From a virus, in IMG/VR virus record IMGVR_UViG_3300046003_005505, positions 1 through 35,914 of that record: 35,914 bases of DNA, one strand, 5' to 3'. This document shows positions 1 through 35,914 of this stretch, piece by piece; the first letter of the stretch is position 1, and each line of letters starts with the position of its first letter. The translations under genes and the position numbers were made by a program. The notes under the pieces were generated by a model. It ran no database searches. It was not told where the DNA came from and saw only the letters and a list, made by a program, of their open reading frames with translations.

Positions 1-1292
1 GAGATAATAATGGTGAAAATGCAGTCCAAATTAAAAGAGATATTGATATTGCTGTTAAACAAGTAGTAGAATATATTCATAAGGATATTAAATCCACAAT
101 TTCATCAGAAGATCAACTTGAGCAAATTGCTACTATCTCTGCTAATAATGATGTTGAAACTGGAAAATTAATAGCAACCGCTATGAGTAAGGTAGGAATT
201 GAAGGAGTAGTACACATTGAAGAAAGCAAAACCGGAGAAACATATTTAGAAACAGTAGAAGGGATGCAATTCGATAGAGGATACAAATCTCACTATTTTG
301 TTACTGATAACAATACTATGTCTTGTTTATTAGATAATCCATATATCCTAATAGCAGATAGTAGATTTAATACAGTAAAAGAACTTTTACCAATTTTGGA
401 AGGAGTTTCAAATACTGGTCGTTCGCTTTTAATTATAGCTGAAGATATTGATAATGAAGCATTAGCTACTCTTATTGTTAATAAAATGAGAGGTACAATT
501 AAAGTATGTGCTGTTAAAGCCCCTGATTTTGGAGATAGACGTAAATTAATTCTAGAAGACATTGCAGTTTTAACTGGAGGACAAGTGTTTAGTAAGGAAA
601 AAGGAATGAAATTAGATAAGTTTGATTGGGCATGGTTTGGTGAAGCTAGAATGGTTACTGTTAAAAAAGAACAAACTACAATTGTTGATGGTAAGGGTAA
701 TGAAGAAAGTATTTCTTCACGTATTGAAGAATTAAAACTCCAAATTGAAAAATCAACAACAGCTTTTGAAACTGAAAAATTACAAGAACGTTTAGCTAAA
801 TTTACAGGTGGAGTAGCAATTATTCATGTTGGTGGCAATACAGAAACTGAGATGAAAGAGAAAAAAGATAGAGTGGATGATGCCTTACATGCAACCAAAG
901 CAGCTATCGATGAAGGTATTGTTCCAGGAGGAGGTATTGCTTTAATTAAGGCACGTAAAAGTATTACTGGTAAAAGTATAGGATCTCAAATAGTATACGA
1001 AGCATGTTCTTCACCATTTAGAAAAATACTATCAAACGCAGGATATAGTGACGAAAACATTTATAAAATTATGACTAGTTTACCTGATAAGTCAGTTTGG
1101 GGAGGTTATGATTTAAAAAGTGATAAGTATGTAAATATGAAGGATAAAGGTATTATTGATCCTGCTAAAGTAGTAAGATGCGCTTTAGAAAATGCAGCTT
1201 CAGTAGCTGGTATTGTGTTATTAACTGAAGGAGCTATTATAGATGTTCCTGAAGAAAAGAATACAGCTGTTGATCCACAACAGTTTTATTAA
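1..1292 (+). CDS. groEL: GroEL-type 60-kDa chaperonin, 5' end missing
   Basis: This is the C-terminal three quarters of a group I chaperonin, which forms an ATP-driven folding chamber in the cytoplasm. The reading frame is open from base 3 and the left edge cuts the gene, so the ATG at 183 is internal. Family landmarks in order are [17 protein letters not shown], the apical LLIIAEDI and [11 protein letters not shown], then [28 protein letters not shown] with the catalytic Asp before ALHAT, VPGGG, and [14 protein letters not shown]. Compared with E. coli GroEL roughly the first 110 residues are outside the window. The C-terminus ends in DPQQFY and lacks the usual Gly-Gly-Met tail. It sits just upstream of the clamp-loader genes, so it is read as phage-encoded. 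GroEL is known in some large phages and can serve capsid or enzyme folding. Identity is certain; that it is a phage gene is inferred from context. Confidence 0.96.
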
Positions 1293-1302
1293 AAATAAAT
1301 AT

Positions 1303-1327
1303 GAGGGGTTGGTTTTACCAACTCCTC
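1303..1327 (+). terminator. Hairpin after groEL, probable terminator
   Basis: An 11-base-pair stem (GAGGGGTTGGT paired with ACCAACTCCTC, one G-U pair) closes a three-base TTT loop ten bases after the groEL stop. The following bases are only weakly T-rich, so it is not a textbook intrinsic terminator. It could equally act as a 3' stabilising stem. It separates groEL from the clamp-loader operon. Confidence 0.6.
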
Positions 1328-1354
1328 TACTTATCTTATGTAAAATAAAAAGTT

Positions 1355-2290
1355 ATGAAAAGAAACCATACAATATGGAATGAAAAGTTCCGTCCTGATA
1401 CTTTAGATACTTTTATATGTTCTGAAGAACACAAGTTAAAATTTAAGGAATATATTGATACACAACAAATTCCCCATCTTCTCTTTGCTGGTAAACCGGG
1501 TTCTGGAAAAACCACATTAGCTAAGATTTTAGTAAATAATATTGATTGTGATTATATATATTTGAATGCTACTGAACATAGAAGCATGGATGATATTAAA
1601 GATAAAGTAGGTTCATTCGCTTCATCGGCAACATTCAAACCATTAAAGATAATCATTTTAGATGAAGCTACTCATTTACTTCAAGCATCACAAGTATTAT
1701 TACTCAATATGATGGAAACTTATAGTTTAAATGTTAGATTTATTTTAACAGGTAATTATGCTGAAAGATTAATAGATCCGTTAAGAAGTAGATGTACTGA
1801 ATTTGATTTAGTAGCTCCATCTAAGAAAGACATTGCGTTTTTTATGGACAGCATTCTTACCGAAGAAAATATTCAGTACGAAAAGGAAGATTTAGCTATT
1901 ATCATTAAAAAGTATTATCCCGACCTCAGAAAAACCATCAATGCCTTCCAAAAATATAGCAGTGATGGAAAGCTCGTACTTAATGTAAGAGAATTAAATA
2001 CAAATGATGCTTACTTAAATGGTATATTAAACGAATTAAAAAAACCCACATACAGCAGTTTTACAAACATTAGACAATTATTGGCGGACGCTGATTTATC
2101 TTCATATGAAGACGTTTATCGGTTTTTATATGAGCAGATTGAAAAATACGCTCTTAATAGAGAAGGTATGATAACCATAATCATTGAAGAATATATGTAT
2201 CATTCATCATTTGTCTTAGACAAAGAAATCAACATTGTAGGATGTATATCTCGCATATTAGAAACAATTAAACAAAAACAAATTATATAA
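1355..2290 (+). CDS. 44: Sliding-clamp loader ATPase subunit, T4 gp44-like
   Basis: AAA+ ATPase that with gp62 opens the sliding clamp and loads it on primer-template DNA for the phage polymerase. The 311 residues match the length of T4 gp44 (319). Walker A is GKPGSGKTT at 46-54, Walker B is IIILDEAT at 99-106, sensor 1 is TGN at 132-134, and the SRC motif of clamp-loader subunits is at 145-147 (RSRC). The N-terminal WNEKFRPDTLDTFI is the usual RFC/gp44 opening. The start is preceded by the leader AATAAAAAGTT common in this window. It is followed after one base by an unknown gene and then by the gp62-like gene, the order expected of a T4-type replication module. Confidence 0.93.
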   Translation: MKRNHTIWNEKFRPDTLDTFICSEEHKLKFKEYIDTQQIPHLLFAGKPGSGKTTLAKILVNNIDCDYIYLNATEHRSMDDIKDKVGSFASSATFKPLKIIILDEATHLLQASQVLLLNMMETYSLNVRFILTGNYAERLIDPLRSRCTEFDLVAPSKKDIAFFMDSILTEENIQYEKEDLAIIIKKYYPDLRKTINAFQKYSSDGKLVLNVRELNTNDAYLNGILNELKKPTYSSFTNIRQLLADADLSSYEDVYRFLYEQIEKYALNREGMITIIIEEYMYHSSFVLDKEINIVGCISRILETIKQKQII

Positions 2291-2291
2291 A

Positions 2292-2558
2292 ATGAACGGA
2301 CCATCACAAGTAAACCAACCAAAAATCGACATTAAATTAGCAACAACTGTATTTTCACCTGAAGGAAATTGTGTGTTTACAGAAGGAGTAGTGTTAAAAA
2401 AATTATCTAAATTCGTAGCAGGTACTTCGGACGACGCTATTGTCCCGATCCCTTGCTTCTATGATATCAAAACTGGAAAAGTATTAATAGAATTATTACC
2501 TAAAGAATTGCAACAAGAATTTATAGATTTGTATGAAAAAGAAGATCCAACAAAGTAG
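2292..2558 (+). CDS. Small unknown protein between clamp-loader genes
   Basis: An 88-residue soluble protein with no motif I recognise. It has a patterned beta-rich N-terminal half (KIDIKLATTVFSPEGNCVF) and a charged helical end (LPKELQQEFIDLYEKEDP). It starts one base after the gp44-like gene and its 3' end overlaps the gp62-like start by 26 bases, so it is almost certainly translated from the same message. The position between both clamp-loader subunits suggests a replication role, but that is only inference from context. Confidence 0.75.
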   Translation: MNGPSQVNQPKIDIKLATTVFSPEGNCVFTEGVVLKKLSKFVAGTSDDAIVPIPCFYDIKTGKVLIELLPKELQQEFIDLYEKEDPTK

Positions 2559-2991
2559 TTCATTATCATTATTTGACTGGATAAAACAAATAATCAGTTT
2601 TAAGAAAAATTGGAATGACTTTTCTGAGGAAGATAAAAAGACATATAATATCTTTATGATTAACAAATTTCTTTCAATGAATCAAGGTTATTTAGATATA
2701 GTTAACTATGTTCAGAAACTGAATATTCAAGATAAAGAAAAATCATACATAGTATATTGTTCCTTAATTCCAAAATCTCAAAAGAATTATTTCCCATATT
2801 GTAAATCTACTAAGAAACCTCAAGATCCTGAGTTGCTAGATAACATATCTAAATACTATGAATGTTCTAATAGAGAGGCTTCTGAATATTTAGAACTCTT
2901 ATCTAAAGGTGAGGTAGAAGAAATTTTAGATAGTATGGGGATAAATGAATCTCAACCTAAAAAACAAAAGAAGAATGCCAGTAAAGTATAA
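2533..2991 (+). CDS. 62: Clamp-loader small subunit, T4 gp62-like
   Basis: Non-ATPase partner of gp44 in the phage clamp loader. The 152 residues show the pattern of the phage clamp-loader A family: an N-terminal LFDWIKQI segment, W..FSEEDKKTYNIFMINKFLSMN near residues 27-50, VNYVQKL, a central ..YCSLIPKSQKNYFPYCK, and a C-terminal helical part with YYECSNREASEYLELLSKGEVEEIL. T4 gp62 is 187 residues, so this form is slightly short. The start overlaps the preceding gene by 26 bases. The C-terminus is lysine-rich. Assignment rests on this pattern and on the adjacent gp44-like gene. Confidence 0.82.
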   Translation: MKKKIQQSSSLSLFDWIKQIISFKKNWNDFSEEDKKTYNIFMINKFLSMNQGYLDIVNYVQKLNIQDKEKSYIVYCSLIPKSQKNYFPYCKSTKKPQDPELLDNISKYYECSNREASEYLELLSKGEVEEILDSMGINESQPKKQKKNASKV

Positions 2992-3193
2992 CGATTTTAC
3001 CCCCGACTCTATAGTTCAAACAATTATTGAAAGATTTGTTGAGCGAGCTAAATTTGGGGAGAAAAAATATGGAACGAATCTTGATAGAAAAGATTTATCA
3101 TTAGAAGATTGGCTAGAACATTCAATCCAAGAAAAATTAGATGACATTTTATATATGCAAAGAGCATTAAAAGAAATACAAGATGGCCGGTAA
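2975..3193 (+). CDS. Small MazG-like / dNTP pyrophosphohydrolase-type protein
   Basis: A 72-residue protein with FGEKKYGTNLDRKDL followed by WLEHSIQEKLDDILYMQRAL, the two-helix acidic pattern of small phage proteins related to MazG-like or all-alpha NTP pyrophosphohydrolases. If active, it would clean up nucleotides near the replisome; it is short and activity is not shown. I place the start at 2975 (MPVKYNDF), preceded by AAGAAG and overlapping the gp62-like gene by 17 bases. An in-frame ATG at 2945 would add ten lysine- and arginine-rich residues and a longer overlap, so it is less likely. The 3' end overlaps the next gene by 11 bases. Confidence 0.62.
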   Translation: MPVKYNDFTPDSIVQTIIERFVERAKFGEKKYGTNLDRKDLSLEDWLEHSIQEKLDDILYMQRALKEIQDGR

Positions 3194-4127
3194 AAAAACC
3201 CCATCAATAGTTAAGTCTATACAAAAGTATAAATTACCTGAGATAAATTATGCTTTTCAAAAGTCTATTTCATATAGTCAATTATCTACCTTTACTAACT
3301 GCCCAAAACAATGGGCATTAAAATATAAGGAAGGAAATTATTTATTTGATGCTAGTATAAATTCCATATTTGGAACAAGTATGCACAATACTATCCAAAA
3401 ATACATTACTATAATGTACACCCAAAGTACAGTAGTAGCAGATCAATTAGATTTAGAGGAAGATTTCGCAGAAAACTTTAGAACTGAATATAGAACAACT
3501 TACGAAAAAAATAACAACACACATTTTAGTAATCCTGAAGAAATGAGGGAATATTTTGATGATGGAATTGAAATTTTAAATTTTCTTAAGCGAAAAAAAG
3601 GATCATACTTTAGTAAACGAGGATGGCATTTAGTAGGAGTTGAGATACCCATATTAACAACGCCAAATAAACAGTATAACAACGTTATATTCAAAGGATT
3701 TATTGATTTGGTAATGTATCATGAACCTACGGAAACATTTAAAATTTATGATTTTAAAACATCAAAAATGTCTTGGGGTGATTATCAAAAGAAAGATGAA
3801 AATAAAATAAATCAGTTATTGCTGTATAAACATTTCTTCTCCAGTCAATTCAATGTTGATATAAATAAAATTGAAGTTGAGTTTATGATCTTAAAACGAA
3901 AAATGCCTGAACAATCTGAATTCCCTCAAAAGAGAATACAAGAGTTTATCCCGGCTTCAGGTAAAGGGAAGATAACTAAGGCAGTTAGTACATTAGATTT
4001 ATTTATAAATGGGTGCTTTGATAATAGTGGTTATAAATCAAGAGAATTTACTCCTACTCCAAGTGAATGGGGGTGTAGATTTTGTTCATTTCTTAACACT
4101 AATTTTTGCACTTCAGGAGTTTCTTAG
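3183..4127 (+). CDS. RecB/Cas4-like PD-(D/E)XK nuclease with Fe-S cysteines
   Basis: A 314-residue nuclease of the RecB/Cas4 type, expected to act on DNA ends in phage recombination or replication. The N-terminal SYSQLSTFTNCPKQWALKY box contains Cys40, followed by GTSMHNT with His68. The catalytic core is KGFIDLV near residue 180 with the metal-binding Asp, then FKIYDFKTSK near 195-203 (D..K). The C-terminal cysteines at 298, 301 and 309 together with Cys40 give the four-cysteine layout that holds a 4Fe-4S cluster in Cas4 and AddB. No helicase domain is present. It overlaps the preceding MazG-like gene by 11 bases. Confidence 0.85.
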   Translation: MAGKKTPSIVKSIQKYKLPEINYAFQKSISYSQLSTFTNCPKQWALKYKEGNYLFDASINSIFGTSMHNTIQKYITIMYTQSTVVADQLDLEEDFAENFRTEYRTTYEKNNNTHFSNPEEMREYFDDGIEILNFLKRKKGSYFSKRGWHLVGVEIPILTTPNKQYNNVIFKGFIDLVMYHEPTETFKIYDFKTSKMSWGDYQKKDENKINQLLLYKHFFSSQFNVDINKIEVEFMILKRKMPEQSEFPQKRIQEFIPASGKGKITKAVSTLDLFINGCFDNSGYKSREFTPTPSEWGCRFCSFLNTNFCTSGVS

Positions 4128-4158
4128 AATACTCATATATGTATATATAAACAACAAT

Positions 4159-4341
4159 ATGAGATCTTCAGAACAAAAACTTACAAGTGTAAAAGTAAAT
4201 CCTGATCAATTTGAGGAATTTAAAATTTTAAGTATAAGATACAAAAGCAGCCTAAATAAGTTAGTGGATGTTTGTATGAATTTATACGTAAACGACGAGG
4301 AATTCAGAAAGATGATAAATAATACCACAATATCCAAATAG
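4159..4341 (+). CDS. Small ribbon-helix-helix-like protein
   Basis: A 60-residue protein with a short beta strand (LTSVKVNPDQFEEFK) followed by two helices (ILSIRYKSSLNKLVDVCMNLY and NDEEFRKMI), the layout of Arc/MetJ ribbon-helix-helix DNA-binding proteins. An upstream in-frame ATG at 4009 lies deep inside the nuclease gene, while the ATG at 4159 directly precedes the folded pattern, so I use 4159. It is the last gene before the glycan-island promoter and could be a local regulator, which is inference. A plain phage protein of unknown role is the alternative. Confidence 0.68.
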   Translation: MRSSEQKLTSVKVNPDQFEEFKILSIRYKSSLNKLVDVCMNLYVNDEEFRKMINNTTISK

Positions 4342-4350
4342 TAATTTGGA
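4333..4350 (+). terminator. Hairpin spanning a stop codon, overlapping a promoter
   Basis: A perfect seven-base-pair stem, TCCAAAT with ATTTGGA, encloses AGTA. It includes the stop codon of the preceding gene at 4339-4341. The 3' arm carries the TTTGG promoter box of the downstream unit. An A-rich rather than T-rich stretch follows, so termination is possible but unproven. Confidence 0.45.
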
Positions 4351-4375
4351 AATTTAAAAAAATAGTTTTATATTA
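4345..4375 (+). promoter_or_regulatory. Bacteroidota-type promoter of the glycan island
   Basis: TTTGG at 4345-4349, exactly 19 bases, then TATATTA at 4369-4375. This is the same spacing as the other promoters in this window. It lies 16 bases upstream of the first glycosyltransferase start, so the leader would be very short. It lacks the CGTCATACGA upstream box present at 31.5, 31.7, 34.6 and 35.8 kb, which suggests a different timing or regulator. Confidence 0.6.
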
Positions 4376-4391
4376 AAAAAAATAAAAGTTT

Positions 4392-5834
4392 ATGAATACA
4401 AAAGTAGGTTATATTCCTAAAGAAAAAAGGAAAAAAATATTACTAATATGCGATGATATTCGCGCATTTTCTGGTGTGGCTAACATTGCGCGTGAAATAG
4501 TAGTAAATACATGTCATCACTATGATTGGGTAACATTAGGAGGAGCAATCACCCACCCTGAAAAAGGTAAAAGGTTAGATTTATCTGCAGATACAAATAA
4601 CTTAGCTGGAATCAATGATTCTAGTGTAATAATGTATCCGACTGATGGTTATGGGAATCCTGAATTATTAAGAGCAATTATAAAATTAGATAAACCTGAT
4701 GCTATAATGCTTATAACTGATCCAAGATATTTTGTTTGGTTATTTCAAATGGAGAATGAGCTTAGAAAACAAATTCCTATAGTTTATCTTAATATATGGG
4801 ATAGTGTTCCTGCTCCAATGTATAATAAAGAATTTTATGAAAGTTGTGATGCTTTATTAGGTATATCTAAGCAAACTGTTTTTATTAATAAGAACGTTTT
4901 AGGTAGTAAAGCTAAAAATAAAATTATATCATACATACCACATGGTTTAAATCATAAATCTTTTCGTCCATTAAGTGAAGAAGAATTAAATTCTAAAGAA
5001 TACATAGAATATAAAAATAATATTACTAAAGGTAAAGAATACGATTTTATGTTGTTTTTTAACTCTAGAAACATTAGACGAAAAAGTATTCCTGATACCA
5101 TCTTAGCATGGAAGATGTTCAGTGATCAACTTACAGAAGCCGAGAAAAAGAAATGTTTATTTGTTCTTCATACTAACGCAATAGATGAGAATGGAACTGA
5201 TTTACCAGCCGTAATTGAATACTTATGTAGTGAAGAAAATAATATTATTATTGATGAATCCAAAGCATCCATAGATCAGATGAATTGGTTGTATAACATG
5301 TCTGATGGTACTATTTTATTGACTTCAAATGAAGGTTGGGGGTTATCATTAACTGAAAGTATGTTAGCAGGAACTCCAATAATAGCGAATGTAACAGGAG
5401 GGATGCAAGATCAAATGAGATTTGAAGATAAAGAAGGAAATTGGTTTACTCCAAATGAAGATGTACCTTCTAATCATAAAGGAACATTTAAAAAATGTGG
5501 CAAATGGGCAATTCCAGTTTTCCCAACAAATAATTCATTAGTAGGTTCAGTTCCTACTCCATATATATTTGATGATAAATGTCAATCTGAAGACGCAGCT
5601 CAAGCAATTATGGAATTGTATAGAAAATCTAAAGATGAAAGAAAAGAAATGAGTGATGCAGCAAGGGAATGGGCAACAAGTGATGAAGCAGGATTTACAG
5701 CAGAAAAAATGAGTAATAGAGTCATTGAAAGTATTGATGAGTTATTTAGTACCTGGAAACCTAGAGAAAAATATGAATTGTTAAGAGACACTGACTATGA
5801 ACCGAGGACTCTCAAACACAAATTAGTATATTAA
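4392..5834 (+). CDS. Glycosyltransferase, GT4-like, GT-B fold
   Basis: A 480-residue retaining glycosyltransferase of the GT4 type that transfers a sugar from a nucleotide donor. The N-terminal Rossmann half opens with KKILLICDDIRAFSGVANIAREIV, where a glycine-containing loop follows the first strand. The C-terminal donor-binding half has FNSRNIRRKS around residue 224-232 and the EX7E motif with Glu314 and Glu322 (EGWGLSLTE), followed by AGTPIIANVTGG. No membrane segment is visible. It is first gene of the glycan island and is followed by a second GT4-like protein. Acceptor and donor cannot be read from sequence. Confidence 0.85.
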   Translation: MNTKVGYIPKEKRKKILLICDDIRAFSGVANIAREIVVNTCHHYDWVTLGGAITHPEKGKRLDLSADTNNLAGINDSSVIMYPTDGYGNPELLRAIIKLDKPDAIMLITDPRYFVWLFQMENELRKQIPIVYLNIWDSVPAPMYNKEFYESCDALLGISKQTVFINKNVLGSKAKNKIISYIPHGLNHKSFRPLSEEELNSKEYIEYKNNITKGKEYDFMLFFNSRNIRRKSIPDTILAWKMFSDQLTEAEKKKCLFVLHTNAIDENGTDLPAVIEYLCSEENNIIIDESKASIDQMNWLYNMSDGTILLTSNEGWGLSLTESMLAGTPIIANVTGGMQDQMRFEDKEGNWFTPNEDVPSNHKGTFKKCGKWAIPVFPTNNSLVGSVPTPYIFDDKCQSEDAAQAIMELYRKSKDERKEMSDAAREWATSDEAGFTAEKMSNRVIESIDELFSTWKPREKYELLRDTDYEPRTLKHKLVY

Positions 5835-5852
5835 ATAAGAAATAAAAGTTAT

Positions 5853-7172
5853 ATGAACAAATTAAAATGTGTAATTTACGCACCAATACAAACATACTCA
5901 GGATACGGGAGTCGTAGCCGCGATATTGTTAAAGCATTAATTGATCTTTATAAGGACACTTGGGATATTAAAATATTTCCTTGTAGATGGGGAAACACAC
6001 CTCAAGGGTTTTCAGATGATAATCCTGAATGGAAATTCTTAGAAGAATATTCATTAACAACCCCACAATTATCATATCAACCTGATATAATGGTATGGAT
6101 AACAATTCCTGCTGAATTCCAAAAAGTAGGAAAAGTAAATATAGGTATTACTGCTGGGATTGAAACCACAATATGTGATGGTTCTTGGATTGAGGGCTGT
6201 AATAGAATGGATTTAGTGTTAGTTTCATCTGAACATGCTAAAACAGTATTTAAAAATACTAAATTCGATAGACAAAACCCACAAACTGGACAACTAGAAG
6301 GTAAAGTTGAATTATCAACTAAGATGGAAGTACTATTTGAAGGGGCTGATTTATCAGTATATAAACAAATACCATCCGGAGATGTTAAAAATATAGACTT
6401 AAGTTCAGTTAAAGAACAATTTGCTTTTCTATTTTGTGGACACTATATGAACGGGGAATTTGGTGAAGATCGTAAGAATGTATCTTTACTAGTCAAAGCA
6501 TTTTATGAAACATTCAAAAATAAAACCAATCAACCTGCTCTTATCCTAAAAACAAGTGGTGGTGCCTCATCTTATATGGATAGAAGAGAAATACTTAAAA
6601 AATTAGATAGTCTTCGAAAATCTGTAAATTCTAATAAAGTACCACCCGTTTATTTATTACATGGAGAATTCTCAGATGGTGAAATGAACGAATTATATAA
6701 CCACCCAAAAGTAAAAGCAATGGTTTCACTTACTAAAGGTGAAGGATTCGGAAGACCATTACTTGAATTTAGTATGATTAATAAACCAATTATAGCATCT
6801 AATTGGAGTGGACATGTTGATTTTCTTGATCCTGAATTTAGTTATTTGGTTAATGGTGAATTAAAAAATGTACATCCTTCATCAGTAGTACCTAACATGA
6901 TATTAGCTGAATCACAATGGTTTTCTCCAAACCATGGAGAAGTAGGAAATGCATTTAGAACAGTATTTGAAAACTATAAAGATGCAGCTGTAAAGGGTAA
7001 AAGACTTGGATTTAAAAATAGAAAGGATTTTAGTTGGGATGCTATGAAGGATAAAATGAAGATCATTTTTGATGAAATTGATGCTAAAATTCCACGTGCT
7101 GTAGCTCTTAAATTACCTCAACTTCGTAAAATAGAGCTTCCAAAACTTAATAAAATTGAACCACAAAAATAA
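5853..7172 (+). CDS. Glycosyltransferase, GT4-like
   Basis: A 439-residue GT-B glycosyltransferase. The N-terminus KCVIYAPIQTYSGYGSRSRDIVKAL is the acceptor-side Rossmann opening, and GEGFGRPLLE at 296-305 holds the EX7E pair Glu297/Glu305, followed by NKPIIASNWSGHVDFLD. The last 20 residues are a low-complexity Pro-Lys-Leu-Ile repeat (LPQL.KIELPKLNKIEP), probably a flexible tail. It starts 18 bases after the previous GT4 gene behind the AATAAAAGTTATATG leader. Both enzymes probably act on the same glycan in sequence, which is inference. Confidence 0.84.
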   Translation: MNKLKCVIYAPIQTYSGYGSRSRDIVKALIDLYKDTWDIKIFPCRWGNTPQGFSDDNPEWKFLEEYSLTTPQLSYQPDIMVWITIPAEFQKVGKVNIGITAGIETTICDGSWIEGCNRMDLVLVSSEHAKTVFKNTKFDRQNPQTGQLEGKVELSTKMEVLFEGADLSVYKQIPSGDVKNIDLSSVKEQFAFLFCGHYMNGEFGEDRKNVSLLVKAFYETFKNKTNQPALILKTSGGASSYMDRREILKKLDSLRKSVNSNKVPPVYLLHGEFSDGEMNELYNHPKVKAMVSLTKGEGFGRPLLEFSMINKPIIASNWSGHVDFLDPEFSYLVNGELKNVHPSSVVPNMILAESQWFSPNHGEVGNAFRTVFENYKDAAVKGKRLGFKNRKDFSWDAMKDKMKIIFDEIDAKIPRAVALKLPQLRKIELPKLNKIEPQK

Positions 7173-7178
7173 AATAAA

Positions 7179-7652
7179 ATGAAAGACAATTTAATTACAT
7201 GTCCGATGACTAAAGAACCATTATGCTACGTAACTGAAGTAGCTCCTGGAATTAATAACTATATGAGTTTAGCTTCGGGTTATTTCACTAATTCATTGAT
7301 GATAGAAGGCGAAGATTTTTATAATGAACAAATCGAACTTCTACCTGAATTATATAAACAATTGGCTTGGAAAGATCCTGAAACTGAAATGATTTGGTTA
7401 CCACAAAGCATTAATTTACCATCATCAGGAATGGTGTTTATAAATGGAACATCAGTCGAAGATTGGGAATGGGTAGGAGTATTAGCTACTAAGGTTACTG
7501 CTGATGAAAAAGAAAAATATCCAATCCCAGGTAAAAAAGGTGAGTTTTATGAGTACAAAATGGATATGAAGACTATGAAAAAATTTGGAAAGGGTGGCTT
7601 TATAGATTCTTTAGAGTTTATTGGAGTTATGCCTAAGGGTGTGGAGAACTAA
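7179..7652 (+). CDS. Unknown protein in the glycan island
   Basis: A 157-residue soluble protein starting CPMTKEPLCYVTEVAPGINNYMSLASGY and ending in a GGFIDSLEFIGVMPKG segment. It is rich in aromatic residues, with WEWVGVLATKVT near the middle. The first CPMTKEPLC cysteines could bind a metal, but no second pair is visible. I recognise no family. It is placed six bases after a GT4 gene and 23 bases before a GT2 gene. Confidence 0.75.
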   Translation: MKDNLITCPMTKEPLCYVTEVAPGINNYMSLASGYFTNSLMIEGEDFYNEQIELLPELYKQLAWKDPETEMIWLPQSINLPSSGMVFINGTSVEDWEWVGVLATKVTADEKEKYPIPGKKGEFYEYKMDMKTMKKFGKGGFIDSLEFIGVMPKGVEN

Positions 7653-7675
7653 AATATATTTATTATATTAACTGT

Positions 7676-8329
7676 ATGAAATTATCATATTGTATTTGCG
7701 CCCACAATGAAGCTGCCGAATTAGAAAAATTACTTCGTTTTCTAAAGGGAAATATCCGAGAAGAAGATGAAGTAATAATTCAACTAGACTCAACATATAC
7801 TCCTGAAGTATTAGAAGTTTGTAATTTATTTACTAATTTCAATCATACTGGGGATATTGAATCCCACTCAATCCCCAACAGCAAATTTTATTCATTCCCA
7901 CTAAATAACGACTTTGCTTCGTTTAAAAATGAATTAATACGTAATGCTAGTGGAGATGTTTTAATACAACTAGATGCAGATGAAATTCCCCATCCGTTTT
8001 TGATAGAATATCTTCCATCAATTTTGGAAGATAATCCTGAAATAGATATGTTTGCTGTTCCTAGAGAAAATTTTACCATAGGAATAGAAGATAAACATCT
8101 ACAAGAATGGGGATGGAATATAGATGAGAAAGGAAGAAACTGTTGGCCTGACTTACAAATGAGAGTTTTTCGATTAAATAGAGGAATATGTTGGAAAAAT
8201 AAAGTTCATGAAGTGTTAATCAACTACCAAACATATACTGCATTGCCTTTAGACGAAAAATGGAGTCTAAACCACACAAAAACTATTCAGAGACAAGAAA
8301 TCCAAAATAAATTTTACGAAACAATATGA
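7676..8329 (+). CDS. Glycosyltransferase family 2 (GT-A)
   Basis: A 217-residue GT-A enzyme. It starts MKLSYCICAHNEAAELEKLL, the usual nucleotide-binding first strand of GT2, and carries the metal-binding DAD at 100-102 in VLIQLDADEIPH. The later LQMRVFRLNRGICWKNKVHEVL resembles the W..KVHE segment of SunS/GT2-like enzymes that act on small acceptors. It lacks membrane segments. An ATATATTTATTATATTA element lies just upstream at 7654-7670. Its stop overlaps the next start as ATGA. Confidence 0.85.
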   Translation: MKLSYCICAHNEAAELEKLLRFLKGNIREEDEVIIQLDSTYTPEVLEVCNLFTNFNHTGDIESHSIPNSKFYSFPLNNDFASFKNELIRNASGDVLIQLDADEIPHPFLIEYLPSILEDNPEIDMFAVPRENFTIGIEDKHLQEWGWNIDEKGRNCWPDLQMRVFRLNRGICWKNKVHEVLINYQTYTALPLDEKWSLNHTKTIQRQEIQNKFYETI

Positions 8330-9222
8330 GTAGAATATTAATTACAGGAGGTAATGGTATGGTTGGAAAACACCTACAAGAACTAATCCCAAATGGAATG
8401 TTTATTTCAAGTAAAGATGGAGACCTTACAAGTAATGAGTATGTTCAATGGATAATGTCTTCCTACACCCCCGATATAGTAGTTCATTTAGCAGCAAAAG
8501 TAGGAGGAATTAAGGATAATATTAATAACCCAGTAGATTATATTAATGATAATATTCTTATAAATACTAATGTATTAAAATATTCACATAAATATGGTGT
8601 TAAACGTTTTATAGGGATGTTAAGTACATGTGCATATCCAGATGTTGTTTCTAATTATCCTATGAAGGAAGAAGATTTATTATTAGGTTCTCCATCAAAA
8701 AGTAATATTGGATATGGTTATTCTAAAAGATGTTTATCGTTACAAATAGATGCATACAACCAACAATATGATACTTGTTATAATTATATAATTCCATGTA
8801 ATCTTTATAGTGAATATGATAATTTTGAAAATGAAAATAAGATGCATTTCATAACATCTCTTTTATATAAAATTAAAAATACAAAAGACAATCAAATTAA
8901 TTTATTTGGAGATGGAACACCACTACGACAATTTATGTATGCTGGAGATTTAGCTAGAATAATCAAAAGAACAATAGACGAGAATATAACAGATAGTTTT
9001 AATATAGCATACCCCGAAAATATGTCTATTGATGAAATGGCTAAAAGAACATTAAATGCACTTGGTAAACCTTACCAAATAGCATATTCCAACCCCAATT
9101 TAAACGGACAAATTAGAAAAGACGTTAGTATTGAAAAATTCAAAACCATATTCCCAGACTTTCAATTTACTTCTTTTGAAGAAGGTGTAAGAAAGGTATA
9201 TGATAAAATTAATCAACAATGA
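8326..9222 (+). CDS. GDP-L-fucose synthase-like SDR epimerase/reductase
   Basis: An extended short-chain dehydrogenase of 298 residues, close in pattern to GDP-fucose synthase (WcaG/Fcl), which turns GDP-4-keto-6-deoxymannose into GDP-L-fucose. Visible are the NAD(P) motif TGGNGMVG, HLAAKVGGI.DN, STCAYPD with PMKEEDLL.G, the catalytic GYGYSKR (Tyr-x3-Lys) and FGDGTPLRQFMYAGDLA. No GDP-mannose dehydratase is in the window, so the substrate would come from the host or another part of the genome. The next gene is GT10-like, which fits a fucose assignment. Start overlaps the upstream stop as ATGA. Confidence 0.8.
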   Translation: MSRILITGGNGMVGKHLQELIPNGMFISSKDGDLTSNEYVQWIMSSYTPDIVVHLAAKVGGIKDNINNPVDYINDNILINTNVLKYSHKYGVKRFIGMLSTCAYPDVVSNYPMKEEDLLLGSPSKSNIGYGYSKRCLSLQIDAYNQQYDTCYNYIIPCNLYSEYDNFENENKMHFITSLLYKIKNTKDNQINLFGDGTPLRQFMYAGDLARIIKRTIDENITDSFNIAYPENMSIDEMAKRTLNALGKPYQIAYSNPNLNGQIRKDVSIEKFKTIFPDFQFTSFEEGVRKVYDKINQQ

Positions 9223-10031
9223 AAATCAAATCAAATTTTTTTGAAGAGTCAGTTCTACGAGAAAAACTAAAACATTTAGAAAATATAGATTTTTCTTTGT
9301 TTGTAGAAGATATTCCTCAATCACAAGAAGATTTATCATCTATTAATATTATATCACTTCATGAACCTAATGAATATTTTGGAAAACATGATTGGGTAAT
9401 ACAAAACAAAGATTTATTTTCATCTATATTAACATGGGATGATAAAATATTAAATAATTGTGAAAATGCTATATTTCTTCCATTCGGTCATACTTGGTTT
9501 ACTCCTGACCAGTATGAAAAAAACCACAATAAAGAATTTAAAATAGCTCACTTGTGTGGGGATTTATTAAAGTCTCATAATCATCAAATGCGACATGAGA
9601 TTTTAGAACGAGAAAAAGAAATAAAAATCCCTACTAAATTCTATAAAACTATAGGGGATAGACATAATATAAGCAATGCTAAACAAGGGAAAGAAGAGGT
9701 ATTTAGTGATTCTATGTTTGGAGTAGCAATTGAGAATTTTTCTCACAGAGGATTTTTTACTGAAAAAATATTAGATTGTTTTTTACTTAAAACTATCCCA
9801 ATATATACTGGGTGTTCTAACATAGGTGATTTCTTTAACAAAGAAGGAATTATAGAATTTAAAAATGTAGATGATTTTATTTATATTTCTAATCAGTTAA
9901 CTGAAGATTTTTATGAGTCGAAAAAAGAAATCATTGAGGAGAATTGGGTTTTAGCAAAAAATTATGTATATTACGAACAAACCATAATAAATAAAATAAT
10001 CGAAATATTTGAATTTAATAAACTAATATAA
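9219..10031 (+). CDS. GT10-like fucosyltransferase
   Basis: A 270-residue protein whose C-terminal half matches the donor-binding domain of GT10 alpha-1,3/1,4-fucosyltransferases: FGVAIENFSHRGFFTEKILD at 167-186 with the TEK signature at 181-183, then KTIPIYTGCSNIGDFF at 191-206 and a trailing FKNVDDFIY. The N-terminal half is poorly conserved, as usual for the acceptor side. It overlaps the GDP-fucose-synthase-like gene by four bases, so donor synthesis and transfer are paired. Fucose or a related 6-deoxyhexose is the likely donor. Confidence 0.76.
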   Translation: MKIKSNFFEESVLREKLKHLENIDFSLFVEDIPQSQEDLSSINIISLHEPNEYFGKHDWVIQNKDLFSSILTWDDKILNNCENAIFLPFGHTWFTPDQYEKNHNKEFKIAHLCGDLLKSHNHQMRHEILEREKEIKIPTKFYKTIGDRHNISNAKQGKEEVFSDSMFGVAIENFSHRGFFTEKILDCFLLKTIPIYTGCSNIGDFFNKEGIIEFKNVDDFIYISNQLTEDFYESKKEIIEENWVLAKNYVYYEQTIINKIIEIFEFNKLI

Positions 10032-10033
10032 TA

Positions 10034-11374
10034 ATGGATAAAAAAGAAGAAATACTAAATCTGATTTCTCTCTATATAGAAGAGAAAAACAAAAACAAAA
10101 AGTGGACACCTGGAGAAGATTGGATACAATATTCTGGTCCATATTTTGACTCAAAAGAATATACTGCGGCTGTTGATTCATTACTTAGTGGTTGGTTAAT
10201 TTTAGGAGAAAAAGGTAGAGAATTTGAAAAGAAATTTTCTAGATTTTTAGGAAAAAATGATGGGATTTTAGTAAATTCAGGAAGCTCAGCTAATTTATTA
10301 ATGGTATCTTTATTAAAAACTAAACGAGGTGGTAAGTTACCTAAAGGAAGTAAGTTCATTACCCCAGTAGTTTGTTTTCCAACAACAATAAATCCAATAA
10401 TCCAATGTGGTTTTGAACCCGTATTTGTTGATGTTACATTACCTAGTTTAAATCTTGACTTAGATCAAGTAGAAAAATTACTTGAAAATGATGTAAATAA
10501 AGAAATCAAAGGTCTTATTTTTGCTCACGTATTAGGCAATCCACCAGATATGGATAGAATATTAGAAATCGTTAAAAAATATGATCTAATATTTCTAGAA
10601 GATTCTTGTGATGCATTGGGATCTACTTGGAATGATAAACCATTAGGATCATTTGGGGATGTATCAACTTGTTCTTTCTTTCCTGCTCATCATATGACTA
10701 TGGGAGAGGGGGGATTTGTAGCTGTAAATAATGCAAGACATAGAATGGCTTTGGCTTCATTGAGAGATTGGGGGAGAGCATGTTATTGCAATAGTGCAAA
10801 ACCAGGAAATATTATTGGAGGAACAGCGTGTGGTAATAGATTAAGTAACTGGTTTAAAGGACAAGATAATGTAATTTATGATCACAGATTTGTATTTGAA
10901 GAAATAGGTTTTAATTTAAAACCAACTGAAATGCAGGCAGCAATGGGATTAGTTCAATTAGATAAATTAGATGAAATGCATTCTAAAAGAAAGCTAAATT
11001 TCAAAAGAATGTATAATATATTCAAAAAATATGAACAGTGGATTTACTTACCAGAAACATTACCACAAGCCGATCCTTCATGGTTTGGATTTCTAATCAC
11101 TTTAAAAGATAATTGTATTTTTGAAAAGAATGACTTAGTAGAATATTTAGAAAACGCCAAAATCCAAACAAGATCATACTTTACAGGCAATGCTTTATTC
11201 CATCCTGCATACGAGGAATTAGCAGCTAATTATGAAAACCCAAAAGAACAATTCCCAATAGCTACTAAATCAAGTAAAGATACATTTTTTATGGGAGTAT
11301 ATCCAGGTTTAACCGAAGAACAATTAGATTATATTGAAGTAGTAGTTGATAGATTTTTTCAAAACTTAAAATAA
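10034..11374 (+). CDS. rfbH: NDP-sugar 3-dehydrase, RfbH/AscC (E1)-like, PMP and 2Fe-2S
   Basis: A 446-residue DegT-fold enzyme of the RfbH/E1 branch, which removes the C3 hydroxyl of a 4-keto-6-deoxy NDP-sugar on the way to 3,6-dideoxyhexoses. The usual PLP lysine is replaced by histidine in SFFPAHHMTMGEGG (His219-His220), as in E1, so it should use PMP without a Schiff base. The 2Fe-2S ligands are present: Cys192 (EDSCDALGS), Cys250 and Cys252 (GRACYC), with exactly 57 residues between the first two as in E1. The fourth, Cys266, comes after 13 residues rather than 7. No E3 reductase (RfbI/AscD) gene is in the window. Sequence evidence for the subfamily is strong; the exact sugar is unknown. 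Confidence 0.88.
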   Translation: MDKKEEILNLISLYIEEKNKNKKWTPGEDWIQYSGPYFDSKEYTAAVDSLLSGWLILGEKGREFEKKFSRFLGKNDGILVNSGSSANLLMVSLLKTKRGGKLPKGSKFITPVVCFPTTINPIIQCGFEPVFVDVTLPSLNLDLDQVEKLLENDVNKEIKGLIFAHVLGNPPDMDRILEIVKKYDLIFLEDSCDALGSTWNDKPLGSFGDVSTCSFFPAHHMTMGEGGFVAVNNARHRMALASLRDWGRACYCNSAKPGNIIGGTACGNRLSNWFKGQDNVIYDHRFVFEEIGFNLKPTEMQAAMGLVQLDKLDEMHSKRKLNFKRMYNIFKKYEQWIYLPETLPQADPSWFGFLITLKDNCIFEKNDLVEYLENAKIQTRSYFTGNALFHPAYEELAANYENPKEQFPIATKSSKDTFFMGVYPGLTEEQLDYIEVVVDRFFQNLK

Positions 11375-11376
11375 AT

Positions 11377-12321
11377 ATGAAAATATTATTAGCGGGTGGT
11401 TGTGGGTATGTAGGTACTCAATTAACAAAAACACTTAAAGAAAAAAATCATGATGTAATAATAGTTGACCTAGAATGGTTTGGTAATCATACTAATCAAC
11501 AAGTAATACACAAAAATATATTTGATTTAACTGTTGATGAATTAGTAGGATTTGATTGTGTTGTTTTCATAGCAGGATTATCTAATGATCCTATGGCTGA
11601 TTTTTCACCATCTGAAAATTTTATCCAAAATTCGGCATGCCCATCTTATTTATCTTATATAGCTAAAAAAGCTGGAATAAAGAAATTTATATACGCTAGT
11701 AGTTGTTCTGTGTATGGATATTCAGATGATCGTTTTTCAACAGAAGAAGATCCTACATTTACTCAACATCCATATGGTATTTCTAAATTACAAGGAGAAA
11801 GAGGCGTATTACAAATAGCTGATGATAATTTTAAAGTAATAGCCTTAAGAAAAGGAACAGTATGTGGGTATTCTCCTAGAATGAGATTAGATTTAGTTTT
11901 AAATACTATGTTTAAACATGCTATAACTACATCTACTATTACTGTTAATAATCCTGAAATTTGGAGACCCATTCTATCGATTCAAGATGCAGTTCAAGCA
12001 TATACCAATGCCATTGAAATGGATATTCCATCAGGAACATATAACGTATTCTCAGATAATTATCAAATAAAAGATTTAGCATTAATTGTTAAAAACAAAA
12101 TAGAAAAAACATATCCTGATAAACAAATAGCCATAAATAGTCTTAATATACATGATGTTAGAAATTATAAAGTAAGTTTGGAGAAGGCAAAAAAGTGTCT
12201 TAAATTCAACCCACAATATAAAGTCAAAGAAATTATAAATGACTTAATAAATAATTATAATAATTTTTCTGATTTTGATAATGATCTATACTATAATATA
12301 AATACCTTTAAAAAAATATGA
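11377..12321 (+). CDS. NAD-dependent epimerase/dehydratase (extended SDR)
   Basis: A 314-residue extended SDR acting on a nucleotide sugar. The cofactor motif is GGCGYVGTQL at the N-terminus, followed by the acidic VDLEWFG that favours NAD(H). VFIAGLSNDPM, YASSCSVYGYS with the catalytic Ser, and HPYGISKLQGE with Tyr-x3-Lys follow. It starts two bases after the 3-dehydrase and could reduce or epimerise its 4-keto product, a guess from position. A plain epimerase is equally possible. Confidence 0.82.
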   Translation: MKILLAGGCGYVGTQLTKTLKEKNHDVIIVDLEWFGNHTNQQVIHKNIFDLTVDELVGFDCVVFIAGLSNDPMADFSPSENFIQNSACPSYLSYIAKKAGIKKFIYASSCSVYGYSDDRFSTEEDPTFTQHPYGISKLQGERGVLQIADDNFKVIALRKGTVCGYSPRMRLDLVLNTMFKHAITTSTITVNNPEIWRPILSIQDAVQAYTNAIEMDIPSGTYNVFSDNYQIKDLALIVKNKIEKTYPDKQIAINSLNIHDVRNYKVSLEKAKKCLKFNPQYKVKEIINDLINNYNNFSDFDNDLYYNINTFKKI

Positions 12322-12629
12322 TAATATACATTGATATAGATGAGACGATATGCAAAAGTCCTAATGTACCTGATTATAATACTAGTAAACCTATTAAAAA
12401 AAATATAGCTAAAGCAAATAAATTATACGACCAAGGCCATACTATAGTTTATTGGACTGCTAGAGGAACTAAAACAGGGATTGACTGGACTAATGTAACT
12501 AAATTACAATTTAAAGAATGGGATGTAAAATACCATGATTTAAAATTTGGAAAACCCTCATATGACCTATTCATAGATGATAAAAATATGAATACCAAAG
12601 ATTGGGGTTCAGATATTAAATTAAAATAA
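12318..12629 (+). CDS. Small HAD-family phosphatase
   Basis: A 103-residue capless HAD hydrolase similar to small phosphatases in capsule loci. Motif I is IYIDIDETIC with the nucleophile Asp pair, motif II is VYWTARG, a lysine lies in FGKPSYDLF, and motif IV is FIDDKN. It overlaps the preceding SDR by four bases (ATGA) and is followed by the NeuB-like gene, so a role in dephosphorylating a sugar-phosphate intermediate is plausible. The substrate is unknown. Confidence 0.8.
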   Translation: MIIYIDIDETICKSPNVPDYNTSKPIKKNIAKANKLYDQGHTIVYWTARGTKTGIDWTNVTKLQFKEWDVKYHDLKFGKPSYDLFIDDKNMNTKDWGSDIKLK

Positions 12630-12635
12630 AATATT

Positions 12636-13712
12636 ATGAGTAATAAAATTTTTAAAAATCTGTTTGTATTAGAGTTAGCTAACAACCACTGGGGTTCTTT
12701 AAGCAGAGGAAAACAAATTGTAAGAGAATTTGCTAAGGTTGTTAAGGAGAATAAAATTAAAGCCGCCATTAAACTACAGTTTAGGGATGTGGATAACTTT
12801 ATTCATAAAGATTTTAAACAAGAAGGCAAAGATACAGAATTGGCTGCTTTACCTAAGCGTACTAGATATATTCAAAAGACTTTTAAAACAAAATTAACAT
12901 ATGATGAATTTAAGGAGTTGATTGATTATATTAAAAAACATGATTGTATCCCAATGTCAACTCCATTTGATGAAAAATCAGTTGATTGGTGTGTACAAAT
13001 GGATTTATCTATTATTAAAATAGCTAGTTCAGATATCAATGACTGGTTATTACTAAATAAAATAGCTAGTACTAAAAAGCCTGTAATTATATCTACAGGT
13101 GGCGCTAATGATAAACAAATTGATGACGTTATAAAGTTCTTTACTAACCGTAATATACCTATAGCTGTTAATCATTGTGTGTCAAAATATCCAAGTGAAG
13201 ATAATGAATTAGAATTAGATCAGATTGATTATCTAAAGTTAAAATATCCAGATTTAGTTATTGGTTTATCTACACATGAATATCATGATTGGCATTCTTC
13301 AATGTATATTTCATATGCTAAAGGAGTTAGAACTTGGGAAAGACACATTGACATCCCTTATCCAGCAGGTCATGAGCAAAAAGAAGTATCAAATTATTGT
13401 TCATTACCTAGTCAAGTAGATGAATGGTTTAAAGCTTTTAATAAAGCTAAAATTATGTGTGGTACATCATTAAATGAAAGAAGAGTTATTGATGAAAAAG
13501 AATCTAAGTATTTAGAATCACTTCATAGAGGTCTTTATTTAAAACAAGACTTAGCTAAAGGTACAAAAATAACTATAGAACATTTATATAGTGCTATTCC
13601 TTATCAAAAAGAAATAAAACATATTACCTCTAGAGAATACTTTGATAGTGATTTTATCTTAAATAAAGATTTAAAGAAAGATGCACCTTTAACTAAAAAC
13701 GATATCATTTAA
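12636..13712 (+). CDS. neuB: NeuB-like nonulosonic acid synthase with SAF domain
   Basis: A 358-residue enzyme of the sialic-acid synthase family, which condenses phosphoenolpyruvate with an amino sugar to a nine-carbon acid. The TIM-barrel part starts with FVLELANNHWGSLSRGKQIV and includes AIKLQFRDVD, IPMSTPFDEKSVDW, IIKIASSDINDW, VIISTGGAN, VNHCVSKYPS and IGLSTHEYH. A C-terminal SAF domain (LHRGLYLKQDLAKGTKIT to TKNDII) follows from about residue 295. Length matches the family (about 345). No CMP-nonulosonate synthetase (NeuA) was found nearby. The gene stop overlaps the next start as TAATG. Confidence 0.88.
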   Translation: MSNKIFKNLFVLELANNHWGSLSRGKQIVREFAKVVKENKIKAAIKLQFRDVDNFIHKDFKQEGKDTELAALPKRTRYIQKTFKTKLTYDEFKELIDYIKKHDCIPMSTPFDEKSVDWCVQMDLSIIKIASSDINDWLLLNKIASTKKPVIISTGGANDKQIDDVIKFFTNRNIPIAVNHCVSKYPSEDNELELDQIDYLKLKYPDLVIGLSTHEYHDWHSSMYISYAKGVRTWERHIDIPYPAGHEQKEVSNYCSLPSQVDEWFKAFNKAKIMCGTSLNERRVIDEKESKYLESLHRGLYLKQDLAKGTKITIEHLYSAIPYQKEIKHITSREYFDSDFILNKDLKKDAPLTKNDII

Positions 13713-15448
13713 TGAAAGTTTCGGACATTATTATAAATTTTCTAGAAGAAAAAGGAATTAATACAGTCTTCACCATATCAGGTGGAGGCTGCATTCATTT
13801 AGTAGATTCTTTACGTAAATCTAATATGGATGTTATTTGCCCACACCATGAGCAAGCAGCATTAATGGCTAGTGAAGGATATTATAGAATGACCAATAAA
13901 ATGGCTGCTAATATTGTAACCACAGGTCCTGGAGGTACAAATACCATAACAGGTTTACTTGGTTTATGGTTAGATAGCATACCCTCTATTATTATTTCAG
14001 GACAAGCACCTTCTAATCAATTATCTAAAGGAACAGGATGTAGACAAATAGGTGATCAAGAATTTGATATTATTAGTATAGTTAAACCTATGACTAAGTA
14101 TGCTAAGATGATTACTAATGCCAATTCTATATCTAGTGAATTAGAAAAAGCTTATCAAATGGCTTTAGAAGGTAGACCTGGTCCAGTTTGGTTAGACATA
14201 CCTTTAGATATACAAGGTGCTAATGTAGATAAAGATAACCAATTAAGTACATTTTACCCTACTCCAAACTATGACTGTCCAAAACAAGGTTTAGAGCGTT
14301 TCAAAGAAATACTTGAACAGTCTAAAAAACCATTAATTGTAGTAGGTAGTGGGATTAGATTATCTAACACTTATAATGAATTAAATACATTCCTAACTAA
14401 AACAGGAATCCCAGTAGTAACAGGACCTCACTCAGGTGTTGATGCTGTTGATAATACTTTAGAATATTATAGTGGTAGAATTGGTATCTTAGGCCAGTTA
14501 ACATCAAATAAAATAGTTCAAGAAGCTGATTTAATTATATCATTAGGTAGTAGATTACCTGTTAAAATGACAGGTTATAATATTCCTGAATTTTCTCCTA
14601 ATTCAAAGAAAATATTTGTAGATATTGATGAGTTTGAAGTTAAAAAACATAAATTCAATGTTGATTTAGCTATTATAACTGATCTTAAAAATTTCTTCTC
14701 TGGTATTAGTGATACGAATTATACTTTAGATATATCTGAATGGCAATCATTTGTTCGTGAAACTAGAGTAATACAACAGTATTATTATCCAAAACATGAG
14801 CAATTAAAGGAATATGCTAGTTTCTATTACTTAATAAGTAAAGCATCTAAAATATTTAAAAATACTCCTATAGTCACTAGTAATGGTACAGCTCACGTTA
14901 TAACGTTACAAACATACCAACTAAATAAAGACCAAAGATTATTTACAAACGTTGGTTGTGCTAGTATGGGTTATGGATTACCAGCAGCAATAGGTGCTTG
15001 TATAGGTAATAATAAACAAGACGTAATATGTGTAGAGGGAGATGGTAGTATAATGATGAATTTACAAGAACTTGAAACTATAAGAGGTTACAAGTTACCT
15101 GTAAAAACAATCTTAATTAATAATGATGGTTATTTATCAATTAAATTATCTCAAGAGGCATTCTTTAAAGGAATGGAATTTGCTAGTAGTCCATCTACAG
15201 GAGTTACAATACCTTCATTTAAGAAAATAGCAGATGCCTTTGAAATACCTTATATGAGTATAAAAAATAATAGTGAAATAGAAACCGTGTTACAAGATAT
15301 GATGAACCATAAAGGGCCTTGTATTGTAGAAATATTTACACATCCTAAAGAAAGACATGAACCTAAAGTAACTCATAAAGGGGTAGATGAAAACGGAAAA
15401 ATAATTCCAGGAACATTAACAGATATGTTTATATCAGACACATTTTAA
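13712..15448 (+). CDS. ThDP-dependent acetolactate-synthase-like enzyme
   Basis: A 578-residue three-domain thiamine-diphosphate enzyme. The N-terminal Pyr domain holds the activating Glu47 in PHHEQAALMASEGYYR and TTGPGGTN. The central domain (about 190-340) has the YYSGRIGILGQLTSN and ISLGSRL pattern of the FAD-binding acetolactate-synthase group. The C-terminal PP domain carries the metal motif GDGS at 443-446 with NND at 470-472. It lies in the precursor block after NeuB and before an SDR. ALS homologues such as YerE add a two-carbon unit to a keto sugar, and IolD acts on a cyclitol-derived dione; either precedent is more apt here than valine synthesis. The reaction is inferred only. Confidence 0.86.
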   Translation: MKVSDIIINFLEEKGINTVFTISGGGCIHLVDSLRKSNMDVICPHHEQAALMASEGYYRMTNKMAANIVTTGPGGTNTITGLLGLWLDSIPSIIISGQAPSNQLSKGTGCRQIGDQEFDIISIVKPMTKYAKMITNANSISSELEKAYQMALEGRPGPVWLDIPLDIQGANVDKDNQLSTFYPTPNYDCPKQGLERFKEILEQSKKPLIVVGSGIRLSNTYNELNTFLTKTGIPVVTGPHSGVDAVDNTLEYYSGRIGILGQLTSNKIVQEADLIISLGSRLPVKMTGYNIPEFSPNSKKIFVDIDEFEVKKHKFNVDLAIITDLKNFFSGISDTNYTLDISEWQSFVRETRVIQQYYYPKHEQLKEYASFYYLISKASKIFKNTPIVTSNGTAHVITLQTYQLNKDQRLFTNVGCASMGYGLPAAIGACIGNNKQDVICVEGDGSIMMNLQELETIRGYKLPVKTILINNDGYLSIKLSQEAFFKGMEFASSPSTGVTIPSFKKIADAFEIPYMSIKNNSEIETVLQDMMNHKGPCIVEIFTHPKERHEPKVTHKGVDENGKIIPGTLTDMFISDTF

Positions 15449-15451
15449 TAT

Positions 15452-16078
15452 ATGATTATATTTTTAACAGGAGGTAGAGGTGGAATTGGTTCTACTATTA
15501 GTAAAGCTTTAAAACAAGCAGGTATAAATGTTATTGAACCAACTTCAAAAGAATTAGATTTAAATAGTAATTTTAAAGTTAACTACAAAGTAGAAGGCTT
15601 TATCCACTGCGCGGGTGTTAATAATATAAAGAGACACAGCGATGTAACCTCAGAAGAATTTACTAATTTATTTAACATAAACACATTTAGCTTTATAAAA
15701 TTGTGTGGGCAACTTAAGTTCACTCCAGGAAGTAATATTATTGCTATTGGTTCTCTATATGCTACTAATACTAAAGAAAATCGTATCCAATATGCTATGT
15801 CTAAACACGCTATGTATGGTGCTGTAAAAACATTAGCATTAGAAAAATCATCAGAAGGTATTAAAGTGAATATGGTTTCTCCAGGATTTGTAGATACTGA
15901 AATGACTAGAAAAAATAATTCTAGTGATCGACTTAATTATTTAGAAAAAAACATACCCCTTGGATTAACAGATGCTTGGGAAATTGCTAATTTGTGTGTA
16001 TATTTAATTAAAAATAATAGAGCAATCACGGGTCAAAATATATTAGTTGATGGTGGTGCTAGTTTAAAAGGAATATAA
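15452..16078 (+). CDS. Classical SDR oxidoreductase
   Basis: A 208-residue short-chain dehydrogenase similar to 3-oxoacyl-ACP reductases. The cofactor motif is TGGRGGIGS at 6-14, followed by HCAGVNN, the catalytic Ser in IAIGSLYAT, Tyr-x3-Lys in YAMSKHAMYGAVKTLALE, and the closing ITGQNILVDGGASL. It is short for the family (usually 240-250) because the alpha-beta units after the first strand are compact. It stands between the ThDP enzyme and the cyclase and probably reduces or oxidises their sugar or cyclitol intermediate. Confidence 0.83.
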   Translation: MIIFLTGGRGGIGSTISKALKQAGINVIEPTSKELDLNSNFKVNYKVEGFIHCAGVNNIKRHSDVTSEEFTNLFNINTFSFIKLCGQLKFTPGSNIIAIGSLYATNTKENRIQYAMSKHAMYGAVKTLALEKSSEGIKVNMVSPGFVDTEMTRKNNSSDRLNYLEKNIPLGLTDAWEIANLCVYLIKNNRAITGQNILVDGGASLKGI

Positions 16079-17100
16079 TGAATACATTTACAATACAAAA
16101 TACACCGTTTACAATTTCAACAGAAATTAAGAACAACATTTTAATCAAATCACATCCAAAAGATTATCAAGTAACATTTGAAAAATTTACAAATATATTT
16201 ACTGATAATCAGGTTGTATTAGTAGATAAAAATGTTCAATCATTATACAATGTACAACATTCTAAAATGATTGTAATAGAGGCTACTGAATTAGATAAAT
16301 CAATAGAAACTGTACTTTATATTTGTGAGAAATTATTAAGATTTAATTTTGATAAAGGCTGTACCTTAGTTGTTATTGGGGGTGGTATTATACAAGATCT
16401 AGGAGCATTTACAGCAAAAATATTTAAAAGGGGAATTAATTGGGTATATTATCCAACAACATTATTATCACAATGTGATAGTTGTATTGGTGGTAAAACT
16501 GCTCTTAATTTTAAACAATATAAAAATCAATTAGCACTATTTTCAGCCCCTCAAAAGGTAATTATAGATACTAATTTTTTAAAAACACTAAAACCAGAAG
16601 ACATAATTTCAGGTTATGGTGAAATTATTAAATTATATTTAGTAGGTGGCCAGTATTATGTAGATAATATTGATAAGTTTGATTTTGATACAGCAATTTA
16701 TCATTCATTATCAATTAAGAAAGCAGTTGTTGATGCTGATGAGTTTGAGATATTAGAAAGAAAATCACTTAACTACGGACACTCATTTGGTCATGTAATA
16801 GAACCACTTGTAAATTATAAGATTCCTCATGGTGAGGCTGTAATGTTAGGAATTGAAATTATAAATCAATTATTTACTAAATCAGAGGCTATAAGCAACA
16901 TAGTATCAAAATATACTAGCTTAGAAAAAATTAAAAATATAGACATCGATAAATTAATATCAGGTTTAAAAACAGATAAAAAAGTAACTAATGGTATTAT
17001 ATCATTAGTAGTAGTCCCTGAACCAGGTAAAACTATATTTGTTGATCAAGTTATTGATGAAGAATTATATAAAAAGATTTATGAAATATTTACTAATTGA
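16078..17100 (+). CDS. Dehydroquinate-synthase-like sugar phosphate cyclase
   Basis: A 340-residue protein of the sugar-phosphate-cyclase superfamily that includes AroB, DOI synthase and EEVS. NAD-binding VVIGGGIIQDLGAF is at 98-111, then YPTTLLSQCDSCIGGKTALN at 125-144. Zinc ligands are Glu182 (GYGEIIK), His235 (NYGHSFGH) and His251 (IPHGEAV), with Arg228, Asn232 and His239 conserved. The substrate loop reads KNQLALFSAP where AroB has KN..G.FYQP. No other shikimate gene is present and neighbours are sugar enzymes, including an FGGY-like kinase that overlaps it. It may therefore cyclise a sugar phosphate other than DAHP, which is inference. Confidence 0.85.
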   Translation: MNTFTIQNTPFTISTEIKNNILIKSHPKDYQVTFEKFTNIFTDNQVVLVDKNVQSLYNVQHSKMIVIEATELDKSIETVLYICEKLLRFNFDKGCTLVVIGGGIIQDLGAFTAKIFKRGINWVYYPTTLLSQCDSCIGGKTALNFKQYKNQLALFSAPQKVIIDTNFLKTLKPEDIISGYGEIIKLYLVGGQYYVDNIDKFDFDTAIYHSLSIKKAVVDADEFEILERKSLNYGHSFGHVIEPLVNYKIPHGEAVMLGIEIINQLFTKSEAISNIVSKYTSLEKIKNIDIDKLISGLKTDKKVTNGIISLVVVPEPGKTIFVDQVIDEELYKKIYEIFTN

Positions 17101-18031
17101 TTTTGGAGCATCCTTTATTAAGAGTATAATCTATAATAAGGATACAGACACATACAGCGATGCTTGTAATATTGTTTCCCCATTTCAAACCCAAAATGAA
17201 ATAACTAAACAAGAATTATTATCAATTTTACAAAGATTAATTTCAAGTAATATTGATGGGGTATTGATATGCAGTATACTTGGTGGTTACTATGAAGGTG
17301 ATACTTACCATTCCTGGAAGGGAGAACAATTAACTAAAAATTATTGCCTTGTAAGTGGATTATTTTCTGACACAGATTCATTTCATATTCACGAACATCA
17401 TCAAGAAACAACCAAATCTGGACCATATGAAACTGGTTTAAAAGTATTAGGTTACATAAATAATATTCCGGTATATAGCGCTTTAGCTGATACTTTATGT
17501 GTTATTGAATCATTAGTTATAGGTGAAAACGATGTTGTTGTTAATATGGGGACAGGTTCCCAAGTTATTACTCAAAACGGTAAAAGTAGCTTTATCCCTG
17601 CTGGTAGAGCATTTTTAACTTTTAATGAATTTTTCAAATCATTAGGGCTAGATATGTTTAATATGTTAAAAACAATAACAATAGACGATGTTGAAAATAG
17701 TAGTTTAGTTGTTGATTTGAATACATTCCCACAAGCAATTAAATACCATAAAAATCCTTCAGGGGGACAGATATTAGGAATTACTGAGGGAAATTTTAAT
17801 ATTACAAATCTGTTGGGATCTATATTAAAAAATTTTGTAGAGCAATATAGAGAATATATATTAGACAGTGGTTGTACTAATATTGTTTTAACAGGTGGTA
17901 TTCCTAGAAAATTATCTATTATTAAACAATTATTTGAGATATATTACCTATCATTTACTGTTGTTCAAGACATTAATGATGTGGAAAATACTCATAGAGG
18001 CATGACTTCATATATTAAAAAACACTTATGA
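17081..18031 (+). CDS. FGGY/ASKHA-type carbohydrate kinase, short form
   Basis: A 316-residue kinase-like protein. It opens with KYLLIDFGASFIKSIIYN, the phosphate-1 loop of the actin-like ATPase fold, and has VVVNMGTGSQVITQ as phosphate-2 near residue 167 and IVLTGGIPRK as the adenosine motif near the end. YSALADTLCVIESL just before phosphate-2 resembles sedoheptulokinase and related FGGY kinases, but those are 450-550 residues long, so this is a compact version. I choose ATG 17081 because the family motif starts there; an upstream in-frame ATG at 17039 adds only a basic stretch inside the cyclase gene. It overlaps the cyclase gene by 20 bases. Confidence 0.7.
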   Translation: MKYLLIDFGASFIKSIIYNKDTDTYSDACNIVSPFQTQNEITKQELLSILQRLISSNIDGVLICSILGGYYEGDTYHSWKGEQLTKNYCLVSGLFSDTDSFHIHEHHQETTKSGPYETGLKVLGYINNIPVYSALADTLCVIESLVIGENDVVVNMGTGSQVITQNGKSSFIPAGRAFLTFNEFFKSLGLDMFNMLKTITIDDVENSSLVVDLNTFPQAIKYHKNPSGGQILGITEGNFNITNLLGSILKNFVEQYREYILDSGCTNIVLTGGIPRKLSIIKQLFEIYYLSFTVVQDINDVENTHRGMTSYIKKHL

Positions 18032-18807
18032 GAATCTTAATAACAGGCGGAAATGGTTATATAGCCAAAAGTATTTACAACAAGTTAAAGGATAAACACG
18101 ATATTACCTTAATTACAAGAAATGATTTTGATTTAACTAATAGTAGAGCGACTAATTCATTCTTTGATAAAAAATACTTTGATGTACTTATACATACTGC
18201 AATAGTAGGTGGTAGTAGGTTAAAACAAGATGATGAACATGTATTAGATGATAATTTAATAATGTACTATAATCTTTTGATGAATAAAGGAAATTATGGA
18301 AAGTTCATAAGTCTAGGATCAGGTGCTGAATTATTGATGAAAGATACACCTTATGGTTTAAGCAAACATGTTATTAAAGAATCTATTTTAAATAAAAGTA
18401 ATTTTTACAATATAAGAATTTTTGGTGTTTTTGATGAAAATGAACTAGATACTAGATTTATTAAAGCTAATATAAAAAGATATATAAATAATGAACCAAT
18501 GATGATTCAAAATAAACGAATGTCATTTTTTTATATGGACGATCTAATTATGCTAATTAATCATTATATAACATCTAATAGCGGATCTTTAATTACCGAA
18601 AGCAATTGCTCTTACATTACATCTACTTCATTATTAGATATAGCAAATATAATAAACGAATTAGATGATCATAAAGTACCAATTTATATGGATACACAAG
18701 TAAGTAAAGATTATGAATCAAAGCTAAACGCACCATATGGTTTAAATTATATAGGTTTAAAACAGGGTATTAAAAACGTTTATAATAAATTGAAAAATGA
18801 ATATTAA
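18028..18807 (+). CDS. NAD-dependent sugar epimerase/reductase (SDR)
   Basis: A 259-residue SDR with RILITGGNGYIAKSIYNKL at the N-terminus, HTAIVGGSRL, SLGSGAEL, the Tyr-x3-Lys motif in TPYGLSKHV, and RIFGVFDENE. It is similar in size and outline to short RmlD or fucose-synthase-like reductases. The start overlaps the kinase stop as ATGA and its end overlaps the nucleotidyltransferase fusion by 11 bases. Substrate unknown. Confidence 0.8.
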   Translation: MRILITGGNGYIAKSIYNKLKDKHDITLITRNDFDLTNSRATNSFFDKKYFDVLIHTAIVGGSRLKQDDEHVLDDNLIMYYNLLMNKGNYGKFISLGSGAELLMKDTPYGLSKHVIKESILNKSNFYNIRIFGVFDENELDTRFIKANIKRYINNEPMMIQNKRMSFFYMDDLIMLINHYITSNSGSLITESNCSYITSTSLLDIANIINELDDHKVPIYMDTQVSKDYESKLNAPYGLNYIGLKQGIKNVYNKLKNEY

Positions 18808-20158
18808 GCTAATTATATTCGATTTGGATGGAGTTTTAGTTGAAGCTAAAAATATACATTTTGAAACTCTTAATAAAGCGTTAGGAGAAAAATATGCCAT
18901 AGAGTGGAATGAGCATTTATCGATATATGATGGTCTAAAGACTAATCAAAAACTAGACATGCTAACAAAATATAAAGGCTTACCGGTTGAAGAACATAAA
19001 CGTATCTGGGAGGATAAACAAAAATACACATTAGCTGCCTTATCTAATCTAAAGCCTAACTATCAGTTACAAACTTGTATGGACATGCTTATTGCACACG
19101 GTTATAAATTAGCAGTATGTTCTAATAGTATTCGCAAAACAGTATTAACAGTATTATCTAAATTTGATATTATTGATCGTTTTGATTTAATTACATCGAA
19201 TGAGGATATAAAGAATAGTAAACCCCATCCTGAAATGTATTGGGATACTATGAGTAAAATGGGAGTATTACCTGAAGAAACTTTAATAGTTGAAGATTCT
19301 CCTTTTGGATTATTAGCTGCAAGTAGAAGTAAAGCTAATGTTATGAGAGTTGGTTCTCCAAAAGAAGTTTCGTATCCTAACATCTACAAACACTTAAATA
19401 AAGAAAAAATGAATATTATTCCTAAGTGGAAAGATGATAAACTAAATGTGTTAATACCAATGGCTGGAGCTGGTTCTAGATTCGAACAGGCTGGTTATAC
19501 ATTCCCTAAACCATTAATTGAGGTTAGAAACAAACCAATGATCCAAGTAGTTGTCGAAAATCTTAATATTGATGCCAACTATATTTACATTGTACAGAAA
19601 AAACACCGAGAAAAATACAATTTAAACACTTTACTCAACTTAATTACTCCTAATTGCAAAATCGTCGAAGTAGATGGATTAACTGAAGGAGCGGCTTGTA
19701 CGGCGTTATTAGCTAAAGAATTTATCAATAATAACAACCCATTATTATTTGCCAACTCAGATCAATTTGTAGAGTGGGATTCTAATGAATTTATGTATAA
19801 AATGCAAGAGACGAATGCTGATGGAGGAATTGTTACATTTACAGCTACTCACCCTAAATGGTCTTTTGCTAAAGTAAATGAAACCACAGGTCTAGTAGAG
19901 GAAGTAGCAGAGAAAAACCCAATTTCAGATATTGCAACTGTAGGATACTATTATTGGAAACATGGTTCTGATTTCACTAAGTATGCTGAGAATATGATTA
20001 GCAAAGACATTCGTGTAAATAATGAATACTATGTATGTCCCGTATTTAATCAAGCAATACAAGATAATAAGGAGATAAGAACCTTTAACGTAAAAGGGAT
20101 GTGGGGGTTAGGAACTCCTGAAGATTTAAAATATTACCTAGAAAATTACAAATTATGA
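18797..20158 (+). CDS. Fused HAD phosphatase and sugar nucleotidyltransferase
   Basis: A 453-residue two-domain protein. Residues 1 to about 205 form a beta-phosphoglucomutase-like HAD unit: FDLDGVLV with Asp9/Asp11, VCSNS near 108, KNSKPHPEMY near 139-148, and VEDSPFG near 165-171. Residues from about 216 form an NTP-transferase domain: PMAGAGSRFEQAGYTFPKPL at 221-240, then LLFANSDQFVEW and GTPEDLKYY near the end, typical of RmlA-like pyrophosphorylases. One chain could thus remove a phosphate or isomerise a sugar phosphate and then form the NDP-sugar, much as GmhB and HddC do in NDP-heptose synthesis. The fused order and substrate are inferred. Confidence 0.86.
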   Translation: MNIKLIIFDLDGVLVEAKNIHFETLNKALGEKYAIEWNEHLSIYDGLKTNQKLDMLTKYKGLPVEEHKRIWEDKQKYTLAALSNLKPNYQLQTCMDMLIAHGYKLAVCSNSIRKTVLTVLSKFDIIDRFDLITSNEDIKNSKPHPEMYWDTMSKMGVLPEETLIVEDSPFGLLAASRSKANVMRVGSPKEVSYPNIYKHLNKEKMNIIPKWKDDKLNVLIPMAGAGSRFEQAGYTFPKPLIEVRNKPMIQVVVENLNIDANYIYIVQKKHREKYNLNTLLNLITPNCKIVEVDGLTEGAACTALLAKEFINNNNPLLFANSDQFVEWDSNEFMYKMQETNADGGIVTFTATHPKWSFAKVNETTGLVEEVAEKNPISDIATVGYYYWKHGSDFTKYAENMISKDIRVNNEYYVCPVFNQAIQDNKEIRTFNVKGMWGLGTPEDLKYYLENYKL

Positions 20159-20853
20159 TAAATATAAACAATTTAGAGATAACTCATACTCCACAATTAA
20201 TTTTTGATAGTTTTAATTCTTTTCTACTAAGTAATGATAGAAGAGTTTTTAATAAATTAATATCAAGGGCTCTACTATATAATGAAGTAAAAGATATTCC
20301 TGGTGATATAGTAGAATGTGGGGTGTTTAAAGGAACAGGATTATATACTTTTTTAAAATTAAAAAATATATTCAACCCCAATACTTCTAAGAAGGTAATA
20401 GGGTTTGATTTTTTTAATACAGAAGAATTAATACATTCTATTGATAATAACTTAGATAAAGAAGCAATGGAAGTGTTGTTTGATGAGAGAAATTTTATTC
20501 ATGATAAATCATTTAAAGAAATTTTTAATAATCAATTATTATCCCACGGTTTCTTAGAATCCGAATTTCAGCTAATAGAAGGAGACATATCAGATACTAG
20601 TAAAAAGTTTTCTCAAGAAAATCCAGGATTTAAGATTTCATTAATGTATATGGATCTAGATTTAGAACTCCCTACTTACAATACGTTAGTAAATTTATGG
20701 GATAATATTACAAAAGGAGGAATCATTGTATTTGATGAATATGGATATCACAAATGGAGTGAATCTAAAGGAGTAGATAGATTTATTAATGAATACAATT
20801 TAGAGATTAAATCTTTAAATTACATGTGTCCAACAGCATATATTAAAAAATGA
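20155..20853 (+). CDS. TylF/MycF-like sugar O-methyltransferase
   Basis: A 232-residue SAM-dependent methyltransferase of the TylF/MycF family, which methylates sugar hydroxyls. GDIVECGVFKGTGLYTFLKL is the SAM-binding region near 49-68, FDFFNTEEL follows, and LMYMDLDLELPTYNTLVNLW with GGIIVFDEYGYHKWSESKGVDRF contains the metal-binding acidic residues. Length fits the family. It overlaps the upstream fusion gene by four bases (ATGA), so it probably acts on the glycan made here. Confidence 0.86.
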   Translation: MININNLEITHTPQLIFDSFNSFLLSNDRRVFNKLISRALLYNEVKDIPGDIVECGVFKGTGLYTFLKLKNIFNPNTSKKVIGFDFFNTEELIHSIDNNLDKEAMEVLFDERNFIHDKSFKEIFNNQLLSHGFLESEFQLIEGDISDTSKKFSQENPGFKISLMYMDLDLELPTYNTLVNLWDNITKGGIIVFDEYGYHKWSESKGVDRFINEYNLEIKSLNYMCPTAYIKK

Positions 20854-21287
20854 TACTAATATCACATAGAGGAAATATTAATGGGAAAATTGTAGAAAAA
20901 GAAAATCACCCAAGTTATATAGATGAAGCAATTAATTTAGGTTATGATGTTGAAATTGATATGTGGTGGATAGATGGTAAAACATATTTAGGGCATGATG
21001 TACCACAATACGAAGTAGATGATGAATGGTTGACAGAAAGAATTAATAAATTATGGGTTCATTGTAAAAATATAGAACTATTAAATTGGATTCGTAGCAC
21101 AACTTTACATTATTTTTGGCATGAAGAAGATACACTAACATTAACATCAAAAAATCAAATTTGGGCATATCCAGGTAAACAACCAATTTTAGGAAGTATT
21201 GCAGTTATGCCTGAAATAAATAAAGACAATATTTCACTATGCATAGGTATCTGCTCAGACTATATAAAAAATTATAAAAAATTATAA
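20850..21287 (+). CDS. Short GDPD-like (PI-PLC fold) protein
   Basis: A 145-residue protein starting LISHRGNINGK, with YIDEAINLGYDVEIDMWWIDGKTYLGHD, matching the His-Arg-Gly, Glu-x-Asp and His motifs of glycerophosphodiester phosphodiesterases. The family barrel needs about 240 residues, so this is roughly the first half plus a short end (FWHEEDTLT, IWAYPG). Such short forms occur in polysaccharide loci and phages with unknown activity. It may cleave or transfer a phosphodiester-linked glycan group. ATGA overlap with the preceding methyltransferase. Confidence 0.7.
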   Translation: MILISHRGNINGKIVEKENHPSYIDEAINLGYDVEIDMWWIDGKTYLGHDVPQYEVDDEWLTERINKLWVHCKNIELLNWIRSTTLHYFWHEEDTLTLTSKNQIWAYPGKQPILGSIAVMPEINKDNISLCIGICSDYIKNYKKL

Positions 21288-21288
21288 A

Positions 21289-22494
21289 ATGGTACTATTA
21301 TTTAATATATTTGTAACAAATAAATCATCTACTGGAGGTCAATGGGAGAGATTGGGAGTAACATATGATAGAGGTAATTTAGATACTCCTAATAAACTAG
21401 ATATTTTAAAGTATAGTTTAGCAAGCTATGCTGTTGCTTATCCTTGGAAACGAGTAATATTAAATCTAGAGTTGGATCCTGATTATATTTCATTAGATAA
21501 ACAACAAGAATTAAAAGAATTCTGTACTCAAATCTTTAAAGATAAAGAGCTATTCTATTCAAATATAAGAAACGTACACCAGCAAGATTGGATTAAAACA
21601 TATGATCTAATTAATGATGATGTTATTTTCTATCAAGGTAATCATGATCATATTTTCTTGGATAGTTCAACATCTTATTTAGAAGAATTAGTTAAATTAA
21701 GAGAAAAATACGGAGAAAATTTAACTATTTCAACATCTCATTTTCCTGAAGCTATTAGGACTGCTAAAGGATGTTATATAGATTTATTTAAAGGTGAAAC
21801 TTATCCTTCTCAATTTACCTCAGATTATAAATTAAATGATAACCATATTTTTAGAACCGCTCAAGTTTTTGATAGTTTAATTATTATAACTAAAGAAATT
21901 TACAAAAATTGGTTTTTAGAAGGAGATTGGTCTCAACTTCAATGTCCACCCGAGTTATTTAAGTCCGGAAAATTAGAATTAGCTAGAACTGAAGGAACAG
22001 GAGTAATTGGGTTAGCTGGAATAAAAGACTTAATTAAAAGTCCATTAATTAAACAAGTTTTAATTACTCCATATAAGGAAATATTTAGACATTTCGATGG
22101 ATATTATCATCAATATATAACAAATAATCAATGTCCTGCTATTAATATACCTCCTGGTTTTTTTGAGAATGATATTAAGATTAGATATGGATATGATGAT
22201 TATTTAGAAGGATGGGTTAATGTTAACCCCAAAAACCCAAACTATTATGCTTATGATAAATCAGGGACTGATTATAAATTTACCTTAAATGAGATTCCTT
22301 TATTTTGGAAAGATAAAATATCTCTTATAGATTCAAATCCTAATATTGACGAAGAAGAAATGCTTCAATATAGATTAAAGTCGGTATTAGAAATGATATA
22401 TACTCATCCTTATTATGAACCATATATTGATAAAGAATTAGAAGTTAAAATATTAAATAAATATTTAGAACAATACCCAAACTATGAATATTAA
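21289..22494 (+). CDS. Unknown glycan-island protein, possibly a glycosyltransferase
   Basis: A 401-residue soluble protein of no family I recognise. VLLFNIFVTNKSSTGGQWERLG opens like a GT-A first strand, and DDVIFYQGNHDHIFLDSS near residues 108-125 could supply a metal-binding acidic patch where DxD is normally found. A conserved-looking FPEAIRTAKG segment and a C-terminal helical part follow. It overlaps the next unknown gene by 11 bases. Context suggests sugar transfer; no decisive motif is visible. Confidence 0.72.
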   Translation: MVLLFNIFVTNKSSTGGQWERLGVTYDRGNLDTPNKLDILKYSLASYAVAYPWKRVILNLELDPDYISLDKQQELKEFCTQIFKDKELFYSNIRNVHQQDWIKTYDLINDDVIFYQGNHDHIFLDSSTSYLEELVKLREKYGENLTISTSHFPEAIRTAKGCYIDLFKGETYPSQFTSDYKLNDNHIFRTAQVFDSLIIITKEIYKNWFLEGDWSQLQCPPELFKSGKLELARTEGTGVIGLAGIKDLIKSPLIKQVLITPYKEIFRHFDGYYHQYITNNQCPAINIPPGFFENDIKIRYGYDDYLEGWVNVNPKNPNYYAYDKSGTDYKFTLNEIPLFWKDKISLIDSNPNIDEEEMLQYRLKSVLEMIYTHPYYEPYIDKELEVKILNKYLEQYPNYEY

Positions 22495-23407
22495 AATTAA
22501 ATTACACTTAATGCCATGGGAATTAGATAATACTATATTATTATATAGTCAACTAGCTAAGTCTTTATATCATATTAGTGATGAAGATAAAATAATATTT
22601 GAATCATGTTTGAATGTTTCTAGTTACATCATCAATTGGGAAGAATCTAAAATATCTAAAGATTTTTTCATAAAAAAATATAAAAGTTTAAAAAGTTTAT
22701 TACCTAATGGACTTAAATATATACAAAAAATATATGATGGAGATCAACTGTATGGTCATCTTGATTTTGAAAGAGAATCTATATCACCTGAAATAGATGC
22801 TTACATAGGGGTATGTCCGGATATGATATTTGATGAACGTTTATTATATTATATGATTGAGGGGGCTAAGCAGATAAAAAATAAATATTTTGTTATTACT
22901 CCTCAAATCCCAAAATTGTGGGATAGTACTTGGGATCCGTTAGTAAATCCGACTTATATGAATATACCATATAGTGAATGGAATAAACAAGATATGTTTG
23001 ATATAATTAATAATCAAAATAATTCTACCCAAGAAGTGTTATTACAACCAATTCAAAAATCCAAATACGCTGGATGGTTTGATTTATGTAGTAAATCATA
23101 TTGTGAAGAATTAGTACCTATTGAAAAGGAATGGAAAGGAAAAGGTGGATGGGACTTATATTCAATGTTTGTTAGTGATTGTTTTAAACAAAGTGGGGGA
23201 GATTATCAACAATATGTTTTAGATGGTCAAACTGTATCTAGATTATCATACTGTGGGAATTTTAAAGATAATAACTTATATTCCTACTATAAAGATAGTA
23301 TTAAACTCCACCTAAAAGCTCACCAACAAAATCAGATAACTAGCTTTGAACAATCAATCCCACATTACGCTCAGAAAAGAATAAGTAAATTTGGAGATCT
23401 AAAATAA
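22484..23407 (+). CDS. Unknown glycan-island protein
   Basis: A 307-residue soluble protein. The start IKIKLHLMPWELDNTILLYSQLAKSL and the middle IDAYIGVCPDMIFDERLLYYMIEGAK with KYFVITPQIPKLWDSTWDPLVNP suggest an alpha/beta fold with a nucleotide-sugar-like first strand. GGWDLYSMFVSDCFKQ near residues 222-237 could be an acceptor-side loop. No established motif is seen. It is the partner of the preceding unknown gene, with which it overlaps by 11 bases, and the two may work together. Confidence 0.72.
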   Translation: MNIKIKLHLMPWELDNTILLYSQLAKSLYHISDEDKIIFESCLNVSSYIINWEESKISKDFFIKKYKSLKSLLPNGLKYIQKIYDGDQLYGHLDFERESISPEIDAYIGVCPDMIFDERLLYYMIEGAKQIKNKYFVITPQIPKLWDSTWDPLVNPTYMNIPYSEWNKQDMFDIINNQNNSTQEVLLQPIQKSKYAGWFDLCSKSYCEELVPIEKEWKGKGGWDLYSMFVSDCFKQSGGDYQQYVLDGQTVSRLSYCGNFKDNNLYSYYKDSIKLHLKAHQQNQITSFEQSIPHYAQKRISKFGDLK

Positions 23408-23438
23408 ATATATTATATTAATAAAATAAAATAAAACT

Positions 23439-24086
23439 ATGAAAAATGTTTATGATATAACAAATGAATTCGAAAGACGATTAGCTGAGTATACAGGAGC
23501 TCCTTATGTAGTGACTGTTGATAATCAAAGTAATGGTTTATTCTTATCATTATATTACGAAAATCATGTAAATAAAAGTATCAAAACTGATACAATCACT
23601 ATTCCAAATAGAACATATCCTTCAGTACCATGCGAAATAATACATGCTGGTCTAAAAGTAGACTTTAAAAAAGTTAAAGGAAAAACAATTAAAGGATCTT
23701 ATAATTTGGAAGGAAGTAACGTTTGGGATTCTGCATTAAGTTTTACTACTGGAATGTATAAACCGGAAACTCATATGTGTGTCTCATTTACTGGCCCATA
23801 TAAACATTTTAAATTAAGTAAGGGAGGAGCCATATTAACTGATAGTCATGAAGCATATCTATGGTTTAGAAGAGCAAGATATTCAGGTAGAAGAGAATGT
23901 TCATATCATGATGATCATTTTGATATGTTAGGGTGGAATTTCTATATGATGCCTGAATTAGCGGCTCGCGGTTTATTGTTAATGGGGCAATTTTATGATG
24001 GAGAAACACCAAAACAAAATCCTGATGTAGAAATGCCATATCCTGATTTGTCTAAATTTAAAATTTATACTCAAGGTGGTGAATAA
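23439..24086 (+). CDS. Short DegT/DnrJ-like PLP protein
   Basis: A 215-residue DegT/DnrJ/EryC1/StrS-type protein, about half to two thirds of normal length (360-400). It keeps FERRLAEYTGAPYVVTVDNQSNGLFLSL, DTITIPNRTYPSVPCEIIHAG and the PLP-lysine region SFTGPYKHFKLSKGGAILTD. The C-terminal small domain is almost absent, ending after the LGWNFYMMPELAARGLL dimer-contact segment. The frame is intact, so this is a compact form rather than a broken gene. An aminotransferase on a keto sugar is the likely role. A 31-base AT-only leader precedes it, with repeated AATAAAA. Confidence 0.74.
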   Translation: MKNVYDITNEFERRLAEYTGAPYVVTVDNQSNGLFLSLYYENHVNKSIKTDTITIPNRTYPSVPCEIIHAGLKVDFKKVKGKTIKGSYNLEGSNVWDSALSFTTGMYKPETHMCVSFTGPYKHFKLSKGGAILTDSHEAYLWFRRARYSGRRECSYHDDHFDMLGWNFYMMPELAARGLLLMGQFYDGETPKQNPDVEMPYPDLSKFKIYTQGGE

Positions 24087-24786
24087 GAAAGTAGCAATAA
24101 TGCAACCTTACTTTTTCCCATATATTGGGTATTTTCAACTAATTAAATCAGTTGATGAATTTATAATATATGATAATATCCAATATACAAAAAAAGGATG
24201 GATTAATAGAAACCGCATATTAGTAAATGGAACTGATAAGTTGGTAACATTATCAATAAAAAAAGATTCTGATTATTTAGACATAATGTATAGAGAATTA
24301 TCAAATTCTTGGGAGAGTGATAGACAAAAAATTTTAAATTTAATTAAAACTTCTTACTATAGAGCCCCATTTTTTGAACAAACATATGATTTAATTAAAC
24401 AATGTTTATTTATTACTGAGTGCAATTTATTTGGGTTCATATATAATATCCTACAGAATATAAATAACCATCTTAGTATTACTACACCGATTATCAAGTC
24501 ATCCGATATTGAAATAGATCATACACTAAAATCAGAGCAAAAAGTAATAGCATTATGTAAAAAAAGAGAGGCTACAACATATATAAATGCAATCGGGGGT
24601 GTGGGTTTATATGATAAAGATAGATTTAAACAATGTGGATTAGAATTAAATTTTATAAAATCTAATCCTATAACATATAAGCAGTTTAATAATAAGTTTA
24701 TTCCTTGGTTATCTATCATTGATGTATTGATGTTTAACTCCCCGGAAATAATTAAAGAATATATAAATTCATACACATTAATATGA
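24079..24786 (+). CDS. WbqC-like protein
   Basis: A WbqC-family protein of about 235 residues, found in O-antigen and capsule loci and proposed to transfer an amino acid or acyl group to a sugar. The signature KVAIMQPYFFPYIGYFQLI is at the start, followed by DEFIIYDNIQYTKKGWINRNRIL and later LKSEQKVIALCKKREATTYIN.IGG. There is no ATG before the conserved start; GTG codons at 24076 and 24079 overlap the preceding gene, and I use 24079. The first ATG (24100) would cut the conserved strand. ATGA overlap with the next gene. Confidence 0.83.
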   Translation: MNKKVAIMQPYFFPYIGYFQLIKSVDEFIIYDNIQYTKKGWINRNRILVNGTDKLVTLSIKKDSDYLDIMYRELSNSWESDRQKILNLIKTSYYRAPFFEQTYDLIKQCLFITECNLFGFIYNILQNINNHLSITTPIIKSSDIEIDHTLKSEQKVIALCKKREATTYINAIGGVGLYDKDRFKQCGLELNFIKSNPITYKQFNNKFIPWLSIIDVLMFNSPEIIKEYINSYTLI

Positions 24787-25745
24787 AATGGAAAAAATTA
24801 GGTCATATTTTTGATCCAACTAAATGGAATGATGGGATTACTAGATCATGGATGAAAACTCATTCACAATGTACTCATACTCTAGTTTTAGATAAAGTAG
24901 TTAGAGTTTATTTTTCTTGTAGACCCGAAAATGATAAAAATGGCTTCGCTAAATCATATACTACATTTCTAGAATTAGATAAAAATGACTTAACAAAGAT
25001 AATTAGAGTATCAGATAAACCTGTAATGTCTTTAGGAGAATTAGGAACATTTGATGAGTTTGCTATATACCCCTCTTGTAATATTATCCATGAAGACAAA
25101 GTATTATTATATTATGCAGGATGGAGTAGATGTCAATCAGTGCCTTTTAATACTTCTATTGGCTTAGCTATTAGTAATGATATGGGTGAGACATTTGAAC
25201 GCATAGGTCAAGGACCAATATTATCTGCAGATGTAAATGAACCGTTTGTTTTAAGTGGCCCTAAAGTAAGAAAATATAATAATATATGGTATATGTTTTA
25301 TTTAGCAGGAACCAAATGGATAATGAATGATGATAAACCAGAAATAATTTATAAAAATAAAATGGCTATTTCAAATGATGGAATAAAATGGAATCGTTTA
25401 AATAAAAATGTAATTCCTGATGTTTTGGGGGAGAATGAATGTCAGGCCGGTCCGGATGTGTTTTTTAAAGATAATAAATACCATATGTATTTCGCCTACA
25501 GAGAAGGATTAGAATTTAGAACCCAAATAGGTCGAGGATATAAAATAGGATATGCATATTCTGATGATTTAATTAAATGGACTAGAGATGATAAAAGTGC
25601 TGGAATATCTTATTCAAGCGAAGGGTGGGATAGTACTATGCATCATTACCCTCATATATTTGAATTAAATGGTAATTATTATATGTTATATAATGGGAAT
25701 GATTTTGGAAAATATGGTTTTGGATTAGCAATATTAGAAAAATAG
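24783..25745 (+). CDS. Five-bladed beta-propeller, glycoside-hydrolase-like
   Basis: A 320-residue protein with repeated blades of the GH43/GH32/GH130 type: VRVYFSCRPENDKNG, VLLYYAGWSRCQS, SIGLAISNDMGETFERIGQGP, VRKYNNIWYMFYLAGTKW, NKMAISNDGIKWNRLNKNV, NKYHMYFAYREG, YKIGYAYSDDLIKWTRDD and YYMLYNGNDFGKYGFGLA. Such domains hydrolyse or phosphorolyse glycans. No signal peptide is present, so it acts inside the cell or on the virion. Acidic residues suitable for catalysis exist (WNDGITRSW, DEFAIYPS), but the exact family cannot be fixed. Confidence 0.78.
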   Translation: MKWKKLGHIFDPTKWNDGITRSWMKTHSQCTHTLVLDKVVRVYFSCRPENDKNGFAKSYTTFLELDKNDLTKIIRVSDKPVMSLGELGTFDEFAIYPSCNIIHEDKVLLYYAGWSRCQSVPFNTSIGLAISNDMGETFERIGQGPILSADVNEPFVLSGPKVRKYNNIWYMFYLAGTKWIMNDDKPEIIYKNKMAISNDGIKWNRLNKNVIPDVLGENECQAGPDVFFKDNKYHMYFAYREGLEFRTQIGRGYKIGYAYSDDLIKWTRDDKSAGISYSSEGWDSTMHHYPHIFELNGNYYMLYNGNDFGKYGFGLAILEK

Positions 25746-25747
25746 AT

Positions 25748-26887
25748 ATGACATTAGAACAGATCAAAAATCATTTATTAATATGTTCTGATGCTTTTGC
25801 ACCAAGTTTAGATAGTTATGTAAATATTGAAGATTATTCTAAAAAAATATTTGAACAAGCCATTTTATTTTATAAATTTGATGATGATAAATTAATTGGT
25901 TTAGTAGCAGCTTATAATAATCCTGTAGAGAAATTGGGGTGGATTACTAATGTTAGTGTAGATCCTAACTATTCTAAACAAGGTATAGCAACTGAGTTAT
26001 TAAATCAATGTTATGAATTTTTTAAAAATAAAGATTATTTAAATATATTTTTAGAAGTATTTATAGAAAATAAAAAAGCAATTAAATTATATATTAAACA
26101 CGGATTTATTACATATAAAATAAAAAAAGATAAAATGATATTAAAACAGGAACTAAATAAAAGAGACTACAACCAAGAATATAAAGACACTTTAAAGCAT
26201 AAATATGCATATAATTTTGATTTTGATATAATGCATCATTATATGATAGAATCATTTAAAAATCATTTTGTTAAAGGTAATTGTCTTGAATTAGGTAGTT
26301 TTAAGGGAGATTTTACTAAACGTCTTATTCCACATTTTGATGATATTACTTGCGTAGAAGCCTCAGATGAAGCTATTGAAATATGTAAACAAAAATTAGA
26401 TTATAATATTACATATTTTAATTCATTATTTGAAAATGTAGAATTACCTAAAAAATATGATAATATTATTTTAACTCATGTTTTAGAACACATTGATGAT
26501 CCTATAGGATTATTATCAAGAATTAAAAACGAATGGTTATCTAAAGATGGTAAATTATTTTTAGTTTGTCCAAATGCAAATGCTCCTTCAAGACAAATAG
26601 CTGTTAAAATGAAGCTTATTTCTCACAATTCCGCTATTACTCCATCTGAAATAAAACATGGTCATAGAATTACTTATAGTTTAGATACCTTAGAAAGAGA
26701 TGCCAAAGAAGGAGGATTGAATGTTATTTATCGTTCTGGAATATTTTTTAAAGCACTAGCTAATTTTCAGTGGGATAAATTACTTAATACTGATATTATC
26801 AGTAAAGAATATCTAGATGGTTGCTATCAGTTAGGACAACAATATCCAGATTTGTGTTCTAGTATTATGTTAATTTGTAAAAAATAA
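25748..26887 (+). CDS. GNAT acetyltransferase fused to SAM methyltransferase
   Basis: A 379-residue two-domain protein. Residues 1 to about 135 are a GNAT N-acetyltransferase with VSVDPNYSKQGIATELL at 69-85 as the acetyl-CoA motif and ENKKAIKLYIKHGF as motif B. Residues from about 155 form a class I methyltransferase with CLELGSFKGDF at 179-189, CVEASDEAI, and ILTHVLEHIDDPIGLL. The C-terminal HGHRITYSLDTLERDAKEGG resembles sugar-modifying methyltransferases. It suggests both acetylation and methylation of one amino-sugar substrate, which is inference. Confidence 0.85.
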   Translation: MTLEQIKNHLLICSDAFAPSLDSYVNIEDYSKKIFEQAILFYKFDDDKLIGLVAAYNNPVEKLGWITNVSVDPNYSKQGIATELLNQCYEFFKNKDYLNIFLEVFIENKKAIKLYIKHGFITYKIKKDKMILKQELNKRDYNQEYKDTLKHKYAYNFDFDIMHHYMIESFKNHFVKGNCLELGSFKGDFTKRLIPHFDDITCVEASDEAIEICKQKLDYNITYFNSLFENVELPKKYDNIILTHVLEHIDDPIGLLSRIKNEWLSKDGKLFLVCPNANAPSRQIAVKMKLISHNSAITPSEIKHGHRITYSLDTLERDAKEGGLNVIYRSGIFFKALANFQWDKLLNTDIISKEYLDGCYQLGQQYPDLCSSIMLICKK

Positions 26888-26892
26888 TCGAT

Positions 26893-27588
26893 ATGAAAAT
26901 AAACATTTTTTACCGTCATGCTGTGACTAATAATATTGGGAGAGATAGACCTTATTGGTTTAATTATGAAAATTGCTTTAAAAATTTACTTCATACTATA
27001 GAAAAATATGATAATATAAATTTAACTCTAGCTTTAGACGGAAATATAAATCAAGATTTTACCCAAAATTATCAAGATAAATTTACTTTATTTTCTACTA
27101 ATTACCAATCAAGTTTACTTTCATATAGAGCTCTTTTAGAATATATTAAAAAGCAATCTATGGAACCCAATGAACTAATTTATTTTTTAGAAAATGATTA
27201 TTTACATATTGATGGTTGGGTAGATAAATTAATTGAACTATATTCTACATTTTCTAATTTAAATTATGTATCTCTATATGATCATAATGATAAATATTTT
27301 TTACCTATGTATGATGATTTAGTATCTAGAATAGTTACAACATCGTCTCATCATTGGAGAACTACTCCTAGCACTTGTGGTAGTTTTATCATTAATCGAG
27401 ATGCCTTTGATCAAGATTATGATGTATGGTCAACTACTGTTGGAGACCATAATACTTTTTTATATCTTACTGAAAATAGAGATAGATCGGTTTTAACTCC
27501 AATTCCTGGATTGTCTACTCATTGTATGGAAGGATTATTATCCCCCACTATAGATTGGGCTCAAATAAACGAATTAAAAACAATATAA
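26893..27588 (+). CDS. GT-A-like glycosyltransferase, low-certainty family
   Basis: A 231-residue protein with an N-terminal beta strand (KINIFYRHAVTN), NINLTLALDGN as second strand, and LIYFLENDYLHIDGW near residue 97-111, where END can take the place of DxD. CGSFIINRDAFDQDYDVWSTTVGDHNTFLYL follows as an acceptor-side segment. These features fit a compact GT-A enzyme. No clear family signature is seen, so confidence in function is moderate. It precedes a clear GT2 gene by three bases. Confidence 0.66.
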   Translation: MKINIFYRHAVTNNIGRDRPYWFNYENCFKNLLHTIEKYDNINLTLALDGNINQDFTQNYQDKFTLFSTNYQSSLLSYRALLEYIKKQSMEPNELIYFLENDYLHIDGWVDKLIELYSTFSNLNYVSLYDHNDKYFLPMYDDLVSRIVTTSSHHWRTTPSTCGSFIINRDAFDQDYDVWSTTVGDHNTFLYLTENRDRSVLTPIPGLSTHCMEGLLSPTIDWAQINELKTI

Positions 27589-27591
27589 CAA

Positions 27592-28386
27592 ATGGCAATC
27601 AGCTTAATAATACCTACCTACAGAAACCCAGACTATTTAGATTTATGTCTGAAATCAGCGATTGAAAATCAAGTAAATAAAAACGAAATCATCGTAGCAG
27701 TTGATGGTTTTGCTAGTGAAAGTCATGAAATATTAAATAAATACAAAGACGAAATCGTTGTTTTGGATTTAGAAGAAAATCAGGGAATGCAAACCGCTCT
27801 AAATTTAGCAGTTATGAATGCTTCTAATGAAATTATTTGTATCATTAATGATGATAATGTTTTATGCAAAGATTGGGATGTTGTTATAGAACAAGATTTT
27901 GATCTAAACAAAGTCATGACTATAGAACAAATCGAACCTACAGGACCTAGTATATTTGGATTCCATATCAAAGATTTTGGCAAAAAACCAATTGATTTTA
28001 AATATGATGAATTCATAAACTATGAACCAACAATCAGACAAAATAAACTCACTAAAAATGGTGGTATATTTCCGTTTGTTATTAGTAAGAAAAACTACAT
28101 GATTGTTGGTGGATTTGATGTTTTATATCAATCACCTTTTATTTGTGATTGGGATTTCTTTTTAAAGTTAGATCTTAATAATGTTGAATTTTATAAAACA
28201 TATAACATTCATTTTTATCATTTTGGTAGCGCATCTACTAAAAACGGAAAAGAAGGGACGAAGTTCAGAGCTACAGAGGATTTAGCGGCCCAAACATTTT
28301 ATTATAAATGGGGAACACCTCCACAACTATTTGAAAATAATAGCCACAGACCAAAAAGTAATTTAATTAAAGGAATACAATTTTAA
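27592..28386 (+). CDS. Glycosyltransferase family 2
   Basis: A 264-residue GT2 enzyme. MAISLIIPTYRNPDYLDLCLKSAIEN is the canonical opening, EIIVAVDGFASES follows, and IICIINDDNVLCKDWD holds the metal-binding acidic triplet in place of DxD. FVISKKNYMIVGGFDVLYQSPFICDWDFFLKL is the usual late D-W-D segment. No membrane helices. It is the penultimate gene of the glycan island. Confidence 0.87.
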   Translation: MAISLIIPTYRNPDYLDLCLKSAIENQVNKNEIIVAVDGFASESHEILNKYKDEIVVLDLEENQGMQTALNLAVMNASNEIICIINDDNVLCKDWDVVIEQDFDLNKVMTIEQIEPTGPSIFGFHIKDFGKKPIDFKYDEFINYEPTIRQNKLTKNGGIFPFVISKKNYMIVGGFDVLYQSPFICDWDFFLKLDLNNVEFYKTYNIHFYHFGSASTKNGKEGTKFRATEDLAAQTFYYKWGTPPQLFENNSHRPKSNLIKGIQF

Positions 28387-28387
28387 T

Positions 28388-29392
28388 ATGAAAAAAACAG
28401 TTTTAATAACAGGAGTAGCAGGATTATTAGGAAGTAGATTAGCAGATTGGATTATAAAAAACCAACCTGATTACCAAGTAATAGGAATAGATGATTTGAG
28501 TGGAGGATATGAAGAAAATATTCCAAAAAACGTATTATTTAGCAATTTAAATTTAGTTAAACAGACCCAACAACTAAATTCCATTTTTAATTATTATAAA
28601 CCTGATTACGTATTTCATTTTGCAGCTTATGCTGCCGAAGGATTATCTCCATTTATCAGAACATACAATTATGATAACAACTTAAGAGCAACTGCCGCCA
28701 TAGTTAATGAATGTATTAAGAACGATGTTAAACGTTTAGTATTCACTTCTACTATGGCCGTTTATGGGCATGGTGAAGGAGGTATATTCCATGAAAATAT
28801 GAAACGTAATCCTATAGATCCTTACGGAGTAGCTAAATCTGCTTGTGAAATGGATATTGAGATTGCAAATTCCCAACATGGTTTAGATTACTGTATAATT
28901 AGACCACACAACGTATTTGGTGCTAATCAAAATATTTGGGATAAATATAGAAATGTTTTAGGAATTTGGATGTACTATCACATGAATGGTCAGCCTATTA
29001 CAATTTTTGGGGATGGAACACAAAAAAGAGCATTTAGTTATATTGATGATTCATTAGAGCCACTTTGGAATGCTGCAGTTAAACCTGAGGCTTCTAAACA
29101 AATTATAAATTTAGGAGGAATTCATGAATATAGTATTAGTGAAGCTGCCGATACCTTAATTGAAGTGGTTGGGGGTGGTGAAAAAATACATTTAGAAGGA
29201 AGACATGAAGTACATACAGCAATTCCAACTTATCAAAAATCAATCGATATATTAGGATTTGAACATAAAACGGATTTAAAGGATGGATTGATTAAAATGT
29301 GGGAGTGGGCTCAACTTCAACCTAAACGAGAGAGATTTATTTGGGAAGATTATGAATTGGAAAAAGGAATTTATAGTTTTTGGAAAAAATAG
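28388..29392 (+). CDS. NAD-dependent nucleotide-sugar epimerase, GalE-like
   Basis: A 334-residue extended SDR. TVLITGVAGLLGSRLADW is the NAD motif, IDDLSGGYEENIP marks the GalE/UDP-sugar subgroup, then FHFAAYAAEGLSPF, VFTSTMAVYGHG with catalytic Ser/Thr, PYGVAKSACEMD with Tyr-x3-Lys, RPHNVFGANQNIWDKYRNVL and FGDGTQKRAFSYIDDS. Likely epimerises or decarboxylates a UDP-linked sugar. It closes the island; a 34-base AT-rich gap then leads into small phage genes. Confidence 0.86.
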   Translation: MKKTVLITGVAGLLGSRLADWIIKNQPDYQVIGIDDLSGGYEENIPKNVLFSNLNLVKQTQQLNSIFNYYKPDYVFHFAAYAAEGLSPFIRTYNYDNNLRATAAIVNECIKNDVKRLVFTSTMAVYGHGEGGIFHENMKRNPIDPYGVAKSACEMDIEIANSQHGLDYCIIRPHNVFGANQNIWDKYRNVLGIWMYYHMNGQPITIFGDGTQKRAFSYIDDSLEPLWNAAVKPEASKQIINLGGIHEYSISEAADTLIEVVGGGEKIHLEGRHEVHTAIPTYQKSIDILGFEHKTDLKDGLIKMWEWAQLQPKRERFIWEDYELEKGIYSFWKK

Positions 29393-29426
29393 TTATAGCC
29401 TTAAATATTTATAATAAACCAATATT

Positions 29427-29738
29427 ATGGGAGAGGTAAAAGTAAGAAAACCAAAGGAGTTAGTCATTAACTATAATAATGAAACTGATTTGAATGAATT
29501 ATATACTTCAGATGTATTTTCAAATTTTATATTAGGTGAAACCTTAGAAGCAATAGAAGAAGCTATTGAAACTAACAAAACAGAAGCACACATAATTAAC
29601 ATATCCAATCATAAATTTAAAATCACTATTAATAGAGATCAATTTGAGCCAGCTATTAATAATGTTTTGAAAAAATATGAGAAAGAGGAAAATTATGATA
29701 AGTGTATTTATTTAACTCAATTAATAAAAAAGATATGA
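29427..29738 (+). CDS. Small unknown phage protein, paralogue of gene at 31207
   Basis: A 103-residue acidic protein. Its C-terminal half shares a pattern with the gene at 31207-31512: a helix, an I.I strand, (I/L)(N/D)R(D/K), then LKKYEKEENYDKCIYLTQLIKKI versus LKIYEKYEDYEGCDNIIKAINTI. The end looks like a helical hairpin with an invariant YEK.E.Y..C. No function is known to me. Preceded by TTAAATATTTATAATAAACC and linked to the next gene by an ATGA overlap. Confidence 0.75.
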   Translation: MGEVKVRKPKELVINYNNETDLNELYTSDVFSNFILGETLEAIEEAIETNKTEAHIINISNHKFKITINRDQFEPAINNVLKKYEKEENYDKCIYLTQLIKKI

Positions 29739-29899
29739 AAGAAGAATATGGATTTTTTTCCAAAAATGATAATAAACAAGAAATTATCAACAAAACCAAA
29801 AGCACAAGTAAAAATGATGCTACTGAATTATTCGCTCGAATAAAGAATTTAACTATTGATATTTTTAAATCATTATACTCTGTAATTAAAATACGATAA
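29735..29899 (+). CDS. Small unknown phage protein
   Basis: A 54-residue protein, lysine- and asparagine-rich at the front (KEEYGFFSKNDNKQE) and helical at the end (ATELFARIKNLTIDIFKSLYSVIKI). The ATG at 29735 overlaps the previous stop (ATGA), which decides this start over an in-frame ATG at 29702 inside the previous gene. Its stop overlaps the next start as TAATG. Function unknown. Confidence 0.68.
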   Translation: MKEEYGFFSKNDNKQEIINKTKSTSKNDATELFARIKNLTIDIFKSLYSVIKIR

Positions 29900-30378
29900 T
29901 GGATCCTAAAAAGAATATCCAAGAACTACTCCAACAAATAATTGGGGCCCAAATCACTTTAGAAGAACACACCATAGACAGTGATAAAGAAACATTTTGT
30001 GGTATTTTAGAATCGTGGATCGCGTCTTGGGAGAAACAACAATACATTTACGAACTATACCAAATTGATCTTCAAGGTTATGACGAAAGTTTATATGAAA
30101 TAATTGATGCTTTTGTTATGTTATATTTTAAAAACTCAAGACTATCTGATTTAATATTATGGTATGTTTATGAGAGGAAAAATATTTTTGGTGGTGAAAA
30201 TGATTATGCTAAATTATATAACTCAAAAAGTGGTAAAGAAATAGACATTACCTCAACTGAGAAATTTTGGTTCTTAATTCAGGAAATTGTAAATAATACT
30301 GTTAAAGTAGATGACCTGGAAGTTATTGAGTTAGAAGATGATGAAGGTGAGGAAGATGATGATGAGGAGGAAGAATAA
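29899..30378 (+). CDS. Unknown phage protein with acidic tail
   Basis: A 159-residue mainly helical protein with several aromatic stretches (QQYIYELYQIDLQGYDESLYEIIDAF, LILWYVYERKNIF). The last 25 residues are almost all Asp and Glu, a tail seen in DNA-mimic or chaperone-like phage proteins. Translationally linked on both sides by TAATG-type overlaps. No family recognised. Confidence 0.76.
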   Translation: MDPKKNIQELLQQIIGAQITLEEHTIDSDKETFCGILESWIASWEKQQYIYELYQIDLQGYDESLYEIIDAFVMLYFKNSRLSDLILWYVYERKNIFGGENDYAKLYNSKSGKEIDITSTEKFWFLIQEIVNNTVKVDDLEVIELEDDEGEEDDDEEEE

Positions 30379-31031
30379 TGAGAGTAAAACACATAACTAA
30401 AGAGGATTGCCTACGGGCAATGAGACATACTAAATCAAATAAAGCAGCTGCCCGGTATTTAGGAGTATCATATCAACATTATAGAAAATTTGCATTACTA
30501 TATAAGAACGAGGAAGGTAAATCTCTCTTAGATGTGCATTCAAACCCATCAGGTAAAGGCATTAAGAAGTTTGTTACTGATCCCAACAAGTATCCACACT
30601 TTAAAGAAGCATTAACTATGGTTGATTTAATGGAAGGAAGAATAGACCCATCCCATTATACTGCTAAAAGAATAAAAGCTAGATTAATTAATGATGGTAT
30701 TTTAAAAGATGAATGTTATAGGTGTGGTTTTCATGAATACAGAGTAATAGATTACAAAATACCATTAGTATTACATTTTAAGGATAAAAATAAACGAAAT
30801 TTTGGAGTAGATAACTTGGAACTGTTATGTTACAATTGTTACTTTCTTTATGTTACTGATTTATTCAACACTAAAGACTTATCGGCATTAGAAGATAATT
30901 TAGACGTAACATTCAAAACTTCGGAACATGTTGATCTGGAATTAGATGAATATAACTTACAAAAATTAAGAGAATTAGGATTAATGGATGATAAACCCGA
31001 AGAAGGTGATGAATTTATTTCTAGAACGTAA
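30378..31031 (+). CDS. HTH plus HNH-like zinc protein
   Basis: A 217-residue protein. Residues about 8-42 form a helix-turn-helix (CLRAMRHTKSNKAAARYLGV SYQHYRK). A zinc module follows with Cys113-x2-Cys116, His133 in PLVLHFKDKNK, Asn146 in VDNLELL and Cys151-x2-Cys154. This is the HNH endonuclease frame, but the final His of HNH is replaced by Tyr155 and only a single His stands where HH or DH is usual. It may be a DNA-binding protein or a weakened nuclease rather than an active homing enzyme. Overlaps the upstream stop as TAATG. Confidence 0.74.
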   Translation: MRVKHITKEDCLRAMRHTKSNKAAARYLGVSYQHYRKFALLYKNEEGKSLLDVHSNPSGKGIKKFVTDPNKYPHFKEALTMVDLMEGRIDPSHYTAKRIKARLINDGILKDECYRCGFHEYRVIDYKIPLVLHFKDKNKRNFGVDNLELLCYNCYFLYVTDLFNTKDLSALEDNLDVTFKTSEHVDLELDEYNLQKLRELGLMDDKPEEGDEFISRT

Positions 31032-31045
31032 TATTTATTATAAAA
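31029..31045 (+). promoter_or_regulatory. Recurrent 17-base AT element before a gene start
   Basis: The 17-mer TAATATTTATTATAAAA occurs here and again at 33866-33882, each 3-4 bases before an ATG (31049, 33887). Looser versions precede genes at 7676 and 29427. It may be a phage late-promoter-like or translation-enhancing element. Low complexity makes the call uncertain. Confidence 0.4.
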
Positions 31046-31048
31046 CAG

Positions 31049-31207
31049 ATGGCTAAGCATAAAAAACATGACAAAATCGTCTCCGACTATTCATCCCAAA
31101 AACGAAAACACCTAGAAAGACTAGCAACCCAACTCCTAAAACAAGACGAGATAAATCAGAAATTAAAAGAAAAACAAATCGACCCTAACATCCTAAATTT
31201 ATTCTAA
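31049..31207 (+). CDS. Small basic unknown protein
   Basis: A 52-residue very basic, helical protein (KHKKHDKIVSDYSSQKRKH, then LERLATQLLKQDEINQKLKEK, ending DPNILNLF). The start follows the recurrent AT element and its stop overlaps the next ATG as TAATG, which supports real translation. Likely nucleic-acid- or protein-binding; function unknown. Confidence 0.65.
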   Translation: MAKHKKHDKIVSDYSSQKRKHLERLATQLLKQDEINQKLKEKQIDPNILNLF

Positions 31208-31512
31208 TGAGTGTTTACAAAGTCAAAGTCAATACTTTAGAGGAATGGGAAGAAATGATGAAACATCAGAACTATGATATATCAAAATCAATTGTTAATA
31301 AAATTCTAGAAAATCTCCACACCAAAAAACGATTTATCCCAATATTGGAAATAGAGATAAACGACAATGGAGAAATATATGATATTACTTTAGATAGAAA
31401 AAATATGTTAAACACTCTTCAAGTAAATTTGAAAATTTACGAAAAATATGAAGATTACGAAGGGTGTGATAATATTATAAAAGCCATTAATACCATATCG
31501 GCTAAACGTTAA
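31207..31512 (+). CDS. Small unknown phage protein, paralogue of gene at 29427
   Basis: A 101-residue protein sharing the C-terminal pattern of the 29427 gene: IEINDNGEIYDITLDRKNML followed by LKIYEKYEDYEGCDNIIKAI. The N-terminal MSVYKVKVNTLEEWEEMMKHQNYDISKS differs. The two paralogues bracket three other small genes, so a local duplication is likely. Function unknown. Linked to the 52-residue gene by TAATG. Confidence 0.75.
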   Translation: MSVYKVKVNTLEEWEEMMKHQNYDISKSIVNKILENLHTKKRFIPILEIEINDNGEIYDITLDRKNMLNTLQVNLKIYEKYEDYEGCDNIIKAINTISAKR

Positions 31513-31517
31513 TGCAA

Positions 31518-31576
31518 GGCGTCATGTAAGCGTCATACGAAAGGGTTGGCAAATCGAAATTCCATTCGTATATTGA
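31518..31576 (+). promoter_or_regulatory. Promoter copy 1 with CGTCAT boxes and inverted repeat
   Basis: TTGG at 31546-31549, 19 bases, TATATTG at 31569-31575. Upstream are two CGTCAT boxes (CGTCATGTAAGCGTCAT), the second running into ATACGAA at 31535-31541. That heptamer is repeated inverted as TTCGTAT at 31565-31571, across the -7 box. It drives the small membrane peptide at 31599. Confidence 0.78.
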
Positions 31577-31598
31577 TTGCACAAGAAAAATAAAGGTT

Positions 31599-31706
31599 AT
31601 GAAAAATACATTAAAAATTATCGCAGGTTCGTTATTAGTAATGTCAATAATCGGTGGTTCAATCGCCGCATTATGGATAATCGCAATATTGCAGGGCAAT
31701 ATATAA
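31599..31706 (+). CDS. 35-residue single-pass membrane peptide
   Basis: The frame encodes MKNTLK followed by a hydrophobic span of about 25 residues (IIAGSLLVMSII through ALWIIAIL) and a short QGNI end. It has its own strong promoter and the leader AATAAAGGTTATG that also precedes the DNA ligase and the last gene. This makes translation likely despite its size. A one-helix inner-membrane peptide, perhaps lysis, superinfection or host-takeover related, is possible; function is unknown. Confidence 0.6.
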   Translation: MKNTLKIIAGSLLVMSIIGGSIAALWIIAILQGNI

Positions 31707-31709
31707 GAC

Positions 31710-31765
31710 GTCACATCCACGTCATACGAAAGGGTTGGCAAATCGAAACACCATTCGTATATTGA
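31710..31765 (+). promoter_or_regulatory. Promoter copy 2 with upstream box and inverted repeat
   Basis: TTGG at 31735-31738, 19 bases, TATATTG at 31758-31764, continuing as ACGTATAATAA. Upstream ACGTCACATCCACGTCAT runs into ATACGAA, repeated inverted as TTCGTAT over the -7 box. Almost identical to copy 1 from the second CGTCAT box to the -7 element. It lies ahead of the gene at 31794. Confidence 0.78.
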
Positions 31766-31793
31766 CGTATAATAAAAATAAAAAAATTAAAAT

Positions 31794-32033
31794 ATGAAAT
31801 TTACATTTAAAACAAAAGCGAGCTACGACGCAGCATGTAGAACAGGTAGAATTGACCATTATGATATGGCAAGAATTGTTAAAAAATTCAACAGTGGTGA
31901 GGAATGGGATATTCCAACTCACAGTGAAGAAGAGTTTAATGAATTAATGGAAAAATACAAAAGCGACCCAAATGTAGCTGAAGTAGGACATTATCAAGAC
32001 GTATCATTTTACGATTTAGAAGAGTATTTGTAG
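31794..32033 (+). CDS. Small acidic unknown protein
   Basis: A 79-residue protein with KFTFKTKASYDAACRTGRIDHYDMARIVKKFNSGEEWD at the front and an acidic helical C-terminus (SEEEFNELMEKYKSDPNV, DLEEYL). It begins 29 bases after the -7 box of promoter copy 2 and ends in a hairpin that overlaps the next promoter. This single-gene transcription unit is typical of phage early or host-takeover genes, but no homology is recognised. Confidence 0.72.
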   Translation: MKFTFKTKASYDAACRTGRIDHYDMARIVKKFNSGEEWDIPTHSEEEFNELMEKYKSDPNVAEVGHYQDVSFYDLEEYL

Positions 32034-32049
32034 GGAAGTTTGGCTTCCC
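32033..32049 (+). terminator. Short hairpin at a stop codon
   Basis: GGGAAG and CTTCCC form a six-base-pair stem around TTTGG. The stem begins in the last base of the TAG stop, and its loop is the -33 box of the next promoter. No T-run follows. It could be a compact terminator-promoter junction like the one at 4333-4375. Confidence 0.45.
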
Positions 32050-32070
32050 AGGAAACCTATATTATATTTA
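32039..32070 (+). promoter_or_regulatory. Promoter for the DUF932 gene
   Basis: TTTGG at 32039-32043, 19 bases, TATATTTA at 32063-32070, which is closest of all copies to the Bacteroidota -7 consensus. It lacks the CGTCATACGA upstream box and inverted repeat. The DUF932 start lies 39 bases downstream after an A-rich leader. Confidence 0.62.
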
Positions 32071-32109
32071 CTGTGCAGGAAAAATTATTAACAATAAAAA
32101 TTATAAAAA

Positions 32110-32910
32110 ATGTTAGACATCAACAACGGTCAATTTAAGACACAAGACGAATTGAAGCAATTAGCACCTTCAATTTTTACTAAAAAGGGTTCGGATAGTA
32201 CATCTGAAAAATATATCCACATTTCAACTGATAGAGTTATTCAAGATATGAAAACTTTGGGATGGGGTGTAGTGGATGCTAAAGAAGTGAAAGCTCGTAA
32301 ACAAGTAGGTTTTCAAAAACACTTAGTTGTATTTAGAAACAATGATATCATGGTTACAGGTAATGATGGAGATGTTGTATATCCACAAATCCTATTAACA
32401 AATTCCCATGATGGAAAGAATGCATTTACGTTTACTGCTGGAATGTTCCGAATGATTTGCGAGAATGGTTTAGTAGTTTCTACTCAAGAATTTGAGAATT
32501 TAAAAATTCGTCACTATGGTTATAATTTCGAAACGTTGCAAGAAACTATTAAGAACATTGTGGAAGCATTGCCATTAACAGTTGAATCAATGAATAGATT
32601 TAAGGGGGTTGAGCTTGAGAAAGAACAAGCTATTGAGTTTGCTAAACGTGCTGTTAGTTGTCGTTTCACTGAGGAAGAAATTGAAAATGTAAAAATTGAT
32701 TGGGATGATTTACTAATACCAACACGTCCCGAAGATCGTGGAACAGATTTATGGAGTGTATTTAATGTAGTTCAAGAGAAATTGGTACACGGTATGTTTA
32801 ATTACAATGCAGGTGGTAAGAATAGAAAAGCCCGTAAAATTAAAAACTTTAAACAAGATATAGTTTTAAATGAGAAACTTTGGGAAGTAGCTGAAGAGTT
32901 CTGTAATTAG
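32110..32910 (+). CDS. DUF932 family protein
   Basis: A 266-residue protein of the DUF932 (phage/plasmid-like TIGR03299) family. The signature is ILLTNSHDGKNAFTFTAGMFRMICENGLVV near residues 95-125, preceded by GWGVVDAKEVKARKQVGFQKHLVVFR and followed by two helical regions. Members are common in phages, plasmids and mobile elements, often in early regions; the biochemical role is not established. It has its own promoter and is followed by the structured non-coding stretch. Confidence 0.87.
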   Translation: MLDINNGQFKTQDELKQLAPSIFTKKGSDSTSEKYIHISTDRVIQDMKTLGWGVVDAKEVKARKQVGFQKHLVVFRNNDIMVTGNDGDVVYPQILLTNSHDGKNAFTFTAGMFRMICENGLVVSTQEFENLKIRHYGYNFETLQETIKNIVEALPLTVESMNRFKGVELEKEQAIEFAKRAVSCRFTEEEIENVKIDWDDLLIPTRPEDRGTDLWSVFNVVQEKLVHGMFNYNAGGKNRKARKIKNFKQDIVLNEKLWEVAEEFCN

Positions 32911-32918
32911 AAATTAAT

Positions 32919-33022
32919 AACCTGTACCCTTGAAAAACTCGTATTATTCAAAGTAGTGGTAAATTCCCATTATTCCCTGATAGATAAGCAGGTTAGCTCG
33001 AAATAAAAGGGTATTAGAATAA
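32919..33022 (+). ncRNA. Structured non-coding region, possible pseudoknot
   Basis: AACCTG (32919-32924) can pair with CAGGTT (32989-32994), and the adjacent TACCCTT (32925-32931) can pair with AAGGGTA (33007-33013). The order is interleaved, so the two stems would form a pseudoknot. A third pair, TTATTC (32944-32949) with GAATAA (33017-33022), is interleaved with the others. No open frame with coding character is seen. It may be the leader of the tRNA-like transcript. Confidence 0.35.
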
Positions 33023-33030
33023 GAACAAAT

Positions 33031-33103
33031 AGTCAGGTGGCGTGTTGGCATACGCGGTCTAGTAATAGAAAGAGAATGGGTTCGATTCCTAACCTGACTA
33101 CCA
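33031..33103 (+). tRNA. tRNA-like gene with encoded CCA, abnormal anticodon arm
   Basis: A 73-base unit. The acceptor stem AGTCAGG pairs fully with CCTGACT at 33093-33099, followed by A and an encoded CCA (33101-33103). The D arm is GCGT/ACGC around GTTGGCAT with the GG pair, and the T arm has loop TTCGATT on GGG/CCT pairs. Between D and T arms only 20 bases remain (usually about 23), and the expected five-pair anticodon stem cannot be formed; TCTA/TAGA around GTAA is the best local stem. I therefore do not assign an anticodon. It may be a decayed, split or unusual tRNA. Confidence 0.5.
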
Positions 33104-33114
33104 TCACAAGTAGA

Positions 33115-33176
33115 ACTTACGGCCGTGTAAAGGTGCCGCTACCAAGAATGTAAGTCGACGGCTCGGAAAGACGAGC
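33115..33176 (+). ncRNA. Structured linker between the tRNA-like units
   Basis: ACTTAC (33115-33120) pairs with GTAAGT (33150-33155), enclosing a smaller GGC/GCC stem. A perfect hairpin follows: GCTCG (33161-33165), loop GAAAGA, CGAGC (33172-33176). This stretch is visibly richer in G+C than the coding regions around it, as expected of a stable RNA. I cannot assign it to a known RNA family. Confidence 0.4.
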
Positions 33177-33180
33177 AAAT

Positions 33181-33297
33181 AGTCAGGTGGATGTAATGAG
33201 GGAAGGTCCCAAGTCCAGAAGTCACCACGGTCCATAATTTCTTGGATGTGAGAAGATGAAAGGTTGTTTATCCGGTTCGAGTCCGGCCCTGACTACA
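33181..33297 (+). ncRNA. Second tRNA-like unit with a long internal stretch
   Basis: It has the same acceptor strands as the first unit: AGTCAGG at 33181-33187 and CCTGACT at 33288-33294. A T arm, CCGG/CCGG around loop TTCGAGT (33272-33286), lies just before the 3' strand. The 84 bases between contain no recognisable D arm; they hold small hairpins (GGGA-AGG-TCCC, TCCA-TAATTTCT-TGGA). At 117 bases it is too long for a plain tRNA. It could be an interrupted tRNA, a tRNA-like structural RNA or a decayed copy. Confidence 0.38.
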
Positions 33298-33309
33298 AAA
33301 ATAAATAAT

Positions 33310-33564
33310 ATGTTAAAAATTGAAGACAAACCAAATTACTATCTTATTATAACTCCTGGAGTATATGATGATCATGAATTTAATATACTTGATACTGATA
33401 AAGGGTTGTACGTTATGTTCACAGACTACTACGAGAAAGATCCACAATCATTCAACGATATTCAGGATGAAATTAAAAAACAATACTTAAGCAGCAAGAT
33501 AGTAGGATCAAATTTAGGTCCTAAGTTCTATGTAGAGGATAGACCAGCAAAATACGGAATATAA
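33310..33564 (+). CDS. Small unknown phage protein
   Basis: An 84-residue protein starting MLKIEDKPNYYLIITPGVYDDHEFNIL, with alternating strands and a charged helix (YYEKDPQSFNDIQDEIKKQYL). I start it at 33310, after the AATAAATAAT leader; the frame is open back to an ATG at 33256 only because it runs through the tRNA-like T arm. Its stop overlaps the next ATG as TAATG. Function unknown. Confidence 0.75.
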   Translation: MLKIEDKPNYYLIITPGVYDDHEFNILDTDKGLYVMFTDYYEKDPQSFNDIQDEIKKQYLSSKIVGSNLGPKFYVEDRPAKYGI

Positions 33565-33860
33565 TGTTAAATAGAAAATTCAATTTCCTAGATGCTAATA
33601 CTAGTGTTGGTGAGTTAGTAAAGGAGTCAGCTGTTAATTTCATGTATGGGTTTATTGCTAATACAATCACTGTGTTTGTAATTATGAAATATGATATTGC
33701 AGTGTTGATTAATTTTCTAATATATTATATGTTTGTGAGTATAGTTATTAATAGAGACAAGTATGAAACCCGAGTAGGGAAGTATATGATATTTCCAGCT
33801 GCCGCTGCATTAGGAGCATTTGTTGGATACAAATTAGCGTTCTTTCTTTCACTAAAATAA
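33564..33860 (+). CDS. Small membrane protein, about three helices
   Basis: A 98-residue protein with a soluble front (LNRKFNFLDANTSVGELVKE), then hydrophobic segments AVNFMYGFIANTITVFVIM, IAVLINFLIYYMFVSIVI and MIFPAAAALGAFVGYKLAFFLSL, separated by short basic loops. The segment lengths fit three inner-membrane helices. It is coupled to the preceding gene by TAATG. Function unknown; not a recognisable holin. Confidence 0.78.
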   Translation: MLNRKFNFLDANTSVGELVKESAVNFMYGFIANTITVFVIMKYDIAVLINFLIYYMFVSIVINRDKYETRVGKYMIFPAAAALGAFVGYKLAFFLSLK

Positions 33861-33865
33861 TTTAT

Positions 33866-33882
33866 TAATATTTATTATAAAA
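33866..33882 (+). promoter_or_regulatory. Second exact copy of the 17-base AT element
   Basis: TAATATTTATTATAAAA, identical to 31029-31045, four bases before the ATG at 33887. Exact identity at the same distance from two starts argues for function, but the sequence is low in complexity. Confidence 0.42.
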
Positions 33883-33886
33883 TGAT

Positions 33887-34327
33887 ATGGTGAAATTAAT
33901 AGATATCCTAAATGAAATAGGAGATGCTACATCCAAAAAGTATGATTGGAAATTAGTTTATAATAATGGATATATTGATGAACCAGATGGGGAATCTGAA
34001 TATGAATTTAAAACCGATTCGGGTATTGAATATGGTGTTCAAATCCGTAATATTGGGAAATATTTAGATGTTGATTTTGTAGCTGATGGTAGTTATGATG
34101 AAGTAAATAAAGGAGAGGTTTTTAGTGTGATGGCTACTATTGTCGATATTATAAAAAGCATAGTAGATAAAGGAGGAATTAAAGGAATTAGATATATAGC
34201 TAAATCCAAAGGGAATGATGCTGGTATTGCAAGAGATAGATTATATAGAATATATATTTCAAAATTATACCCCAATGTCACTTTTTTACAACAAGGTGGA
34301 ACAATATTCGCTACATTTACAAAATAA
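33887..34327 (+). CDS. Unknown phage protein
   Basis: A 146-residue soluble alpha/beta protein. It opens MVKLIDILNEIGDATSKKYDWKLVYN, a helix common at the N-terminus of phage structural or internal proteins, and has GIEYGVQIRNIGKYLDVDFVADGSY and a conserved-looking IRYIAKSKGNDAGIARDRLYRIYISKLYPNV. The last segment resembles a substrate-binding strand-helix pair, but no enzyme family can be named. Confidence 0.77.
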   Translation: MVKLIDILNEIGDATSKKYDWKLVYNNGYIDEPDGESEYEFKTDSGIEYGVQIRNIGKYLDVDFVADGSYDEVNKGEVFSVMATIVDIIKSIVDKGGIKGIRYIAKSKGNDAGIARDRLYRIYISKLYPNVTFLQQGGTIFATFTK

Positions 34328-34338
34328 AATTAATAAAA

Positions 34339-34605
34339 ATGCCAAGTTTTACAGAATACCAAGACATAGAGGTAGAAATCGAAATCGATCCATCAGATTA
34401 CTTAGATAGTTGCAGTGATGATGACATAGATGAACTAATTGAAGAATTAACAGAAAGAAAGTTGATTACAACTGAGATGATTACTGGGAACCATTATGAT
34501 GATTTGGGTAAATCTATTATGAAATTAGCTAATCCATATAATCGAATGGTGTTAACTGTAGAAGAGGAGCAGATTTTGGAGAAAATGGCTAGTAGATTTT
34601 TATAA
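34339..34605 (+). CDS. Small acidic unknown protein
   Basis: An 88-residue acidic protein. PSFTEYQDIEVEIEIDPSDYLDSCSDDDIDELIEELTERKLI suggests a strand then a helix with an acidic face, followed by NRMVLTVEEEQILEKMASRFL. No family recognised. It is the last gene before promoter copy 3. Confidence 0.74.
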   Translation: MPSFTEYQDIEVEIEIDPSDYLDSCSDDDIDELIEELTERKLITTEMITGNHYDDLGKSIMKLANPYNRMVLTVEEEQILEKMASRFL

Positions 34606-34624
34606 TACGAGACCTCATAGCTGA

Positions 34625-34669
34625 GTCATACGAAAAATTTGGCAAATCCAAATAACGTTCGTATATTGA
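34625..34669 (+). promoter_or_regulatory. Promoter copy 3, upstream of DNA ligase
   Basis: TTTGG at 34638-34642, 19 bases, TATATTG at 34662-34668. GTCATACGAA lies directly upstream; ATACGAA at 34628-34634 is inverted as TTCGTAT at 34658-34664 with the same 23-base gap as copy 1. Downstream ATGTATAATTA and the AATAAAGGTTATG leader match the other copies. Confidence 0.78.
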
Positions 34670-34692
34670 TGTATAATTAAAAAATAAAGGTT

Positions 34693-35766
34693 ATGAAATT
34701 ATCAACACTGTATTCTAGGTCGGTAAACGGCAAGATAAATACATTCACAATTCACATTGAAGGAAACAAGTATTATACTGTAACCGGATTTTCAGATGGA
34801 GTTAAAACTACATCTCTTCCAACAGTATGTAATGCCAAAACGTATTGTACTGCTGAAGAGCAAGCAATAAAAGAAGCCACAGCAATTCATCGAAAGAAAA
34901 TGGAAAGCGGTTCATTCGAAAATGTTTCCGATATAGATAATGAGACATTTTTTGAGCCTATGCTCGCTCATGATTTCAATAAGGAAAAGCACAAAATTAA
35001 ATATCCCCTTTATAGTCAACCGAAACTAGATGGTATTCGCTGTTTGGTGAAACGAGACGGAATGTGGTCAAGAACAGGCAAACCAATAATTTCAGCCCCA
35101 CACATATTTGAAGCGTTAAAACCATTATTTGAAATTAATCCAAATCTCATATTTGATGGAGAGTTATACGCTGATAAATTTGCAACCGACTTTAATGCTA
35201 TATGTTCGTTAGTAAAGAAAACAAAACCAACACCACAAGATTTAGAAGATAGTGCTAAATCTATTGAATATCACATTTATGACTTACCAAGTTGTAGTGG
35301 TGTGTTTTCTGATAGGTATGAAATATTACTTGAATTAATTTTACCAAAATGTTGTAAATTAGTTGAAACCCGCATTGCTAATAACGAAACGGAACTAATG
35401 GCTTATTATGAGAACTATGTTGTTAACAACTATGAAGGACAAATGGTTCGTTTAAATAGCAAATATGAGAATAAACGTAGTAAATCGCTTTTAAAGCACA
35501 AGTCATTTATTGATGAAGAATATACAATTTTAGATATTGAAGAGGGAATTGGTAATAAAAGTGGGATGGTAGGAGCATTTGTATTTGAAAATAGAGATGG
35601 TAAACGCTTTAAAGCTAGCCCTAAATTTAATTGGGAAGAATGTACAAAAATGTGGAATACAAAACACCAACTAATCGGAAAAACAGCAACAGTTAAATAT
35701 TTCAACTTAACTCCTGATCAGATACCGAGATTTGGATATGTGATTCAGGTAGATCGTTGGTATTAG
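34693..35766 (+). CDS. ATP-dependent DNA ligase with WGR-like N-terminus
   Basis: A 357-residue ligase that seals nicks through an enzyme-AMP intermediate. The nucleophile is Lys111 in motif I (QPKLDGIR), Arg116 follows, motif III is FDGELY with Glu157, motif IV is NYEGQMVRL and motif V SLLKHKSF. A short OB-fold part follows (YTILDIEEGIGNKSGMVGAFVF to FGYVIQVDRWY). The first 80 or so residues (NKYYTVTGFSDGVKTTS, EEQAIKEATAIHRKK) resemble a WGR domain, which occurs in several phage ligases. Size is close to T7 ligase (359). It is transcribed from promoter copy 3. Confidence 0.92.
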   Translation: MKLSTLYSRSVNGKINTFTIHIEGNKYYTVTGFSDGVKTTSLPTVCNAKTYCTAEEQAIKEATAIHRKKMESGSFENVSDIDNETFFEPMLAHDFNKEKHKIKYPLYSQPKLDGIRCLVKRDGMWSRTGKPIISAPHIFEALKPLFEINPNLIFDGELYADKFATDFNAICSLVKKTKPTPQDLEDSAKSIEYHIYDLPSCSGVFSDRYEILLELILPKCCKLVETRIANNETELMAYYENYVVNNYEGQMVRLNSKYENKRSKSLLKHKSFIDEEYTILDIEEGIGNKSGMVGAFVFENRDGKRFKASPKFNWEECTKMWNTKHQLIGKTATVKYFNLTPDQIPRFGYVIQVDRWY

Positions 35767-35770
35767 TAAA

Positions 35771-35828
35771 ACGTCATGTAAGCGTCATGCGAGAAATTTG
35801 GCAAAGCAAAACATCATTCGTATATTGA
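35771..35828 (+). promoter_or_regulatory. Promoter copy 4, upstream of the last gene
   Basis: TTTGG at 35797-35801, 19 bases, TATATTG at 35821-35827. Two CGTCAT boxes precede it (CGTCATGTAAGCGTCAT, exactly as in copy 1). The upstream half of the inverted repeat is degenerate (ATGCGAG against TTCGTAT). Downstream ACGTATAATAA matches copy 2. Confidence 0.78.
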
Positions 35829-35858
35829 CGTATAATAAATAAATAAAAAATAAAGGTT

Positions 35859-35914
35859 ATGACAAAGAAAGAATTAAAAAACATCCAACTAAAAGCCATA
35901 TTTGCGGCCATTAA
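35859..35914 (+). CDS. Start of a further gene, cut by the right edge
   Basis: ATG at 35859 follows the AATAAAGGTTATG leader and promoter copy 4. Eighteen codons (MTKKELKNIQLKAIFAAI) run open to the window end. Too short to assign a product. Confidence 0.62.
   Translation, partial: MTKKELKNIQLKAIFAAI

Follow-up and report, generated by a model that had tools for sequence, protein, structure and literature searches.

A swappable phage gene block joins a non-AroB, non-EEVS cyclase to a predicted YerE-like carboligase in a surface-sugar locus

We analyzed a 35,914-nucleotide stretch of viral DNA (IMG/VR record IMGVR_UViG_3300046003_005505, hereafter the window), which comes from the genome of a T4-like phage and includes a surface-sugar locus. 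Sequence comparison indicates that four of its genes, encoding a predicted ThDP-dependent carboligase (TPP), a short-chain dehydrogenase (SDR), a dehydroquinate-synthase-fold sugar-phosphate cyclase (SPC) and a short FGGY-type carbohydrate kinase (KIN), are inserted as an exchangeable block between NeuB and EPIM in a group of T4-like phages. The explanation that we favor, and to which we give an even chance, is a C-branching surface-sugar pathway like those of YerE and ErwE, in which the SPC block would supply a carbocyclic partner.

Results

All of the genes described here lie on the + strand. The SDR gene (15452..16078; PF13561, 1.4e-33) is followed by SPC (16078..17100, 340 aa), KIN (17081..18031, 316 aa, with its ATG at 17081), EPIM, a member of the NAD-dependent epimerase/reductase family (18028..18807; PF01370, 2.5e-14), and HAD-NT, a fusion of a HAD phosphatase and an RmlA-like nucleotidyltransferase (18797..20158; HAD_2, 1.1e-29, and NTP_transferase, 1.7e-12). 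The last four genes (16078-20158) are all intact and, as the original prediction had described, each overlaps the next, by 20 bp (SPC/KIN), 4 bp (KIN/EPIM) and 11 bp (EPIM/HAD-NT). The SPC/KIN overlap was seen again in nearly all virus loci carrying the SPC cassette, indicating that the gene arrangement is not due to chance. The most informative neighbors, all of which had been missed, are SDR, NeuB, a NeuB-family synthase (12636..13712; PF03102, 3.5e-39), YerE-like TPP (13712..15448; best PDB match 8rph/8rpi/8rpj, 2.5e-106) and RfbH, an RfbH/DdhC-like PLP enzyme of the CDP-4-keto-6-deoxyglucose 3-dehydrase family (10034..11374; NF011936, 454 bits, cut-off 423). RfbH is associated with the cassette and is not in every case adjacent to it. 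A small HAD-family phosphatase-like protein (12318..12629; weak match to BT0820/EcbF-BcbF phosphatases, ~1e-5) is often encoded directly 5' of NeuB, in loci with or without SPC.

The comparison set consisted of 36 non-redundant virus loci carrying both SPC and the thiamine enzyme. Scanning virus contigs with a single SPC sequence returned nothing; the loci were found via TPP and then by SPC alignment. The conserved unit is NeuB-TPP-SDR-SPC-KIN-EPIM (12636-18807 in the window). In the TPP phylogeny, 14, 8 and 19 rows sorted by module into single clades with support of 100/99 to 100/100, a sorting of which part could come from inheritance of the whole cassette. At a NeuB identity of 75-80%, TPP was 67.9% identical within a module and 52.5% across modules, and EPIM showed no such split. 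EPIM, a candidate reductase of the branched intermediate, follows TPP whether SPC is present or absent, and its sequences are not sorted by module. SDR travels with SPC and, in the majority of loci from viruses and bacteria, lies directly 5' of it. Because TPP differs in sequence according to whether SPC is present, and NeuB and EPIM do not, TPP-SDR-SPC-KIN is a swappable block. The proposal of a four-gene pathway unit stands for SPC, KIN and EPIM, which belong to the conserved unit, but not for HAD-NT, which has an 84% identical counterpart in a phage that has no SDR, SPC or KIN (L025) and is therefore separate from the SPC module. KIN was present in 17 of the 18 NeuB-type virus loci, as expected if cyclase and kinase belong together, and in none of the 19 loci having HpcH without NeuB; few independent lineages lie behind this association of KIN with NeuB.

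TPP is a predicted YerE/JanthE-like carboligase, closest to YerE-like enzymes among the solved ThDP enzymes. Its best solved relative in the PDB, 8rph, scored 360 bits and the next, an acetolactate synthase, 272 bits; 8rph and 8rpj both represent the YerE-like enzyme JanthE (PMC12188165). Enzymes like YerE couple 2-oxo acids with ketones, and the preferred acids of ErwE are 4-hydroxy-2-oxo acids (PMC12247030). In SPC loci and in most other loci, the gene adjoining TPP encodes a maker of 2-oxo acids, which is NeuB, an HpcH-type aldolase (PF03328) or, once, a ketopantoate hydroxymethyltransferase (PF02548). NeuB of the window scored 119-128 bits against equivalog models with cut-offs of 400 and 340 (PseI, 128 versus 340). 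Its nearest solved structure was 3g8r (183 bits), with sialate and pseudaminate synthases at 57-69 bits. By these scores it is a family synthase, predicted to make a 3-deoxy-2-ulosonate from PEP and an aldose, and far from the known sialate and pseudaminate synthases.

RfbH was found in 11 of 17 NeuB-type and 8 of 19 HpcH-type virus loci, and a dTDP-glucose 4,6-dehydratase-like gene lay no more than nine genes away in 16/17 and 17/19, respectively; the window fragment contains RfbH but no 4,6-dehydratase reaching the cut-off. CMP-sialate-type transferases were near 1/17 and 0/19 of the viral loci with SPC and TPP, and near 48/69 of the other bacterial SPC loci. Their near absence from the viral loci suggests that the NeuB product is not simply CMP-activated. 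As had been proposed, the pathway probably leads to a surface sugar in NDP-activated form. In one bacterial locus (L037), DdhA, DdhB and RfbH score over the cut-off beside NeuB-SDR-SPC-KIN-TPP; DdhA and DdhB lie within nine genes in only 2 of 6 bacterial loci, some of which are short contigs. For a bacterial locus in Afipia (L041) we considered, as a lead only, a link to bradyrhizose, a sugar for whose synthesis the genes are reported to be unknown (PMC4743980).

SPC matched PF01761 (1.4e-33) and DHQS_C (1.5e-22), both above the cut-off. The best-scoring model was TIGR04425 (294 bits, below its curated cut-off of 400), which NCBIfam titles AroB-related putative sugar phosphate phospholyase (cyclizing); all 36 SPC relatives scanned matched it at E <= 0.001. 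TIGR01357 (aroB) gave 236 bits, below its cut-off of 305, and the AroB profile an E of 7e-70. The phylogeny placed SPC apart from AroB with support of 100/99, in a third clade whose nearest model is TIGR04425. The 2-epi-5-epi-valiolone and desmethyl-4-deoxygadusol synthases (EEVS and DDGS) formed a single clade in the part of the tree that contains AroB, opposite to SPC of the window. The AF2 model of SPC (pLDDT 95) had DHQS as its closest solved folds (E 2e-24), and the 2-deoxy-scyllo-inosose synthase (DOIS) BtrC was the weakest of the PDB sequence matches listed (3e-19), with many DHQS ranking ahead of it when folds were searched. SPC has kept its zinc ligands (E182, H235 and H251, aligned with E194, H271 and H287 of AroB), and all 15/15 DHQS active-site positions compared are identical in SPC and AroB. 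After K161-N162 the loop changes, reading YKNQLALFSAP in SPC versus GKNxxGAFxxP in AroB, and shikimate-pathway families were absent from the scanned genes neighboring SPC. The original prediction, which had pointed to the zinc ligands, the unusual loop and the lack of shikimate genes and had doubted that the cyclase is a true AroB, agrees with these data. Its suggestion of an EEVS-like sedoheptulose-7-phosphate cyclase does not. In EEVS and DDGS, K250, N268, H275 and K356 are replaced by M, D/A, P and T/V/S, respectively; since SPC retains K, N, H and K at these positions, sedoheptulose 7-phosphate is not supported as its substrate. SPC is thus neither AroB nor EEVS and belongs to a third, TIGR04425-type clade. 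TIGR04425 cyclases are spread over many bacterial phyla; our literature search on TIGR04425 and on carbocyclic O-antigen cyclases returned nothing, including a substrate for any TIGR04425-type cyclase.

KIN alone (searched as 17084-18031, leaving off the initial Met) had no significant match in Pfam, NCBIfam, PHROG or PDB sequences, nor in searches of phages and plasmids. Longer bacterial orthologues, however, matched PF00370 (57 bits, over the cut-off) and XylB (2e-18), and the AF2 model of KIN (pLDDT 91.9) matched glycerol, xylulose and gluconate kinases in Foldseek. The phosphate and adenosine motifs are conserved, and the putative catalytic Asp is invariant. A six-sequence KIN profile gave only noise against the PDB, caspases included, and it was the bacterial orthologues and the model that settled the family. 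They support the earlier view of KIN as an FGGY-type kinase. Its supposed resemblance to sedoheptulokinase was not borne out, since we found no sedoheptulokinase-specific feature or match and the fold search points to FGGY kinases in general. Ketoses and polyols serve as substrates of FGGY kinases.

SPC had no match in PHROG, and a search of the BFVD viral structures for dehydroquinate-synthase-fold cyclases gave none at E <= 0.001. In tblastn against phages and plasmids, SPC gave low-identity (<40%) matches only, mostly annotated or apparent AroB. A Paracoccus match that adjoins a shikimate kinase was taken as AroB and set aside. Our searches came upon no pathway of this kind in named phage genomes, and in bacteria they came upon it only in part; the statement that nothing similar is known in phages thus holds for the annotated phage collection, PHROGs and BFVD.

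Discussion

The pathway that we favor takes its reactions and their order from family chemistry, and its frame from the gene content, block swapping, phylogeny and active-site residues described above. NeuB would convert PEP and an aldose into a 3-deoxy-2-oxo acid. TPP would decarboxylate a 2-oxo acid and transfer its acyl unit to a ketone, as a rule C4 of an NDP-4-keto-(3),6-(di)deoxyhexose; EPIM would then modify the branched compound, for instance through reduction of the ketone so formed. KIN would phosphorylate a sugar or ulosonate, SPC would cyclise the phosphorylated product by dehydroquinate-synthase chemistry (oxidation, phosphate loss and aldol closure), and SDR may adjust a ring carbonyl or hydroxyl. 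The resulting carbocycle would be one of the two substrates of the matched TPP variant, and the pathway would end in a nucleotide sugar, C-branched and bearing a carbocycle, for the surface of the host or of the virion. Because SPC keeps the carboxylate-binding residues and KIN accompanies NeuB, we lean toward a phosphorylated NeuB-derived ulosonate as the SPC substrate, with a carbocyclic ketone acceptor for TPP nearly as likely. If SPC consumed NeuB's own product, it would use up the 2-oxo group for TPP, which makes that order chemically awkward.

Alternatively, KIN could phosphorylate a ketose, a usual type of FGGY substrate, SPC could turn it into a cyclic ketone, and TPP could add the NeuB-derived acyl group to this ring and not to an NDP-4-keto sugar. 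NeuB is the same with or without SPC while TPP changes, as if one TPP substrate had changed, and YerE-like enzymes accept cyclic ketones (PMC12247030). However, SPC loci still hold 4,6-dehydratase-like genes and RfbH, and the CDP-dideoxyhexose set adjoins the cassette in L037, both suggesting an NDP-4-keto sugar as acceptor, so that we place this scheme on the unlikely side. It is improbable that some other surface sugar, such as an ulosonic acid, is decorated by a TPP using pyruvate while the cyclase makes a cyclitol independently in a shared operon; surface-sugar genes in these phages do cluster in a loose, modular way, but a separate pathway does not predict a TPP sequence that varies with whether SPC is there. 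We consider it similarly improbable that an EEVS-like SPC is fed sedoheptulose 7-phosphate by a sedoheptulokinase, with HAD-NT leading to an NDP-cyclitol or NDP-heptose. The FGGY-like KIN does overlap SPC, and a phosphoheptose-isomerase-like SIS protein accompanies distant bacterial SPC relatives in 52/69 cases, but the NeuB/KIN clade has no SIS, HAD-NT is unlinked to SPC, and both the residues and the tree position of EEVS/DDGS differ from those of SPC. Least probable of all is a functional dehydroquinate synthase that substitutes for AroB and feeds the host shikimate pathway in infection, which fits the conserved active site, the AroB profile match and the nearest folds, but not the sub-threshold aroB score, the closer TIGR04425 model, the separate clade, the changed LALFSAP loop or the polysaccharide enzymes that, with no shikimate genes, are always alongside.

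If the C-branching pathway with an SPC-supplied carbocycle is correct, much of a C-branched, carbocyclic surface-sugar pathway is phage-encoded and its central block is exchanged as a unit, which would point to host or virion surface chemistry changed by phages and offer a phylogenetic handle on the substrate of TIGR04425 cyclases. The cassette would also predict which ThDP enzyme variants take carbocyclic partners. More tentatively, we envisage a new class of nucleotide sugars, in which a deoxyhexose is C-branched with a carbocycle from a non-AroB, non-EEVS cyclase; phages would carry the complete swappable block, and the O-antigens of the bacterial relatives might use the same cassette.

Among known systems, EEVS and DDGS share the fold superfamily of SPC, and their cyclase step precedes activated cyclitols in known pathways, but SPC has none of their four substitutions and branches opposite them in the tree. 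AroB has the same fold, zinc ligands and 15 active-site positions compared, and SPC departs from it in clade, in a score under the cut-off, in the loop after K161-N162 and in having no shikimate genes nearby. TIGR04425 provides the best model for SPC and shares its SDR neighbor and surface-polysaccharide context, but SPC scores 294 against the cut-off of 400 and carries the LALFSAP loop. The company of SPC differs as well, since NeuB, TPP and a kinase of the FGGY family take the place of SIS, Gfo/Idh, 2-hydroxyacid dehydrogenase and a CMP transferase. The pathways of YerE, ErwE and JanthE perform ThDP-dependent C-branching for O-antigen sugars (yersiniose A, erwiniose). The phage cassette resembles them in that JanthE is the nearest solved relative of TPP, RfbH stands alongside, together with DdhA/DdhB in bacteria, and TPP adjoins genes for a maker of 2-oxo acids and for a member of the epimerase/reductase family. 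It differs from them in that the donor apparently comes from NeuB or HpcH enzymes while they take pyruvate directly, and in that a phage-borne cassette swaps its cyclase, kinase and SDR together with the ThDP enzyme.

Phage background and the predicted gene set

The 35,914-base virus record is, on sequence grounds, T4-like, because it encodes a clamp loader (257 bits in the family search) and matches DNA ligase and exonuclease families, and because its best tblastn relatives are Microcystis phage Mel-JY01 (40%), followed by cyanophages and Pelagibacter phage HTVC008M (about 35%). By eye, a GroEL-like open reading frame (3-1292) runs off the left end; 25748-26887 encodes a GNAT acetyltransferase-methyltransferase fusion, and 23439-24086 a DegT-family protein (215 aa, only the profile start matched), possibly truncated. 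The four overlapping genes of the original prediction were present as described, with overlaps confirmed and key residues intact. The short FGGY-type kinase (KIN, 17081-18031) starts at 17081, and our KIN alignments began at 17084, so they lack the first Met.

One member of the proposed cyclase set did not hold. The HAD phosphatase-nucleotidyltransferase fusion (18797-20158) is 84% identical to L025:13402-14757 of a second phage with different neighbouring sugar modules. Because L025 is without SDR, cyclase and KIN, we place the fusion outside the cyclase module.

The cyclase and the kinase

The sugar-phosphate cyclase (SPC, 16078-17100) scored best against TIGR04425 (294 bits, cut-off 400) and reached 236 against the AroB model, under the cut-off of 305. 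An 80-row tree, with long branches flagged among the AroB rows, separated AroB, EEVS and DDGS from SPC and the bacterial TIGR04425-type proteins (100/99); the window SPC grouped with other virus SPCs and six bacterial ones (L036-L041) in a clade of 24 rows (100/99). In the alignment SPC kept 15 of the 15 dehydroquinate synthase (DHQS) active-site positions compared, whose letters come from the alignment itself and whose names follow A. nidulans DHQS numbering. EEVS and DDGS are altered at four such positions, all kept in SPC. Both tree and residues thus speak against the EEVS-like cyclase originally proposed. The AF2 model (pLDDT 95) matched solved DHQS best and DOIS somewhat lower; no BFVD viral structure matched SPC at E <= 0.001.

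Family searches gave no match above cut-off for the window KIN. The bacterial orthologue in L037 is an FGGY protein (PF00370, 57 bits, cut-off 28.8; XylB, 2e-18), and the KIN model (pLDDT 91.9) matched glycerol, xylulose and gluconate kinases (TM about 0.65-0.73 on query), with a candidate catalytic Asp and glycine-rich motifs conserved. No feature identifying sedoheptulose as the substrate was found in the family searches, orthologue, model or motifs.

Gene company and probable block exchange

Virus contigs were scanned with the ThDP-dependent enzyme (TPP, 13712-15448; 32 loci) and with the SPC alignment (55 loci, partly the same contigs). The comparison set comprised 36 non-redundant loci, each with SPC near TPP and an EPIM-like epimerase/reductase gene: 19 of HpcH-aldolase type, 16 of NeuB+KIN type, and L132 with both makers. 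Two architectures dominate: NeuB-TPP-SDR-SPC-KIN-EPIM, which is that of the window (NeuB, 12636-13712; SDR, 15452-16078; EPIM, 18028-18807), and HpcH-SDR-SPC-TPP-EPIM, kinase absent, a large second phage-locus family (L138-L170). A 37th locus, L015, has NeuB and no KIN. KIN presence/absence was 17/1 with NeuB versus 0/19 with HpcH (exact test, p about 1e-9, although the loci are related and so represent few independent events). SPC-less loci also exist, as NeuB-TPP or HpcH-TPP with EPIM; in virus contig L028, a ketopantoate hydroxymethyltransferase homologue (11790-12758; PF02548, over cut-off) adjoins TPP and EPIM, SPC being absent. The pathway was not found in the annotated phage collection at the sensitivity used; among the hits there (H1-H14, H75-H99), several records filed as phage are probably host DNA by appearance, with genes for aroB or acetolactate synthase.

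The TPP tree followed module type, with one clade each for 14 viral NeuB+SPC rows (100/99), eight NeuB-only rows (100/100) and 19 HpcH+SPC rows (100/99); the NeuB+SPC rows L135, L015, L035 and L136 lay outside the main clade of their type. At 75-80% NeuB identity, TPP identity was 67.9% within a module versus 52.5% between modules, and TPP identity was still about 52% in the two pairs from different modules whose NeuB proteins are 85-97% identical. Between SPC-bearing and SPC-less loci, HpcH was about 75% identical and TPP 48%. Because TPP splits by module whereas EPIM identity does not, we read TPP-SDR-SPC-KIN as a unit that is probably swapped whole, with NeuB and EPIM on either side, and TPP as apparently matched to the SPC product. 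Alternatively, joint inheritance of linked genes could explain part of the TPP sorting.

A putative C-branching pathway

NeuB and HpcH enzymes yield 3-deoxy- or 4-hydroxy-2-oxo acids. The nearest solved structures to TPP were 8rph/8rpi/8rpj (360 bits), then acetolactate synthases (272); 8rph and 8rpj are JanthE, a YerE-like enzyme (PMC12188165). As reported in PMC12247030, the donor for YerE is pyruvate, from which activated acetaldehyde passes to CDP-3,6-dideoxy-4-keto-glucose; the preference of ErwE is for longer 4-hydroxy-2-oxo acids, and cyclic ketones are also accepted as substrates. The L037 cassette is preceded by glucose-1-phosphate cytidylyltransferase (480 bits), CDP-glucose 4,6-dehydratase (510 bits) and RfbH (753 bits), all over cut-off; RfbH is present in the window, where no 4,6-dehydratase was found at cut-off. 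EF-P, FolD and ribosomal protein L9 genes, read by eye, suggest that L036, L039 and L041 lie on bacterial chromosomes. NeuB, SPC, KIN and TPP occur together in L041, which comes from Afipia (Nitrobacteraceae). Bradyrhizose is a product of photosynthetic Bradyrhizobium; the biosynthetic genes of that sugar were reported as unknown (PMC4743980).

Taken together, our reading is of a YerE/ErwE-like C-branching pathway to which the SPC block would supply a putative carbocyclic partner. SPC may act on the NeuB product after phosphorylation, which fits its carboxylate-binding residues and the KIN-NeuB link, or it may make a separate ketone acceptor, an option consistent with 2-oxo group chemistry.

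In a third virus architecture (L140, L142, L143, L144, L160), SPC is accompanied by a CTP-transferase (PF02348 in L160), a DegT-like protein and a SIS-like protein. The SPCs of these loci group in a single clade (100/100) in the 80-row tree, and the arrangement resembles bacterial TIGR04425 loci.
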